A stretch of 53,441 nt of DNA, from positions 1 to 53,441 of IMG/VR virus record IMGVR_UViG_3300027872_000008; one strand, written 5' to 3'. A program made the translations under genes and the position numbers. Under the pieces are notes generated by a model that was not told where the DNA came from, did not search any database, and saw only the letters and a list, made by a program, of their open reading frames with translations. Source of the stretch: a virus. Below are positions 1-53,441 of the stretch, piece by piece. Position 1 is the stretch's first letter, and each line of letters opens with the position of its first letter.

Positions 1-91
1 GCAAGCCGGTGTCCCTCGTTCTGAGGGCACCGAAGATGTCTATGCCAGCCGACCGCTTGGTCAGAAAGTCGCGAAGACCGAACCCGAGCAT
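1..91 (-). CDS. Structural protein, N-terminal fragment (first 30 residues)
   Basis: The ATG at 91 directly follows the TAA stop of the next minus-strand gene (92-94). The 30 encoded residues, beginning MLGFGLRDFLTKRSAG, are identical to the start of the 217-residue protein at 49465-50118. The gene runs off the left edge. If position 1 is joined to 50028, the reading frame continues without a break into that full gene, so this is not a damaged copy but the same locus seen twice. Confidence 0.85.
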   Translation of the reverse strand, partial: MLGFGLRDFLTKRSAGIDIFGALRTRDTGL

Positions 92-127
92 TTACGTGAA
101 GACCTCAATGTCCTCCATGTGGAAGCG
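1..127. repeat. 127-bp exact repeat, left copy
   Basis: Identical base for base to 50028-50154; the first mismatch is position 128 (g) against 50155 (a). It covers the first 30 codons of a minus-strand structural gene and the last codons of the gene before it. The length 127 equals a common largest k-mer size in metagenome assembly, so this is best read as an assembly-graph junction and not a biological terminal repeat. Confidence 0.95.
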
Positions 128-685
128 GAACGCGAGGCTCGCTTCGATGGGTCCACCAGTCGGGTTCTGATAGCCGAAGTAGGCGCTGTCCAGGCGGCCC
201 AAACGCACCGCGTTCTTCAGATCCAACGTGCCTGCGGGAACGGGCCGGAGGAACGACGCGACCTCCTCGCCGCCCGTGATCCCCGTGAGCCCCACCACGC
301 CCGCCTCGTCCCAGACCTCGGCCTCGACAGTCGCCTCTCTGGTCGAGGAGAAGTTCCGGTTCGACGCGACGATAGGTGTGTTGGCTCCGATGACAGCCAG
401 GACCGGGTTCTTCACCAGGAACAGGATCATGCCCGGTGCGCTCTCCGTGGCGGTGAAGCCGTCCGCGACCAGGATCTTCGACTCTGACAGATTCCTGACG
501 TAGAGGACGGGGCCTACATCGGCCGCCTTGACCGTGACCGTTCGGATGGCCTGGGAGGTGGCGAGCGTAAACGCCTCTCCCTGGCGTGAGGCGTCGGCCT
601 CCAGGGACTCCGAGATCGCCTCTGTCCGCAGCCGACCACCGGCTACCCGTGCGCCCTGTTCGGTGAGTGGATCTCTAATGAACAT
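92..685 (-). CDS. Virion structural protein, 197 aa, left haplotype
   Basis: A 197-residue beta-rich protein of unknown family that lies two genes upstream of the portal, so a head-decoration, connector or tail role is likely. I chose the ATG at 685 (MFIRDPLTEQG) because GAGGAGATGG lies about 10 nt upstream; an earlier in-frame start at 730 would overlap a small gene heavily. The copy at 50119-50712 is highly similar, with substitutions spread along the length and no indels. The stop abuts the ATG of the next gene. No motif identifies a function. Confidence 0.7.
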   Translation of the reverse strand: MFIRDPLTEQGARVAGGRLRTEAISESLEADASRQGEAFTLATSQAIRTVTVKAADVGPVLYVRNLSESKILVADGFTATESAPGMILFLVKNPVLAVIGANTPIVASNRNFSSTREATVEAEVWDEAGVVGLTGITGGEEVASFLRPVPAGTLDLKNAVRLGRLDSAYFGYQNPTGGPIEASLAFRFHMEDIEVFT

Positions 686-839
686 CGTTTTCCATCTCCT
701 CGTCGGTTGCGACCTCCCAGTGCTTCTCAATCCTGAGTAGCACCTTCAGAATCTCCTCCAGCAGAGCCCTGGTTTTGTTCGCCTGATCGGCAATTCCTTG
801 CAGTACCTCTTCCGCGTCAGCTCCGGGATCGAAGCTCAC
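675..839 (-). CDS. Small helical protein, 54 aa, left haplotype
   Basis: A 54-residue frame that starts at GTG (839-837), sharing bases with the TGA of the fibre gene, and stops at TAG (677-675), 11 nt inside the next gene. The sequence begins VSFDPGADAEEVLQ and has a strongly helical centre (ALLEEILKVLLRIEKHWEV) that could form a coiled coil. The same frame, length and start are kept in the right copy (50702-50866) despite base changes, which is good evidence of coding. It might be a fibre chaperone or an oligomerisation partner, but that is inference from position only. Confidence 0.7.
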   Translation of the reverse strand: MSFDPGADAEEVLQGIADQANKTRALLEEILKVLLRIEKHWEVATDEEMENDVH

Positions 840-2146
840 TGGATCCACCACCCTGTGCCGTCACTGACCAGCGTGAACGACAGGTTGTTCCTCCGCAGGA
901 TGGCCTCCTCGAAGCCGTCGATCAGTTGCCCCATCACAGAGGGAGTTAACGTCACGAACGGCTCCATGAAACCAGAGCCGATGATTTTGAAGTGGAGCTG
1001 GTCCGTGAATCCGGCTGCGAAGTGGGCTGCTGCGTCTGGGATGAGGACCTCCACGGAGCCCAGGCTGATGTCCACGTTCAGGTGCCAGTCGGTCTCGACC
1101 AGGGTGTACGGAGTGTCCGCTGCGGTGATGGTGCGGATCCCTCGACGGACCTGGTCCTCCAGGGTCGTGACGCCCTCCACGTTGACCGTAGACTCGAACA
1201 CGGCAGCAGCCTGGAAGGTGGCGAGGTTCTGGAAGATCGCCGCCGCTTCGGCCGTGAAGAGACCCTCGACGTTGAGTGAGGACTCCATCACCACAGCGGC
1301 CTGGAACGTGGCGAGCGCCTGGAAGAGTGCAGCACCCTCGAACGTCGCGAGCCCCTGCACGTTGAGCGTGGACTCCATCACCACCGCCGCCTGGAACGTG
1401 GCCAGGGCCTCGAACACCGCAGCGCCCAGGAAGAACGACAGGCTCTCGGCCGTGAAGGTCCCACCGACCATCAGAGTCTCTATGACCTGGAGGTCTTCGT
1501 TGATGATCGCATCGCGGCCCACGAAGAGGTCCTGGAGGACGTCCAGGTCCCTCGGGAACACGTAGTCCCCCGTGAGCCCAGGGTTGCAGCCCCCACTCGT
1601 CCCGAAGACCCCAGGCAGGATGTTGCCAGCCAGGTTGCAGAGCGAGAACTGATACTGCTGGACGGCCGAGAGTGGGACCTGGCTGTCTAGGATTTGCCCG
1701 ACGATCTGGTTGAAGGAGATGGCACCACCACCAGCGGTTGGAGCCCCCCCGATCTCGGGCCGCCGGTCGATGTAGCTGTTGGCGACGAAGGACCCGTTCC
1801 TGGCGGCGATCTGGGCCATCGGGATGGATTCGAGGTAGGTGAATCCCGTCTGGTTCACGGTCACCTGGCCCGCGTCCGAGCGTTCGATGAAGTTGGTCCC
1901 GCCCTCCACCAGCGTCACGGAACCGTTCGGGATCAGGAGCCACCGATCCCCGGCGTCGATGTAGCCCCCATGGAAGGCGTACTTCAGGTTGAGCGAGGCG
2001 AAGCGGTTCCAGGAGAAGGGCCTGAAGACCATCGCCTCCAGGAGCCGCGTGATGCGGAAGACGCGCTGGGAGGCCAGGTCCTCGGCCGGGGCCTCCCAAC
2101 CGCTGGGGAACCCCTTCTCTGATACCTCTGAGCCGGAGAACGGCAT
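836..2146 (-). CDS. Tail fibre-like protein with repeats, 436 aa, left haplotype
   Basis: Residues about 235-335 hold tandem repeats of the form ALATFQAAVVMESTLNVQGL and ATFQAAAVFESTVNVEG, suggestive of a trimeric beta-helix or beta-solenoid shaft. The N-terminal third probably attaches to the virion, and the C-terminal 100 residues (from DQVRRGIRTITAADTPYTL) look like a compact tip domain ending GTGWWIQ. The start MPFSGSEVSEKG is conserved in the right copy. Host-surface binding is inferred from the repeat shaft and from haplotype divergence. The gene sits between a 285-aa virion protein and the 54-aa gene whose GTG overlaps its stop. Confidence 0.7.
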   Translation of the reverse strand: MPFSGSEVSEKGFPSGWEAPAEDLASQRVFRITRLLEAMVFRPFSWNRFASLNLKYAFHGGYIDAGDRWLLIPNGSVTLVEGGTNFIERSDAGQVTVNQTGFTYLESIPMAQIAARNGSFVANSYIDRRPEIGGAPTAGGGAISFNQIVGQILDSQVPLSAVQQYQFSLCNLAGNILPGVFGTSGGCNPGLTGDYVFPRDLDVLQDLFVGRDAIINEDLQVIETLMVGGTFTAESLSFFLGAAVFEALATFQAAVVMESTLNVQGLATFEGAALFQALATFQAAVVMESSLNVEGLFTAEAAAIFQNLATFQAAAVFESTVNVEGVTTLEDQVRRGIRTITAADTPYTLVETDWHLNVDISLGSVEVLIPDAAAHFAAGFTDQLHFKIIGSGFMEPFVTLTPSVMGQLIDGFEEAILRRNNLSFTLVSDGTGWWIQ

Positions 2147-2152
2147 GGTTCC

Positions 2153-3010
2153 CTAGTGGTAGAGGCCGAGAAGGACGCCGCTGATGTCACAGAAGTCGAG
2201 CACCGAGCCAGCCGGATCTCGCGTCGAGACACTGAGCTTCAGCCAGTTCTCACCGATGTGTTCGGTGGTGGGGATCTCTACGCTGACCTCCGTCCCGTTC
2301 CCGAGGAACGTCGCGTCTATCGTCGGCTGGTCCAGCTCGTAGAAGAAGGCCAGGCCATCTCCCTGCGGATCTAACGCGGGGAACGGCTCCCCGAGCGGAG
2401 CCCGGTTCCGAGCTGGTCGCACGAACTGGGCTTTGAGTTCACCGAAGTCCCCGGTCTGCTTGACCCGAATCCTGATGGAACTCCACTGCACGATGGGGAC
2501 GAACGCCTCTACTCCGTCCATACCGAAGGAGAGTGACGCGCCTCCAAAGCCCGTGCCCATAGTGTCCGAGACGAGGATGCTGTTGCCCGCGCTCCCCCGT
2601 GCGATGGCGAACACCAACATGGTGATGCCCGAACCGCTAGGGTTGATCTCGGCGGTGACGGTCGGGTGGAGCGTCATCGCCGCCGCGTAATCCGTGCCCG
2701 GCGTCCCTGTCAGGGTGAGCGCGGCTAGGACGTTGTCGTGTGTGAGTTCACGGGTCGCGGCGATCTGGATGTTGCCATCGACGTTGGTGAGGACCGTCTG
2801 CAACGTCCAAGTCTTCTCGTTAGGGCCGCCGTCGTCGATGGTGAACGTCTCGCCGTTGAGCGCGTTCGGATTCACGGAGAGCCCCGTGCTGGCCTGGCGG
2901 GTTGGCGTGTCCCAGAAGTCGAACCCCGTGCCCTGGCGGCCCCTGAAGGGGCTCCGTGCGACTCGCGCATCCGGCGACGGGATAACCAGCCGCGTTGGTT
3001 TCTCAGCCAT
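2153..3010 (-). CDS. Virion protein with shared beta domain, 285 aa, left haplotype
   Basis: Three parts are visible. Residues 1-25 (MAEKPTRLVIPSPDARVARSPF) are a conserved head. Residues about 50-145 form a domain built on NGETFTIDDG, TWTLQTVLTNVDGNIQIAAT and DNVLAALTLTGTPGTDYAAA. Residues about 165-285 are a C-terminal domain running from FVPIVQWSSIRIRV to EHIGENWLKLSV and ILDFCDISGVLLGLYH-like residues. Head and C-terminal domain recur in the next gene (3023-3829), which is a paralogue; the middle domain recurs also in the nozzle-like protein. Likely a decoration or fibre-base protein. Starts with ATG after a short gap from its neighbour. Confidence 0.65.
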   Translation of the reverse strand: MAEKPTRLVIPSPDARVARSPFRGRQGTGFDFWDTPTRQASTGLSVNPNALNGETFTIDDGGPNEKTWTLQTVLTNVDGNIQIAATRELTHDNVLAALTLTGTPGTDYAAAMTLHPTVTAEINPSGSGITMLVFAIARGSAGNSILVSDTMGTGFGGASLSFGMDGVEAFVPIVQWSSIRIRVKQTGDFGELKAQFVRPARNRAPLGEPFPALDPQGDGLAFFYELDQPTIDATFLGNGTEVSVEIPTTEHIGENWLKLSVSTRDPAGSVLDFCDISGVLLGLYH

Positions 3011-3022
3011 GATCGCCGCCGC

Positions 3023-3829
3023 CTAGTGGAAGAGTCCGAGGAGTTCGCCGCTGATGTCGAGGAAGCTGATGACCGCATTACTCGCCTCGGAGTCCACGGA
3101 GATCTTCAGCCAGTTCTCGCCTTGGTGTTCGGCAGCGGTGATCTCCAAGCTCTGCTCGACTCCATCCACAAGGGCTGTCGGACCCACCACGGCGGGCTGA
3201 TCGACGGTGTAGATTTCTGCGAGACCAGTAGACGCCACTTTGTCACGGGCGGGTCGAGCGAACTGCAGCGTGAGGCCCCCGTCCGCTCCGTCGAGTCTCA
3301 CCCGAACCCGCATCTGGCCCCATTGGACGATGGGCACGAACTGAACGGCCGCGTCTGGGTCCGCACCACCGGACAGTGTGGCTCCAGTCCAGACTGATCC
3401 AGCGTCCACGATGCCATCCACGGTGGTGATCGCATCGCCAGCGGTGCCGGTGAACTTCGCCGTCACCTCCATCGTGCTGCCTACCTCGTCGGTGGCTGAG
3501 ACGGTCGGATGGATCGTGGTTGCGGCTGCATACAGAATCCCGGCCTGGGCAGGGTCGAGGTTGATGGCAGCGACCAGGGCGTCCAGCGAAGCGTCTCCGT
3601 TGACGCCGATGATGAGGTCCCCGTCACCGACGCCGAGCACGGTGTTCCAGGTGTAGAGCTTGCCGTCGATGGTGACGGTCTCGCCGTTCAGGATGTTGGG
3701 GACGAGGGTGAGGGTGCTAACCGCTCCGGTTCCGCCTACTCCGAAGGGATCGTCCTTGCCTCCGAAGGGGCTCCGCGCCGATCTGGCGTCGGGGGAGGGC
3801 ACCGTTAGCCTGGTCGGTTGTTCAGCCAT
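3023..3829 (-). CDS. Virion protein, paralogue of the 285-aa protein, 268 aa
   Basis: Same plan as its downstream neighbour: head MAEQPTRLTVPSPDARSARSPF, a central domain (residues about 38-135; NGETVTIDGKLYTWNTVL, then LDALVAAINLDPAQAGILYAAA), and a C-terminal domain (FVPIVQWGQMRVRV, EHQGENWLKISV, ISFLDISGELLGLFH). The tandem pair arose by gene duplication. The counterpart on the right (53053-53441) lacks the central domain. The function is unknown; repeated copies next to the fibre suggest an external virion component. Confidence 0.65.
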   Translation of the reverse strand: MAEQPTRLTVPSPDARSARSPFGGKDDPFGVGGTGAVSTLTLVPNILNGETVTIDGKLYTWNTVLGVGDGDLIIGVNGDASLDALVAAINLDPAQAGILYAAATTIHPTVSATDEVGSTMEVTAKFTGTAGDAITTVDGIVDAGSVWTGATLSGGADPDAAVQFVPIVQWGQMRVRVRLDGADGGLTLQFARPARDKVASTGLAEIYTVDQPAVVGPTALVDGVEQSLEITAAEHQGENWLKISVDSEASNAVISFLDISGELLGLFH

Positions 3830-3878
3830 GATGATACGCTCAGTTTTGTGGGTGGGTGGGAGTTAGCGTATGCCGTAC

Positions 3879-4163
3879 TTATAGCCGCTCCCGATCTGGC
3901 GGGCCAGGCATCCAGCCCTCCCCGGTGAGCTGGTCCACCGTCGCGCCCCGTCCCCAGAAGTGGATCCGCATCCTGCAGCGGAGGTCTCCGGGGATCTTGG
4001 CTGCCGCGTTGGCCAGGTGGTTGTTCACACCCCAGGCGGTGATGTCGAGCTTCTTCTGGATCGTGGCCCGGCTGTCCCCCCGGATGAGGAGCGCGGTCAC
4101 GATGTTCTCCATCGGCGTGAACGGCTCCAGGAGGGGGGCCCTACATCTCTGTTCCTTCGGCAT
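3879..4163 (-). CDS. LuxR-type helix-turn-helix protein, 94 aa
   Basis: Residues about 14-55 (FTPMENIVTALLIRGDSRATIQKKLDITAWGVNNHLANAAAKI) match the layout of a GerE/LuxR C-terminal DNA-binding domain: a leading FT-x-ME helix, then a turn, then a recognition helix ending NNHL. There is no receiver or ligand domain. The ATG at 4163 has GAGGA about 9 nt upstream and overlaps the preceding gene by 23 nt. Position just after terL could mean a packaging role, but a late-gene transcription regulator is at least as likely. A 49-bp gap follows before the virion genes. Confidence 0.6.
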   Translation of the reverse strand: MPKEQRCRAPLLEPFTPMENIVTALLIRGDSRATIQKKLDITAWGVNNHLANAAAKIPGDLRCRMRIHFWGRGATVDQLTGEGWMPGPPDRERL

Positions 4164-4539
4164 TGAGCATCCTCAGTGCTTCCTCGGTCGCCTGATCGAC
4201 GCTCAGAATCTGGCCTTCCTCACGCGCCTGGGCCATCAGCCATTCAACCCCGTTGTCGAGGGTCTCCGCAGTGAACTTCGCGTCCTCGGGCGTGGCCCGC
4301 CGCTTCTCCCCCGTCCCGGCGATCCCTTCGATCCGGTCGATGGCCGCCTCTATCGCGTCCTCCGCGTCGGGCTGCTCGAAGACGACAGCCTTCTTCAGCG
4401 GGGTGCCTCCGAAGGTCGTGTAGTTCTGGACGAAGATCCGCATCCGGCGCTCGCCCCACCAGAGCGAGATCGCGAAGAACGCCGCCGCCCACCCGACGAC
4501 GGCGAGCGCCAGGACACCGTTGGCCAGGTTCTCGCTCAC
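4141..4539 (-). CDS. Membrane-anchored protein, 132 aa
   Basis: One hydrophobic segment at residues about 7-28 (GVLALAVVGWAAAFFAISLWWG) is followed by a charged, mostly helical cytoplasmic-type domain with Asp/Glu/Ala-rich helices (residues 58-130). Start overlaps the TerL stop as ATGA (4539-4536), so the two are translationally coupled. No family recognised. It might be a membrane effector, a superinfection-exclusion protein or a lysis accessory; none can be decided from sequence. Confidence 0.6.
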   Translation of the reverse strand: MSENLANGVLALAVVGWAAAFFAISLWWGERRMRIFVQNYTTFGGTPLKKAVVFEQPDAEDAIEAAIDRIEGIAGTGEKRRATPEDAKFTAETLDNGVEWLMAQAREEGQILSVDQATEEALRMLNAEGTEM

Positions 4540-6065
4540 TGGAGCATCCCGTCCACGAGGAGGTCGTGATCCTCTTGCCAGGTGTTGCCCCTCCTGAGGG
4601 GCCCCGAGGTGTGCCTTCGCTTCTCCATCTCGTGCAGCAGAGTTGCCTTGCCGAAGGCTTTGACCTCCTGCTCTTTCCAGTTGCTCCGGGAGACCCCCGG
4701 CCGGGACGCGAGGGCGTAGCGGGTCTCGTCGTAGTCGTCGTCACCGCCGTCTCCGGTGATCGGATCCGCGTCCACCTTCAGAACGTCCTCGGGGTCGTCA
4801 GGGTTCGTCGTCATCGTCTCCAGCGAGTCGAAGCATCTCCGATTCCCCTCGTTGTCCATCATGTAGAAGTTGGGCTCGCCGTCGAACGGATCGCCGCCGT
4901 CTGCGTCGGGGATGATGCCCTTCCAGGCCACCTGCTCCCGGAAGTTCTTGAGCCCGGCGTAGCGAGCGATGTTGGCGTGGGTCAGGTAGATCTGGGCGTC
5001 CGCGAACCGCTCCTGGGTGGAGGGGGTCTCGTCGTCGTTGCGGGCCTTGTGGTGGGCCCAGCAGTCGTGCCCGGCGACGATGTAGCGGAGGTCTTGGACG
5101 TTGACGTGGTGGTTGATCGCGTCCGCGATCCGCCGGTCCGACATCAGGCGGCCCCGGAAGGTGTTGACCTTGTAGATCACGCCGTCCTCGTCCACCGCGT
5201 AGTGCCCGAAGACCCAGGGGTGGCTGAAGCCCCAGTCGAAGGATCCGAACTGGGTCCAGGTCGGGGGGATCCCGAAGGGCTCCAGGAAGTGGACGTCCTC
5301 GTCCAGCTCGTCCAGGCCCATGCCGAATCCGGCGTCCCAGTCCCCGTAGAGGAGCTGGCGTCGGAGCATATCGGGGAGGCTGAAGAGCTTCGCCATGTAG
5401 ACCGCGTCGTTGGCGTAGACCGGGTTGTCCGTCACGCGAGCTGGGATGAAGCGCCTGGACATCGTCGCCCTGAGGATCTGGCCGTCGAGGCCCGGCATCT
5501 CGTAGTCGTAACGGTAGATGTTCTCCCCACGTTTTCCACACTTGTTGATAAACCGCCGCTTGATCCACGGGTGGCCAGGCTTCCCTGGGTTGGCCGTGCC
5601 GCGCATCATCAGGATCACGTCGGGGTTCGGGCAGCGGTTCTCGGCCATGAGCATGACCCACACCCTCTCGTCCGCGACGTCGCCCACCTCATCGAATCCG
5701 ATGTAGGCCCACTCCTGGCCGTGGTAACGCTGGACCTCGTCCTTGGTCGAGCAGTAGCCGAACTGGAGGACGCCGCCTCCGGGGAAGGTCCAACGCTTGA
5801 GCCCGCCGTTCCAGTGGGGTGCGTTGGCCATCGACGGGAAGGCGAGCTGGCTGCGGTCGATCAGCTCCTGGACCTCGGGGAAGGTCTGCCGGAGGATGAG
5901 CGCCTTGTAGCGCGGGAGGGCCATCTGGGAGAGGGCCGCGAAGAGGATGGCGTCACTCTTCGCGCACCCCTTCGCGCCACCGTAGAGGACCTCTGTTTCG
6001 GTGCTGGCGCAGAACTGCCGTTGGGGCTCGCTGTTCGGAGCCCAGACTACACCCGGCTCATTCAC
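4536..6065 (-). CDS. terL: Terminase large subunit
   Basis: A 509-residue packaging motor: an ATPase that pumps DNA into the prohead, fused to a nuclease that cuts concatemers. Visible motifs are the Walker A-like loop YGGAKGCAKS (residues 28-37), Walker B with catalytic acid in WAYIGFDEVGDV (about 118-129), the coupling region MMRGTANPGKPGHPW, then the RNase H-like nuclease with its first acid in FGSFDWGFSHP (about 272), a second site in GHDCWAHH, and an acidic cluster near DDYDETRYAL. Length is normal for the family. The start overlaps the stop of the preceding gene (ATGA at 6065-6062). It acts with the portal at 47083-49452. Confidence 0.93.
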   Translation of the reverse strand: MNEPGVVWAPNSEPQRQFCASTETEVLYGGAKGCAKSDAILFAALSQMALPRYKALILRQTFPEVQELIDRSQLAFPSMANAPHWNGGLKRWTFPGGGVLQFGYCSTKDEVQRYHGQEWAYIGFDEVGDVADERVWVMLMAENRCPNPDVILMMRGTANPGKPGHPWIKRRFINKCGKRGENIYRYDYEMPGLDGQILRATMSRRFIPARVTDNPVYANDAVYMAKLFSLPDMLRRQLLYGDWDAGFGMGLDELDEDVHFLEPFGIPPTWTQFGSFDWGFSHPWVFGHYAVDEDGVIYKVNTFRGRLMSDRRIADAINHHVNVQDLRYIVAGHDCWAHHKARNDDETPSTQERFADAQIYLTHANIARYAGLKNFREQVAWKGIIPDADGGDPFDGEPNFYMMDNEGNRRCFDSLETMTTNPDDPEDVLKVDADPITGDGGDDDYDETRYALASRPGVSRSNWKEQEVKAFGKATLLHEMEKRRHTSGPLRRGNTWQEDHDLLVDGMLQ

Positions 6066-6352
6066 CGATGGCTGATCGCCTGGTTCGCCCAGAACATCGC
6101 CTCGGCGCAGTGCATGACCGCGTGATCCTTCTGGTCGCCCTCGGGGACGTGGTCCTCAATCGCCATGGCCAGGAGCCGGGCTCGCTCGCGGATCGTCTCT
6201 AGGGAGGCCCGCTGCCGGGTGCCGTTCTTGACCACGACCGGGCTGAAGAACTTCTCTATCGCCTGGATCCGCAGCCGCCTCGAAGCGGCCTGGTGGGGGG
6301 GTGCCTCTTCCTCCTGATCGGACATCGTCTCTTCGATTGCTGTGTCTCTCAT
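6062..6352 (-). CDS. Putative Acb2-like cyclic-nucleotide sponge, 96 aa
   Basis: The last 40 residues (IRERARLLAMAIEDHVPEGD, then AVMHCAEAMFWANQAISHR) resemble the helical-hairpin signature of the Acb2/Tad1 hairpin domain family as I remember it, with a conserved EAMFWAN-AI ending. Members of that family bind cyclic oligonucleotides and block CBASS (Acb2) defence. The N-terminal 35 residues are charged and probably flexible. The ATG at 6352 follows GAGGA by about 6 nt and the stop is coupled to terL (ATGA). By position alone it could be mistaken for a small terminase, but it has no evident DNA-binding domain. Assignment rests on motif memory, not on a search. Confidence 0.55.
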   Translation of the reverse strand: MRDTAIEETMSDQEEEAPPHQAASRRLRIQAIEKFFSPVVVKNGTRQRASLETIRERARLLAMAIEDHVPEGDQKDHAVMHCAEAMFWANQAISHR

Positions 6353-6359
6353 GGGTTCC

Positions 6360-6998
6360 TCAGTTGGCTACGACTAGAACGATGACGACCGCCACGACGG
6401 CGGCTCGCCCCTGTCTCCAGATCTGTGTGAGTGCTCCGGGGGATGCGGCCCGCTCCCAGGCGGCCGACTCCTGCATGGAGAGGGTCAGGGCCGTGTTGAG
6501 CCTGGTGATCTCGGTGGAGGCGGCCGTGCGCTCGCTGATGAGCTGCATCCCGAGGGTGCGCTCCCGCTGCTGGCCCGCGAAGATCTCAGCCGCACTCGTG
6601 GCCCGGAAGACGTCGTTGGCCGTCCGCTCCTCCTCCAGCTCCGTGGTGACCCGCTCCAGGGCAGCCTGGACGATGGGGAGGTCCGCTGCCGCGTTCCTGG
6701 CCGCCGCGAGGGCCTCGTCCGTCCCGGTCACGGCCTCCTCGACCGCCCCCTCCGCTTCCGTGATGATGGAGTCGGTGACCTCTTCGTTCCGATCCTGGAG
6801 GGCGATCAGGCTGTCACTCGTGGCCTTGACCAGCTCGTGGGCATCGGTGGCCACCTCGACGCTGTCGAGTGCGACTTCGAGCTGGTCAGCCAAGAGCCTG
6901 GCCTCCGCGCTGGCTGTAAAGTAACTGCGGCCTACGACAGCCAGGATGGCGAGGACCACGAGCTGGAAAGCCCACTGCGGGCCAGACGACGGAAGCAC
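6360..6998 (-). CDS. Coiled-coil membrane protein, possible spanin, 212 aa
   Basis: An N-terminal hydrophobic helix (residues about 10-24, AFQLVVLAILAVVG), a long Ala/Glu/Thr-rich helical region (28-185) with heptad character, and a second hydrophobic stretch at the extreme C-terminus (AAVVAVVIVLVV, about 199-210). Two membrane ends with a long periplasmic coil between them are what a one-protein spanin would look like, but classical u-spanins are lipoproteins and no lipobox is present. It directly follows the 101-aa two-helix protein with no gap, so the pair probably works together. Confidence 0.55.
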   Translation of the reverse strand: MLPSSGPQWAFQLVVLAILAVVGRSYFTASAEARLLADQLEVALDSVEVATDAHELVKATSDSLIALQDRNEEVTDSIITEAEGAVEEAVTGTDEALAAARNAAADLPIVQAALERVTTELEEERTANDVFRATSAAEIFAGQQRERTLGMQLISERTAASTEITRLNTALTLSMQESAAWERAASPGALTQIWRQGRAAVVAVVIVLVVAN

Positions 6999-7304
6999 CT
7001 AGTCCTTGCCGCCCCGGCCCAGGAGACCTTTGGCGATGTCACCGGCCTCCTTGACGTTGATGAAGCCGAAGCCGATCAGGGCCATCACGAACCCCAGGAT
7101 CGTCATCCAGATGTACCCGGTCACGAGGCCGGTGTAGGCGGCGATCACCGTGCCGACCGCACCCAGGACGATGCCCCCCTTGGTCTGGTTCCGGGCTCGC
7201 TTGGCCCGCTCCTCCCGCTTGGCGATCTCCTGCTGGACCTGTTCCTCGGTCAGCTCGTGAGGGCCGTTGTTGCGACTGTCTGTCGGCGGCATGGAGGGTG
7301 TCAT
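6999..7304 (-). CDS. Two-helix membrane protein, holin-like candidate, 101 aa
   Basis: A charged N-terminal helix (residues 17-40, EEQVQQEIAKREERAKRARN) precedes two hydrophobic segments (about 43-62 and 65-83) and a short basic tail ending GLLGRGGKD. Size and two membrane helices fit a class II holin, but many phage membrane proteins share this form. The stop codon abuts the next gene. A second, more convincing lysis cassette lies at 26010-27178, so this may be a different membrane function. Confidence 0.5.
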   Translation of the reverse strand: MTPSMPPTDSRNNGPHELTEEQVQQEIAKREERAKRARNQTKGGIVLGAVGTVIAAYTGLVTGYIWMTILGFVMALIGFGFINVKEAGDIAKGLLGRGGKD

Positions 7305-7458
7305 GGACTTCCTCGGTGGCGGTCGTCGTGTACGCGGAGGGGTGGAGCACGACCCCCGAGCCGTCTCCGCAGCTCCAGGGGGGCCTGCTTCCGGTGGAGC
7401 CCGTGGGCCCTGCGGTGTCTACGCCCTCGAAGGTCCAGGGGGGTCGGCCGGGTCCTGC

Positions 7459-7521
7459 TCACTTTCTCTTCTTCGTCTTGGGCTTCGGCCGCTTACGCTC
7501 CGGCGGTGTGTGCTTCGGCAT
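7459..7521 (-). CDS. 20-residue basic peptide with strong RBS
   Basis: ATG at 7521 is preceded by a perfect AGGAGG with a 6-nt spacer, one of the best ribosome binding sites in the window. It opens a frame of 20 codons: MPKHTPPERKRPKPKTKKRK. Half of the residues are Lys or Arg, and five are Pro. It may be a small nucleic-acid-binding or ribosome-binding peptide, or a leader peptide that controls the genes downstream. A GTG overlapping its stop opens a further Arg-rich frame of doubtful reality. Confidence 0.5.
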   Translation of the reverse strand: MPKHTPPERKRPKPKTKKRK

Positions 7522-7711
7522 GGCTAACCTCCTGTGCGAGAATCGGGCCGTGACGGCAACGACAAAACCGATACGGATCAGGGGGCCCGTACCACGAGGG
7601 GGGCACCCCCTTCAAGCGCAGCTCCTGGGAGCCACGGCCCTCAAAGAAACGGACGCCAGGAAGGTTTGCAAGACACGGCTCTCTCAAACCGTGGAGGAGC
7701 CGGTCGAAAGG
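7522..7711 (-). other. Intergenic stretch with weak hairpins
   Basis: About 190 bp between the Tat-leader gene and the basic peptide. It contains a G/C hairpin near 7597-7613 (GGGGG-gca-CCCCC type) and a 5-bp CACGG/CCGTG inverted repeat near 7672-7690. Neither is followed by a clear T-run on the minus strand. No ORF with convincing composition was found here. Confidence 0.4.
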
Positions 7712-8092
7712 TTAAGCCCCGGTCACCTCGGATGGATACGCGCCCGCACCACCCACCTTCCTGACGCCACTATCGCTGAAGATCTCGTAGGTCGGGCTCG
7801 TCTCCTTCAGACCCGCCTCCACGATCTCTCTATGCTCGTCCAGAACCCTTCTCATCTGCTGGTTCAGTTGCCGCTGCATCTCGGTCTTCCCGCCGCCACG
7901 GCCGCCCATCCAGTAGACCTTCTCCATCGCCGCCGGGGTGATCTCCATCGTGCCGATGAACCGCTTGTACTTGAGGACCCCGAGACGCTGGTATCGCGCC
8001 CAGGTGACCTCCGGTTTCCACAGCCCGGCCGCGACGACGGCCGCGACGGGCGCGGCCAGAATGGTCCTCAGGAATCCCCTTCGAGTCTTCAC
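7712..8092 (-). CDS. Tat-leader protein, 126 aa, first late gene
   Basis: From the GTG at 8092 the protein begins VKTRRGFLRTILAAPVAAVV, matching the twin-arginine export motif (S/T-R-R-x-F-L-K) followed by a hydrophobic Ala/Val core of about 17 residues. GGGAG lies about 9 nt before this GTG; a longer in-frame ATG at 8155 would bury the signal, so I prefer the GTG. The mature part is basic and unrecognised (ITPAAMEKVYWMGGRGGGKT, then a Gln/Arg helix). The signal might instead act as a plain membrane anchor. It is the first gene of the minus-strand block, facing the early operon. Confidence 0.5.
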   Translation of the reverse strand: MKTRRGFLRTILAAPVAAVVAAGLWKPEVTWARYQRLGVLKYKRFIGTMEITPAAMEKVYWMGGRGGGKTEMQRQLNQQMRRVLDEHREIVEAGLKETSPTYEIFSDSGVRKVGGAGAYPSEVTGA

Positions 8093-8197
8093 GTCTTTCG
8101 CTCCCAGCTTGCACCCAGGTCGTTCACATCCTAGATCAACGATACGCGAGTTCATCCTGGGACGCCAGGGAAACATCACACCGAAAGGAGGCCCCCC
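8093..8197. promoter_or_regulatory. Divergent control region between late and early blocks
   Basis: About 105 bp separate the first minus-strand late gene and the first plus-strand early gene. It includes a relatively AT-rich segment near 8126-8146 (catcctagatcaacgatac). I could not assign a -35/-10 pair with confidence for either direction. The plus side ends in GAAAGGAGG, a strong ribosome binding site 6 nt before GTG 8198. Confidence 0.5.
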
Positions 8198-8443
8198 GTG
8201 GCCAGTAGTGACACCATGGACACCCAGGTCGGCACTTGGCATAGCGAGAACGTACTCAAGCGCCTGGACCGCTCCCGCAGGTTCCTGTACGGCCAGGGCA
8301 TCATCACCGAGACCGTCAACGAGGCGGTTCGGAAGAGCCTGGAGGAGGCCCGAGACCTGGAGCTGGCGGCCGAGCATGACCACATGGCCGACATCCCCGC
8401 GCACCTGGTCGAGGAGGACGAGCCGGAGCCCGGCGATGAGTGA
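8198..8443 (+). CDS. Unrecognised protein, 81 aa, first early gene
   Basis: GTG start with AAAGGAGG 6 nt upstream. The protein has a basic helix (NVLKRLDRSRRFLYGQGI), a middle helix (TVNEAVRKSLEEARDLELAAEHD) and an acidic tail ending EEDEPEPGDE. The form fits a small helical DNA- or protein-binding factor, but no family was recognised. Its last codons overlap the ATG of the next gene at 8436. Confidence 0.6.
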   Translation: MASSDTMDTQVGTWHSENVLKRLDRSRRFLYGQGIITETVNEAVRKSLEEARDLELAAEHDHMADIPAHLVEEDEPEPGDE

Positions 8444-8726
8444 GATCACAACCCGGCTCCAGATGCACCTGAACGGCGGCAGCAACTACAGCCTGCGGGT
8501 GGAGGACATCCTGGTGGACGGAGTCCAGGTCCCCGGCATGAGCATGGGCACAACCACGGACGGCAGCCCCGAGTTCCTCTGCACCGGCAAGGAGCTGGTC
8601 TACCGTGGCCCTGGCAAGTGGGCAGAGGGTGACGAGGAGCGGCTCGACCTGATGGACCCGGAGGTCGATCCCGAGGACATCGACGCCTGGATCTTAGCCC
8701 GAGTCCCGGAGGTGGCCGATGCCTGA
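8436..8726 (+). CDS. Unrecognised protein, 96 aa
   Basis: The ATG at 8436 overlaps the upstream stop. It begins MSEITTRLQMHLNGGSNYSL and has several short beta-like segments with a very acidic C-terminal third (DLMDPEVDPEDIDAW). No family recognised. It overlaps the next gene by 8 nt, so it belongs to the same transcript. Confidence 0.6.
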   Translation: MSEITTRLQMHLNGGSNYSLRVEDILVDGVQVPGMSMGTTTDGSPEFLCTGKELVYRGPGKWAEGDEERLDLMDPEVDPEDIDAWILARVPEVADA

Positions 8727-9282
8727 CTCCGGCATCCTGATCCGCGACTGGGACAAGCTCCAGCACTTCAAAGACCGCGACCCGATCTGGATCAAGCTCT
8801 ACCGGGCGCTGCGCCACGACCGCCGCTGGAGGCAGCTCTCCGGCGAGGGCTGCAAGCTCTACATCGACCTGACGCTGCTGGCCGCCGAGGAAGAGCCGTT
8901 CGGCGCGATCCAGCTCCACCCGGCCGACCTGGCCTGGGAAGTGCGCCTGGATCCAGAGAACCTGCGGATCGCGCTCCTGGAGGTCGCCGCTGCAGGCCTA
9001 ATCACCGTGGTCGGGTATCAGGCTGATGTCAAGCTGTTATCAGCCGGGGATCAAGGTGGTGACGCGCCGTTAGCCCTCACGCGCTCGCGAGAGGCAGAGG
9101 GAGAGAGAGAGGTAGAGGTAGAGAAAGAAACTACCTCGGTCACTCGAACTGGCTGGTCTGAAGACGTCGTCCACGTTGACCTCGAAGAGCTGGCCCTCTT
9201 CTGTGATGACTTCCAGATCCCCTACGGCGAGATGAACACGAGCCTGAAGAGTCTCTACGCCACGAAGCTCCTGCCTGTGTAA
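8719..9282 (+). CDS. Replisome organiser-like winged-helix protein, 187 aa
   Basis: Residues about 10-105 (WDKLQHFKDRDPIWIKLYRALRHD at the start, LAWEVRLDPENLRIALLEVAAAGLI later) have the layout of the N-terminal winged-helix domain of phage replisome organisers and DnaD-like initiators, including the typical W-I-K-LYR-L start. Then follow an acidic linker (EAEGEREVEVEKETTS) and a C-terminal helix. It would bind origin DNA and help load the helicase at 23219-24361. A second such protein lies at 22683. No origin repeats are visible inside the gene. Confidence 0.55.
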   Translation: MPDSGILIRDWDKLQHFKDRDPIWIKLYRALRHDRRWRQLSGEGCKLYIDLTLLAAEEEPFGAIQLHPADLAWEVRLDPENLRIALLEVAAAGLITVVGYQADVKLLSAGDQGGDAPLALTRSREAEGEREVEVEKETTSVTRTGWSEDVVHVDLEELALFCDDFQIPYGEMNTSLKSLYATKLLPV

Positions 9283-9491
9283 TGAGCCGCACGATCCGGC
9301 GTAAGTGCGTCCGAGACTACCAGCACTACTACGTCCGCGAGGATGTTACCTGGGATGACCCAGACCCCGACGACGAGTCCCAGATGAGAGAGATCGCCCT
9401 GGTCTGCTTCCGCTGTGGACACTGCCTCTGGATCGACTCCATCGTCCGACCCTGGATGGGCCTGCCTAGCGACGACGACTGGGGAACGTGA
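9282..9491 (+). CDS. Small zinc-ribbon-like protein, 69 aa
   Basis: A basic N-terminus (MSRTIRRKCVRDYQHYYVRED), an acidic middle, and CFRCGHC at residues about 42-48, which together with Cys9 could bind a metal. It overlaps the upstream stop by one base. No family recognised; the last gene before the interruption of the early block. Confidence 0.6.
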   Translation: MSRTIRRKCVRDYQHYYVREDVTWDDPDPDDESQMREIALVCFRCGHCLWIDSIVRPWMGLPSDDDWGT

Positions 9492-9810
9492 ACCGCCACA
9501 CCGTCCAGACCCACCAGGCCCGGAGAACGAGGATGTCGAGGTCCGTAATCTCAGGGAAAAAAATTTTGGGGGTCTGACCTGTCGGAGGGGATACTATGAT
9601 CATGTAGAGCTGCGCGGCCATGCGAACAGAGGTGCCGCACCCGGCGGGGCGGGCGCAGAGTAGGCTGGCCACCCCCCTGCCACGTACCGCCCACCCCACG
9701 CAAGTCCTTATGTATCAACGTGTTAGCCCATGCGTGAGCAGCCAGGTTAACATAATGTCTATTATACGAAGTCGCCTCGCTAACGTGCAGGGGGACATAC
9801 ACTTACAGCG
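9492..9810. other. 319-bp non-coding stretch with AT-rich island
   Basis: No frame with convincing composition on either strand. It holds an A/T tract at 9558-9569 (aaaaaaatttt) and a markedly AT-rich island at 9749-9770 containing the inverted repeat ATAAT-gtct-ATTAT. Read on the minus strand, the island contains a TATAAT box, though a matching -35 is weak. AT-richness against a GC-rich background makes it a candidate replication origin or minus-strand promoter. Confidence 0.5.
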
Positions 9811-10176
9811 TCACCCCTCGCCGCTGGTCAGCAGCCTGGGCCCACCTTCGGGCCCATTCTCAACTAGCCCCCCGTCTATACCTGCCTCACGCGGGGGCCT
9901 GGGCGGCCCTGCCACCTCGACCGCTTCGAGGGCAGGCAGGTGGACGATCCCCAGCACCATGGCCCCCTCCTCGGCATGGATGTGGACCGCTGCCTGGTCA
10001 GCAGCTCCCAGGCCGAAGCGGCCAAGCGCATCTAAAGCACGGATCCGGTCGGCGCTCTTCTCTTCGGGGTCGGCCGCGATGCTCGACAGCGTCTCCAGGC
10101 CGTCGTACAGCCGGGCCCGACACGCGGCCCGTATGACGTTCGGAGCGGGCCCTCCGATGTTCTCGTTTTCAGGCAT
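9811..10176 (-). CDS. Small terminase-like protein, 121 aa, inverted within early block
   Basis: From the ATG at 10176 (CGGAGGG just upstream) the protein begins MPENENIGGPAPNVIRAACR. Residues about 14-55 (RARLYDGLETLSSIAADPEEKSADRIRALDALGRFGLG) look like the helical bundle in small-terminase and related phage proteins, where an R-x-R-A-L-D-x-L-G-R-F-G segment follows a flexible loop. The C-terminal half is a Pro/Gly-rich tail. It is the only minus-strand gene in the early block and lies far from terL. Small-terminase identity is plausible but not certain; a DNA-binding regulator is the main alternative. Confidence 0.45.
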   Translation of the reverse strand: MPENENIGGPAPNVIRAACRARLYDGLETLSSIAADPEEKSADRIRALDALGRFGLGAADQAAVHIHAEEGAMVLGIVHLPALEAVEVAGPPRPPREAGIDGGLVENGPEGGPRLLTSGEG

Positions 10177-10281
10177 CCTACCCTCCGGTGGAATGGCCTG
10201 GACTCTGGCGGTTGCTGGCGCGGTCCGCAAGTGGCAACCCCAGTGTCTACCCCGTTTCTCTTGCGACTTTGAACAAGCCTA

Positions 10282-10310
10282 TTGACCCGCCGCAGTGTCG
10301 TCGCAATAGT
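10282..10310 (+). promoter_or_regulatory. Promoter P1, sigma70-like
   Basis: TTGACC at 10282-10287 and AATAGT at 10305-10310 with exactly 17 nt between. It shares the sequence TTGACCCG with P2. A short G/C hairpin (GGGGAG-acg-CTCCCC, 10321-10335) lies in the leader before the gene starting at 10368. Confidence 0.6.
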
Positions 10311-10367
10311 GGAGGTGTCAGGGGAGACGCTCCCCGGCAGAAGACCTCTCTCAGAAAGGACGGCAAG

Positions 10368-10811
10368 ATGACTCGCTTCGCTTCCCCGGTCACCAGCTTC
10401 GGAGCCGCCGGTCGGCACCTCGGCTCTCGTGACTCACGGCCCATCGGGCACAACACCTCAGTCGAGCGACTGAGCGAGACCCGCATCGCGATCCGCTTCC
10501 ACTCGACCAACGTGATCACCTTCCACATGGACGGCCGGATCACCTTCGACACCGGGGGCTGGTGGAGCGTCACCACCAAGGTGCGCCTCAACAGCCTGAG
10601 CCCCTGCCAGATCTGGAGCGAGGGCGACGGTGACTGGGCGATCCAAGGCCCCACGGGCGACGGGGCCAGGTTCGAGGACGGGATCACCATGGGCGCTGAC
10701 GGGACCTTCCAGAACTGGAAGGAAGCGCGGGCGCTCCTGCGGGCCTCGCGGGCTCGCCGGTTCGCCATCAAGGACGCTGAACTGGCCGCGATGACCGGCG
10801 ACTCAGCGTGA
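10368..10811 (+). CDS. Conserved phage protein of unknown function, 147 aa
   Basis: ATG at 10368 with AAAGGA about 9 nt upstream, first gene behind promoter P1. The core (residues about 32-75: HNTSVERLSETRIAIRFHST, VITFHMDGRITFDTGGWWSV, TKVRLN) is a beta-rich pattern I recall from many actinophage-type genomes as an unnamed family. The C-terminal part is a basic helix (EARALLRASRARRF). Function unknown. Confidence 0.65.
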   Translation: MTRFASPVTSFGAAGRHLGSRDSRPIGHNTSVERLSETRIAIRFHSTNVITFHMDGRITFDTGGWWSVTTKVRLNSLSPCQIWSEGDGDWAIQGPTGDGARFEDGITMGADGTFQNWKEARALLRASRARRFAIKDAELAAMTGDSA

Positions 10812-10823
10812 CCACCACCACCA

Positions 10824-10865
10824 CCTGGACGGGTGCTCCGGCGGGGTTCGACTCCCCGCCCCAGG
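10824..10865 (+). other. tRNA T-arm mimic E1
   Basis: Structure by direct pairing: CCTGG (10824-10828), an 11-nt linker, stem GGCGGGG, 7-nt loop TTCGACT, stem CCCCGCC, then CCAGG (10861-10865) pairing with the first CCTGG. Stem lengths add to 12 bp, as in a tRNA acceptor plus T-arm, and the loop obeys the T-loop rule TTCRANY closed by G-C. It begins 12 nt after a stop codon and lies upstream of the CTCTCTCGAAAGGA leader of the next gene. Confidence 0.7.
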
Positions 10866-10897
10866 CCTTGCCTCACCTCTCTCTCGAAAGGACGACC

Positions 10898-11167
10898 ATG
10901 AACAACCCGACCCTCCTCGTGAAGCTCCCGGCCCGCCCGGTCTTCGGAGCCCCTGACCCGCTCTTCGGAGCCCGCCTCTCGAAGTACAACCGCCGCCGGG
11001 AGCTGGCCCGCAAGCGAGCCCTCTTCGCTGACACCAAGGCCAACCGGAAGGCCTACGGAGTCCCCAGCGCCAACTTCCGGTTCACCCCGCTGGCCTCGAC
11101 CGCCACCGACCTCCCGCCCTGGCTGGCCGCCTGGCCCGCCGCGATCACCGACTCGGTGTCCAAATGA
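10898..11167 (+). CDS. Unrecognised basic protein, 89 aa
   Basis: Begins MNNPTLLVKLPARPVFGAPD and has a strongly basic helix (residues about 28-52, LSKYNRRRELARKRALFADT and NRKAYG). ATG follows CTCTCTCGAAAGGACGACC. It may bind nucleic acid. No family recognised. ATGA overlap with the next gene. Confidence 0.6.
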   Translation: MNNPTLLVKLPARPVFGAPDPLFGARLSKYNRRRELARKRALFADTKANRKAYGVPSANFRFTPLASTATDLPPWLAAWPAAITDSVSK

Positions 11168-11376
11168 GGCGGCTCGCCCTCGTCGCCCTGGTGGCCCTCG
11201 CGGGCTGCCAGGTGGACATCCGGCTCGACGTCTCGCTGGCCCCACGGGCCACCGCCGAGGCCTGCGCCTGGACCACGGTCAACCACTCCGGGATCACCGA
11301 GTGCCACGTCGCCGGGCCCTACCTCAGGGCAGCGGACGTGATGACCGCCGACACCAGCTCCCACCTGGAGCTGTAG
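11164..11376 (+). CDS. Small lipoprotein, 70 aa
   Basis: Signal peptide MRRLALVALVALAGC ends in a lipobox (L-A-G-C) with Cys15 as the lipidation site. The mature part of 56 residues contains two further Cys and beta-like segments (QVDIRLDVSLAPRA). Early-expressed phage lipoproteins often act in superinfection exclusion by blocking receptors or DNA entry; here that is inference from form and expression class. Coupled to the upstream gene by ATGA. Confidence 0.7.
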   Translation: MRRLALVALVALAGCQVDIRLDVSLAPRATAEACAWTTVNHSGITECHVAGPYLRAADVMTADTSSHLEL

Positions 11377-11384
11377 ACCGATGA

Positions 11385-11424
11385 CCTGGAGCGGAACGCT
11401 GGCCGGTTCGAGCCCGGCCCCAGG
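11385..11424 (+). other. tRNA T-arm mimic E2
   Basis: CCTGG (11385-11389), 11-nt linker AGCGGAACGCT, stem GGCCGG, loop TTCGAGC, stem CCGGCC, CCAGG (11420-11424). It has the same plan as E1 with different stem bases, so pairing is kept by compensating changes. It begins 9 nt after the lipoprotein stop and ends 22 nt before the ATG of the first PP-loop gene. Confidence 0.7.
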
Positions 11425-11446
11425 CTTCACCACCAAGGAGACGCAC

Positions 11447-12307
11447 ATGAGAGACCTGAACGTGCCCACCGAGATCACCGCCGCGATGGACGGCGGGGCC
11501 GCCCTGGCGGTGTCGATCTCCGGCGGCAAGGACTCCCAGGCCATGGCTCTGGCGCTCGTCGCCTGGGCCAAGCGGGAAGGCTACTGGGGCGTCAACGAGA
11601 TCTTCGCGGTCCACGCTGACCTGGGCCAGATGGAGTGGCAAGGCGAGTACGCCACCGAGCCCGTGGTGGTCGCCCAGGCGGCCGACCTGGGGCTGGAGCT
11701 GCACGTCGTCACGAGGACTGACGGCCGCGACCTCCTGGACCGGATCAAGGACCGCCGGGCCACCATGACCGAGAAGGGCCAGGACGGCCCCTTCTGGCCC
11801 AGCTCCTCGACCCGCTACTGCACCAGCGACCTGAAGCGCGACCCGATCAACAAGCTGCTGCGGACCTGGACCCACGTCATCAGCGCGGAGGGGATCCGGG
11901 CCGCCGAGTCCACGGCCAGGGCCAAGAAGCCCTGCTGGGCTCCCCGCAAGCGGATCCTCTCGAAGACCCGCGAGGCCCACACCTGGCACCCGATCCTGGA
12001 CTGGTCCGAGGACGATGTCTGGACCGCCATCGGGGGCCGCGACGGCCACCTGGTCCACCCGGCCTACGGCCTGGGGAACGAACGCCTCTCCTGCGCCATG
12101 TGCGTCTTCGGCTGCGACGGCGACCTGGTCAACGGAGCCCGGAACAACCCAGCCCTCTTCGAGGAGCTGCTCGACCTGGAGCGCGACAGCGGCTGGCGGT
12201 TCACCGTCAAGCGGAGCCTCGAAGAGGTGAAGCTCTGCCTCGACGGCGAAGCGCCCCTGGTCAACGGCCGGATCCAACTGCCGGTCCTCAACTCACAAGG
12301 AGCCTGA
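11447..12307 (+). CDS. PP-loop ATPase, PAPS reductase/DndC-like, 286 aa
   Basis: An ATP pyrophosphatase of the adenine-nucleotide alpha-hydrolase fold: SISGGKDSQAM (PP-loop SGGKDS at residues 25-30), a VHADLGQMEW strand, a long central insertion with SSTRYCTSDLKRDP, and a C-terminal Cys cluster CAMCVFGC (about 217-224) that could hold zinc or Fe-S. Relatives activate a substrate by adenylation before adding sulfur or nitrogen, as in PAPS reductase and DndC. I chose the ATG at 11447 after AAGGAG; an in-frame upstream start at 11381 would translate through T-arm E2. It leads the modification island with the TGT-like gene that follows. Confidence 0.75.
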   Translation: MRDLNVPTEITAAMDGGAALAVSISGGKDSQAMALALVAWAKREGYWGVNEIFAVHADLGQMEWQGEYATEPVVVAQAADLGLELHVVTRTDGRDLLDRIKDRRATMTEKGQDGPFWPSSSTRYCTSDLKRDPINKLLRTWTHVISAEGIRAAESTARAKKPCWAPRKRILSKTREAHTWHPILDWSEDDVWTAIGGRDGHLVHPAYGLGNERLSCAMCVFGCDGDLVNGARNNPALFEELLDLERDSGWRFTVKRSLEEVKLCLDGEAPLVNGRIQLPVLNSQGA

Positions 12308-12309
12308 AC

Positions 12310-12969
12310 ATGATCTACCTGCTGGGCGACATGACCAACGGCACGGCCAAGCTGGCCGACACCTACCCGAGGGGGATCGGGCGCTGCTACGTGGACTCGC
12401 GCCTGGACCCCTTCCCGGAGGAGCCCTGGATCCTCGACAACGGGGTGTTCCGGGCCTGGAACCGCAACGGCCGCGACCCGGCCACCGACTACGCCGCCGA
12501 GTACGCCTTCTTCGAGGCGAAGCTCGCGGAGGTGGCCGACCGGGCCGACGAGGGACGCGGTCCTCTCTTCGTAGTCGCGGCCGACAGGCCAGGCGACCCG
12601 GCGAGCCTGGACGTGACGCTGGCCTGGCTGGACGACTGGCAGGAGCTGCTCGACGGCCAGGCGATCCCGATCTACGCCGCCGTGCAGGACGGGATGACCC
12701 CTGACACGGTCGAGGCCTCCGGGCTCCTGGAGCGGGTCTCCGGGCTCTTCCTCGGGGGCTCCGACGAGTTCAAGCTCACCGCCGCTGCCTGGCGGGAGCT
12801 GACCACCGACCACGGCCTCGGCTTCCACTGGGGACGCTGCACTCAGAGCGTGATCGCGACAGCGGTCGCCCTGGGCTGCGACAGCGCCGACAGCTCCCAC
12901 CCCTGCCGCCTGGCCGGGGCCAGGTGGGCCAGGTTCCTCGAAGTCTTCGACACCGAGATGGTGGCCTAG
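12310..12969 (+). CDS. TGT/DpdA-like base-exchange enzyme candidate, 219 aa
   Basis: Motifs in order fit the TIM-barrel of tRNA-guanine transglycosylase relatives such as phage DpdA: WILDNGVF (residues 40-47, where TGTs have D-S-G-G-F), VVAADRPGD (88-96), PIYAAVQDGM (120-129), GLFLGG (145-150), GFHWGR (171-176) and LGCDSADSS (188-196). DpdA proteins insert 7-deazaguanine bases into DNA. No preQ0 synthesis genes (folE, queD, queE) are visible, so a precursor would have to come from the host. It starts 2 nt after the PP-loop gene. A different sugar- or base-binding TIM-barrel enzyme remains possible. Confidence 0.6.
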   Translation: MIYLLGDMTNGTAKLADTYPRGIGRCYVDSRLDPFPEEPWILDNGVFRAWNRNGRDPATDYAAEYAFFEAKLAEVADRADEGRGPLFVVAADRPGDPASLDVTLAWLDDWQELLDGQAIPIYAAVQDGMTPDTVEASGLLERVSGLFLGGSDEFKLTAAAWRELTTDHGLGFHWGRCTQSVIATAVALGCDSADSSHPCRLAGARWARFLEVFDTEMVA

Positions 12970-12981
12970 ATGACGTCAGCA

Positions 12982-13010
12982 TTGACCCGACACGACGTCG
13001 GGTGTAACGT
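12982..13010 (+). promoter_or_regulatory. Promoter P2 with operator palindrome
   Basis: TTGACC (12982-12987), 17-nt spacer, TAACGT (13005-13010). The segment overlapping the -35 end and the spacer is an inverted repeat, CCCGAC-acgac-GTCGGG, placed so that a bound dimer would block RNA polymerase. Behind it comes the leader CTCTCTCTCTCGAAAGGA and the ATG at 13048. Confidence 0.75.
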
Positions 13011-13047
13011 GATAGCAGGACCCTCTCTCTCTCGAAAGGACGCCAAC

Positions 13048-13320
13048 ATGAGCATCGCAACCTTCTTCCCCCACGCAGACCACCCCGACCGCCAGCCCGC
13101 CGTGTGGCTGAACATCGGTGAGCCCTCCGACGAGGAGCCGATGACCTTCGACTCGACCGACGAGGCCTACGACTACGTGACCAGGAACGTCGAGACCAAC
13201 CTCGCCAGCGTCCGCGCCCTCTTCGCTGAGAAGCGCGACCTGGACCGCCGGATCGCCGCCCTGGAGGCCGACACCGCACTCCTGCGGAAGGCCGCCCGCC
13301 AGATCCTTCCCCACCTCTAG
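13048..13320 (+). CDS. Unrecognised protein with coiled-coil tail, 90 aa
   Basis: First gene behind P2. Begins MSIATFFPHADHPDRQPAVW; residues about 30-50 carry TFDSTDEAYDYVTRNVE, and residues 50-85 form a likely coiled coil (RALFAEKRDLDRRIAALEAD, LLRKAARQIL). Ends HL. No family recognised. Confidence 0.6.
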   Translation: MSIATFFPHADHPDRQPAVWLNIGEPSDEEPMTFDSTDEAYDYVTRNVETNLASVRALFAEKRDLDRRIAALEADTALLRKAARQILPHL

Positions 13321-13331
13321 GACGATGACCA

Positions 13332-13372
13332 CCGGGACCGGCAGCCAGGCGGGTTCGAGGCCCGCCGCCCGG
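13332..13372 (+). other. tRNA T-arm mimic E3
   Basis: CCGGG (13332-13336), 11-nt linker ACCGGCAGCCA, stem GGCGGG, loop TTCGAGG, stem CCCGCC, one G, then CCCGG (13368-13372). The outer stem has changed from CCTGG/CCAGG in E1 and E2 to CCGGG/CCCGG with pairing preserved. The loop deviates at its last position (G instead of Y). E3 shares GACGATGACC before it with E2 and GGCCTTGCCTCA after it with E1. Confidence 0.65.
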
Positions 13373-13399
13373 CCTTGCCTCAGTTCAACGGAGACCACC

Positions 13400-13552
13400 A
13401 TGGACCCGACCTACAGCATCATCCGGTTCAGCATGGACGCGCCCCAGGAGGTGATCAAGGAGGGCCTGACGCTCGAAGAGGCCCAGGAGCACTGCAACCG
13501 GGACGACACGCACGGCCCAGGCTGGTTCGACGGCTACCGGGAGGAAGTGTGA
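13400..13552 (+). CDS. Small conserved phage protein, 50 aa
   Basis: A 50-residue protein, MDPTYSIIRFSMDAPQEVIK onward, ending GPGWFDGYREEV. The pattern I-R-F...LTLEEAQEHC-x-D-T-x-G-x-GWFDGY is one I recall from many phages of GC-rich bacteria, without a known function. It is too short for simple ORF scans. GTG of the next gene overlaps its last two codons. Confidence 0.7.
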   Translation: MDPTYSIIRFSMDAPQEVIKEGLTLEEAQEHCNRDDTHGPGWFDGYREEV

Positions 13553-14418
13553 ACTCGACCACCTTCGGACTCCTCGGAGCTGGGGCCCCGTTCAGTGTGG
13601 CCTACGGGATGGGGGTGGACTCCACCGCCATGCTCGTGGGCCTGGCCGAGCGGGGGATCCGGCCCGACGCGATCCTCTTCGCTGACGTTGGCGGGGAGAA
13701 GCCGGAGACCTACGCCTACCAGGCCAAGATGGACGCCTGGCTGCGCTCTGTAGGCTTCCCGGAGATCACAGTGGTCCGCTACCCTGGGCCGAAGAGCGGA
13801 GCCTACGACACGCTCGAAGGGAACTGCATCTCGAACGGGACGCTGCCCTCGCTGGCCTTCGGCTTCAAGAGCTGCTCGCTCAAGTGGAAGGTCGAGCCCC
13901 AGAAGAAGTGGGAGCGGGCCTGGCAGCCTGCCCAGGACGCCTGGGCCAAGGGCCTGCCCATCATCAAGGCCATCGGCTTCGACGCCTCTCCGAAGGACTC
14001 GAAGCGGTGCAGCTACGCGGCCGACAAGGTCGATGACGATCCGAAGTACCACTACTGGTATCCGCTCCGCGACTGGGGCTGGACACGCGAGGAGTGCATG
14101 GCCCAGATCGAAGCGGCCGGGCTCCCGGTGCCGATGAAGAGCGCCTGCTTCTTCTGCCCTGCATCGCAGGTCGAGGAGATCGCCTGGCTGGCCGACAAAC
14201 ACCCGGAGCTGGCCGACCGGATCATCACCATGGAGAACAACGCCAGGCCCAGGCTGAAGAAGATCAAAGGGCTCTGGCGCAACGGGGTGAAGGGCACACG
14301 AGGTGGGATCCCGAAGCCGGGCCGGATGGCCGACTTCATCCACCGCTACCGGGGCACGGCCGAGAGGACCTGGCCGATCCAGCTCCCGGTGATTCAACCG
14401 ACCAAGGAGGCAGCATGA
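13549..14418 (+). CDS. Second PP-loop ATPase, phage PAPS-reductase-like, 289 aa
   Basis: GTG start overlapping the upstream stop (GTGTGA). The P-loop variant is YGMGVDSTAM (residues 19-28), followed by ILFADVGGEKPETYAY and a C-terminal SACFFCPAS (about 197-205) with a likely metal-binding Cys pair. This is the phage branch of the adenine nucleotide alpha-hydrolase superfamily, often labelled PAPS reductase-like, but sulfate reduction is improbable as its real task. Two different PP-loop enzymes flanking a TGT-like protein suggest a nucleotide or nucleic-acid modification route. ATGA overlap with the methyltransferase. Confidence 0.7.
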   Translation: MNSTTFGLLGAGAPFSVAYGMGVDSTAMLVGLAERGIRPDAILFADVGGEKPETYAYQAKMDAWLRSVGFPEITVVRYPGPKSGAYDTLEGNCISNGTLPSLAFGFKSCSLKWKVEPQKKWERAWQPAQDAWAKGLPIIKAIGFDASPKDSKRCSYAADKVDDDPKYHYWYPLRDWGWTREECMAQIEAAGLPVPMKSACFFCPASQVEEIAWLADKHPELADRIITMENNARPRLKKIKGLWRNGVKGTRGGIPKPGRMADFIHRYRGTAERTWPIQLPVIQPTKEAA

Positions 14419-15314
14419 CCAGAGCCGTTGACCTCTTCGCTGGCTGGGGTGGGTTCACCCTGGGAGCGGAGCAGGCCGGAGTCGATGTCGTCTGGGCCGC
14501 GAACCACTGGCCCATGGCGGTGGAGGCCCACGCGCTGAACCACCCCGACACGATCCACGCCTGCCAGGATCTGACCCAGGCCGACTGGACCAAGCTCCCC
14601 GACTACGAGCTGCTGCTCGCGAGCCCGGCCTGCCCTGGCCACTCGACGGCGAGCCAGCCGAGACGCCGGGCCTACCACGACGAGTCACGGGCCACCGCCT
14701 GGGCGGTCGTGGACTGCGCCGAGGTGACCTACCCGGAGACCCTGATCGTGGAGAACGTGCCCGCCTTCCAACGCTGGCAGCTCTACCCGATCTGGAAGAG
14801 CGCACTGCGCCAGCTAGGCTACGAACTCGAAGAGCACGTCCTCCGGGCCAGCCACTACGGGGTGCCGCAGCGACGGGATCGGCTCTTCATCCTGGGCTCG
14901 CGGGTGGGGGCTCACATCACCCCCCGGAAGCCCTCGCAGGAGCCCGCCTTCGGGCCCTGCATCGACTGGGACGCCGGGGACTGGCGTCCACGCACCGACG
15001 CGGGCAAGGGCGCTCAGAAGCGAATGGCTGACGGCCACGCCCGGCACGGGGATCGGTTCCTCAGTCAGCACACGACGGGCCACCGAGGCATCAGCCTGGA
15101 CGAGCCCATCAGGACCATCACGGCCCAGGACCACTGGCTCGCGGTGGACGGCGATCTCTACCGCCCGCTCACGATCCGAGAGACGGCTCGCGGGATGGGC
15201 TTCCCCGAGACCTACGCCTGGCCCGAGGCGGCCACGCGGACGGACTCCATCATCGGCCTGGGCAACGCAGTCTGCCCGCCCCTGGTCGCGGACCTAATCA
15301 AGGAGGCAGCATGA
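14415..15314 (+). CDS. DNA C5-cytosine methyltransferase
   Basis: A 299-residue enzyme that transfers methyl groups from S-adenosylmethionine to C5 of cytosine. Motif I is DLFAGWGGFTLG (residues 6-17); motif IV is SPACPGHS (70-77) with nucleophile Cys73; motif VI is LIVENVPAF (about 111-119); motif VIII is SHYGVPQRRDRLFILG; motif IX is RTITAQDHW; motif X is IGLGNAVCPP. Motif IV differs from the usual P-P-C-Q, with Ala before the Cys and Pro after it. No cognate restriction gene is near, so it probably protects phage DNA. The target region between VIII and IX is short, giving no specificity clue. Confidence 0.9.
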   Translation: MTRAVDLFAGWGGFTLGAEQAGVDVVWAANHWPMAVEAHALNHPDTIHACQDLTQADWTKLPDYELLLASPACPGHSTASQPRRRAYHDESRATAWAVVDCAEVTYPETLIVENVPAFQRWQLYPIWKSALRQLGYELEEHVLRASHYGVPQRRDRLFILGSRVGAHITPRKPSQEPAFGPCIDWDAGDWRPRTDAGKGAQKRMADGHARHGDRFLSQHTTGHRGISLDEPIRTITAQDHWLAVDGDLYRPLTIRETARGMGFPETYAWPEAATRTDSIIGLGNAVCPPLVADLIKEAA

Positions 15315-15655
15315 ACAAGACGAGAGCGGTGCTCACCTGGAGGCACCTCGACCCCCACCCCCACCAGGGCCGCCAGCTCCACACCTGGATGGGCGAGTTC
15401 CCAACGGTGACCGAGACGGTCTGGGACCAGGAGCTGGACGACCAGTTCCAGCCCAGCAACTTCGTCTGCCGGATCGAATCCTTCCAGCCGACCGCCAGCC
15501 CGGAGACCGGCGAGGGGTTCTGGTTCCGGCTGGTCAAGCAAGGCCGCAGCGCGAGCGGTCGCAGGTACTCGACACACAAGACGCTGGCCCTCGCCCAGTG
15601 GTACGCCGACCGATGGGCCAGGGGTCGCTTCTACTACCGCCACCAGGAGGCCTGA
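15311..15655 (+). CDS. Unrecognised protein, 114 aa
   Basis: ATGA overlap with the methyltransferase. Begins MNKTRAVLTWRHLDPHPHQG and ends ARGRFYYRHQEA; rich in Arg, His and aromatic residues, with beta-strand-like segments (NFVCRIESFQP, GFWFRLVKQG). It may be a partner of the modification island, but no family was recognised. Confidence 0.6.
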   Translation: MNKTRAVLTWRHLDPHPHQGRQLHTWMGEFPTVTETVWDQELDDQFQPSNFVCRIESFQPTASPETGEGFWFRLVKQGRSASGRRYSTHKTLALAQWYADRWARGRFYYRHQEA

Positions 15656-15713
15656 TGGCCCACGACGTCATGGCGATCCTGTGCAGGCCCCAGCATCCCG
15701 ACGAGGTGGAGGA

Positions 15714-15743
15714 GTGCAACACGGTGCAACACGCTGCAACGCC
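15714..15743 (+). repeat. Three 10-bp iterons upstream of P3
   Basis: Tandem units GTGCAACACG (15714-15723), GTGCAACACG (15724-15733) and CTGCAACGCC (15734-15743). They repeat at one helical turn, end 4 bp before the -35 of P3, and share the core TGCAAC. Arrays like this bind activators or initiator proteins on one face of the DNA. Confidence 0.65.
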
Positions 15744-15747
15744 ACCA

Positions 15748-15776
15748 TTGACGCGACGGGATGACGGGTGTATTAG
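15748..15776 (+). promoter_or_regulatory. Promoter P3
   Basis: TTGACG (15748-15753), 17-nt spacer, TATTAG (15771-15776). The spacer has the direct repeat GACGGG-at-GACGGG and not the palindrome of P2. The leader again ends CTCTCTCTCTCGAAAGGA before a GTG start at 15818. Confidence 0.7.
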
Positions 15777-15817
15777 TTCAGTAGGACGTTTTCTCTCTCT
15801 CTCGAAAGGAGGCCCAG

Positions 15818-16084
15818 GTGGCCGCTCGCTTCTCCCTGATCTACGACGCCCTCGGCCAGCGGGTGACCGCCTGCTGCATGGCGTACTCCAGCTACATGGA
15901 GTTCGACGGCCCAGGCAGCATTGAGATTCTCTGCTGCAAGGCCTGCCACCACCCAGTTCCGATAGGCCAGGGTGACGGCACAGAATTTCGACCAGGCGTC
16001 ACGGCCGACGCCTACTACGAGGAGCACTTCCGCCGCGAGCAGTGGCGGGAGGCGATCTCTCACTCTCTCAAGGAGTCAGCATGA
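15818..16084 (+). CDS. Cys-rich unrecognised protein, 88 aa
   Basis: GTG start with AAAGGAGG upstream. Contains TACCMAYSSY and ILCCKACHHPV, so four or five Cys plus His could bind zinc. Ends HFRREQWREAISHSLKESA. First gene behind P3; ATGA overlap with the DUF932 gene. Confidence 0.6.
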   Translation: MAARFSLIYDALGQRVTACCMAYSSYMEFDGPGSIEILCCKACHHPVPIGQGDGTEFRPGVTADAYYEEHFRREQWREAISHSLKESA

Positions 16085-16974
16085 AAGGCATGATGCTTCA
16101 CTGTGGAGCGGCACTCGCGACACGCGAGGAAGTCTTCGCCGCCGCCACACCCGACGAGACCGAGACCCACTTCCCGGTCCCCCACGGCGCTCTGATCGAA
16201 GTGATCGAACGCCACGTCCAGGCCTCTGGCTTCCACATCGCCAGCGAGGAGTACGGGCTCTGGAAGGACAGCAACCGGATGTTCGGAGTCTGGGGCCTGC
16301 AGAACGGCTCCCAGGTCGAGCACGAGGACTTCCAGCTAGTGATGGGGGTCCGCAACTCTCACGACAAAGCGTTCAGCGCCGGGATGGCGGTGGGCAGCCG
16401 AGTCTTCGTCTGCGACAACTTGGCCTTCAGCGCCGAGATCGTGATCGCACGGAAGCACACCCGCTTCATCATGCGGGACCTCGACAAGATGGTGGCCGAG
16501 GCCAGCGGCAAGATCGCCGCAGCCCGAGTCAGCCAGGCGCAGCGGATCGCAGCCTACAAGGCGACCGACCTCGAAGACGCCCAGGCCCACGACCTGATCA
16601 TCAGGAGCGTTGACTCCCAGGTCATGGCCAACAGCTACATCGCGAAGGTCCTCCACCAGTGGAGAGACAGCGAGCACGAGGAGTTCGCACCGCGCACCGC
16701 CTGGAGCCTCTTCAACGCCTACACCGAGGTCTTCAAGCAGACCAACCCGCTGGACCTCACGCAGCGGAGCGTCCGACTCCACGGCCTGCTCGACATGGCC
16801 ACGGACGCCTTCGGGGTGGACGCCGCGACTCCTGAGTTCGGAGACGTGACCTTCGGACAGGGACTGCGAGCCCTGGCCGGGATCGAAGAGCTGGAGGCGG
16901 TCGAGGTCGAGGCCGCGCCGGAGCCGGAGCCCCAGGCCCGGCTGCTCAACCCGAGGGTCGGGTTCAACTTCTAA
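16081..16974 (+). CDS. DUF932 phage/plasmid protein, 297 aa
   Basis: The segment VMGVRNSHDKAFSAGMAVGS followed by RVFVCDNLAFSAEI (residues about 91-122) is the hallmark of the DUF932 (phage/plasmid-like, TIGR03299-type) family. A helical C-terminal half ends in a Glu/Pro-rich linker. The biochemical role of the family is unknown; members are common in phages and plasmids. Length is normal. T-arm E4 lies just after its stop. Confidence 0.8.
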   Translation: MKGMMLHCGAALATREEVFAAATPDETETHFPVPHGALIEVIERHVQASGFHIASEEYGLWKDSNRMFGVWGLQNGSQVEHEDFQLVMGVRNSHDKAFSAGMAVGSRVFVCDNLAFSAEIVIARKHTRFIMRDLDKMVAEASGKIAAARVSQAQRIAAYKATDLEDAQAHDLIIRSVDSQVMANSYIAKVLHQWRDSEHEEFAPRTAWSLFNAYTEVFKQTNPLDLTQRSVRLHGLLDMATDAFGVDAATPEFGDVTFGQGLRALAGIEELEAVEVEAAPEPEPQARLLNPRVGFNF

Positions 16975-16982
16975 CACGGTAC

Positions 16983-17014
16983 GCCTGGCCGGGGTTCGAC
17001 TCCCCGGCTGGGCC
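16983..17014 (+). other. tRNA T-arm mimic E4 (reduced outer stem)
   Basis: Stem GCCGGGG (16988-16994), loop TTCGACT, stem CCCCGGC (17002-17008); only 3 bp (GCC/GGC) can form outside after a small internal loop. Same loop as E1. It starts 9 nt after the DUF932 stop and is followed by CCCCTCGAAAGGAGACC and an ATG. Confidence 0.6.
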
Positions 17015-17042
17015 ATGCAGGACCCCTCGAAAGGAGACCAAG

Positions 17043-17222
17043 ATGAGCAAGGCCCAACGCAAGGCCGCCGGAGACCTGATCGGCGCAGCGCAGCAGATGC
17101 TCCAGGCCGTCGTGGATCCCAGCGGGACGGGCACCAGGCCCCCGCTGGGGTGGGACGTGACCAAGCTACGGCAGGCCACGGCGATGGCAGCGAGCGTGTT
17201 CCCCGAACCGGAGGAGGCCTGA
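17043..17222 (+). CDS. Small helical protein, 59 aa
   Basis: ATG at 17043 follows CGAAAGGAGACCAAG. Reads MSKAQRKAAGDLIGAAQQML, a Pro/Gly turn (PSGTGTRPPLGWDV), then KLRQATAMAASVF and an acidic tail to TGA at 17222. Two helices with a turn. Not recognised. Just below common ORF length cut-offs. Confidence 0.65.
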   Translation: MSKAQRKAAGDLIGAAQQMLQAVVDPSGTGTRPPLGWDVTKLRQATAMAASVFPEPEEA

Positions 17223-17238
17223 GACGGCCCTCTACGAC

Positions 17239-17496
17239 ATGACTCGGGCCCAGCTCGAAGCGGCCCTGGAGGACATCACCTCGGACGGCCCGTTCGGATC
17301 GGCCCTGGCCGAGGAGATCCAGCAGGCCCTGAGGTACGTCTGCTCGAAGTGTGGCAAGCCTGGAGCGGAGCAGGTGACCGACCGCTACGGGATCTACTTC
17401 GGGACGCTCTGCGAGCCCTGTGAGAAGGCCAGCGGGATCCGGGCCTGGGAGTTCGACGCCACCTACGCGGGCGAGAGCCTGGAGGAGGACTACTAG
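17239..17496 (+). CDS. Zinc-ribbon protein, 85 aa
   Basis: CSKCGKPG (residues about 35-42) and CEPC (58-61) form a four-Cys zinc ribbon. The N-terminal helix is MTRAQLEAALEDI; the tail is acidic (GESLEEDY). Probably a small nucleic-acid or protein-binding factor. No family name recalled. Confidence 0.65.
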   Translation: MTRAQLEAALEDITSDGPFGSALAEEIQQALRYVCSKCGKPGAEQVTDRYGIYFGTLCEPCEKASGIRAWEFDATYAGESLEEDY

Positions 17497-17497
17497 C

Positions 17498-17731
17498 ATG
17501 GACAACATCGGAACCCCCTCGAAGGACCACCTGCTCCGCACTGGGCAGGTGGTGAAGGTCCACGACGGGCTGGAGTGTGGTGGCATCACCGAGACCACCA
17601 TCACCTCGGTCGAGGTCTGGCAGTGTGGCCGACCGACCAACCAGTGGCGGCTCTACCGCGATCAGCATGGCGTGGACCGGGTGATCCCGGAGCCGAACCC
17701 CACCATCAAGGAGTGGCCCCAGGATGACTGA
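17498..17731 (+). CDS. Unrecognised protein, 77 aa
   Basis: Starts 1 nt after the preceding stop. Begins MDNIGTPSKDHLLRTGQVVK; beta-rich with VVKVHDGLECGGITETTITS and VEVWQCGRPTNQWRLYRD, perhaps a small barrel. Overlaps the next gene by 8 nt. Confidence 0.55.
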   Translation: MDNIGTPSKDHLLRTGQVVKVHDGLECGGITETTITSVEVWQCGRPTNQWRLYRDQHGVDRVIPEPNPTIKEWPQDD

Positions 17732-18017
17732 CATACAGCGAGCCGGATACATCACCGGGATCGTGCGCCTGGAGAAGACGCGCCACCCGGATCTCGACCC
17801 GGTCACCTTCGCCACCATCGACGGCGACCGATACCACCAGGTGGAGAACGACGCAGCCCTGGGTGACGCGCTGGAGCTGTGGGAGGAGGACTCGAAGTGG
17901 AAGCCGATGGCCGCAGCTCTGCGCTGGGTGCTCCAGCAAGCGGCCGGGTACATGACCGGCGACATGGAGGGCGTGACCCGAGAGGGCGCAGCTCTCCCAG
18001 CGAGGGAGGTCAAATGA
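17724..18017 (+). CDS. Unrecognised protein, 97 aa
   Basis: Begins MTDIQRAGYITGIVRLEKTR, with a strand-rich first half (FATIDGDRYHQVEND) and a helical second half (KPMAAALRWVLQQAAGYMTG). No family recognised; tightly packed in the operon, overlapping both neighbours. Confidence 0.55.
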   Translation: MTDIQRAGYITGIVRLEKTRHPDLDPVTFATIDGDRYHQVENDAALGDALELWEEDSKWKPMAAALRWVLQQAAGYMTGDMEGVTREGAALPAREVK

Positions 18018-18397
18018 GCGACTTCAAATACACACCGGATCCCGGCCTGACGATCCGAACCTCACGGGCCTTCCTGAAGGATCCGGCCCGCCCAGGCATC
18101 ACGCCCTACGGCGCTGGAGGTGACGTCGAGATCATAGCCGGGGCCTTCGCGGGTCAGAAGGGCCACATCCACGAGGTCGATGGCATGACCGCCGTCGTCC
18201 GCACGGGCGACAGGGACGAGTGGGCGAGACGGGACGCCATCATCCGGGTGGGCGAGGAGTCGCGAGCGAAGGAGGCCGCGTTCCACGAGGAGCACGGGAT
18301 GAGCAGCGCCGAATACTTCCACGAGTCGGGGCACTCGGACGCGGAGCACGAGCGCGACCGGGAGGCCGAGGAAGAGGAGGCCGAGGACGATGAGTAA
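18014..18397 (+). CDS. KOW-like barrel protein, 127 aa
   Basis: Residues about 38-65 (GGDVEIIAGAFAGQKGHIHE then VDGMTAVVRTG) match the pattern of a KOW motif, a small barrel found in NusG and ribosomal proteins that contacts RNA or transcription complexes. The C-terminus is very acidic (DAEHERDREAEEEEAEDDE). It may bind the transcription apparatus; this is inference from the motif only. Confidence 0.5.
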   Translation: MSDFKYTPDPGLTIRTSRAFLKDPARPGITPYGAGGDVEIIAGAFAGQKGHIHEVDGMTAVVRTGDRDEWARRDAIIRVGEESRAKEAAFHEEHGMSSAEYFHESGHSDAEHERDREAEEEEAEDDE

Positions 18398-18704
18398 GGC
18401 CCCCTGGTACTGGGCCGACTCACACTACGACCACTGGGCCGTGGGCCTGGTGGCCTGCACGGCCGAGGACGGGCGCATCCACTACGCCCTGCCCGGTGAG
18501 CCGGTGACCACGGCCTGCAACCGACAGAAGGACGTGGAGCTGATCGACGGCCCCAGGATCGTGGAGTGCCTCATCTGCGCTGCCAGGGCTAGGGAGAACC
18601 GGGACGTGATCGACCAGCGCCACGTCCAGAAGGTCATCAAGGGCCACGACCGGACGAACTTCATCCGGCGCGAGCAACAGAGGAAAATCAATGCGGGATC
18701 CTGA
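18390..18704 (+). CDS. Unrecognised Cys-containing protein, 104 aa
   Basis: Begins MSKAPWYWADSHYDHWAVGL. LVACTAED, TTACNRQKDVEL and VECLICAARA could together form one zinc site of a treble-clef type. The C-terminal helix is basic (KVIKGHDRTNFIRREQQRK). Overlaps both neighbours. Confidence 0.55.
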   Translation: MSKAPWYWADSHYDHWAVGLVACTAEDGRIHYALPGEPVTTACNRQKDVELIDGPRIVECLICAARARENRDVIDQRHVQKVIKGHDRTNFIRREQQRKINAGS

Positions 18705-18918
18705 CGCCGTCATCTGGCCGATCACCAACACCCTGGTCCACACCAGGGGCTCGAAGACGGAGGTGAGGACCTACCGCCTCGGGGGAGAGTCCTGCGTCCT
18801 GGTGCTGCGCTTCGGCGGGGCCTCGGACGTCAGCATCCACGTCCTCCACAGGGACGAGATCGACAGCATCCACCGGCAGCTAGGGTTCGCGCTCGACGCG
18901 CTGGAGGATCCGCGATGA
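18691..18918 (+). CDS. Unrecognised protein, 75 aa
   Basis: Begins MRDPDAVIWPITNTLVHTRG, then beta-rich (KTEVRTYRLGGESCVLVLRF) with a C-terminal helix DSIHRQLGFALDALEDP. Overlaps the preceding gene by 14 nt and the next by ATGA. Confidence 0.55.
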   Translation: MRDPDAVIWPITNTLVHTRGSKTEVRTYRLGGESCVLVLRFGGASDVSIHVLHRDEIDSIHRQLGFALDALEDPR

Positions 18919-19289
18919 AGTACGGACTGAAGAAGCCGTGCGGGACGTGCCCGTTCGTGATCGCCCACAAGTTCCCGCTCCGGCCTGATCGGATCGAAGA
19001 GATCCGGGACTGCCGGGCCGAGTTCTCCTGCCACAACACGGTGGACTACGACGGCGAGGACGAGGTCTACGACGAGGAGGGGGTGGGCAACCCCTACCGC
19101 AGCACCGAGGGCGAGCACCACTGCCTGGGCCACCTGATCGTCTGCTGGGCAGACTGGGGTGGGTTCGACCAGATCCAGGCGATGTCGGCTCGCGCTGGGA
19201 TGTTCAAGCCGGAGGAGCTGCCGACACCAGAAGCGGCCGGGGTCTTCGAGACCTGGGCCGACATGATCGACGCTAACGAGGAGAGCTAG
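18915..19289 (+). CDS. CxxCPF protein, DUF6283-like, 124 aa
   Basis: KKPCGTCPFVIAHKFPLRPD at the N-terminus resembles the P-C-x-x-C-P-[WF] head of DUF6283-type phage proteins; further Cys/His in FSCHNTVDYD and EHHCLGHLIVCW suggest a metal centre. An acidic middle (DGEDEVYDEEG) separates them. Function unknown. Confidence 0.6.
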   Translation: MKYGLKKPCGTCPFVIAHKFPLRPDRIEEIRDCRAEFSCHNTVDYDGEDEVYDEEGVGNPYRSTEGEHHCLGHLIVCWADWGGFDQIQAMSARAGMFKPEELPTPEAAGVFETWADMIDANEES

Positions 19290-19290
19290 A

Positions 19291-19524
19291 ATGGCTAACA
19301 CGAAAGACGGTGCCAGATTCATTCACGAGGAGAGCGGGATGCGCGAGTTCGTCAGGAAGGGGCTCGTGGACCAGCAGGGCCTGGATGCCGACCTGGTGGA
19401 GACGGCGATGGACCGCTGGAACGACGACGCGGATCCGGTGGGCCCCTTCGAGCACGGGGTCTTCGCCGTGATCACGAGCATCTTCGAGAAGATGGAGGAG
19501 CAGCAGGCCAATGACGACGACTGA
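19291..19524 (+). CDS. Unrecognised acidic protein, 77 aa
   Basis: Begins MANTKDGARFIHEESGMREF; mostly helical, ending SIFEKMEEQQANDDD. Starts one base after the upstream stop and overlaps the HTH gene by 14 nt. Confidence 0.55.
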   Translation: MANTKDGARFIHEESGMREFVRKGLVDQQGLDADLVETAMDRWNDDADPVGPFEHGVFAVITSIFEKMEEQQANDDD

Positions 19525-19843
19525 GAGAACACGTCCGCACAAGGACATGACCGCCGAGGACCTGGCCGCCTGGAGGACGCAGCAGGCCGGGGACTACGCC
19601 TACGCGAGGAACCAGCGCCGACCCGGATGGACGCAGCGCCGGGCCTCGCACTGGTACGGTGTGAGCGAGCGCCAGTGGCAGCGATATGAGAACGGCGACA
19701 GCCCGATCCCGCTGTCCTTGGTGAAGAGGATGGTCGCCTACGAGACGAGCTTCGATCAGACCGTGGACCGGCTCTTCGACACCACTCCATCGCAGCTCGA
19801 AGAGAACGATGGGATCTTCCCCGAGATGAAGGGCCAGGACTGA
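19511..19843 (+). CDS. XRE/Cro-type HTH regulator, 110 aa
   Basis: Residues about 38-75 (PGWTQRRASHWYGVSERQWQ, RYENGDSPIPLSLVKRM) have the shape of a Cro/CI-family DNA-binding domain: a WTQRRAS first helix, a GVSERQWQRYENG recognition unit and a closing helix. There is no protease or dimerisation domain like CI. It lies 21 nt upstream of promoter P4, whose spacer is an imperfect palindrome, so it could repress P4. Confidence 0.65.
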   Translation: MTTTERTRPHKDMTAEDLAAWRTQQAGDYAYARNQRRPGWTQRRASHWYGVSERQWQRYENGDSPIPLSLVKRMVAYETSFDQTVDRLFDTTPSQLEENDGIFPEMKGQD

Positions 19844-19864
19844 CGCGACATCCTGGCCCCGTAG

Positions 19865-19893
19865 TTGCCGGAAAAAGTTTTCGGACATATTGT
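19865..19893 (+). promoter_or_regulatory. Promoter P4 with operator-like inverted repeat
   Basis: TTGCCG (19865-19870), 17-nt spacer, TATTGT (19888-19893). The -35 end and spacer form the imperfect inverted repeat CCGGAAAAAGTTTTCGG. A/T-rich in a GC-rich background. It would drive the two small genes at 19919-20346 and perhaps the recombination genes beyond. Confidence 0.65.
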
Positions 19894-19918
19894 GGGGAAT
19901 CGAAAGGGAGCGAAAGGG

Positions 19919-20128
19919 ATGAAGTACAGGATCCACCTGGGCCGCCACGTCGGCCGAGGCAAGACGATCATCGACGCTATCGGTGACCTCATGCGTGAGG
20001 TCCAGAAGCACGGCAGCCAGGACGAGACCGAGTCGATGGCCCGCTCCATGATGGGTGTCATCGAACTGGGCACCCGCCTGGACGAGGCCTGGGACGTGAG
20101 CACCGGGCTACCCGAGGAGAGGAACTGA
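19919..20128 (+). CDS. Unrecognised protein, 69 aa
   Basis: ATG with GGGAGCGAAAGGG upstream, first gene after P4. Begins MKYRIHLGRHVGRGKTIIDA and continues as helices (IGDLMREVQKHG, MARSMMGVIELGTRLDEAW). No family recognised. Confidence 0.55.
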   Translation: MKYRIHLGRHVGRGKTIIDAIGDLMREVQKHGSQDETESMARSMMGVIELGTRLDEAWDVSTGLPEERN

Positions 20129-20346
20129 TGAACAAGCCACTCACGAGGACCTTCACAGAGCGGCAGATCCTGGAGGTCCTGAGGGCCCCCGAACCACAGA
20201 CGATCCGAGACTTCGCGGCCGTGGGCCTGGTCCGCAGCTCGACCCTGAAGCAGGCCCTGATGACCCTGGAGCAGGACGGGCTGATCACCTCCCGCCTGCC
20301 CATGGCGACGAGCCCGCTCCGCACCTACGAGCTGGCCATCAGATGA
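20128..20346 (+). CDS. Winged-helix regulator, 72 aa
   Basis: FTERQILEVLRAPEPQTIRD, RSSTLKQALMTLEQDGLITS and RTYELA fit a compact winged-helix domain (MarR/PadR-like: helix, helix, recognition helix, beta wing). No effector domain. Coupled to the upstream gene by TGATG. Followed directly by the structured leader at 20352-20464. Confidence 0.6.
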   Translation: MNKPLTRTFTERQILEVLRAPEPQTIRDFAAVGLVRSSTLKQALMTLEQDGLITSRLPMATSPLRTYELAIR

Positions 20347-20351
20347 CAACC

Positions 20352-20464
20352 GAGAGTGCCCAGGGGGGCCAACGTGCCGGGGTTCTTGCGATTCACCGGA
20401 CGTTGGAACTTGGGAGGCGCGGACACCCAAAGCGATCCGCTCCGGGTTCAAGTCCCGGCCTCTC
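20352..20464 (+). other. Structured leader E5, cloverleaf-like with a T-arm
   Basis: Four helices can form. GAGAG (20352-20356) pairs with CTCTC (20460-20464). Hairpin A is CCAACGT-g-CCGG with CCGG-ACGTTGG (20369-20406). Hairpin B is TTGGG with CCCAA (20410-20430, 11-nt loop). Hairpin C is CCGGG-TTCAAGT-CCCGG (20442-20458), a perfect T-arm. Order and form recall a tRNA, but the element is about 113 nt and has no usable anticodon loop. It ends 15 nt before the ATG at 20480. It may be a riboregulator, a tRNA-like decoy or a processing signal. Confidence 0.55.
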
Positions 20465-20479
20465 TATAGGAGCAGAACG

Positions 20480-20716
20480 ATGAGATGGATCACGACCAGC
20501 GAGGCCGCCGAGTGTACCGGCTTCACCCGTCAGTGGGTGGAGAAGCGGATCGCGGACGGCACCTTCAAGGCCGAGAAGAAAGGCACCCGAGTCCACGTCG
20601 ATGGGAACTCGGTGCAGGACTGGATGGTGGCCGAGATGGACCGGATCCAGGACCGCTGGAAATTCTACTATCACCACCTTCCCAACGGATACCATGGCAA
20701 ACCGAAAACAGACTAA
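20480..20716 (+). CDS. Excisionase-type HTH protein, 78 aa
   Basis: WITTSEAAECTGFTRQWVEK, RIADGTFKAEKKGTRVHVDG and NSVQDWM match the MerR-like winged HTH of the excisionase/HTH_17 family: a first helix SEAAE, a recognition helix with R-Q-W-V, a GTFKAEKKG wing and a closing W. No integrase is present, so it more likely regulates transcription of the recombination genes. It overlaps the exonuclease start by 23 nt. Confidence 0.65.
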   Translation: MRWITTSEAAECTGFTRQWVEKRIADGTFKAEKKGTRVHVDGNSVQDWMVAEMDRIQDRWKFYYHHLPNGYHGKPKTD

Positions 20717-21773
20717 GAAGCGCACCCCCGAGGAGATCCGAGCCGAGTTCCTGGCCCGACGACGCAGTGGCCTGGGGGGCTCCGACGTGGGCGCGATCAT
20801 GGGGGTCGATCAGTACAAGGACGGGCTCGACATCTACCTCGACAAGGTGGACCCAGGCCCTGACTTCGACAACCCGGCGATGGAGCGCGGCCGATACCTG
20901 GAGCCCGTCGTCTCGAAGCTCTACGAGGTGACGTCTGGCCGCCGCCTGCAGGTGGGCAAGTTCCGACGCGACCAGAAGAACAAGTTCCTGATCGGGAGCC
21001 CCGACCGCATCATTAAGCCGACCGGCCGGAAGCCCTACGCGGCCGACGTCAGCAGCCCTGGGGTGCTGGAGATCAAGACGGCCAACCGCTTCGTCCTGAA
21101 GAAGATGAAGGAGCAGGGGCTGCCGAAGAACTACATCCTCCAGCTCCAGCATTACATGGGACTGAGTGGCACCACCTGGGGGGCCTTCGCGGTCCTCTGC
21201 CCTGACCCCTGGGAGTTCCTCACGTTCACCGTCGAGTTCGACCGGGAGCTGTACGACCGGGTGCGCGAGGTGCTCGAAGCCTTCTGGCGGGACCACGTCG
21301 AGGCCGAGGTGCCGCCGATCCCCAAGCCCATCGACTACGGGGACTCGAAGGAGGTCACGGCCGACACGGCCGTCACGATCTTCGACCCCGGCAGTAACGG
21401 CCTGGTCCAGTGGGAGAAGAGCGTGGACCTCTTCCGGGAGGCCAACGCGATGCTGGCTCTGGGCAAGGAGGCGAAGGAGTTCGCGAGGACCCAGATGATA
21501 GAGCAGATGGAGCTGGGCCACGGGATCTACGAGGGAGGTGGGGCCAGGGTCCACTACCAGGCCCAGGGTGGCCGGAAGACCTTCATGCAGCGGGAGCTGC
21601 GAGCGATGCAGCCGCTGGATCCCATCGCCATGGCCTCGCTCCTGGAGCAGGCCGGGCTGGACCTCGACACCATAGAGACACTGTTCGAGAACGCACGACT
21701 CAACCTGGACGACTTCCAGAAGATCGGGCAGCCGTTCGAGACCGTCAGAATGTACGACTCAAGGGAGGAGTAG
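20694..21773 (+). CDS. YqaJ-family recombination exonuclease, 359 aa
   Basis: A lambda-exonuclease-type enzyme that resects double-strand ends to give 3-prime overhangs. Motifs: GLGGSDVGAIMG (residues about 27-38), MERGRYLEPVV, the first metal-binding acid in IGSPDRII, the E-x-K motif in VLEIKTANRF, and LQLQHYMGLSG. The C-terminal 120 residues are helical. It sits 2 nt upstream of recT, so the pair forms a RecE/RecT-like annealing system. ATG at 20694; an in-frame start at 20601 lies within the HTH gene. Confidence 0.85.
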   Translation: MANRKQTKKRTPEEIRAEFLARRRSGLGGSDVGAIMGVDQYKDGLDIYLDKVDPGPDFDNPAMERGRYLEPVVSKLYEVTSGRRLQVGKFRRDQKNKFLIGSPDRIIKPTGRKPYAADVSSPGVLEIKTANRFVLKKMKEQGLPKNYILQLQHYMGLSGTTWGAFAVLCPDPWEFLTFTVEFDRELYDRVREVLEAFWRDHVEAEVPPIPKPIDYGDSKEVTADTAVTIFDPGSNGLVQWEKSVDLFREANAMLALGKEAKEFARTQMIEQMELGHGIYEGGGARVHYQAQGGRKTFMQRELRAMQPLDPIAMASLLEQAGLDLDTIETLFENARLNLDDFQKIGQPFETVRMYDSREE

Positions 21774-21775
21774 AG

Positions 21776-22597
21776 ATGGCTGAGAAGCAGACCAAGACCC
21801 TGGTCCAGGTGATCGACACCCAGGCCCACAAGATCCGGGAGATCCTACCCGAGGGACAGAACAGCGACAAGGACGCGGCCCGAGTGATCCGGCTCGCCCG
21901 GCTCGCCATCGTCCGCAACCCGAAGCTCATGGACTGCACCCCGATCAGCGTGGTCGAGTCGATCATGGTGGCCAGCCAGCTAGGGCTGGAGATCAACAGC
22001 CCCATCGGTGGCGCACACCTCGTGCCGTTCGGGAAGAAGTGCCAGATGATCCCCGACTACCGGGGCCTGATCCGGCTGGCCCTGAAGAACGGGGACTGCG
22101 GGAAACTCGTTGCTCGCGAGGTCTACGAGGGCGATATGTTCCACGTCATCCAGGGCACCACCGAGATGATCGAACACGTCCCGCTCCTCGGTGACGAGCC
22201 CCGAGGCGACGACAACATCAGCGGCTTCTACGCCGTGGCCACTCTGAGCAACGGGCTCACCGTCCACGAGTACGCTCCCCGAGGAGACGTGGACAAGATC
22301 CGGGCTCGCTCGAAGGCGGGCAGCTCCGGCCCCTGGAAGACGGACTACGCAGCCATGGGCAAGAAGACCATGATCAAGCGAGTCCTGAAGTGGCTGGACC
22401 TCTCCCCTGACCTCGCCATGGCCATTGAGTACGACAACCGGGGGGAGACAGGCTACTCCACCTCCACGAGCGACAGGGACACCGAGGAGACCGTTGAGGA
22501 GGACATGGCAGAGCAGGCCCGGCAGGCCCAGAAGGATCTGTCCGAGAACCTGGAGCAGGCCCGGCGTGAGGAGCTGATCGGGGAGGCGCAAGAGTGA
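21776..22597 (+). CDS. recT: RecT single-strand annealing protein, 273 aa
   Basis: Coats and anneals single strands made by the upstream exonuclease. Family pattern: NPKLMDCTPISVVESIMVAS, QLGLEINSPIGGAHLVPFGK, CQMIPDYRGLIRLALKNG, and the KKTMIKRVLKWLDLSPDL segment. An acidic, Gln-rich tail from residue about 235 may bind host SSB. Length is normal. ATG 21776 follows GGGAGGAG. Its last codon overlaps the GTG of the 30-residue membrane peptide. Confidence 0.93.
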   Translation: MAEKQTKTLVQVIDTQAHKIREILPEGQNSDKDAARVIRLARLAIVRNPKLMDCTPISVVESIMVASQLGLEINSPIGGAHLVPFGKKCQMIPDYRGLIRLALKNGDCGKLVAREVYEGDMFHVIQGTTEMIEHVPLLGDEPRGDDNISGFYAVATLSNGLTVHEYAPRGDVDKIRARSKAGSSGPWKTDYAAMGKKTMIKRVLKWLDLSPDLAMAIEYDNRGETGYSTSTSDRDTEETVEEDMAEQARQAQKDLSENLEQARREELIGEAQE

Positions 22598-22686
22598 AGA
22601 ACGTCGTCCTCGGCTTCCTGCTCGCGCTAGTGGCCCTGGCCATCCTGGCCTGGGTGGTGGCCACCCTGTTCCAGCCCCGGATGTGA
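22594..22686 (+). CDS. Single-helix membrane micropeptide, 30 aa
   Basis: GTG at 22594 shares bases with the recT stop; 30 codons to TGA at 22686. The peptide VKNVVLGFLLALVALAILAW and VVATLFQPRM is almost wholly one membrane helix. Its stop in turn overlaps the GTG of the helicase loader (22683), so it exactly fills the gap between two coupled genes, which argues that it is translated. Possible roles: membrane tethering of replication, or a toxin-like or holin-like peptide. None is established. Confidence 0.55.
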   Translation: MKNVVLGFLLALVALAILAWVVATLFQPRM

Positions 22687-23375
22687 CGGATCTGTCACGC
22701 CGCACCTTCGAGACGTGGCCAGCGTGGACGGAGGACAGAACCTTCACGCCGGGCGAGGCCTGGCTGGACCTGGTGCGCCTGGGTGACGTCGGTGGTGTGC
22801 TGCCCGTCATCTCCTACACGGAGCGGTGGGGCTGGCAGAACGCAGAGGTGGCCGACTTCTTCACGACCCTGGAGAGACGCGGCCACCTCCGACCCTACGA
22901 CAAGACGACCTGGGCGCTCACCTACCAGGTCCAGGATCCAGGGCTCACGGAGGACTTCGAGCTGGTCTGGAAGATCTACCCGAAGCGGGTGGCCAAGCAG
23001 AAGGGATACCACGCCTACGCAGCCACGAGGAAGGGCCGGAACGGCGACCCGCCGGTCAAGGCCCGCCTCCTCTTCGAGGCCACCGAGCGGTACGCCTTCG
23101 CCCGCCAGGGCGAGGAGGCTGAGTTCACCCTGCACCCGGCCACGTTCTTCGGGCCCGATGAGCGGTGGAAGGAGAAGCACAAACCGAAGACCAACAGCAA
23201 AGCGAAGGGGCAGAAGGGATGGAGCAGACCGACGAGCAGGGACCTGACGAAGACGGCCCCCCAGGCTGGCACGGGAACGAGCCGTGGCCGGAAGAAGAGG
23301 ACGCCGGATCAGGGAGTGAAGCCGAAGAACCCCCGGAAGAAGAAGCCGACCAAGGACCCACTGTCGGATCTGTAA
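22683..23375 (+). CDS. Replisome organiser / helicase-loader-like protein, 230 aa
   Basis: Winged-helix-like N-terminus (GEAWLDLVRLGDVGGVLPVI, WQNAEVADFFTTLERRGHLR), then the segment DFELVWKIYPKRVAKQKGYH, typical of phage replication proteins that recruit DnaB, with LHPATFFGPDERW as the closing element. The last 60 residues are a Lys/Arg/Pro-rich tail (GRKKRTPDQGVKPKNPRKKK). That tail is encoded in the same DNA, in another frame, as the acidic N-terminus of the helicase. GTG start overlapping the micropeptide stop. Confidence 0.7.
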   Translation: MTDLSRRTFETWPAWTEDRTFTPGEAWLDLVRLGDVGGVLPVISYTERWGWQNAEVADFFTTLERRGHLRPYDKTTWALTYQVQDPGLTEDFELVWKIYPKRVAKQKGYHAYAATRKGRNGDPPVKARLLFEATERYAFARQGEEAEFTLHPATFFGPDERWKEKHKPKTNSKAKGQKGWSRPTSRDLTKTAPQAGTGTSRGRKKRTPDQGVKPKNPRKKKPTKDPLSDL

Positions 23376-24361
23376 TCAGGGTCTCCACGCCCGGCCAGCT
23401 CTCGCCAGAGCAGGAGCTGTCGCTCACCAAGTACCGGGAGGAGCGCCACCTCGCAGAGCAGGACACGCCGCCCTACGTCGATGCCCTCGGGTACGAGCTA
23501 CACGCCCTCAACCAGGCGAAGCTGGACTGGACGTCCGACATGGTGCTCACCACCCCCTACGCAGCCTGGAACAGCGTGTGCGGGGACGAGGGAGGGCTCA
23601 CGGGCCTGGCCAGGGGCTGGCACGTCATGGTGGCCGGGAACACCGGCATGGGGAAGAGCCTGGTGGCAATCAACCTCGCAGCTCACGCGGTGAAGAAGGG
23701 CGAGAAGGTCGGCATCATCAGCCTGGAGATGAGCAAGCCCCAGTTGATGACCCGCTACCTGGCCATCCACACCGGCAAGGCGATCAGGAACCTGGAGTGG
23801 GGCCCACGCTACGACGAGCCCACCGCCCTCGAAGCGAACGAGATGGTAGAGGAGAACCACGAGGAGAACGGTGGGATCCTGATCACGAACGATCGGCGCG
23901 TCTCGAACCTCGAAGACATCCTGGCGTCCATGGCCTACCTCCACGAGTACCGTGGGGTGACCGCCTTCGTGACCGACTACCTCCAGCTCGCCTGGACCGG
24001 CAACGCTGAGAAGATGAGCGACCGGATCACCGAGGTCTCCCACGCCATCCAGGGCACGGCCGCCGACCTCGGGGTGGTGTCTGTCGGGGTGAGCCAGTTC
24101 AACCGGGCAACGTCGGGAGCTTCGGAGAAGCCCAAGGTCCAGGGCATGATGGGCGGCAGCGCCCTGGAGAACGACAGCGACCAGGTGATGCTGCTCGACC
24201 ACACGAGCTACAAGGAGACGGGCCGGTCCCAGGCGATGATCAAGCTCCTGGTCGCGAAGAACCGGCACGGGAGCTGCGGGGAGATCCCGCTGATGTGGGA
24301 CTACACGACGCTGCGAGCCACGCAGACCGACGCCCGCGAGTTCGAGCGGGACGATGACTGA
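23219..24361 (+). CDS. DnaB-like replicative helicase, 380 aa
   Basis: RecA-fold hexameric helicase. Walker A is GNTGMGKSL (residues about 140-148), Walker B is FVTDYLQL (about 249-256), followed by a VSQFNRAT sensor loop and MGGSALENDSDQVMLL. The usual N-terminal primase-binding domain is replaced by a short acidic region (EEEDAGSGSEAEEPPEEEAD). I chose the ATG at 23219 after AAGGGGCAGAAGGG; upstream starts lie deeper in the loader gene. The overlap with the loader is 157 nt. With no phage polymerase present, it would unwind for the host replisome. Confidence 0.85.
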   Translation: MEQTDEQGPDEDGPPGWHGNEPWPEEEDAGSGSEAEEPPEEEADQGPTVGSVIRVSTPGQLSPEQELSLTKYREERHLAEQDTPPYVDALGYELHALNQAKLDWTSDMVLTTPYAAWNSVCGDEGGLTGLARGWHVMVAGNTGMGKSLVAINLAAHAVKKGEKVGIISLEMSKPQLMTRYLAIHTGKAIRNLEWGPRYDEPTALEANEMVEENHEENGGILITNDRRVSNLEDILASMAYLHEYRGVTAFVTDYLQLAWTGNAEKMSDRITEVSHAIQGTAADLGVVSVGVSQFNRATSGASEKPKVQGMMGGSALENDSDQVMLLDHTSYKETGRSQAMIKLLVAKNRHGSCGEIPLMWDYTTLRATQTDAREFERDDD

Positions 24362-24734
24362 CCGACGCCTGAAGCACGGAGATCAGGTGCCGATGTTCAA
24401 GATCCCCCCGCCCCTGGAGAAGGAAGAGGAGCGCCTGATCATCGACCTATATGAACAGGTGGGGCTCATCGTCATCGTCACCAGCCAGCCCCAGAAGCCG
24501 GTGGGGATGACCAAGGGAATCGCGGACCTTCAGGTACTTGACCCGAAGCGAGAAGCCTTTTGGTGGCACGAAGTAAAGCGCCGTCAGGGGCCCGAGTACA
24601 AGAAGGTGAACAGCAAGCAGACGGCGGATCAACGGTGGTTCCAGTTGGCGGTCGAGAGCACAGGGCAACGCTACATACTAGGGCCTCTCTCAACGGCCCG
24701 CGACGAACTACTCGAAAGGGGGATAATCAGATGA
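24354..24734 (+). CDS. VRR-NUC-type nuclease, 126 aa
   Basis: A PD-(D/E)XK fold enzyme: KGIADLQVLDPKREAFWWHEVKRR contains the metal-binding Asp and the E-V-K core, and SKQTADQRWFQLAVESTGQR gives the Q-x-x-W/F helix typical of VRR-NUC domains. Stand-alone phage versions are thought to act as Holliday-junction or flap nucleases. Placement after the helicase fits recombination or replication repair. ATGA-type overlaps on both sides. Confidence 0.75.
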   Translation: MTDRRLKHGDQVPMFKIPPPLEKEEERLIIDLYEQVGLIVIVTSQPQKPVGMTKGIADLQVLDPKREAFWWHEVKRRQGPEYKKVNSKQTADQRWFQLAVESTGQRYILGPLSTARDELLERGIIR

Positions 24735-25120
24735 TGCCAATCCAGGAGGTACGGCTCCCGCCGCAGGTTGCGGACACGCTGGCCCACGGTACGAAGGCCT
24801 ACAGGATGGGGGAGTGCGGGGTCTTCGTCTCGAAGGAGCCGGTGGACAAGATCTACGGGCTGCGCTGGCACCTGTCGATCAGTTGCCAACGCCGCTACCC
24901 GACTTGGGACGAGATCGGCAGGGCCCGAGACGCGCTGCTGCCCGACGACGTCTTCATGTGTGTGCCCTTCCCGCCGCGAGCCCACTGGCTGTCGATCCAC
25001 CCGAACTGCTTCCACCTCTGGCAGTTCAGGGACGACAACCTGGAGGCTCAGATGAAGCTCGAAGGAGAGCAGGCAGCCGAGGACGGGAAGAACCAGCCGG
25101 AGCCGGAGTTCAAAGGATGA
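24731..25120 (+). CDS. DUF7694-like phage protein, 129 aa
   Basis: The core LRWHLSISCQRRYPTWDEIG, ARDALLPDDVFMCVPFPP and WLSIHPNCFHLWQ follows the pattern of a widespread phage family I recall as DUF7694, with conserved His, Trp and Cys. Its function is unknown. ATGATG start overlaps the nuclease stop. The C-terminus is Glu/Gln-rich. Confidence 0.65.
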   Translation: MMPIQEVRLPPQVADTLAHGTKAYRMGECGVFVSKEPVDKIYGLRWHLSISCQRRYPTWDEIGRARDALLPDDVFMCVPFPPRAHWLSIHPNCFHLWQFRDDNLEAQMKLEGEQAAEDGKNQPEPEFKG

Positions 25121-25665
25121 CCGCCAACGGACAGGGGGACTTCTTCGATGGCCAGCCCCCCGAGGACGTGCCCCCCGAGGACGGGTTCACCTTCGAGCAG
25201 CTCCTGGCGCTGGAGCGAGTGCCGGTAGCGAAGTGCCCCTACTGCACCAGGACACTCAAGGTCTACAAGTGGAAGCTGGGATCCTTTGCCACCTTCCTGA
25301 TCTGGCTCTACCGAGCCCGCACGAGCCCGGAGGAGTGGCTCCACATCAGGAACTGCCCGAAGGAGATGAGGATCGACGGTGTGGACGTGACGATCTGGAA
25401 TGGTGGGGGCGACTACGCCAAGCTGGAGTGGTGGGAGCTGATCGAAAACAAGCCCCTGGATCCTAAGTCCGAGCAATCATCCAGCGGTCAATGGCGGATC
25501 ACACCGAAGGGAGTGCGGTACGTCCGTAACGAGCTTGCTGTCCCCAAGTACGCCTTCTACAGGCCACCGCTGGAAGTCCTCGGGTGGCACGAGGACGTGA
25601 TTATGATGGCCGAGTCCATACCAGCCTACTTCAACTATCGGGCCCTGATGAGAGGAGAGTGGTGA
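25117..25665 (+). CDS. Zinc-ribbon protein, 182 aa
   Basis: CPYCTRTLKVYKW (residues about 41-53) with a later HIRNCPKEM could form a Cys3His zinc site. A winged-helix-like segment WRITPKGVRYVRNELAVPKY follows at about 128-147. The N-terminus is acidic and Pro-rich. The combination suggests a DNA-binding regulator, but no family was recognised. ATGA overlap upstream, GTGATG overlap downstream. Confidence 0.55.
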   Translation: MTANGQGDFFDGQPPEDVPPEDGFTFEQLLALERVPVAKCPYCTRTLKVYKWKLGSFATFLIWLYRARTSPEEWLHIRNCPKEMRIDGVDVTIWNGGGDYAKLEWWELIENKPLDPKSEQSSSGQWRITPKGVRYVRNELAVPKYAFYRPPLEVLGWHEDVIMMAESIPAYFNYRALMRGEW

Positions 25666-25934
25666 TGTACGAGTCCCAGATCAGGATCCTTCACGAGCCG
25701 GAGCTGCGGCACGTCCTCGCCCACCTTCACCAGGCCATCGAAGCCGTGGCCCAGGGACGGCCGACGCTGGCCCAGGCCGAACTCGCCAGCATTGAGGGCC
25801 TTGTGTTCTACGAGGATGAGTCCCAGGCTGAAGCCCTACTCGCACGTCAGGAGGAGCAAGATGGAGACCAGAGCCAAATGCACGAAACGGAAGGGACCGA
25901 AGCGGAGACCCCCCAGAAAGGGGAAGTAGGCTGA
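25665..25934 (+). CDS. Unrecognised protein, 89 aa, last early gene
   Basis: Begins MYESQIRILHEPELRHVLAH; a helical region (LHQAIEAVAQGRPTLAQAEL) is followed by an acidic tail (RQEEQDGDQSQMHETEGTEA). The last gene of the plus-strand block, ending just before the terminators. Its tail contains a nested basic micropeptide frame (25861-25929). Confidence 0.55.
   Translation: MYESQIRILHEPELRHVLAHLHQAIEAVAQGRPTLAQAELASIEGLVFYEDESQAEALLARQEEQDGDQSQMHETEGTEAETPQKGEVG
25861..25929 (+). CDS. Possible nested basic micropeptide, 22 aa
   Basis: In another frame inside the preceding gene, AGGAGGAGCAAG precedes an ATG that opens METRAKCTKRKGPKRRPPRKGK and stops at TAG 25929. Ten of 22 residues are Lys or Arg, much like the peptide at 7459-7521. 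The ribosome-binding-site match could be chance, since it also encodes Gln-Glu-Glu in the main frame. Confidence 0.3.
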   Translation: METRAKCTKRKGPKRRPPRKGK

Positions 25935-25937
25935 AAA

Positions 25938-25969
25938 CGAGGCTCTCAGTCGCCGTCTAACGGGCCTCG
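25938..25969 (-). terminator. Terminator-like hairpin for the minus-strand late block
   Basis: CGAGGC (25938-25943) pairs with GCCTCG (25964-25969), with a 20-nt loop. Read on the minus strand the hairpin is followed by TTTT (25937-25934). It lies 40 bp beyond the last late gene. Confidence 0.6.
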
Positions 25970-25971
25970 GA

Positions 25972-26003
25972 GGTCACCCAGGTGTACCAGTGACCCCCCT
26001 TTT
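25972..26003 (+). terminator. Terminator for the plus-strand early block
   Basis: GGTCAC (25972-25977) pairs with GTGACC (25990-25995); the loop can extend the stem with GGT/ACC. It is followed by CCCC and TTTT (26000-26003). It sits back to back with the minus-strand hairpin, giving a convergent terminator pair. Confidence 0.65.
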
Positions 26004-26009
26004 GAGCAC

Positions 26010-26489
26010 TCAGCTCTCGCTCTCGCTGTCGTCGTGATCCTTCCGGCGGCCGTGATCGTGGGGCTCCACGGTCACATCCACATCCACGTCGCCCTCGTTC
26101 ACCTCGACGTTGGTGTCACCGTTCGGCCTGTCCGCGATCTTCTTCACCTGCCAGGCCATGAACGCCGCGATGAGGACGAGCGCACCCTGTCCGATCCGCA
26201 CCACGGTGGAGCCCCCACAGGTGTTGCACTCCTGGGATGCGATCTCAAGACGGAGGGCTTCGAGGTTCCTGTTGAGGTTGGCGATCATGGCACTGTCGGA
26301 CATGACCGTGATCTCGTTGGTGACCTCCAGCGGCGGAAGGTTGATCGTGTTCTCCACGTTGGGCACGACCACGGTCTGCGGGTCCTGGCCAGCCAGTGGC
26401 CCGACCCAGAGGACTCCCATGACAAGCAACAGGCTACTGCTCCTGGCGCTCCGTAAAGTCTGCGGGCTATACCTCTGAATCGGGCTCAT
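26010..26489 (-). CDS. Secreted/membrane protein with acidic tail, 159 aa, possible spanin
   Basis: ATG at 26489 after AGGAGGGACGGA and coupled to the 58-aa gene (ATGA). A signal-like segment (SLLLVMGVLWVGPLAG, residues about 19-34) is followed by a beta-rich part, a helix (MIANLNRNLEALRLEIASQE), CNTCGG, a membrane helix (GQGALVLIAAFMAWQV, about 103-118), and an Asp/Glu/His-rich tail (VEPHDHGRRKDHDDSESES). Last gene of the late block, after the endolysin, so a lysis or envelope-disruption role is likely. Confidence 0.55.
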   Translation of the reverse strand: MSPIQRYSPQTLRSARSSSLLLVMGVLWVGPLAGQDPQTVVVPNVENTINLPPLEVTNEITVMSDSAMIANLNRNLEALRLEIASQECNTCGGSTVVRIGQGALVLIAAFMAWQVKKIADRPNGDTNVEVNEGDVDVDVTVEPHDHGRRKDHDDSESES

Positions 26490-26662
26490 TCCGTCCCTCC
26501 TATGTCTCGGGCGAGCTGGATCCCGGCGCGGGCCAGCTCCATGATCGGGTCCAGGATCCACTGTGCAGTCGAGGGACTGGCGATGCTAGTGGCGATCAGG
26601 ATCACGACGAGGATCAGCACCAGCTTCTGCCATCCCTTCACGTTGCTCCAGAACGAAGCCAT
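26486..26662 (-). CDS. Holin-like small membrane protein, 58 aa
   Basis: Reads MASFWSNVKGWQKLVLILVV, ILIATSIASPSTAQWILDPI and on to ARDIGGTE. One strong membrane helix (residues about 13-29), positive residues before it and an amphipathic C-terminal helix. It starts 6 nt after the endolysin stop and overlaps the next gene by 4 nt (ATGA). Size, topology and place next to the endolysin suit a single-helix (class III type) holin. Too short for common ORF cut-offs. Confidence 0.6.
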   Translation of the reverse strand: MASFWSNVKGWQKLVLILVVILIATSIASPSTAQWILDPIMELARAGIQLARDIGGTE

Positions 26663-26668
26663 AATGGG

Positions 26669-27178
26669 TCACGTCCTTACCTCGAAGTGCGGGAGGTCGT
26701 GAAACGTCTGGTCCTCAAGATCGCCACGGTCGCTATCCCAGTCACCACCCCACCGGATGTCGATGCCCATCTCCTCGGCCGTGCCGGAGACGAAGCCGCC
26801 GAAGTAGTACCACCTCGCCACCTCCCTGACGTACCCCTCGACCAGGGCCATGACCTCGGCCTCCTGTTCGTCTGTGAGCTGCCCGGCCACGGTCTCTATA
26901 CGGGACAGCAGCTTCGACGCCTGGGGCCAGGAGAGGGGGTCAGGGGCTGCGTCAACGGCCTCTGCGAGGTCACGCACACCCTCCCCGGTGATGTGCTTCG
27001 AGTTCATCGTCTTGCTGACGCCCTTGGCGACGTTCTTCTCCTGCTGCTCGACGGTGCGCTCGCCCTCCAGGATGGTGTTCGGGAAGCCCTCGCCCACCCT
27101 CTTCATCAGGCGCTGCAGATCCTCGTGCGCCGTGGCCAGCCGGGCCAGGCTCGTCGCCCCGTAGTTGTTGCCAGCCAT
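26669..27178 (-). CDS. Endolysin, M15 (VanY-like) peptidase, 169 aa
   Basis: A zinc L,D- or D,D-peptidase that cuts peptidoglycan stem peptides. It begins MAGNNYGATSLARLATAHED; the first zinc ligands are in the SKHITGEGVRDLAEAVD segment (His and Asp, about 60-75), and the last is in the C-terminal FHDLPHFEV, with His next to the catalytic acid. GIDIRWGGDWD is the usual strand before it. Length and single-domain form fit phage endolysins of Gram-negative hosts. Its ATG overlaps the stop of the 1903-aa gene. Confidence 0.85.
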   Translation of the reverse strand: MAGNNYGATSLARLATAHEDLQRLMKRVGEGFPNTILEGERTVEQQEKNVAKGVSKTMNSKHITGEGVRDLAEAVDAAPDPLSWPQASKLLSRIETVAGQLTDEQEAEVMALVEGYVREVARWYYFGGFVSGTAEEMGIDIRWGGDWDSDRGDLEDQTFHDLPHFEVRT

Positions 27179-30100
27179 CAGCGCCCCTGGTTGAGCTGTC
27201 GGATCAGGGCCGCCCGGTTCACGTCGTCAATCCTGGGGGTGCGCCTGGGTGGGATCCCGCTGTTGACCACGGCCGCCGCGTTGACCCGGCTCATGCCGCC
27301 ATCGCGGAACTGCCGGATCACTTCCCGGCTCGTGAGGCCATGGCTGTTGATCGCCTTCAGTGCGATCTGGTGGGCGTCCTCGAAGACCCTGGCCCGAGAC
27401 CGCTCCGACCTGTGGAAGGCCTCCGTCAGCTCCTCGTCCGTGACGGTGCCCGAGCGGTTGGACACGCGGTTGAGGATCCGGTTCGCATCGTTCAGCCTGC
27501 CGTCCAGCTCCGTGGTGCGGAAGCGCAGGGCCTGACGGACGTCGGTCTTCTGCAGCCGGTGCCCCGTGAGGACGGCCAGGAACTCCGTCTTCGTGTCGAA
27601 CTCCTGGCCGAAGGCGTTGGTCTCCTTGTTGATCCCGGCCGCGATCCGCCTGGCACTGGCGAAGGTGCCGGGCTCTATGGCACCCCACAGGTGGTCGAGG
27701 ATGGCGAAGGCCTGGTCCACCTTGTGGTCCTCCGGGTTGAAGACCTGGCCGCCGGAACGCTTCAGGTTGCTGTTGACCTCCGCGAGCTTCCCGAACAGGA
27801 TCTCCTCTCCGATGAACGGAGCAGCGGCCTGGAGGGTCGCCTCCAGGAGAGCCTCCTCCCAGTCGCCCTCGCCCGAGAACAGCCGCCGGAGTGGGTCACG
27901 CAGGTAGCTGTACGGATCCGTGTACGAGAGGTCGATGATCGAATAGACCCCGTCCACTGGCGGGCTGGTGTAGATCAGCGAGCTGTTCTCCTGCCACGGT
28001 GCCAGGAAGGGACGCAGATCCTCGTCCTGCTGGCGGTCCACACCGTTCTTGAAGCGGGACGCAGCCGACGCCGCGTAGACGCCACCGGCCGCGACGGTGA
28101 GCCCGGCCAGCCTGGTGGCCCCGATCTTACGGATCTCCGGGTTGGGGGATCGGGCCTCCTTGATCGCCAGGCTGACGGTGTGCCAGCCGGTGCGGAACAC
28201 CTCGGCCGGGAACGAGACGAACGAGCCCATCAGGATGTTCTTCCGCAGCGCCTGGACCCCGGAGGAGATCATGCCGTAGTTCGGGTAGGTGTTCCTCACG
28301 ATCCACGCTGCGGTCTCCTCGACCTCGGCCTCGGTGGCGTTGGGCAGCGCCTTCCTGTACCGGGCGAACTCGTTCTCGAACGCGACGATCTTCCAGAGGT
28401 CGTCCTCTGCCCGGTAGATGGCGGTGGCTCCCTTGACGAACCCCCTCATTCCCTTGGAGAGCAGGCCCTCGTCGGGGCTGATGTTGTCCAGCCCCTGCCT
28501 GGAGGCGTCCCTCATCACGGCCGCCAGCTCTCCGGCGTGGGCGCTGCTGTCCACGACCCCGAGCATCTGGATCCGCTTGTAGTACGACTCCCACGGGCTC
28601 TCGCCCGGCAGCAGGCCATCGCGGAGCCGGAGCCTGCGCTCCTGCTGCGCCCTCTGCGCGGGGCTCTGGCCCCTGGCGCGGGCCTCGACTTCGATGCCGA
28701 CCTTCCCAGCGAGGAACCGCTTGGTCAGCCGCCCTCCCCTGCTGATGCCGGTGCTGGCGTTCACGGCCTGGATCGCCCGTCCGAAGTGGTTCAGCCGCCA
28801 GTGCCCGTTGGCCGTCGCGAAGCCAGCGTTGCCGATGAGGTTCCTGACGTGGGTCATCACGGACATGACCGTCTTGTCGAGCTTCACGACCGCGTTCGCT
28901 TTGAGGTAGGCGCTGTAGAGCCAGCCCTTCGCGCCAGGCAGATCGAACTCACGCTTGAAGGCGTCCGCGATCTCCTGGGTCGTGTGGAGCCCAGCGAGCG
29001 GCTCCATCACCTTCGAGCCCTTGGCCGAGATGGGTACGGTGAAGGAGCCGTTGGCGTTGGTCGTCGCGTTGACGAAGAAGAGGCCGTTGGGGTTGTCGGG
29101 TGTCGCCTTCAGGCTGTTCCTGACCTCGGTGAGGAAGCCGTGGCTGGAGAGGTCGCGGGCCATCTGCGACACGCTCCTGGCGTAGCGCAGCCTGACGTCG
29201 GTGTGCTCGCCCATCAGCGCACGGATGGAGGGGTGGATGTCCTTCCGCTTGATCAGCATCGACAGGTCCATGGCCCCGAGGGTGCCGCCGGTCAGGAACT
29301 GGAGCGGGCTGTCCACCTGCTTGTTCAGGATCTTTTCCATGAGCCCCTGGATCTCGTCGTCGCTGAGATCTGGGCGCTCCTTTCGCAGCCAGCTCCTGGC
29401 CCTGTTGACGATGCGCTCTGGGACGTTTTCCAGGATCCAGGAGGGGGTGTCGAACACCTTGTAGGAGCGGCTGAGATAGACGCCCAGGTTGTCTGCGATC
29501 ACGGCCGCCAGGTCCCCTTCGACCATGCCCGACTGGATCATCTGCTGGGAGTAGCCGTCCACCCTCTCGCGCATCTGCCTGACGATGGGCCGGAGCGGCT
29601 CCGGGATCCTGGACAGCGGGATCTGGCCACTCAGCGCAGCGTTGAGCCGACGCTTCTGGGAGGAGTTCATGTTGGGTGTGCCGTAGGCGTCCCGCAGGGC
29701 GTCATCGAACCGGCGCAGCGTGAACGTCATGTCCGTGATCTGAGCGCCGAACCACCCCTGGGACTTCAGCAGCAGCCGCCAGGCACGGTGGGGCAGATCG
29801 CCAGGAGCGGTGAAGTTTCTCTGGAGGAAGGCAGCCGCCCGCTTCCCGGCTGCAGTGAGGTCAACCCGCACAGCTCCGGCCTTCGCACCGAGCCGTCCCC
29901 CGGCCAGCTTGCCGAGGTCGAAGAAGCCTCCGCGCCCGTTCGCCTGGGTGCCCTCGGGAGGCTTCGGTGGTATGGGATCCGTGACTCGCCTGGGGATTAC
30001 CTCGGGGGCACGGGATGGGCCTTCAGCGGGCGGGGTGTGCTTGACCTCCACCTCGGGGTTGTGGAGGTCCCCCTGGCGGGCCCGAGCTGGTGCTAGACTT

Positions 30101-32889
30101 TCTTGCCCAGCCGCCGCAGCGCCTCGTCCAGACCGACCTGCACCTGCTGCATTTCGATCTCGTCCCAGTCCACCCTCCCCAGTGCCGGATCGACGTTGCC
30201 TGGCGGCCCCTGCCTCTGGCTCGCCGGGGAAAAGGAGTCGGCCGTCTGGGATCTCTCCCCCGCTGTCGATGAGCCGGGGGTCCTGTCCTTTCGGAACGTC
30301 ATTGGAGTACCTCTGATGAGAGCGGAAGAGGCCTGACTCGACCGCTTCCTGGTACATCGCAGTGGGAGCGTCTCCCACCTCATCTAAAATATACGCCTCT
30401 GGGATGTATTTGTCAGTCCTTTTGAACCTCATGTAGGCCCGCCGCGCTGCCTCGAAGGGCGGGATCTCGTTCAGCACGATGTGGACGTCGTAGCCAGCCG
30501 CCCTCAATTTCCGGGCTGCGTCTATGACGTGCGACCGATCCTTGCCGATCATCGGCATGACGATGTTGTCACCGCGCTCTACCGCGTCGGCCAGCATCCG
30601 GTTGTGGGCGAGGATGGACGACTCCCGATGGACCGTGCCCGCTGCCCGACCGCCGTCGTGCTCCCCGATGCCCTTCTTCCACTCGTCTGCGTCTATCGTC
30701 AGTGCGCGGATCTCCCTCGCGAGCGGGCCCGAGAGCGTGGACTTCCCGGAGGCTGAGTTGCCGGTGACCATGTAGATCTGCCGAGCCTGCCTCACCGGAC
30801 CCGCGAACCAGGCACCGGCCTTCACCCGATCCGCTACCTCGAAGAAGCCCGCGTGTTCTTCGGACGTCAGCCTCGTGTCGAGCGGGTCGTGGGTCTCCGC
30901 GACCCGCTGCGGATCCCAGTCTGGCCCTCCAGGCTGCCTGGTGTCGCCCGTGGAGTGCAGGCTCGTGGTGTCGGTCGGATCGCCAGGCTGCGGACGTAGA
31001 CGTGCTTCGATGATGTCTGGGTCGTTGTCGATGATCCGCTGAAGAGTCGGGAGATCCTCGGCCGCCCCGGCCGCGTCGTGCCTCGCCTGGTTCTCGGGGG
31101 ACAGCACCCTGGGCCGTCTCGTGAGCCCTGTCTCTGGATCGACGTCGAGCCTGGGGCCGATGAAGCCTGGACCTGGCTGGTCTGCCGCCTCGGCCGCCGC
31201 CTCGGCCACCGCCCGCTCCTCCTGGTCCAGGCGAGCCCCCTCCCTGGTCAGGGCCTCCGCGAGCGTCTGATCGTGCAGGGGTGGGCCCCCCTCCCCTACC
31301 GTGGACCTCCGCACCCGGAACGCCTCGGGGCCCGTCCTGGTGCCTCCCTTGGCCGTTGTGGGATCCCTGAAGGCCGGGTCCAGGTCTCCAGCTTTCCTGA
31401 TCCTGCCAGCGAGGGGTGTCGCGCCGATCAGTGCGCTGGCCACGATCCCGAAGACGAGGTTGTTGGCTCGCTCCTGGGAGTCCTCGGCCTGGAACGCGAG
31501 ATCGAACGGGATCCCCTCGACAGCGGCCTGCAATATCCTGGTCCCACGAGACACTGGGACGTTCGGGTTGAACGACTGCAGGAACGTCCGCACCCTCGAA
31601 CCCCTGGCCGCCAGGCCCGCCGTCCCGGAGACACCGATGCCGGTCAGCCTGATCACGGCTCCGGCCCCCGCGAGGAAGCCCACGCCGCCGCCGACCTTCT
31701 CAATCAGGGTCCGATCCAGGGCCCCGAACAGGTCGTTGACGGTCAGGGCCGTGGGCTCCAGGCCGAACACGCCCCTGACCGCGTTGGTGGCCTGGTCGAT
31801 CATATCGGAGACGTGGCTCTCGAAGCGCCCGGCGGTCACCCCGTCGAGGAACCCACGGCTGGCAGAGATCCCGACCCTCAACGCCACCGGGATCTTCTCG
31901 AAGTCCTCCTGCAGCACCTGCCGTTGTTTCTCTATGTTGGCCGCCATTCGCTCCATGCGGGTGACGGGTGTCCTGGCTGCGTCCTCGGTGACGGGTGGCT
32001 CTGCGACGGGGACAGGCCTCGGGGGCTGTCCGACGTTGACGTCAGGCTGGGCGAAGACGACCGTCTCAGCTATCTCCTCCGGGGGGCGCTCACTGATCCC
32101 CATCTCTCGCAACGCCAATTCACTGCCAAAGTTCAGAGCCTCCCCGAGTGACATCCCCTCCTGGACGTGGGGGATCCTGGTGGGCTGCAGGCCCAGCTCC
32201 CTGTCGAACGCTTGGAGATCCGGGGTTACACCAGGCTGCCCCGGTATCGGATCCAGTGCCCCCCTCCGGTCGCGGTCGAAGAAACCCCGCAGCTCCCCGA
32301 AGAGGTTGCGCTCCGCGCTGGGACGACCCACGCCCGTTGGATCCACCGGCTGGACCTCGCCCATCGGACGCACCACGCGACCATCCACCACCTCCGGGCC
32401 GAGGTCCAGCCGCACGGCGTCCTCGCCACCCTCGACGCCCTGGAGCAGCGGTGGCACCTCCGGCTCTGGCTCCTCCACGGCCGGTGTCTCCCGTCGAGGC
32501 ATCCCGATCCGACCCTCGTCCTGCCGGAACAGAGGCTGCTGGGCGAGACCCTCTGGGCCTGCCGCTCTCTCTCGGATCGCGGCACCAGCTCGCTGGAAGA
32601 TGTTCGGGGGGTCTGCCTCCACCACCGGCTCCGGCCTGGCCCCTCGACGTTCAGCGAGGACCCGCGAACGGTCGAACGCCCTCTGCTGTCTTTCGGCCGC
32701 CGCGACTTCGGGGTCCAGGGTGACGAGGGTCTGCGCTTCCAGCCGGTCCTCTTCCCGCTGCCTACGCGATGCCCTCAGGGATTCGAGTGGATCGTCCGCT
32801 TGGGCTGCAGCGTCACGCGCTTCCCGCGCCAGGCGCAGCTCTTCGAGTGGATCGTCCTGGAGCTGGCGGTTGGTCTGGCCGGTGGCCAT
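27178..32889 (-). CDS. Giant virion/polyvalent protein with zeta-toxin-like kinase domain, 1903 aa
   Basis: By position among internal virion proteins it is probably packaged and injected with the DNA. Residues 1-330 are low-complexity Pro/Glu/Arg-rich. About 335-510 is Gly/Ala-rich with possible membrane helices (VGGGVGFLAGAGAVI). About 700-860 is a P-loop kinase: MVTGNSASGKSTLSG (Walker A near 709), LTIDADEWKKGIGEHD, GTVHRESSILAHNRMLADAV and VHIVLNEIPPFEAARRAYMR, resembling zeta toxins. After a linker, 1010-1900 is a long helical region with VMTHVRNLIGN, as in large polyvalent phage proteins. The kinase might phosphorylate a sugar nucleotide or host factor at infection; that is inference. 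Confidence 0.75.
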   Translation of the reverse strand: MATGQTNRQLQDDPLEELRLAREARDAAAQADDPLESLRASRRQREEDRLEAQTLVTLDPEVAAAERQQRAFDRSRVLAERRGARPEPVVEADPPNIFQRAGAAIRERAAGPEGLAQQPLFRQDEGRIGMPRRETPAVEEPEPEVPPLLQGVEGGEDAVRLDLGPEVVDGRVVRPMGEVQPVDPTGVGRPSAERNLFGELRGFFDRDRRGALDPIPGQPGVTPDLQAFDRELGLQPTRIPHVQEGMSLGEALNFGSELALREMGISERPPEEIAETVVFAQPDVNVGQPPRPVPVAEPPVTEDAARTPVTRMERMAANIEKQRQVLQEDFEKIPVALRVGISASRGFLDGVTAGRFESHVSDMIDQATNAVRGVFGLEPTALTVNDLFGALDRTLIEKVGGGVGFLAGAGAVIRLTGIGVSGTAGLAARGSRVRTFLQSFNPNVPVSRGTRILQAAVEGIPFDLAFQAEDSQERANNLVFGIVASALIGATPLAGRIRKAGDLDPAFRDPTTAKGGTRTGPEAFRVRRSTVGEGGPPLHDQTLAEALTREGARLDQEERAVAEAAAEAADQPGPGFIGPRLDVDPETGLTRRPRVLSPENQARHDAAGAAEDLPTLQRIIDNDPDIIEARLRPQPGDPTDTTSLHSTGDTRQPGGPDWDPQRVAETHDPLDTRLTSEEHAGFFEVADRVKAGAWFAGPVRQARQIYMVTGNSASGKSTLSGPLAREIRALTIDADEWKKGIGEHDGGRAAGTVHRESSILAHNRMLADAVERGDNIVMPMIGKDRSHVIDAARKLRAAGYDVHIVLNEIPPFEAARRAYMRFKRTDKYIPEAYILDEVGDAPTAMYQEAVESGLFRSHQRYSNDVPKGQDPRLIDSGGEIPDGRLLFPGEPEAGAARQRRSGTGEGGLGRDRNAAGAGRSGRGAAAAGQESLAPARARQGDLHNPEVEVKHTPPAEGPSRAPEVIPRRVTDPIPPKPPEGTQANGRGGFFDLGKLAGGRLGAKAGAVRVDLTAAGKRAAAFLQRNFTAPGDLPHRAWRLLLKSQGWFGAQITDMTFTLRRFDDALRDAYGTPNMNSSQKRRLNAALSGQIPLSRIPEPLRPIVRQMRERVDGYSQQMIQSGMVEGDLAAVIADNLGVYLSRSYKVFDTPSWILENVPERIVNRARSWLRKERPDLSDDEIQGLMEKILNKQVDSPLQFLTGGTLGAMDLSMLIKRKDIHPSIRALMGEHTDVRLRYARSVSQMARDLSSHGFLTEVRNSLKATPDNPNGLFFVNATTNANGSFTVPISAKGSKVMEPLAGLHTTQEIADAFKREFDLPGAKGWLYSAYLKANAVVKLDKTVMSVMTHVRNLIGNAGFATANGHWRLNHFGRAIQAVNASTGISRGGRLTKRFLAGKVGIEVEARARGQSPAQRAQQERRLRLRDGLLPGESPWESYYKRIQMLGVVDSSAHAGELAAVMRDASRQGLDNISPDEGLLSKGMRGFVKGATAIYRAEDDLWKIVAFENEFARYRKALPNATEAEVEETAAWIVRNTYPNYGMISSGVQALRKNILMGSFVSFPAEVFRTGWHTVSLAIKEARSPNPEIRKIGATRLAGLTVAAGGVYAASAASRFKNGVDRQQDEDLRPFLAPWQENSSLIYTSPPVDGVYSIIDLSYTDPYSYLRDPLRRLFSGEGDWEEALLEATLQAAAPFIGEEILFGKLAEVNSNLKRSGGQVFNPEDHKVDQAFAILDHLWGAIEPGTFASARRIAAGINKETNAFGQEFDTKTEFLAVLTGHRLQKTDVRQALRFRTTELDGRLNDANRILNRVSNRSGTVTDEELTEAFHRSERSRARVFEDAHQIALKAINSHGLTSREVIRQFRDGGMSRVNAAAVVNSGIPPRRTPRIDDVNRAALIRQLNQGR

Positions 32890-32891
32890 GC

Positions 32892-34190
32892 CTACCTCCC
32901 CGGCTCGTCACCCACCTGGGATCCGGGCTGTCCCGAGATCACTGGGGCCTCTCCAGCGGCACGGTGGATGGCAGCTCTGTCTCCTGCGCTCAGACCTGGG
33001 AAGACCCTGTCGAGTTCCGCGTTCCTGTCCGAGAAGTTCAGGTCTTCGATCAGGGCCGCCGCCGCCGGGATCTGTGCCGAGCTGATCTGAGAACGTGGCT
33101 CGTTCCCACCCAGGCCAGACGCCTCGGCAGGCCCAGCTCCTGGCCGTGCCGTCCGCGACACCGGCTGCAGGAACGTGCCAGCCATCTCCCGAGCCTCACG
33201 CCGTGCGTCCTGGAAGCGGGCCAGCCCGACCGAGAACGCCTCTGCTGGGCCCATGTAGCCGCCGTCGATCAGCGCCCTCTTCTTCGCCGTCAGCTTCTCC
33301 TCGCTGGACAGCTCGTCCGCTTCGATGTCGTCAATGCGATCCTGCATCCGGTCGAGGTCTTCCATGATGACGTCTTGCCGGGCCTGGGGGATCGGCCGCA
33401 GGAAGTCCTCGAACTGATCCGGGTTGTCCTCGAAGATGGCCGCCTGGGCTTCCGAGATCGGCTTGTCCACGTCCTCGGCCTGCTGCATGATCGCCGCGAT
33501 GTTGGCCGTTCTCGTGCGCTCGCCTCCCGTGGTGGTGGGCGTCTCCCGCGTGGCCGCTGCTGCCGTGTCCCGACCCGACTGGGCAGAGATCGACTGGAGC
33601 CGCTGCCTGGCGTCCTCGGGGTTGCGGACCAGCACACGGATCTCCTCCTCGGCCACACCCGCCGCTCTGAGGGCCGCCGCTATCTCCGTGCGTTCCTGGG
33701 CCACCGCTTCTGACGCCTCCCGCCGTTCGGGCTCGCCCAGCTCGCGCTGGAGTTCTGCCTCCCGCCTGGCGTCATCCTCCGCAGCCCGCGCACCAGCCTC
33801 CTCGCTGAAGAAGATCTCCTGTCCCCCAGGCCCAGCTCCGATGGACCGGCCCCGTTCCACCTCGGTGAGTTCCGGCCCCACGGCACTGGCTATCGGCACC
33901 CGACCATCGGCACCCTCGGCCGTGACCGTCGCCGTGGTGCCGGGGACCTGTCCGACCTCGAAGGCCTGCTCGAAGGAGAGGGCTGGGTCAGCCGCAACCG
34001 CCAGGTTGGACTGCAGGATGGTCGCCTGTTTCTGCGCCTCACGATCCTCCTGGCGGGCGACGTGCTCCTGTTGGGCCCGTGAGGCGGCCTGGTCTGCACG
34101 ACGGAGCTGACGCGCCCGCTCGAAGCTGCGGACGAACGTCGAGAGGACGTCGTTGTCTCTGTCCGGTAGGACGCTTGGCCGGAAGGTCAC
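32892..34190 (-). CDS. Internal virion protein, coiled coil, 432 aa
   Basis: Begins MTFRPSVLPDRDNDVLSTFV. Residues about 20-60 and 120-300 are charged helices rich in Ala, Arg, Glu and Gln (RAQQEHVARQEDREAQKQAT; LDRMQDRIDDIEADELSSEE). No membrane helix. Between the giant protein and a Gly-rich protein, it matches the middle member of the three internal or ejection proteins of short-tailed phages. The start overlaps the upstream stop by 4 nt. Confidence 0.6.
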   Translation of the reverse strand: MTFRPSVLPDRDNDVLSTFVRSFERARQLRRADQAASRAQQEHVARQEDREAQKQATILQSNLAVAADPALSFEQAFEVGQVPGTTATVTAEGADGRVPIASAVGPELTEVERGRSIGAGPGGQEIFFSEEAGARAAEDDARREAELQRELGEPERREASEAVAQERTEIAAALRAAGVAEEEIRVLVRNPEDARQRLQSISAQSGRDTAAAATRETPTTTGGERTRTANIAAIMQQAEDVDKPISEAQAAIFEDNPDQFEDFLRPIPQARQDVIMEDLDRMQDRIDDIEADELSSEEKLTAKKRALIDGGYMGPAEAFSVGLARFQDARREAREMAGTFLQPVSRTARPGAGPAEASGLGGNEPRSQISSAQIPAAAALIEDLNFSDRNAELDRVFPGLSAGDRAAIHRAAGEAPVISGQPGSQVGDEPGR

Positions 34191-34867
34191 AGTTGGACAC
34201 CTGGGGGTGGTGTTTGGGGGCCGGGGAACTGGCCGCCGAACCGCTGCCCCTCGAAGATGTCTCTTCCGAAGTCGATAGCCTCCCCAGCTCCCTTCGCCAC
34301 CGCACCCCCTACAGCCTTCGCTCCTCTCCCGAACAGCCCGGCGACGTCCCCGCCGAGACCGATCAGACCGCCCGCAGCACCCGCGAGCTTGCTGAAGAAG
34401 CCGCCGCCGCTGGCGTTCTCCTCGGCCGTGGCCCGGTCGAAGGCACCGCCCAGGAGGTCGATCTGCTGCCCAAGGAGATCGCCGCCTGTGCGCTGCAGGC
34501 CTTGGATGTTGGCCAGGTTCTGGCGGGAGGCCTCCAGCGACTGCTGGGCGATGGCGGTCGAGACGCGCCGGTTGAAGTCCTGGAAGAGACGGCCAGCGTC
34601 CTCCTGGAAGAAGCCGGTGCGGAGACGGCCCGAGCCCACCGAGCCGCCGACGAGGTCCTCGAACTGGTTGCCCAGGTTCTCACTGGCGTCGGCCAGGAAG
34701 CCCTGCCCGAACTCGCTGACGGCCTGGCTGGGATCGAAGGCGAGGGAACGCTCTAGGCCTTCCCGCCGAGTCCTCTCACCCGAGACGTCCGTCTCCCGCG
34801 AGAGGCGGTTGAACCGCTGCTGCTGCAGCGCCTGCTGCTCGTCGCTGCTGAAGAATTTCTCGGCCAT
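34187..34867 (-). CDS. Internal virion protein with Gly-rich hydrophobic core, 226 aa
   Basis: A helical N-terminal half (QQALQQQRFNRLSRETDVSG) and a Gly/Ala-rich segment (residues about 150-195, FFSKLAGAAGGLIGLGGDVA) that could enter membranes, as in small ejection proteins of podoviruses. It ends PPPGVQL. First of three adjacent genes likely to build a DNA-ejection channel. Confidence 0.6.
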   Translation of the reverse strand: MAEKFFSSDEQQALQQQRFNRLSRETDVSGERTRREGLERSLAFDPSQAVSEFGQGFLADASENLGNQFEDLVGGSVGSGRLRTGFFQEDAGRLFQDFNRRVSTAIAQQSLEASRQNLANIQGLQRTGGDLLGQQIDLLGGAFDRATAEENASGGGFFSKLAGAAGGLIGLGGDVAGLFGRGAKAVGGAVAKGAGEAIDFGRDIFEGQRFGGQFPGPQTPPPGVQL

Positions 34868-34868
34868 C

Positions 34869-35372
34869 TTAGGGTGCCTCCGCTACGAGCGATTCGCGCA
34901 CGATCTCAAATTGTAGTTCCACCTGCTCGAAAATCAAATCACCGGCCGCGAGCGGAGCCAGGGCTTCGGCCTGGAGCTGGAACCAAGCTCCTCGCAGCGC
35001 GTTCCTGAATCGGGCTGGGCCGGTCAGCGGGAACGGCTTGGACAGGCCCATCTCGAACCGCTCCGTGAGCCGCGCCCCCAAAGCAGGTAGGCTGAAGACC
35101 AGCCGCTCATCGGGCTGGCCGCCCGTGCCGTCCAGTGGCACGAAGTCCACGATGGGGGTGAGCCTGATGTCCACCTCCATGCTGTGCGTGATGCTGACGT
35201 AGACGTTCCTGAACTCACACTCTCCGCTGGCTCCGGCGGGGGCGACTGCGTTCGACACGGCCAGCGGGATGTAGTCCGCACCGTTGTCCTGGAAGCCGAC
35301 GTTCGCTTCGATGACGCTGGCCTCGGTGTCGCGGCCACCGAAGAAGAGGGTCGGGATCGGGGTGCCAGTCAT
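34869..35372 (-). CDS. Tail structural protein, 167 aa
   Basis: I start this at ATG 35372 (MTGTPIPTLFFGGRDTEASV), which shares a base with the TAA of the nozzle-like gene; an earlier in-frame start at 35468 lies within that gene. Beta-rich, with conserved-looking VYVSITHSMEVDIRLTPIVD. Probably a tail or virion-neck component. No family recognised. Confidence 0.6.
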   Translation of the reverse strand: MTGTPIPTLFFGGRDTEASVIEANVGFQDNGADYIPLAVSNAVAPAGASGECEFRNVYVSITHSMEVDIRLTPIVDFVPLDGTGGQPDERLVFSLPALGARLTERFEMGLSKPFPLTGPARFRNALRGAWFQLQAEALAPLAAGDLIFEQVELQFEIVRESLVAEAP

Positions 35373-38107
35373 TACGTAGCCACAGTTGAACGCCAACGAA
35401 CCGAGCCAGCGTTGAGCGCCCACTCGCTGTCGTAGCGGTTCGAGAAAGGAATAAACGTCCCGAAGCAACGGACCCGGTGCCTGATCGCGACCCGAACTAC
35501 GTCGTTGTTAGCGATGACGATGTTTTCGATGAGGCGAGAGCTGACGCTCGTCACGTTGGGTAATGCACTGAACTCGAAGGTCCAGGGACCACCCTGGGTG
35601 ACGTTCCTCAAGTAGCAGGTGGTGCTGTGGCCCCCTGGGGGAAGGCCCGCAGCGGTGGGCCTTGGGCAGGTTCGGAGGCCACCACTCGCAAGGGTGCCGT
35701 CCGGTGTGTCCGTATTCTGCCAGGTCAGGGTGAGGAAGTTGAAGAAGAGGGTTCTGTTGATGATGAACTGGCTGATGGCGTCCTGATTTTGCGCGTCAGG
35801 CCCAGCGTAGGCGGGTAGCAGGTTGCTGGCGGGGATCTGGACGTTCGCGCCCTTCCTGAACCGCATCTGGTAGGAGTTGAGCTTCTCATTCTGGGGCGCG
35901 GGCAGGGCCTCGCCGTCCTCGTAGTCGTCCTGGAACCGGAGCGGGTATCCTGGCGATAGAGAGTTGTAGATCCCACGGAGGAGCGGACCCTGAATGAGGT
36001 CACCCCTGAGAGGCGGCGTTGGATCCGACACGAGTGCGGCACCATCCGGGGACGTAGCAGGCCCTGCCTCCTGAGTCGTCAAGAAGACTTCGATGTCGAG
36101 CAGCTCGTGGCCGGGAGGTATCACTGTATCGACGTTGATCCGGGAGTCGTCGTCGTTGAGCTGCTCCCACAGCCCGTCATTGTCACCTACGCGGGTGCTG
36201 AGAACGATGGGGTCCGCGTCCGTGGTGGTGGAGCCTTGGCTGGCTGCGGGCCAGTCGTCTGGGTCAACGGACTCATAGCCAGGCGAGAACTGCCCGCCGA
36301 GGATGTAGCGCAGGCTGAACTTGTAGTCCGTGAGGGGTTGGATCGCCTTGCCCGAGGACTGGCTCTCTAGTTCGATCCTGAGTTTCTGTCGTTCGGGCGG
36401 GGCCAAGCCGTTGGCCGGGACGCGCCCGGTGAACGTGTAGTTCGCCCCACCGTCATCTGAGACGTGGACCTCAATCTGTTCAGCGCCGATCTGATCGACG
36501 TTGAAGATGAACATTTCTACGAAGGTGGCTGTCTGGCCGATCCCGTCAATCGAAAGGGGCACGTTCCAGGAGGCGTTGGCCATCGTCTCCTGGAGCGGCT
36601 TGCCATTCCCGGCGAACCCTTCACCGAGCCTGCCGGAAGCCTCCACGGTCAGCAGCGGACTGTCCGGTGGGATGCCGGGCCCCGCCGTCATGTCAGAGTT
36701 GATCGTCATAGCTGCCGCGTAGTCCACCCCAGGTGTGCCCGTGAGGGTGATGGCAGCGATCAGATTGTCAGCCGAATCCTGTGCCGTCGCTCCGATCTGC
36801 ACGTTCCCATCCACGTTCGTCAACACGTTCTGCCAGGTGTACGTCTTGTTGTTGACCAGGACTGTCTCGCCCTGGTTCGCCTGGCCGGTGAACGTGAGGA
36901 GTCCACGGGTCTCCTGATCGAACACCAGGGTCTCGGGGGCTCCCACGGGTGGCCCGCCGCCGCCTGCCTGGGACTGGGTGGAGAAGAAGAGGCCAGAGCA
37001 CTGCGCCCTCTCGCCCAGCTCGTAGTAGCTCCACCTGGGCTGGCTGGGGTCTCGGATGGAGAGAGCGTACACCCGCTGCCCCCACACAAACTGGACGACT
37101 CGGGTCCGTGGGTCATACGCTGCGAACGCATCCTGGGGGTCAGACTCAGCGACCAGCGTGGCCGGGTCAGGGCCGTCGAGGTCGAGCGGGACCGCGATGT
37201 CGTTCGACGGCCCGCCGGTCGTGACCCTGGGGCCCTGTGTGGACCAGAAGAACACGTTGCCCGCGATGCTCACTGCCAGCCTGCTGCCGACACAACCGAA
37301 GAGTGAGTCGGCCAGGCGCACCCCGAACGTGTCGGGAGAGTAGCCGAAGATCTCGTAGGTCTCCGTCTCCTTGAACACCATCAGGCTGGGGCCCGCGCTC
37401 CGGCACACCATCACCGTCTCGCCTTGCTGGCCGACCTCGAAGAAAGCGAAGTCCTCGAAGACCCTGCTGTCGCCGGAGTTGCTGACCCTGACCACGTCTC
37501 CACGCACCGGGTCGATGAAGCTGCCGTAGCCCCAGCCGAAGATGTACGACAGGTGGCGCACGACGCCCCTGAAGAAGATGTCCTGCTGGCCGCTCACCCC
37601 GTCCAGGTTGCCCTGGAGGTTCGTGAGCTGCGGGAAGTCCTCCGGGTCGTAGACCTGGGTGACGAGCCGCGAGGTCGGGTTCGGCTCATCGTGGGCGATG
37701 AAGAACTTCTTGTCCGAGTCAGCGCCGATGATGATCGGCGGCTCGAACGTGACGCCGGAGTCGAGCGTCCCGAGGAGACCAATCGCCTCCGGGTTGGTCC
37801 CGTCGATCAGCAGCCGGTTGAGCCACACCTCTCGGTTGTTGCCGCCCGTCGTGTTGTAGCCCACACCTATGGAGGCACTCAAGGAGCGGAGCGGTTCGAG
37901 CATCACGGTCACGTCCAGATCGACGGGCTGGTCATCGTGGAGAACGCTTCGCGTCAGCAACCCATCACGGACCTGGGCCTTGCCCTCGAACAGGAACATA
38001 TTCCTGATGTCATCGAAGCTCGTCGCCCTGACGACCATCACCCCCGTAGATCTGTCCAGGCCCTCCCCGTAGGGCAGCGTGATGATCCTGCGGTTCTTGT
38101 CAGCCAT
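35372..38107 (-). CDS. Tail nozzle/hub-like protein, 911 aa
   Basis: The first 390 residues show repeated blade-like strands (LSYIFGWGYGSFIDPVRGDV; ETETYEIFGYSPDTFGVRLA; AGNVFFWSTQGPRV) that suggest a beta-propeller as in T7 gp12-type nozzles. Residues about 405-480 are an inserted copy of the domain shared with the 285-aa virion proteins (NQGETVLVNNKTYTWQNVLT). The C-terminal 400 residues are beta-rich. ATG at 38107 shares a base with the upstream stop. The alternative is a general tail-tip scaffold; propeller assignment is by eye. Confidence 0.6.
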   Translation of the reverse strand: MADKNRRIITLPYGEGLDRSTGVMVVRATSFDDIRNMFLFEGKAQVRDGLLTRSVLHDDQPVDLDVTVMLEPLRSLSASIGVGYNTTGGNNREVWLNRLLIDGTNPEAIGLLGTLDSGVTFEPPIIIGADSDKKFFIAHDEPNPTSRLVTQVYDPEDFPQLTNLQGNLDGVSGQQDIFFRGVVRHLSYIFGWGYGSFIDPVRGDVVRVSNSGDSRVFEDFAFFEVGQQGETVMVCRSAGPSLMVFKETETYEIFGYSPDTFGVRLADSLFGCVGSRLAVSIAGNVFFWSTQGPRVTTGGPSNDIAVPLDLDGPDPATLVAESDPQDAFAAYDPRTRVVQFVWGQRVYALSIRDPSQPRWSYYELGERAQCSGLFFSTQSQAGGGGPPVGAPETLVFDQETRGLLTFTGQANQGETVLVNNKTYTWQNVLTNVDGNVQIGATAQDSADNLIAAITLTGTPGVDYAAAMTINSDMTAGPGIPPDSPLLTVEASGRLGEGFAGNGKPLQETMANASWNVPLSIDGIGQTATFVEMFIFNVDQIGAEQIEVHVSDDGGANYTFTGRVPANGLAPPERQKLRIELESQSSGKAIQPLTDYKFSLRYILGGQFSPGYESVDPDDWPAASQGSTTTDADPIVLSTRVGDNDGLWEQLNDDDSRINVDTVIPPGHELLDIEVFLTTQEAGPATSPDGAALVSDPTPPLRGDLIQGPLLRGIYNSLSPGYPLRFQDDYEDGEALPAPQNEKLNSYQMRFRKGANVQIPASNLLPAYAGPDAQNQDAISQFIINRTLFFNFLTLTWQNTDTPDGTLASGGLRTCPRPTAAGLPPGGHSTTCYLRNVTQGGPWTFEFSALPNVTSVSSRLIENIVIANNDVVRVAIRHRVRCFGTFIPFSNRYDSEWALNAGSVRWRSTVAT

Positions 38108-39861
38108 CAGCCCTGCACCCACTGGGTTGCGAAGTTGAACTGGAACGCCCCTGCCAGGAAGCTCTCGTATGCCGTGATCTCTTCCGGGGTCATCAGCGTC
38201 CCAAAGGCAGCGAAGTACACGATCAGCCTGTCCAGGCCTCCGACCACACCGGGGTCGCCCTCAGACGCCTCTTGCTGCGGGAAGGCTTGACCAAGTGTAG
38301 GTGCGCTCATCTCCGTGAATAAGCCCGTGAAAGCAGCTTCATTTCTGGCGACCTCTACGCCGTTGATACGGATGGTTTTCCCCGTCTGCGGCCCCGCGAG
38401 CGAGGAGTGCGTACAGGTGACGATGATGTCGTCTCCTGCCTTCACTACGCCAGGGGCAGACTGTACGGAGAAGATACTTCCAGGCTGTATAGCACCAGAG
38501 GTTTCCTCGTCCGTTTGGTGCATCACGACCGAGCCGTCTGGCTCGACCCAGAAGGCAGTCTTCTTTGGGTTGCCCGATACCGGGATAATGCCCGAGTTGC
38601 CACCGAAGAGGGTGGCCCTCACCGAGATGTCCGTACAGCGCATGACGCCGATGTAGCTGTACTCGTTCCCACTCCAGTTTTGAGGGAGAGGAAAGGCTCC
38701 ACCACCAGCCCAGCCGAGATAGTTTCCTTGACCATTCCCCGCCGGAGCACCGATTGGGGACGCTACAAACCTCACGGCGTCGATACCAGGAGTCCAACCA
38801 TCCTCCACGAACAGGACGTTCCCATCGTTGCCGACGCTCCCCGCGTCTGTACGACCTTGTGGATCTGTGATCTCCAGGTCTTTCCAGCCCACGCCTCCCT
38901 GGGAGATACGGAGGTTGTCTCCATCGCTGTACGGTGGAGGATCACGAAGATCCCTCACGTCGTACTCCACGATGGGACGACCGATAGTGAGGGGCTTCGG
39001 CCCGCCCGGTATGATCTGCTGCTCCGTGGGCTCCCAGCCGGTGGCTATCGCGAGTGCGTTCCCGGAAGGAAACCACGTCGAGAGGAAGTTGAACCCCCAG
39101 ACCTCGGATAGAAACGCCTCCATCTGGAGGATCTCTTCGTCGGACGCGGACGACCCAAATTGGAGCAGGTGAGCATACAGGCCATCGTGCCCGTCAATCG
39201 GACCAGGAAAGCCGCCCGTAGACGGCAGGTTGGCGCGGTGCATCCGTTCACTGAACCAGAAGTCCACCCACCCAGAGGACAGGGAGGTGGCCACCTCCTC
39301 GCCATTCACCCGGAGGATCGTCGGCCCGGCGCTCACCCCTGCGCTCTGCGGGAACTCCTCCCTCCGGGCCGAGATGATGACCCGGTCCCCTTCGCTCACC
39401 ACGCCCGGCGCTGATCTCGTGTAAGACCCGGTCGTGGCACCGTTGCGTCCGAGGATGAGCCCAACATGGCCATCTTGAGCGATGAACAGATAGATGCCGA
39501 CCGGGGGATTGATCCCGTCCGTGGAGCCCCAGAAGGCCATACCCGACTGAAGTAGGTCGGTCGCCTCGGCCACAGCGAACAGCGTGAAGGGGCTGCCCGA
39601 GCCACCGAAGTTCGGGCCGGGGAGTGTGAACGAGTCGATGGGGCCGGGGACGGCATCCATCCTGACCGCTGGGAGGGTGTCGCTCCAGGGAGTCCCAACG
39701 CCGCCCGCCGCCTGGTAGGCCGCGAAGCCACTACCAACGCCCAGGTCGTTTGCCGCCGGGGATACGTCGGGCCAGGGGTTGACCTGCGCCTGGTCCGCTA
39801 GAGCGAGACTCCTGGCGTCCCACTCACCGCGAGGGGTGGCGATGATCGGCTTCGTCGCCAT
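38107..39861 (-). CDS. Tandem LamG-like (concanavalin fold) tail protein, 584 aa
   Basis: Two halves of about 290 residues repeat the same plan. First half: EWDARSLALADQAQ, APGVVSEGDRVIISARREE, ILRVNGEEVAT, ASDEEILQMEAFLSEVWGFN. Second half: EYDVRDLRDPPPYSDGDN, APGVVKAGDDIIVTCTHSS, TIRINGVEVAR, MTPEEITAYESFLAGAFQFN. Such jelly-roll domains commonly bind glycans, so a receptor-binding or attachment protein is likely. It lies between the adaptor-like pair and the nozzle-like gene. Confidence 0.7.
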   Translation of the reverse strand: MATKPIIATPRGEWDARSLALADQAQVNPWPDVSPAANDLGVGSGFAAYQAAGGVGTPWSDTLPAVRMDAVPGPIDSFTLPGPNFGGSGSPFTLFAVAEATDLLQSGMAFWGSTDGINPPVGIYLFIAQDGHVGLILGRNGATTGSYTRSAPGVVSEGDRVIISARREEFPQSAGVSAGPTILRVNGEEVATSLSSGWVDFWFSERMHRANLPSTGGFPGPIDGHDGLYAHLLQFGSSASDEEILQMEAFLSEVWGFNFLSTWFPSGNALAIATGWEPTEQQIIPGGPKPLTIGRPIVEYDVRDLRDPPPYSDGDNLRISQGGVGWKDLEITDPQGRTDAGSVGNDGNVLFVEDGWTPGIDAVRFVASPIGAPAGNGQGNYLGWAGGGAFPLPQNWSGNEYSYIGVMRCTDISVRATLFGGNSGIIPVSGNPKKTAFWVEPDGSVVMHQTDEETSGAIQPGSIFSVQSAPGVVKAGDDIIVTCTHSSLAGPQTGKTIRINGVEVARNEAAFTGLFTEMSAPTLGQAFPQQEASEGDPGVVGGLDRLIVYFAAFGTLMTPEEITAYESFLAGAFQFNFATQWVQG

Positions 39862-39864
39862 GTC

Positions 39865-40560
39865 CTACAGCCTCTGAGCGCCCTTGACGTCTCCGAATCG
39901 GGACACCTGGGCACCAGCGAAGTCGGCTACCTCTTGGAGGAAGGCGTCCAGCATCTGCCCCTCATCCACGCCCAGGGCCTCCAGCGCGGCCACCTTCTTG
40001 GCTGCGTCCATCTCCAGGGTCTGCTGGACCAGCCACTGGGTCAGGTCCATCACCAGCAGCTCCTGGTAGACCGCAGGTAGTTCGGCCGTCTCGGTGCCGT
40101 CCAGGGGGGTCGTCTTGTTCTCCGGCCTGTAGCCGTAGAAGGCGCAGATTGAGACCACACCCGCCAGGTCGGTTCCAACCTGCCGTAAGACGAAGTTCCT
40201 CAACGTCATACGTGGAGCCAGGTCGGCCTCGGTGTCGCTGATGGAGACGATGTTGATCTCGTCGCCAGTGACCAGCGTGGGGTGTGTCCCAGCGTCCTCA
40301 ACCTCCACCCTGGTGACGTTGGCAGCGGGGTCCACGTTCACCGACGCCTGCTGGTCCTTGATGTCTGCAGCCCCCTCCGCGTCGAGGGTTCCCGTCGCGG
40401 AGACCCCGAAGTAGTCGGGGTTCACCCGAGTCGCCGCGCTGAAGATCTCCTGCTGCCTGATCTCTATCCGCCGGTAGAGGACGCGCTCCGTCGTCGGGTA
40501 CGTGACGCTGAAGTCGAGGCCACGGGCCTTCGCGTTCTCCACGATCTCCTGGAACGTCAT
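39865..40560 (-). CDS. Head-tail adaptor-like protein A, 231 aa
   Basis: Begins MTFQEIVENAKARGLDFSVT. LYRRIEIRQQEIFSAATRVN and LPAVYQELLVMDLTQWLVQQ align in pattern with the next upstream gene (40560-41243), so the two are tandem paralogues. Helical N- and C-termini with a beta middle fit podovirus adaptor proteins beneath the portal. The ATG shares a base with the paralogue stop. Confidence 0.6.
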   Translation of the reverse strand: MTFQEIVENAKARGLDFSVTYPTTERVLYRRIEIRQQEIFSAATRVNPDYFGVSATGTLDAEGAADIKDQQASVNVDPAANVTRVEVEDAGTHPTLVTGDEINIVSISDTEADLAPRMTLRNFVLRQVGTDLAGVVSICAFYGYRPENKTTPLDGTETAELPAVYQELLVMDLTQWLVQQTLEMDAAKKVAALEALGVDEGQMLDAFLQEVADFAGAQVSRFGDVKGAQRL

Positions 40561-41243
40561 CAGGCTCCCCCGGTGAGCAGCGGCAGGAGGGTCTCAACGT
40601 CCACGACCTTCTTGTGGCCGAAGCGCCTCTGCAGGTTGGCCGTCGAGTGCTCCAGGTAGCTCGCGAAGACCCTGGCCCACTGGTTCCGCTCTTCCTTGAA
40701 AGCGGCCATCTCTTCGACACGGCCGTCCTTCATGGACAGGTAGATCGCCAGCTCGAAGATCAGGAGGTCCGTGTAGGCGTCGTCCCAGTCGGGATCCAGG
40801 ACCCCGGTCAGGTCGTCGGGGTCGGGATCGTCGGGCCGCTTCGAGAACCAGAACGTCAGGTCGTCCGTGTCCCCCGGAGGGTTGCTCTGGGCGGGGTCGG
40901 CCGTGAAGAACCCACCGAACTCGTAGAGCGAGATCTTCGGCTCCGCAGCCAGGCGGTCATCGAAGGGCACCACGACCACCTCCACGAAGGCCGCGTCCTC
41001 AATCCTGAAGATCGCGTTGGCCGCCTCCGGCCGCTCCCACTGTCCCGCCACGCCGGTCACGTCCAGGCTCTGCGAGTAGTGGATCGGGTTGATCCTGGAC
41101 GCGAAGGCGTAGATCCCCGCGAGCTTGCGCTTCACGACCGCCAGAAGCTCGACCTCTTCGTTGGCGATGGTATCGGGCTGGTTCTTCGTGCTCGTGCCGT
41201 AGGCACCGTCTAGGACGTCCTGAACGGTCGTTGTGGCGGCCAT
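40560..41243 (-). CDS. Head-tail adaptor-like protein B, 227 aa
   Basis: Begins MAATTTVQDVLDGAYGTSTK. VVKRKLAGIYAFASRINPIH, then IFRIEDAAFVEVVVVPFDDR and DAYTDLLIFELAIYLSMKDG mirror the layout of protein A with modest identity. Shares a base with the preceding stop. Paralogous connector proteins may form two stacked rings or alternate rings. Confidence 0.6.
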   Translation of the reverse strand: MAATTTVQDVLDGAYGTSTKNQPDTIANEEVELLAVVKRKLAGIYAFASRINPIHYSQSLDVTGVAGQWERPEAANAIFRIEDAAFVEVVVVPFDDRLAAEPKISLYEFGGFFTADPAQSNPPGDTDDLTFWFSKRPDDPDPDDLTGVLDPDWDDAYTDLLIFELAIYLSMKDGRVEEMAAFKEERNQWARVFASYLEHSTANLQRRFGHKKVVDVETLLPLLTGGA

Positions 41244-42442
41244 TAGAAGTGTCCCGGCCAGACGTCGAGCGTACCCGAGGCCTGGGCCGCCTTCTGCTGT
41301 GCGACAGTGGCCAGGAAGTCCCTCTGCATCTTGTCCGCGTCGAGCAGCACGTTGCCTCCGATCTCCTGACGGATCGCCATCTTGTTCACGAGGGCCCCGA
41401 TGTAGGTGTCCTCGCCCCAGTCAGGTAGGACGAGGGTGTCCGTCAGCCTCTCCAGGCGTCTCGGCACGAGCACCAGCTCCAGGATGAGCTGGTCGTAGTT
41501 GGTGTAGTTCGAGGCCCGCCTCCCCAGGAAGAGATTGTTGCCCTTCAGGTAGGCGAACTTGTGGGCCATGTCCAGCTCTGCCCGGAGCGTGGCGTCCACC
41601 AGGTCGATGGGCTCCTTCAGATCGACGTTCACGTTGTTCCGCAGCAGGACTCCTGGCAGGACGTAGGTGTTGGCCGGGAGCTTCACCCCGGCGTTGAAGT
41701 CGGCCAGCGGCAGAGCGATGATGATCTGCGAAGCGCAGAGGGGGGCGTTCACCCGTGCGATCTCCGAGGTGATCTTGCGCTGATAGCTCGACAGGAGCCG
41801 GAGCAGGACGCCGTTGGGGTGCTGCCTCTTGTTGAACGCGGGGTGGGCGTCCCGAGCCTCGTTGATCACAGCTCCTGCCGTGAGACCACCCAGGCTGCAG
41901 ACGTTCGTGATCACGGCCGGGACGCAGGAGAGGACTTCGATCCACGAGATCTCGGGGAAGATCGAATCCTGGCCGGTCAGGTCTGGCGTCATCTCAATGT
42001 AGATGCCGAAGGCGTCAGCGTCCCCACTGAAGTCGTCGTAGTCGAACACCACCTCGAACTGCTGGAACTCCTGCAGGGTGTCGGAGCCGAAGTCGAAGAT
42101 CTCAGTGCCTGACAGCGACCTCTCGAAGAGCAGTGGCGGGTTGTCGAGAGCTAGGTCGGCGGCGTTGCCCAGGCCGATACGAACCGTGACCGGAAGGTTG
42201 TCGAGGTCCTCTCCGGGGCTCCACCGCATCACCACCCGCACTTCGATCCGACCGGACGAGCCGTAGGGTATCTCCAGGTCGCCCAGGCCGAACGAGACCT
42301 GGGGGTCCTGGGCAGCAGGCTCCCGCCCGATGATGAACGTGGTGTCGTCGCGCTCCACCGAGTTCACCTGCTCGAACAGAGGCGCAGTCGTCCACGGGGT
42401 GGGGAAGCTGGCGATGTCCGATATGGGCCTGACGAACCCCAT
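41243..42442 (-). CDS. Virion structural protein with beta-sandwich N-terminus, 399 aa
   Basis: Residues about 45-170 are beta-rich (PYGSSGRIEVRVVMRWSPGE; FEVVFDYDDFSGDADAFGIY), like a jelly roll. The C-terminal half is mostly helical with LLRLLSSYQRKITSEIARVN and ELDMAHKFAYLKGNNLFLGR. Position between capsid genes and adaptor genes suggests a neck or tail-base role. No family recognised. Confidence 0.55.
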   Translation of the reverse strand: MGFVRPISDIASFPTPWTTAPLFEQVNSVERDDTTFIIGREPAAQDPQVSFGLGDLEIPYGSSGRIEVRVVMRWSPGEDLDNLPVTVRIGLGNAADLALDNPPLLFERSLSGTEIFDFGSDTLQEFQQFEVVFDYDDFSGDADAFGIYIEMTPDLTGQDSIFPEISWIEVLSCVPAVITNVCSLGGLTAGAVINEARDAHPAFNKRQHPNGVLLRLLSSYQRKITSEIARVNAPLCASQIIIALPLADFNAGVKLPANTYVLPGVLLRNNVNVDLKEPIDLVDATLRAELDMAHKFAYLKGNNLFLGRRASNYTNYDQLILELVLVPRRLERLTDTLVLPDWGEDTYIGALVNKMAIRQEIGGNVLLDADKMQRDFLATVAQQKAAQASGTLDVWPGHF

Positions 42443-42456
42443 CGTCTACTCCCCGG

Positions 42457-42888
42457 TTACAGTGCGGCTTCGATCTCAGCCTTACGGTCGTCTCGGTCCT
42501 CGTGGTCCATCTCGAACTTCAGGAAGAGCCGGAGAGCACCCTTCCTCGGGCCTGACGGCCGCAGCAGCTCCTGGGTGTAGAGGCCTTCGTAGAACGCCGC
42601 GTTGCCCTCCAGCGCGGCCTCCAGCTCGTCCAGGCTCGCTGTCACGGGAGCCTCCACGAGTTCGGCCTTCTCGGCCTTCTCCTGGGACGCCGCCTTCTTC
42701 GCCTGCTTCACGGCCGGATCCGAGCGGCTGTCCTTCGCGCCGTCGTCCTTCCGCGCCTGCAGCCTGCGCTTGGCCAGCACGTCTCCGATCACGCGAGACC
42801 CGAAGTGGCTGGACCGCGTGGCGACCGCCTCGGCCTGTTCAGAGGCCTTCTTGTGGCCGATGACTCTTCTTCCGAAATGGTTCGTCAT
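42457..42888 (-). CDS. Lys/Ala-rich protein with HFG-RVIG repeats, 143 aa
   Basis: NHFGRRVIGHKK near residue 3 and SHFGSRVIGDVLAKR near residue 28 are two copies of an H-F-G-x-R-V-I-G motif. Then come a charged helix (KQAKKAASQEKAEKAELVEA) and a folded C-terminus (LRLFLKFEMDHEDRDDRKAE). Repeated short motifs with a long helix might tether to the capsid or DNA. No family recognised. Confidence 0.55.
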   Translation of the reverse strand: MTNHFGRRVIGHKKASEQAEAVATRSSHFGSRVIGDVLAKRRLQARKDDGAKDSRSDPAVKQAKKAASQEKAEKAELVEAPVTASLDELEAALEGNAAFYEGLYTQELLRPSGPRKGALRLFLKFEMDHEDRDDRKAEIEAAL

Positions 42889-43427
42889 GTCAGGCTTGCT
42901 CCCACTGTAACAGGTCGCGGATTCTGGCGGATCAGGCGCTGGAAGAGGTATCGCTCGTCAGCTCCGATCCGCTGAACAGTAGCTGCCCGAGCCCGGAGGC
43001 GCACATCGTCATCCACCACGCCCGACTCAGCGATCTGCATCCTGATCTTCTCGTTCTCCGCTCCCCAGTTACGGTAGACCCAGTCAGCGAAGGTGAAGTC
43101 CTTCAGGATGGCGTCGAAGTCCGCGCCCTCGTCTCCGAAGCGGTACTTGCCGCAGAGAGCGAACCCCTGCTCCTGGAGACGCCAGCGACGGACGATGCTC
43201 TTGGCGTACTTCCGCTCTTCGATCACGCCCGTCTTCGAGTCCCTCATCCTCTCCAGGGTGTCCCTGGCGATGTCTCGGGCCGGAGCTTCTGGCTTGACGA
43301 TGCCCACCCACCACCAGCCGTGATCCACGTACAGGAGTTCGGCCATGGGGTGGACCTCCCGGAGGAGAAGGAGCACCTCGTCTGGTGTCTCCTTCTCCAC
43401 CGGGATGTCGATGAAGCGTTCAATCAT
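42885..43427 (-). CDS. Unrecognised structural-region protein, 180 aa
   Basis: Begins MIERFIDIPVEKETPDEVLL. Contains LLYVDHGWWWVGIVKPEAPA, a basic segment KYAKSIVRRWRLQEQGFALC and a helical C-terminus (RARAATVQRIGADERYLFQR). Coupled to the next gene by a 4-nt overlap. A neck or completion protein is possible. Confidence 0.5.
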   Translation of the reverse strand: MIERFIDIPVEKETPDEVLLLLREVHPMAELLYVDHGWWWVGIVKPEAPARDIARDTLERMRDSKTGVIEERKYAKSIVRRWRLQEQGFALCGKYRFGDEGADFDAILKDFTFADWVYRNWGAENEKIRMQIAESGVVDDDVRLRARAATVQRIGADERYLFQRLIRQNPRPVTVGASLT

Positions 43428-43428
43428 T

Positions 43429-44364
43429 CTACGGCACGAACGATGGCCGGTTCTGGCTCACCGAGGTGTCACCCAGGCCCTCACCGCCTGCAGGCCACGG
43501 ACGGTACTCCACTTCCGCAACGACTCCCGTGAGGACCGGGGCACCAGCAGCCCGAATGGTCACGACCAGCCCAGCCTCGCTGAAGTCGGAGAATACCGAC
43601 TGAGTGCTCTGTCCGTTGTTCCCCCCGCCCTGCAAAATGTTGGACCCCGAAGCATCCTTGAGCGCCTGGCCGCGAACGGCGTTGAGGTAATTTGGGCTGC
43701 TGCTGTTTGCCAGCGAGACGACGTGCCCGTCTTGAGGAGCCGTGTTGAACGCTGCCACGAGGGCCGCGTCCGTGTTCGTGGTGCCTGCGATGAAGTCTCC
43801 TCCGACCGCGTTGATCGTCAGGATCGCCAGCCGTCCGATCTGGTCGAACGAGCCTGAACCCGAGAACTCCCTCGGCTTCGGACAATTCGCCAGCGCGATG
43901 GCCTCGGTGTCGAAGGCCATGATCGGGGCCTGCCGAAGCACTCCGATGTTGTTGGAGTCGTCTATGACCAGGAGCCACACACCCCAGAATCCATCCAGTA
44001 CCGTGGCTATGCCATCGGTGCCGAACGGCTCTGCCGCTTGAGCGGCGATGTTGAGGAGACCGGGGCTGTTGTCCTGTCCCCTGCGCCAGAACTCTTCGAT
44101 TGCGAAGGTCACCGCCGCCGCCGGGGCAAGCTGTGGGCTCCCGGCCACCGCCGACCGCTCAACCGCTTGAGCCTTCACGATTATCGGCCCTCCACTGAGG
44201 GCCTGGGCGAAGACACTCAGATCACTCAGCCGCCAGCCGTAGCGGGGGTAACTGACGTACTGGGGCTCGTCCTGATCCGCGCCGAAAGCGGGTGTGATGA
44301 GCGGGATGCTGATGATCTTGCGAAGAGCCTGGGCATCGCGATGGATGTTGCGATCCTGAAGCAT
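43429..44364 (-). CDS. Capsid-associated protein, 311 aa
   Basis: ATG 44364 has GGAGGATCATC upstream; an in-frame start at 44601 would run into the capsid gene. Begins MLQDRNIHRDAQALRKIISI. Beta-rich throughout (IGRLAILTINAVGGDFIAGT; AGLVVTIRAAGAPVLTGVVA). As the gene after the capsid it may be a decoration or head-completion protein. Confidence 0.6.
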   Translation of the reverse strand: MLQDRNIHRDAQALRKIISIPLITPAFGADQDEPQYVSYPRYGWRLSDLSVFAQALSGGPIIVKAQAVERSAVAGSPQLAPAAAVTFAIEEFWRRGQDNSPGLLNIAAQAAEPFGTDGIATVLDGFWGVWLLVIDDSNNIGVLRQAPIMAFDTEAIALANCPKPREFSGSGSFDQIGRLAILTINAVGGDFIAGTTNTDAALVAAFNTAPQDGHVVSLANSSSPNYLNAVRGQALKDASGSNILQGGGNNGQSTQSVFSDFSEAGLVVTIRAAGAPVLTGVVAEVEYRPWPAGGEGLGDTSVSQNRPSFVP

Positions 44365-44399
44365 GATGATCCTCCGTCTTTTCAATGACAATGATGCGG

Positions 44400-44425
44400 C
44401 ACTGGGGGGCCGAAGCCCCCCAGTG
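44400..44425 (-). terminator. UUCG hairpin after the capsid gene
   Basis: On the minus strand CACTGGGGGGC-TTCG-GCCCCCCAGTG, a perfect 11-bp stem with a UUCG loop, located 17 nt beyond the capsid stop. No T-run follows. It probably protects the capsid mRNA 3-prime end or causes partial termination, raising capsid output relative to genes behind it. Confidence 0.8.
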
Positions 44426-44441
44426 TTACCCGCCTGCTGTC

Positions 44442-45791
44442 TTAGAACGAAGCGTCGAGGTTGTCGATGCGGACGTTCTTCCGGGGAGCGATGCAGAAGA
44501 GCTGCTCGTACATATTCCCCGTGGCGTAGAAGGCATCCTTCCGCCCTACGCTGTCCGTGACGCGGTTCCAGATGGAACCCGTCCGGTCGTCCCAGTCCCA
44601 CGTCCCGAGCGTCAGACGACGCCAGGTGTCGGCCTGGAGCCCGAAGGCCACCTCGGGCGGCAGTTTCCTGGCCACCTTCAACATCACTTCCCGGTCTCCC
44701 AGGATGATGCTCAGACCGTTCTTCCCACCTGCGAACGAACGCGGATCGTTGAAGACCCGGTCGCCCTTCAGGGACTGCCAGTACCCGCGAGCTGCGGAGC
44801 GGGACGAGATCACGGTGTCGATCCTACCGGCACCCTTCACGCTGACCTCGTCGTCCGCGAACGACAACAGCTCCTCGGTGAGCTGGCCACCCCAAGCTGC
44901 GTCGGATCCGTCGATGATGATCGCCTTCCACAGCCGGGACAGAGCGCCCGAACGCGAGATGTTGTTGTACGTCGCGATGATCCCACCGTCGTCCGCTCCG
45001 GCCATCAGGCCAGCGATCTCTCGGTCATCCCCACCAGCGGTCAAGGTCGATGCTCCGGCCTCGTCGCCAGGGAACAGATAGATGTCCGCTCCGGCCGCTA
45101 CGACGGCGTCGATGAGGGCTTCCAATCCGGTGAACTGGATCGTGTTCGTGTCCTCGTCAATGTCCGTCACCTGCAGCGCCTGGTCGCCACCACCCGTGAT
45201 GAGCGTCTGCCCATCGGCGGCCGTGTCGAACACGATCCGCTCGCCTTCGAGGAACTGAAGGAAGGCATCCGTGAAGCCGTCCACTCCGAGGGAGCGGTTG
45301 ACCTGGATGTCCATGGTGGTCACTGAGAGCTTGACCGGGGTCAGCTCCGCTCGTGCCTTGATACCGGCTCCGAAGCCGATATACATCCGGTCGATCTCGT
45401 TCACCAAACGAGTCACCAGATCCGGGAGCGCCCGCTCCATGTAGTTGATGAAAGCGCCTTCATCCCCAACCACGCGCCTCATCGTGTCGCCGGTCATCTC
45501 CACGGTCCCCTGGATCTTCCGAAGGAAGAGCCTGGAGTTCTTGAAGACGGGATCGTCAGCTTCCGGGATGTACTCGTTCTCTGCCCGCGCACCCACACCT
45601 GCTGGGAGCTGGAAGTAGTGAGCCATCTCAATGAACCGACCGCCGGTCGTATCGTCCACGCTGACGTTCATGTCAGTCTGGAAGATGGACAGCAGCTCGC
45701 TGTCCTCCACGATGTTCGTGATCAGGGGATCCGAGAAGATGATCTTCATCGCCTCGGTAATGGCATCAGTCGTAGTGGTCTGACTGGACAT
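44442..45791 (-). CDS. Major capsid protein (HK97-like candidate), 449 aa
   Basis: Position after scaffold and portal, length and layout identify it. N-terminal arm (MSSQTTTTDAITEAMKIIFS), an E-loop-like beta region (ADDPVFKNSRLFLRKIQGTV), a helix (MERALPDLVTRLVNEIDRMY), an inserted beta domain (residues about 180-275), and a C-terminal AIIIDGSDAAWGGQ to FYATGNMYEQLFCIAPRKNV region. I prefer ATG 45791 over an in-frame TTG at 45800; GGGGA lies about 4 nt before it. The downstream UUCG hairpin is typical of highly expressed capsid genes. Confidence 0.75.
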   Translation of the reverse strand: MSSQTTTTDAITEAMKIIFSDPLITNIVEDSELLSIFQTDMNVSVDDTTGGRFIEMAHYFQLPAGVGARAENEYIPEADDPVFKNSRLFLRKIQGTVEMTGDTMRRVVGDEGAFINYMERALPDLVTRLVNEIDRMYIGFGAGIKARAELTPVKLSVTTMDIQVNRSLGVDGFTDAFLQFLEGERIVFDTAADGQTLITGGGDQALQVTDIDEDTNTIQFTGLEALIDAVVAAGADIYLFPGDEAGASTLTAGGDDREIAGLMAGADDGGIIATYNNISRSGALSRLWKAIIIDGSDAAWGGQLTEELLSFADDEVSVKGAGRIDTVISSRSAARGYWQSLKGDRVFNDPRSFAGGKNGLSIILGDREVMLKVARKLPPEVAFGLQADTWRRLTLGTWDWDDRTGSIWNRVTDSVGRKDAFYATGNMYEQLFCIAPRKNVRIDNLDASF

Positions 45792-45816
45792 GGTCCCCAA
45801 CCTTTATTTCAGAGGG

Positions 45817-47055
45817 TCACTTGTCAGGGAGGAACGCCGCCAGGCCCTTCTTCCTGGCCAGGTCGATGCTCTCCTTGATCGTCATGCCCGCTGGCAGCTT
45901 CGTTGGTTGGGTGGGTGCAGCCTTTTTGCCTGCTCCAGGCGCTGCCGCCACGCTCTTCCGTTTAGCACTGGCCCTAGCGAGTTCTTTCCCGCTCTTCGGC
46001 TTTTTCTCAGGACGCTTTTTCGTCGTGATTTTGCCACGGCTCCGGGAGCCGTCTTGGATCGCTTTCCTCGCGTCGAGGGGGTCGATCCCGTTCGTTTCGA
46101 GTCGTGCAGCCAGGATCGGCACGAGGTCTTTGACGTCGAGCTTCTCCAGCTTGTTCCTAGTGATATGGTCGGTCGTGTCACGAGTCAAGTCCGCGACGAG
46201 CTGCTCGCGCCTGGTCCCTTCGATACTCTCGGGGATCATCAGGTCGATGGCGTTCCCGAGTTTCGCCCCGCTCTCAGCGTTCGATTTACGTCGAGCTGAC
46301 CGCGCCGTGAGCCGGTCTTTCGCCTCCAGGCGGCTCGCCTTGATCTCGGCCCGGAGGGTCCGCAGCTCGCCCGTGTCGCTGAAGAGCTTGTCCACCTGGG
46401 CGTTGACCTTCTCCCAGACTTCGGGGATGGTCAGCAGCGCCAGGGCCACCTGGGACAGCTCGTCATTGTCCGACGTGTACTCCACCACAAACCCGGCAGG
46501 ATCGACCGCGAAGGACTCGCTCAGTTCCTCCATCGCGGTCACCGAAGCGCCCACCGCCAGCTCGCGTTCACGCACCTCCTCGCCGCGCACGAAGCCGCTC
46601 TTCAGGTGGGCGATCCGTTCCGCGACCTCCTTGTCCTCGACCACCAGTTCGATGTCTTCGGAGTTCGGGTGACGGCCGGGCACTGAGACCGTGATCGGCT
46701 CACCCTCCTCGGCCTCCTCTTCCTCGGCCTCCTCTTCCCCCTCTACCTCATCGTCGGCATCGGATCCTGCATCCTCCGCGTCTTCTTCAGCCTCGCGTTC
46801 CTCCCCGCCTTCGTCCTCGGCTTGTTCCCCCTCCTGTTCCTCCTCCTCTTCACCCTCTGCCTCTTGCTCACCCTCAGACCCGGCATCGTCTTCCTCCTCT
46901 GCGTCGTCGGCCATGGCCATCATGGTCCCCTTGTCAGCCAGGACCTCACGGGCCTTGGCCAGGGCCTCTTCGATGGTCGGTGGACCCGCCTGCTCCTCTG
47001 ACTGAGACTCTTCGGTTCCCTCGGCCTCGCCGGTTCCCTCTTCTTCTCCTGCCAC
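45817..47055 (-). CDS. Capsid scaffolding protein, 412 aa
   Basis: GTG at 47055 with AGGAGG 8 nt upstream. Residues about 45-125 are almost only Glu, Asp, Ala and Gly (EAEGEEEEEQEGEQAEDEGG). The middle is helical (ALLTIPEVWEKVNAQVDKLF; LRAEIKASRLEAKDRLTARS). The last 100 residues are Lys/Arg-rich (KKRPEKKPKSGKELARASAK), fit for binding the capsid inner face. Acidic start and basic end, placed between portal and capsid, are standard for scaffolds; no protease motif is seen. Confidence 0.75.
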   Translation of the reverse strand: MAGEEEGTGEAEGTEESQSEEQAGPPTIEEALAKAREVLADKGTMMAMADDAEEEDDAGSEGEQEAEGEEEEEQEGEQAEDEGGEEREAEEDAEDAGSDADDEVEGEEEAEEEEAEEGEPITVSVPGRHPNSEDIELVVEDKEVAERIAHLKSGFVRGEEVRERELAVGASVTAMEELSESFAVDPAGFVVEYTSDNDELSQVALALLTIPEVWEKVNAQVDKLFSDTGELRTLRAEIKASRLEAKDRLTARSARRKSNAESGAKLGNAIDLMIPESIEGTRREQLVADLTRDTTDHITRNKLEKLDVKDLVPILAARLETNGIDPLDARKAIQDGSRSRGKITTKKRPEKKPKSGKELARASAKRKSVAAAPGAGKKAAPTQPTKLPAGMTIKESIDLARKKGLAAFLPDK

Positions 47056-47082
47056 AACGACCTCCTGGTTGGCGCGGGTGGC

Positions 47083-49452
47083 CTATTGGCCCGCCGCTGC
47101 TGGTGCTTCAGCAACGCCCTCGGGGTTCCTCGTAGCGGAACCGGAAGGCACTGCCGCCTCTGATGTGGGTGCCCCTTCAGGCGACCCTGCTGCGCCCCCA
47201 CCATCGGGGCTGCTGTTGCCGCTGAACTGATTGTCGCCGCCCTCGGGATCGGCCTCGGCCGCCTGGAGCGTCTTCAGCATGATGTTCGTGATGTGCATCT
47301 GTCGGTGCGCCTCGAACCCTTTTTGGATCATCGGATCCAGCTCCAGGAACTCCGGCGACGACATCAGCTCTTCGTGGGAGAGCAGGTGGACCAGATCGTT
47401 GTACCACTCGAAGACCGGGATCTCCTGGAAGGGCACACCTTGCAGCAGCTTCCCGTTCTCCTGGTCGGCCGTGATCCGGTGGATGCCACCGAACTTCCCA
47501 GCTCGCCCGAGGTGAGGGAACTGACTCAGCTCGAAGAACGTGGCCACCGCCGCAGGTGTTCCCGGAGGACCGAAGAGGCCCCCGGCGTAGAGCGCGGTGA
47601 TGTTCTTCTGCTTCTCGCCACGGCCCTCGGGGAGCATCGACTCTATGTCGGCCACGACGTTCACAGAGCCCTCCTCGAACATCTCCGGCTGGACGAGGAT
47701 GGTCCTCGCCACGTTGTCGTTGCCAGCGTAGGAGAGGATCTCCTCCTCGTCGTAGATCACCGGGAAGAGCTGCTCCCAGTCCTCGGCCATACGAGCGAAC
47801 TCCTCTGCAGCTCGACGCATCGTCGGGCCCAGGAAGCGGTCGGAGTTGAAGCGCAGCTCCTTGACCAGCTCGCCGCTGGCATCCTCTGTCGGGGCGTTTC
47901 CCTCGGTCCCGGCCAGGTTGCCCATCTCGTCAATCTGCTGGGCCATGAACTCCAGGACCTTGTAGGCGTCGTTCGAGAGCGAAGGCGGTGCGACCCACTC
48001 GAACGGGGGCACCCGCTCCCGCCGGTTGACGCTGATCGCCAGGCCTGGGCGGTTCGTGATCTGGGTCTCTTCGATGCCGCTCTGAGAGTCGATGATCTTG
48101 AGCGGGTTGGCGCACAGGTTGGCGTGTTCGATGATCAGCGCAGCGACCTTGTTGAAGACGCGCTGCGGGAAGTTCATGGCCTCCTGGGGAGTCGAGCCGC
48201 CAGCCGGTCGGCCGGGCAGGCTCACGAACTCGAAGCGCCGGATCGGGCTCGTGTGGCCGTACCTCACGGGCCTGGTGCTGTCGTGGAGCACCTCCTTCCG
48301 GGTGCAGATCAGAAGCCTGCCGCCGGGCTCGTCCTTGGTCTCCTGCATCCGAGCGAACTTCGCTGGCTTGTGCCAGAGCGTGAACACCTCGTGGGTCACC
48401 TCGGGGATGGCGACGTCCTGGCTGAAGTCGGACCCGAAGACGGACGGATCCGCCGCTCCGAAGTAGCCGCTCCCGTAGGTCAGCCGTTCCTGGATCCCGG
48501 TGGTGCTGCCGCCCTCGGCCGTGCTCTGCTCGCCACCCGTGATCTTGATGCCGTAGGCCTCGAAGATCTCGGCCGACGTCAGGAAGCTCCGCACCATGTG
48601 CCAGGACTTTTCGTGCCACGGAGCTGGGCCCCACTCGCCCCTCACCTGGACGGGGTTGAGGACCTCGACTGCCAGGTCCCCCTTCCTCTCGGAGTGGGCG
48701 TCCTCCGGCCCGAGCGGCTGGCCGGTCTCATCGAACTGGAGCTGGCCCTCCTGGTTGAAGCCGACGTTGCCGCCGTTCTCCTGGGCTCGTAGGACGGCCT
48801 CCTGCTGCTCCGGCTCGAAGCCCTCCATGTCGGCCTCGTCGGCCTGCCCCTCGAAGTCGATGAAGTCGCCCTTGGAGAGGTCGATGGTGCTCTGCAAGTA
48901 GACGGTCCCGGCCGGGATGATCCAGGCGCTCGCCCGGTCCCACACCTCCTGCATCTTCACCTCGCGCCACTTCGTCTTGAAGATCACGTCCTGGGTGGCC
49001 GCCAGCATCGCGTCGATGCGGTCGGGGCCTGGGACGAAGGTGATGATCGGGGGGTTCTCGTTCATCCGGGCGTGGGTGATGATGAACCAGGAGAGGAGCT
49101 TGTTGAAGACCGGCCGCTGCCTCCACTTCTTCTCCTCGGCCGTCATCCACTGCGTCACGTCCACGAACCGGCCGATCCTCGGATTGAAGACCGCCCACTG
49201 CTGCCCTGCCAGCATCCTGATGTTCTCTTCGATCTGCCGATCTCGCCTGCGGAGGACGTCGTCCTGGGTGTCCCAGTTGTAGACGGCCCAGGCGATGCGG
49301 TCGCTGTCTCGCTCGTCCTCTTCGCCGTGGCCGTCGTTCCCATCGGCCCTGATGTCGGGGATCTCATCGAAGTCGAACGGCTTGCCTCCTGGGCCGATGC
49401 TGGTCGAGGAGGAGCCGGTCTTCCCTCCGAAGCGCGATGACGCGAGAGCCAT
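47083..49452 (-). CDS. Portal protein, 789 aa
   Basis: Forms the dodecameric ring through which TerL pumps DNA. Family-type segments: RRRDRQIEENIRMLAGQQWA, FNKLLSWFIITHARMNENPP, QRVFNKVAALIIEHANLCAN, EFMAQQIDEMGNLAG and the stem-like RRAAEEFARMAEDWEQLFPV. The last 60 residues are a low-complexity Gly/Ala/Pro/Ser tail. The size resembles P22-like and other podovirus portals, longer than most siphovirus ones. Followed 27 nt later by the scaffold. Confidence 0.85.
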   Translation of the reverse strand: MALASSRFGGKTGSSSTSIGPGGKPFDFDEIPDIRADGNDGHGEEDERDSDRIAWAVYNWDTQDDVLRRRDRQIEENIRMLAGQQWAVFNPRIGRFVDVTQWMTAEEKKWRQRPVFNKLLSWFIITHARMNENPPIITFVPGPDRIDAMLAATQDVIFKTKWREVKMQEVWDRASAWIIPAGTVYLQSTIDLSKGDFIDFEGQADEADMEGFEPEQQEAVLRAQENGGNVGFNQEGQLQFDETGQPLGPEDAHSERKGDLAVEVLNPVQVRGEWGPAPWHEKSWHMVRSFLTSAEIFEAYGIKITGGEQSTAEGGSTTGIQERLTYGSGYFGAADPSVFGSDFSQDVAIPEVTHEVFTLWHKPAKFARMQETKDEPGGRLLICTRKEVLHDSTRPVRYGHTSPIRRFEFVSLPGRPAGGSTPQEAMNFPQRVFNKVAALIIEHANLCANPLKIIDSQSGIEETQITNRPGLAISVNRRERVPPFEWVAPPSLSNDAYKVLEFMAQQIDEMGNLAGTEGNAPTEDASGELVKELRFNSDRFLGPTMRRAAEEFARMAEDWEQLFPVIYDEEEILSYAGNDNVARTILVQPEMFEEGSVNVVADIESMLPEGRGEKQKNITALYAGGLFGPPGTPAAVATFFELSQFPHLGRAGKFGGIHRITADQENGKLLQGVPFQEIPVFEWYNDLVHLLSHEELMSSPEFLELDPMIQKGFEAHRQMHITNIMLKTLQAAEADPEGGDNQFSGNSSPDGGGAAGSPEGAPTSEAAVPSGSATRNPEGVAEAPAAAGQ

Positions 49453-49464
49453 GGTCCCCTACTC

Positions 49465-50118
49465 CTATGTGCCGAGGCCCATCTGGGCCTCCTCTGGTTC
49501 AATCTCGAAGCCACGCGCCAGGGCATCGTAGCCATCTACGGCTGTGGTGTCATCGCGAACCGTGATCCGAAGAACCTCGTCGCTGCCCGCCGCGAGCCTG
49601 ATGCCCCAGGGCAACCCGAAGACGAGCTGGAAGTCCAACATCGGCAGGTACGCCTCGGATGTGCTGATGACGTTGCTGGCCTGGAAGGCGTTCGTCCCGG
49701 TCCCGAAGGCCGGTTGGCCCCCCGCCAGACGGACGTGATCGTAGTTCGTCCGCATCACCGCAAGCTCCACCGTCTCACCGAGCCGGTCCCACTCGAACAA
49801 CACGCCATTGACGAGCGCGGTGATGAAGCCAAAGCGGTTCAGGGTCGCCTGGGCGTCCACGATGGTGAACTGCACCGTCTTGATGTAGCGGTCGCGATCC
49901 GTGTCGGGCCTGATCTCGAAGAAGACCGGGTCGGCCAGGGAGCCGACCACCCTCATGTCCGTGACCCCATCCACGTCGCTGAAGAACCCCTGGAAGGGGA
50001 TCGCCTGGACGGTGTTCCCGAACGGCGGCAAGCCGGTGTCCCTCGTTCTGAGGGCACCGAAGATGTCTATGCCAGCCGACCGCTTGGTCAGAAAGTCGCG
50101 AAGACCGAACCCGAGCAT
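49465..50118 (-). CDS. Structural protein upstream of portal, 217 aa
   Basis: Begins MLGFGLRDFLTKRSAGIDIF; beta-rich with VQFTIVDAQATLNRFGFITA and LPMLDFQLVFGLPWGIRLAA. Its ATG directly follows the TAA of the 197-aa gene, and its stop precedes the portal ATG by 12 nt. Its first 30 codons are within the 127-bp repeat also present at the left end. No family recognised; it may be a head-associated protein. Confidence 0.65.
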   Translation of the reverse strand: MLGFGLRDFLTKRSAGIDIFGALRTRDTGLPPFGNTVQAIPFQGFFSDVDGVTDMRVVGSLADPVFFEIRPDTDRDRYIKTVQFTIVDAQATLNRFGFITALVNGVLFEWDRLGETVELAVMRTNYDHVRLAGGQPAFGTGTNAFQASNVISTSEAYLPMLDFQLVFGLPWGIRLAAGSDEVLRITVRDDTTAVDGYDALARGFEIEPEEAQMGLGT

Positions 50119-50154
50119 TTACGTGAAGACCTCAATGTCCTCCATGTGGAAGCG
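50028..50154. repeat. 127-bp exact repeat, internal copy
   Basis: Matches 1-127 exactly. The sequence to its left (structural gene, portal) is unique in the window. The sequence to its right is a diverged version of 128 onward. The copies lie 50,027 bp apart, which is the implied circular genome length. Confidence 0.95.
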
Positions 50155-50712
50155 AAACGCGATGCTCGCTTCGAGGGGGCCGCCGGTCGGGTTCTGCATC
50201 CCGAAGTAGGCGCTGTCCAGTCGTCCCAGCCGCACCGCGTTCTTCAGGTCCAACGTGCCTGCGGGCACGGGCCGAAGGAACGACGCGACCTCCTCGCCGC
50301 CCGTGAGCCCCGTGATCCCCACCACGCCAGTCTCGTCCCAGACCTCGGCCTCGACACTCGCGTCCCGCGTCGAGGAGAAGTTCCGGTTGGACGGGATGAC
50401 GGGCACGTTCGCCCCGATGACTCCCAGCACCGGATTCTTCACGAGGTACAGAATCCCGCCAGGCCCACTCTCCGTGGCGGTGAAGCCGTCCGCGACCAGG
50501 ATCTTCGACTCTGACAGATTCCTGATGTAGAGGAGTGGGCCGTCGTTCGCCGCCACGACGGTGAGCGAGCGTACACTCTGGGAGGTGGCGATTGTAAACG
50601 CCTCGCCCTGACGTGAAGCATCGGCCTCCAGAGACTCCGAGATGGCCTCTGTACGCAGCCGACCTTGGGCTACCCGTGCGCCTTGTTCGGTGAGTGGATC
50701 TCTAATGAACAT
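50119..50712 (-). CDS. Virion structural protein, 197 aa, right haplotype
   Basis: Homologue of 92-685 with the same start MFIRDPLTEQGARVAQGRLR and the same end HMEDIEVFT. Start chosen at ATG 50712 behind GAGGAGGTTG. Differences are scattered substitutions, many synonymous, as expected between strain variants under purifying selection. Confidence 0.7.
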   Translation of the reverse strand: MFIRDPLTEQGARVAQGRLRTEAISESLEADASRQGEAFTIATSQSVRSLTVVAANDGPLLYIRNLSESKILVADGFTATESGPGGILYLVKNPVLGVIGANVPVIPSNRNFSSTRDASVEAEVWDETGVVGITGLTGGEEVASFLRPVPAGTLDLKNAVRLGRLDSAYFGMQNPTGGPLEASIAFRFHMEDIEVFT

Positions 50713-50866
50713 CGTCTTCAACCTCCTCGTCGGTTGCGATTTCCCAGTGCTTCTCAATCCTGAGTAGCGCCTTCAGAATCTCCTCCAGCAGAGCCCTGGT
50801 TTTGTTCTCCTGTTCGGCAATCGCCTCTTCTACGTCTTCGGCATCGGCTCCGGGATCGAAGCTCAC
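50702..50866 (-). CDS. Small helical protein, 54 aa, right haplotype
   Basis: GTG (50866-50864) overlaps the fibre TGA; stop TAG at 50704-50702. Begins VSFDPGADAEDVEEAIAEQE and keeps ALLEEILKALLRIEKHWEIA. Same length and overlaps as the left copy; protein changes are conservative, which supports real translation. Confidence 0.7.
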   Translation of the reverse strand: MSFDPGADAEDVEEAIAEQENKTRALLEEILKALLRIEKHWEIATDEEVEDDVH

Positions 50867-52176
50867 TGAATCCACCAGCCGGTGCCGTCACTCACCAACG
50901 TGAATGACAGGTTGTTCCTCCGCAGAATGGCAGAGTCGAAGCCGTCTATCAACTGTCCCATCACGGAAGGCGTCAGCGTGACGAACGGCTCCATGAACCC
51001 AGAGCCGATGATTTTGAAGTGGAGCTGGTCCGTGAACCCGGCCCCGAAGTGGGCTGCTGCGTCTGGGATGAGGACCTCCACGGAGCCCAGGCTGATGTCC
51101 ACATTCAGGTGCCAGTCAGTCCCGACCAGGGTGTACGGAGTGTCGGCCGCAGTGATCGTGCGGATGCCACGACGGACCTGATCCCGTAGGGTCGAGACGC
51201 CGAACACGTCGAGCGTGGACTCCATGACCACCGCTGCCTGGAACGTGGCGAGCGCCCCAAAGATCGACGCCGCTTCGGCCGTGAAGAGCCCCTCTACGTT
51301 GACCGTGGACTCGAACACGGCTGCGGCCTGGAACGTGGCCAGGGCCTGGAAGAGCGTCTGGGCCTCGAAGGTCGCGAGGGCCTGCACGTTCAGCGTGGAT
51401 TCCATCACCACCGCGGCCTGGAACGTGGCCAGCGCCTGGAAGACCGCAGCGCCCAGGAAGAACGACAGGCTCTCGGCCGTGAAGGTCCCGCCGACCATGA
51501 GCGTCTCTATGACTTGGAGGTCTTCGTTGATGGTCGCATCGCCACCGACGAAGAGGTCCTGGACGATGTCCAGGTCCCTCGGGAAGACGTAGTCGCCCGT
51601 GAGGCCGGGGTTACAACCTGCGGTCGTCCCGAAGACCCCAGGGAGGATGTTGCCAGCCAGGTTGCAGAGCGAGAACTGATACTGCTGGACGGCAGAGAGC
51701 GGGACCTGGCTGTCGAGGATCTGCCCGATGATCTGATCGAAGCCGATGGTGCCGCCGCCGCCTTGTGGGGCACCCCCGATCTCGGGTCGTCTGTCGATGT
51801 AGGTGTTCTCTACGATCTTCCCGCCGCGGGCGTTGACCTGGGCCATCGGGATGGACTCAGGGTAGGTGAACCCCGTCTGGTTCACGGTCACCTGGCCCGC
51901 GTCCGAGCGTTGGATGAAGTTGGGTTCGCTCCCCGACGTCAATGTGACGACACCGTCAGGGATTAGGAGCCACCTATCCCCCGCGTCGATGTAGCCGCCG
52001 TGGTAGGCGTATTTCAGTCTGAGCGAGTTGAAGCGGTCCCAGGAGAAGGGTCGGAAGACCATCGCTTCCAGCAGCCTGGTGATGCGGAAGACGCGCTGTG
52101 CAGACTCGTCGTTTTCGCGGGGCTCCCAACCGCTGGGGAACCCCTTCTCTGATACCTCTGAGCCGGAGAACGGCAT
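50863..52176 (-). CDS. Tail fibre-like protein with repeats, 437 aa, right haplotype
   Basis: Homologue of 836-2146; one residue longer. N-terminus and C-terminal tip are nearly identical. In the shaft the order of repeat types differs: here ALATFQAAVVMESTLNVQAL, then ATFQAAAVFESTVNVEG, then ATFQAAVVMESTLDVFG. In the left copy the FESTVNV unit is third, not second. That is consistent with recombination among repeats. Confidence 0.7.
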   Translation of the reverse strand: MPFSGSEVSEKGFPSGWEPRENDESAQRVFRITRLLEAMVFRPFSWDRFNSLRLKYAYHGGYIDAGDRWLLIPDGVVTLTSGSEPNFIQRSDAGQVTVNQTGFTYPESIPMAQVNARGGKIVENTYIDRRPEIGGAPQGGGGTIGFDQIIGQILDSQVPLSAVQQYQFSLCNLAGNILPGVFGTTAGCNPGLTGDYVFPRDLDIVQDLFVGGDATINEDLQVIETLMVGGTFTAESLSFFLGAAVFQALATFQAAVVMESTLNVQALATFEAQTLFQALATFQAAAVFESTVNVEGLFTAEAASIFGALATFQAAVVMESTLDVFGVSTLRDQVRRGIRTITAADTPYTLVGTDWHLNVDISLGSVEVLIPDAAAHFGAGFTDQLHFKIIGSGFMEPFVTLTPSVMGQLIDGFDSAILRRNNLSFTLVSDGTGWWIQ

Positions 52177-52182
52177 CGGTTC

Positions 52183-53040
52183 CTAGTGGTAGAGGCCGAG
52201 GAGGACGCCGCTGATGTCACAGAAGTCGAGCACGGTGATGGCTGGATCGCGAGTCGAGACACTGAGCTTGAGCCAATTCTCACCGATGTGTTCGGTGGCG
52301 GGGATCTCCACGCTCACCTCGGAACCACCCGTCAGGAACGTGGCGTCTATCGCTGGCTGATCCAGCTCGTAGAAGAAGGCCGTGTCATCGGCCTGTGGAT
52401 CTAACGCGGGGAACGGCTCCCCGAGCGGATTCTTGTTCCGAGCTGGTCGCACGAACTGGGTCCTGATCTCACCGAAGTCGCCCGTGATTCGAGCCCGAAT
52501 CCTCATGCTGCCCCACTGGACGATAGGGACGAACGCCTCTACTCCGTCCATCCCGAAGGAGAGGTTGGAGCCCCCGAAGCCCACGCCCATGGTGTCCGAG
52601 ACGAGGATGCTGTTACCCGCGCTCCCCCGTGCGATGGCGAACACCAACATGGTGATGCCCGAACCGCTAGGGAGTAGCTCTGCGGTAACGGTCGGGTGGA
52701 GCGTCATCGCCGCCGCGTAATCCGTGCCCGGCGTCCCTGTCAGGGTGAGCGCGGCTAGGACGTTGTCGTGCGTGAGTTCACGGGTCGCGGCGATCTGGAT
52801 GTTGCCATCGACGTTGGTGAGGACCGTCTGCAACGTCCACGTCTTCTCGTTAGGCCCGCCGTCGTCAATGGTGAACGTCTCGCCGTTGAGCGCGTTCGGG
52901 TTTACCGTGAGCCCCACGCTGGCCTGCTTGGTCGGCGTGTCCCAGAAGGCAGCGCCCACGCCCTTGCGGCCCCTGAACGGGCTGCGTGCCACACGAGCAT
53001 CGGGCGACGGGATGATGAGCCGCGTTGGTTTCTCAGCCAT
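52183..53040 (-). CDS. Virion protein with shared beta domain, 285 aa, right haplotype
   Basis: Homologue of 2153-3010, equal in length. Head MAEKPTRLIIPSPDARVARS, middle domain almost unchanged, C-terminal domain with more substitutions (GSMRIRARITGDFGEIRTQF). The middle domain is the most conserved part between haplotypes. Confidence 0.65.
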   Translation of the reverse strand: MAEKPTRLIIPSPDARVARSPFRGRKGVGAAFWDTPTKQASVGLTVNPNALNGETFTIDDGGPNEKTWTLQTVLTNVDGNIQIAATRELTHDNVLAALTLTGTPGTDYAAAMTLHPTVTAELLPSGSGITMLVFAIARGSAGNSILVSDTMGVGFGGSNLSFGMDGVEAFVPIVQWGSMRIRARITGDFGEIRTQFVRPARNKNPLGEPFPALDPQADDTAFFYELDQPAIDATFLTGGSEVSVEIPATEHIGENWLKLSVSTRDPAITVLDFCDISGVLLGLYH

Positions 53041-53052
53041 GGTCGCCGCCCC

Positions 53053-53441
53053 CTAGTGGAAGGTGCCGAGGAGAGTGCCGCTGACGTCGAAGAAGTCGAT
53101 GACACCCGCACCATCCGGGTTCAGCGTGATCTTGAGCCAGTTCTCGCCTTGGTGTTCGGCGGCTGTGATCTCAAACGAGAACTCGACACCATCGCCGGAA
53201 GCGTTCCCGTCGATGGCCGGTTGGTCCTCATTGTAGGTCTTGGCCTCCGAAACGCCGGGGAGCAGGTCGGGGTCCAGGGCACGGTTGGGCCGAGCGAACT
53301 CGAAGCCCATGAAAGTGGCGTTCCCTGTGATCCGTCCTCGAATCCTGATGTTGCTCCACTGGACGATGGGGACGAAGACGACCTTGGTGGAGGCTGCGGT
53401 TCCGTCAACGAAGATCGGGTCGGACTCGAAGGGAGAGCGAG
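53053..53441 (-). CDS. Virion protein, partial, counterpart of the 268-aa protein
   Basis: The frame is open to the right edge, beginning in-window with RSPFESDPIFVDGTAASTKV and then VVFVPIVQWSNIRIRGRITG, ending VIDFFDVSGTLLGTFH. The N-terminal RSPF lies about 20 residues from the start in its relatives, so only some 20 codons are missing. It lacks the approximately 95-residue central domain present in the left counterpart at 3023-3829. ATG at 53310 is internal and not the true start. Confidence 0.7.
   Translation of the reverse strand, partial: RSPFESDPIFVDGTAASTKVVFVPIVQWSNIRIRGRITGNATFMGFEFARPNRALDPDLLPGVSEAKTYNEDQPAIDGNASGDGVEFSFEITAAEHQGENWLKITLNPDGAGVIDFFDVSGTLLGTFH

Follow-up and report, generated by a model that had tools for sequence, protein, structure and literature searches.

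A widespread actinophage family of minimal tRNA-like hairpins that may punctuate early mRNA

The stretch of viral DNA analysed here, called the window, comprises positions 1 to 53,441 of IMG/VR record IMGVR_UViG_3300027872_000008 (53,441 nucleotides), and four gaps between its early genes each hold a hairpin capped by a tRNA T-loop. What are these hairpins, and what do they do between genes? An earlier note, made from the sequence alone, proposed structures selected to resemble the acceptor and T-arm of tRNA. They belong to a widespread actinophage RNA family of minimal tRNA mimics, and we consider it reasonably probable that this family punctuates polycistronic mRNA by means of host RNase P and/or RNase Z.

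The four hairpins stand where the earlier note had placed them, in a plus-strand block of early genes (10368..17222) that contains PAPS reductase-like, weak TGT-like, C5 DNA methylase, and DUF932 genes. Element 1 (10824..10865, plus strand) is composed of an outer stem (10824-10828/10861-10865), a D-loop-like linker (10829-10839), a T-stem (10840-10846/10854-10860), and a T-loop (10847-10853), and reads CCTGG-(ACGGGTGCTCC)-GGCGGGG-TTCGACT-CCCCGCC-CCAGG. Element 2 (11385..11424, plus strand) has the outer stem 11385-11389/11420-11424, linker 11390-11400, T-stem 11401-11406/11414-11419, and T-loop 11407-11413. Its letters are CCTGG-(AGCGGAACGCT)-GGCCGG-TTCGAGC-CCGGCC-CCAGG, and the linker contains GG and the covarying pair G2-C8. 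Element 3 (13332..13372, plus strand) reads CCGGG-(ACCGGCAGCCA)-GGCGGG-TTCGAGG-CCCGCC-G-CCCGG, with the outer stem 13332-13336/13368-13372, a bulged G at 13367, linker 13337-13347, T-stem 13348-13353/13361-13366, and T-loop 13354-13360. The linker ACCGGCAGCCA, with the pair C2-G8, has the same letters as one linker of Streptomyces phage Sitrop. The constant linker length of 11 nt reported for three of the four copies is correct. Variant 4 (measured as 16983..17013, plus strand) is a continuous 12-bp acceptor/T stack with two G-U pairs and the T-loop 16995-17001, without the D-loop linker. It is kept in both relatives, where one of the G-U pairs is G-C.

A fifth tRNA-like element of a larger form is located at 20412..20464 on the plus strand, with the acceptor 20412-20417/20459-20464, linker 20418-20441, T-stem 20442-20446/20454-20458, and T-loop TTCAAGT (20447-20453). 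Its 24-nt linker holds an extra arm with the stem GCGGA/TCCGC, which in the relative L004 (position 16679) is changed in a compensatory manner to GGCCA/TGGCC, and the loop CAYCCAAAGCGA is kept. The fifth element gives a weak partial match to the covariance model R1 (E = 1).

Stems of at least 5 bp occur at just 4 of the 19 GTTCGANNC sites on both strands of the window, and these four are elements 1-4. Together with the R1 matches of element 1 (E = 1.8e-5), element 2 (E = 2e-8; part of the R1 training set), and element 3 (E = 1.4e-7; outside the training set), this excludes chance as the origin of the four hairpins. Variant 4 is matched by R1 in the T-arm only (E = 0.03). The folding energies of elements 1-3 are unremarkable relative to shuffles (z of -1.6, -1.7, and -0.4), and therefore their support is comparative, not energetic; variant 4 reaches z of -4.5. 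ARAGORN identified no tRNA in the window and no tmRNA in the window or the scanned loci, and the window has no Rfam match at the gathering threshold.

The main class of the family is formed by an acceptor stem of 5-7 bp, a D-loop-like linker of just 10-12 nt with a conserved GG, a T-stem of 5-7 bp, and a TTCRANY loop, about 40 nt in all, without D-stem and anticodon arm. Decoding is thus excluded by the lack of an anticodon. The stems stack to 11-12 bp, supporting the acceptor plus T-arm geometry of the earlier note; whereas tRNA has 12 bp, an 11-bp stack is found in half of the first set and in the majority of unique copies. The GG lies close to the linker start in 52 of 55 copies. A pyrimidine occupies N60 in 54/55 copies, C occupies N74 in 51/55, and A occupies N73 in 47/55. 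The bias at N73, like that for G1, is partly due to boundary-choice bonuses and search patterns; the T-loop core was itself required by the scan. Acceptor stems vary freely and carry no conserved identity. The acceptor is usually followed by A-C-(G/T) and often by a second hairpin: a strong downstream hairpin is present in 192/315 copies versus 37/315 shuffled ones, mostly 1-4 nt past N73. Most true actinophage tRNAs, too, encode N73 and C but no CCA. Larger forms with an extra arm occur in the window (20412-20464) and in phage Cuke. The linker GG, the fifth element, and the wider phage family are absent from the earlier note.

Comparison of copies supports the hairpins being RNA structure under selection. 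The real sequences gave 56 perfect elements, whereas ten shuffles of 24 loci together gave 1, or 0.1 per shuffle. Two-sided compensatory changes are present at 10 of 11 pairs, pairing itself being a detection criterion. Linker positions 2 and 8, which played no part in detection, form a covarying pair in 246/250 copies and in 74 of 77 distinct linkers, where 33.7 are expected. A perfect element is kept in 95 of 100 orthologous gaps that were pulled by flanking sequence alone; of the five failures, at least four are extractions that were cut short. Covariation, whose lack would have spoken against the earlier note, is therefore very strong.

The family extends far beyond the four copies. The element is present in a relative that has two proteins at 78-89% identity to those of the window, and it recurs in many unrelated phages of Streptomyces, Mycobacterium, and Gordonia, where it is nearly always unannotated. 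The richest genomes carry 7-14 copies each, and the model phages Joe, Lika, phiHau3, Cuke, and Riparian, whose hosts are standard laboratory strains, have 6-14. Megablast of the window early region against annotated phages gave no match; short-query blastn did. The element is absent from the distant relatives L005-L007, which were found via PAPS reductase. A model search of phiC31, phiBT1, TM4, and Bxb1 gave no match, and phage R4 has a single weak T-arm-like match. Mycobacterium phages Silverleaf and Chaser, Rhodococcus REQ1, and Streptomyces phage Success contain short T-arm-like matches without the full element. Among host chromosomes, none of 295 other Actinomycetota genomes matches at E <= 1e-5 under strict filters, and a plasmid search gave no match. 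Tandem arrays of elements are found in some prophage-like loci.

The placement of the elements points to a role between genes, as the earlier note had suggested. They are sense to both neighboring genes in all 47 mapped copies, at a median distance of 8 nt from the upstream stop codon. An element is present in 38 of the 42 gaps that span 70-130 nt and in none of 35 shorter gaps. Each occupied gap has one copy, elements recur every one to three genes in the variable early regions, and a single operon can hold up to nine of them in a row. In the window block, elements begin 8-12 nt past the upstream stop codon and finish 22-32 nt ahead of the next start codon. The early plus-strand operon has six gaps longer than 60 nt, of which four are taken up by elements 1-4; the remaining two contain promoter-like sequences. 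The proximity to the PP-loop/TGT-like island, to which the earlier note drew attention, is coincidental, since early gaps of other phages are nearly all occupied whatever genes flank them.

We propose that the polycistronic early mRNA would carry each element as part of the transcript. The element would fold into an acceptor stem, D-loop, and T-arm, without D-stem or anticodon arm, as an 11-12 bp tRNA-like stack in which the T-loop and the linker GG could form the tRNA elbow. RNase P on the 5' side and RNase Z on the 3' side, or just one of them, would measure from the elbow and cut between the genes. For many copies, cutting would leave a downstream piece that begins 1-4 nt ahead of a stable hairpin, followed by a ribosome-binding site. 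A stable hairpin near the 5' end is a known protection of mRNA. A broader reading, which appears to us evenly balanced, is a general system of tRNA punctuation in bacterial viruses: actinophages would place mini-tRNAs that lack an anticodon in almost all gaps of their early operons, and host RNase P/RNase Z would cut the polycistronic mRNA into messages that are controlled separately and have protected 5' hairpins.

Among the uses suggested earlier, RNase P cutting is the best supported, and it is predicted from several features. The T-arm/acceptor stack is read by RNase P and by the CCA-adding/RNase Z machinery (PMC4919913), and the elements have RNase P substrate geometry, a T-loop about 12 bp from the cut site, with their 11-12 bp and elbow residues. 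The protein of RNase P contacts the leader at -8 to -3 (PMC11143913), matching the median of 8 nt past the stop codon, which we count for RNase P cutting. The enzyme prefers U-1, G1-C72, and RCCA; the elements have G1-C72 in 49/55 copies and commonly A73-C74, both partly favored by boundary scoring. CCA is not encoded, and the RCCA-RNase P contact would therefore be incomplete. N-1 is A in 46/55 copies, whereas true actinophage tRNAs mostly have a pyrimidine (T or C) there, which speaks against a textbook RNase P substrate. The 11-bp stacks, and the window clade with C/T rather than A at N73 and no downstream hairpin, also count against the punctuation model.

The strongest alternative, which we regard as unlikely, is a cis-acting elbow-fold structure with a purpose other than cutting, which for example binds a phage or host elbow-binding protein (TruB, TrmA, CCA-adding enzyme, or a phage factor) or protects the upstream mRNA 3' end. 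For RNase P, the N-1 A and the 11-bp stack are less than ideal, enzymes of the TruB/TrmA/CCA-adding type read universal T-loop residues, and a start about 8 nt past the stop codon fits a 3'-UTR role. Plant virus tRNA-like structures protect mRNA 3' ends. This alternative is opposed by the unencoded CCA and the unconserved acceptor identity.

It is improbable that the elements are hairpin-type terminators or attenuators without a U-tract, with tRNA likeness secondary. The GC-rich hairpins in gaps, often with a second hairpin downstream, would suit such a role, and Ingham et al. reportedly described U-less terminators in the phiC31 early region in 1995, a precedent. However, the model matches neither phiC31 nor phiBT1, a terminator needs neither T-loop residues, D-loop GG, nor a covarying linker pair, and up to nine successive elements would block the distal genes of an operon. 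Downstream of the copies in the window come C/T-rich leaders or A/C-rich sequence and no T-run, so that these copies lack the stem plus U-run of a Rho-independent terminator. Still less probable is a trans-acting role as decoys or sponges that would engage tRNA-binding host enzymes or tRNA-directed defence; the earlier note had suggested tRNA decoys. Copy numbers of 7-14 per genome in the early operons and the tandem arrays would agree with such a role, but the anticodon is absent, acceptor stems are free to vary, and the single copy per gap, sense to its neighbors at a strict stop-codon spacing, indicates a cis role. DNA-level repeats (operator, recombination, or gene-cassette boundary sites) might explain one element per one to three genes in variable regions, and are very improbable given the uniform orientation (47/47) and the compensated stem variation around a preserved asymmetric loop and linker. 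Attachment sites and DNA operators were considered as the identity of the elements and dropped. Least probable are degenerate tRNA-gene or attachment-site remnants, which share T-arm letters with tRNA and would account for the extra-arm forms of the window and Cuke, but conflict with compensatory evolution, the fixed linker, the 95/100 retention, and the lack of a full-length tRNA gene at any of these sites in the relatives examined.

If the elements are cut, punctuation would explain how these phages adjust expression gene by gene within long early operons, and would provide minimal RNase P/RNase Z substrates of natural origin and a compact (~40 nt) transcript-splitting tool for actinobacteria. 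The element also accounts for some false tRNA calls, namely the tRNA-Arg of Sitrop and the ARAGORN tRNA-Val in VanLee.

In agreement with the earlier note, we found no description of such an element in Rfam or in the literature searched (most subscription journals lay outside the search). As far as we found, no earlier large natural family of minimal tRNA mimics is known from bacterial viruses; this one would be the first, and its covarying examples run to hundreds. SAS/ESAS of Cluster K mycobacteriophages are likewise repeated elements in gaps ahead of phage genes, about half of them with inverted repeats, but they have a conserved 13-bp sequence and 17-bp repeats; the term tRNA-like is absent from their description (PMC3203893), and TM4 has no match to our model. 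The tRNA-like domain of tmRNA shares with the phage elements the acceptor, a stemless D-loop with GG, and the T-arm. However, tmRNA has P2, pseudoknots, and a tag reading frame, whereas the phage element is about 40 nt long and does not encode CCA. The nearest Rfam model is mascRNA (mascRNA/menRNA, RF01684, the 3' elements of MALAT1 and NEAT1), also a reduced tRNA-like fold within a longer transcript. Sitrop, VanLee, and the relative of the window virus score 23-27 bits (best 27.0), below the gathering cut-off of 42.5. The ends of mascRNA are made by RNase P and RNase Z; unlike the phage elements, it includes a small D-arm as well as an arm resembling that of the anticodon, and it occurs as one copy in vertebrates. 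RNase P model substrates of the pATSer type have the same minimal acceptor and T-arm stack, but are artificial. Mitochondrial tRNA punctuation also places tRNA structures between genes, where end-processing would release mRNAs; its marks are real decoding tRNAs, whereas the phage elements lack the anticodon arm and their cutting is predicted. Natural RNase P sites in mRNA or phage RNA include the his operon and the C4 RNA of phages P1/P7, and Li and Altman are said to have described sites in operon mRNA in 2003. Those are isolated cases, whereas the phage elements form a repeated family that occupies nearly every gap.

The four tRNA T-arm-like hairpins that an earlier note had claimed in early-operon gaps of the window (10824-10865, 11385-11424, 13332-13372, and 16983-17013) were all confirmed at their positions. 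The window, a viral record 53,441 bases long, has 19 GTTCGANNC sites, counted over both strands, and a stem of at least 5 bp is formed at these four alone. The constant 11-nt linker and 5-bp outer stem are exact in three of the hairpins, and the fourth is a single uninterrupted 12-bp stem. ARAGORN detected no tRNA in the window, and no Rfam model matched it at gathering level. A further tRNA-like element, the fifth, is larger, has an extra arm, and is located on the plus strand at 20412-20464, just upstream of a start codon. The extra-arm stem is GCGGA/TCCGC in the window and, by compensatory changes, GGCCA/TGGCC near position 16679 of the related contig L004, with the same 12-nt loop CAYCCAAAGCGA in both.

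All five elements occupy gaps on the plus strand, which carries early and DNA metabolism genes (exonuclease, RecT, DnaB); the minus strand has structural genes, among them that of the portal. The block 10368-17222 contains six gaps longer than 60 nt, four with the hairpins and two with promoter-like TTGAC sequences. Downstream of the latter (TTGACSCGAC, at 12995-13045 and 15760-15810) comes a CTCTCTCTCGAAAGGA leader/ribosome-binding site, and this leader recurs at 10879, after the first element. Two copies of one unnamed protein (minus strand, 2153-3010 and 52183-53040; 88% identical over 285 aa) are positioned near opposite contig ends, which would be close together if the map is circular, and the flanking ORFs of 436/437 aa may form a second repeated pair.

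The hairpin family is neither chance nor a by-product of the search. Perfect mini-tRNA elements, composed of an acceptor stem, a linker, and a T-arm, number 56 in 24 loci, as compared to one in total over ten shuffles. In 24 equal-length copies, which had been detected by their pairing, all 11 pairs are formed in each copy, 10 of the 11 pairs exhibit two-sided changes, and the covariation score is 0.855 versus 0.159 after shuffling. Two further tests are independent, because neither rests on pairing as a detection criterion. Orthologous gaps retrieved by flanking sequence alone contain a perfect element, with compensatory changes, in 95 of 100 distinct cases, and at least four of the remaining five are incomplete extracts. 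The bases at linker positions 2 and 8, which were never part of the detection, match as Watson-Crick or GU partners in 246 of 250 copies (C-G in 121, A-T in 68, G-C in 54). Among 77 distinct linkers, 74 have the pair, whereas 33.7 would be expected and 5000 shuffles gave 48 at most. The mutual information of the two positions is 1.43 bits, and that of the next-best pair 0.36. The pair is present in the second and third window copies and absent from the first. The two-sided changes, orthologous gaps, and linker covariation bear out the earlier proposal of selection on structure with pairing kept.

The elements extend well beyond the window. A related viral contig (L004/L009; PAPS reductase 78% and DUF932 89% identical) has five, and a related partial contig has two; the linker in the new copies there is also 11 nt long. 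An initial pattern search among viral contigs identified the same architecture in unrelated phages, often with 6 + 6 bp and a linker of 11-12 nt. Short-query blastn against annotated phages gave matches in unannotated gaps of many actinophages, and the query from phage Sitrop was at least 80% covered in 138 records, mostly of Streptomyces phages. Copies were found in phages of Streptomyces (Sitrop 9, Lika 7, Joe 9, phiHau3 6), Mycobacterium (Cuke 10 and Riparian 14 covariance-model matches), and Gordonia (VanLee 10, ObLaDi 10), and in Octobien14 (3) and Dagobah (2). A second pattern matched at least 120 viral and 10 bacterial stretches; with a third pattern, elements occur in 124 of 140 loci among the matches listed, with at least 328 unique cores in all. 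Most bacterial loci tested contain phage-type genes (head protein, replicative helicase, replication initiation), and in most element-bearing bacterial genomes tested the copies are grouped within one small region. None of 295 other Actinomycetota genomes has an element at E ≤ 1e-5.

All 47 copies in seven loci, annotated or from the window, have the same orientation as the genes on both sides. The distance from the stop codon to the element has a median of 8 nt, and that from the element to the next start is mostly 22-52 nt. An element is present in 38 of the 42 gaps measuring 70-130 nt in five early operons, and in none of the 35 that are shorter. Of the four gaps in this size range that lack one, at least one has a variant tRNA-like fold. 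A strong hairpin follows 192 of 315 unique copies, versus 37 of 315 when shuffled, mostly beginning 1-4 nt past N73, and is absent in the window's clade.

Forms intermediate between tRNA and mini-tRNA, with extra arms or a TGCGAGT T-loop, occupy four Cuke gaps (7583-7681, 10528-10724, 13975-14095, and 14871-14970), and a plain hairpin with a GAAA loop stands at the usual place of the element in the gap 6336-6414. The annotated Sitrop tRNA-Arg (MT701598.1, 41493-41575) and the ARAGORN tRNA-Val call in VanLee (4245-4335) overlap elements and are probably mini-tRNAs misread as tRNAs. In contrast to the usual one element per gap, tandem arrays of 3-8 elements, spaced by ~105-145 nt within 5-nt periodic NNGGC repeat stretches, are present in an Amycolatopsis antarctica contig (NZ_NKYE01000003.1, 6880-7270, minus strand), where a gene beginning MRIEMIGTAPLLMHNVRL directly follows, and in L050, L111, L124, L146, and L165.

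By its sequence, the element is a tRNA mimic. The linker consensus, A-N-Y-G-G-C-A-N-A-C-A, resembles a tRNA D-loop with G18 and G19, which in tRNA touch U55 and C56 of the T-loop. GG lies within linker positions 2-6 in 52 of 55 copies of the first set, which was not retrieved by a D-loop pattern; in the boundary scoring, GG, G1-C72, and A73 were slightly favored. The 3' flank, A73-C74-(G/T), resembles that of genuine actinophage tRNAs, in which CCA is mostly not encoded.

The sequence comparisons show a conserved tRNA-like RNA fold that, in many phages, lies at a constant place between early genes of the same direction. Known RNase P substrates include bacterial operon mRNAs and one phage antisense RNA. 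We infer that host RNase P and/or RNase Z would cut the transcript at the elements. RNase P recognizes the T-arm/acceptor stack at a fixed distance from the elbow, with the 12-bp stack as a ruler, and its protein touches leader positions -8 to -3 (PMC4919913, PMC11143913). Three features speak against a simple RNase P model: an A at position -1, a stack that often has 11 bp, and the missing CCA. It is possible that RNase Z alone cuts at the 3' side of the element, or that the elbow is used without any cutting. A stem-loop at the 5' terminus can stabilize bacterial mRNA (Emory et al. 1992, as cited in PMC3997798).

The element is not a tRNA, since it lacks an anticodon arm, and belongs neither to tmRNAs nor to U-tailed terminators; mascRNA, the closest Rfam model, was rejected on its score, which is below threshold. 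No description of it was found in Rfam 15 or in the literature searched, the coverage of which was incomplete. We rate the elements as something new among tRNA-like structures, a known kind, and there is a fair chance that a phage-wide punctuation system merits a separate category. If the punctuation model is right, the elements would work in the manner of mitochondrial tRNA punctuation.
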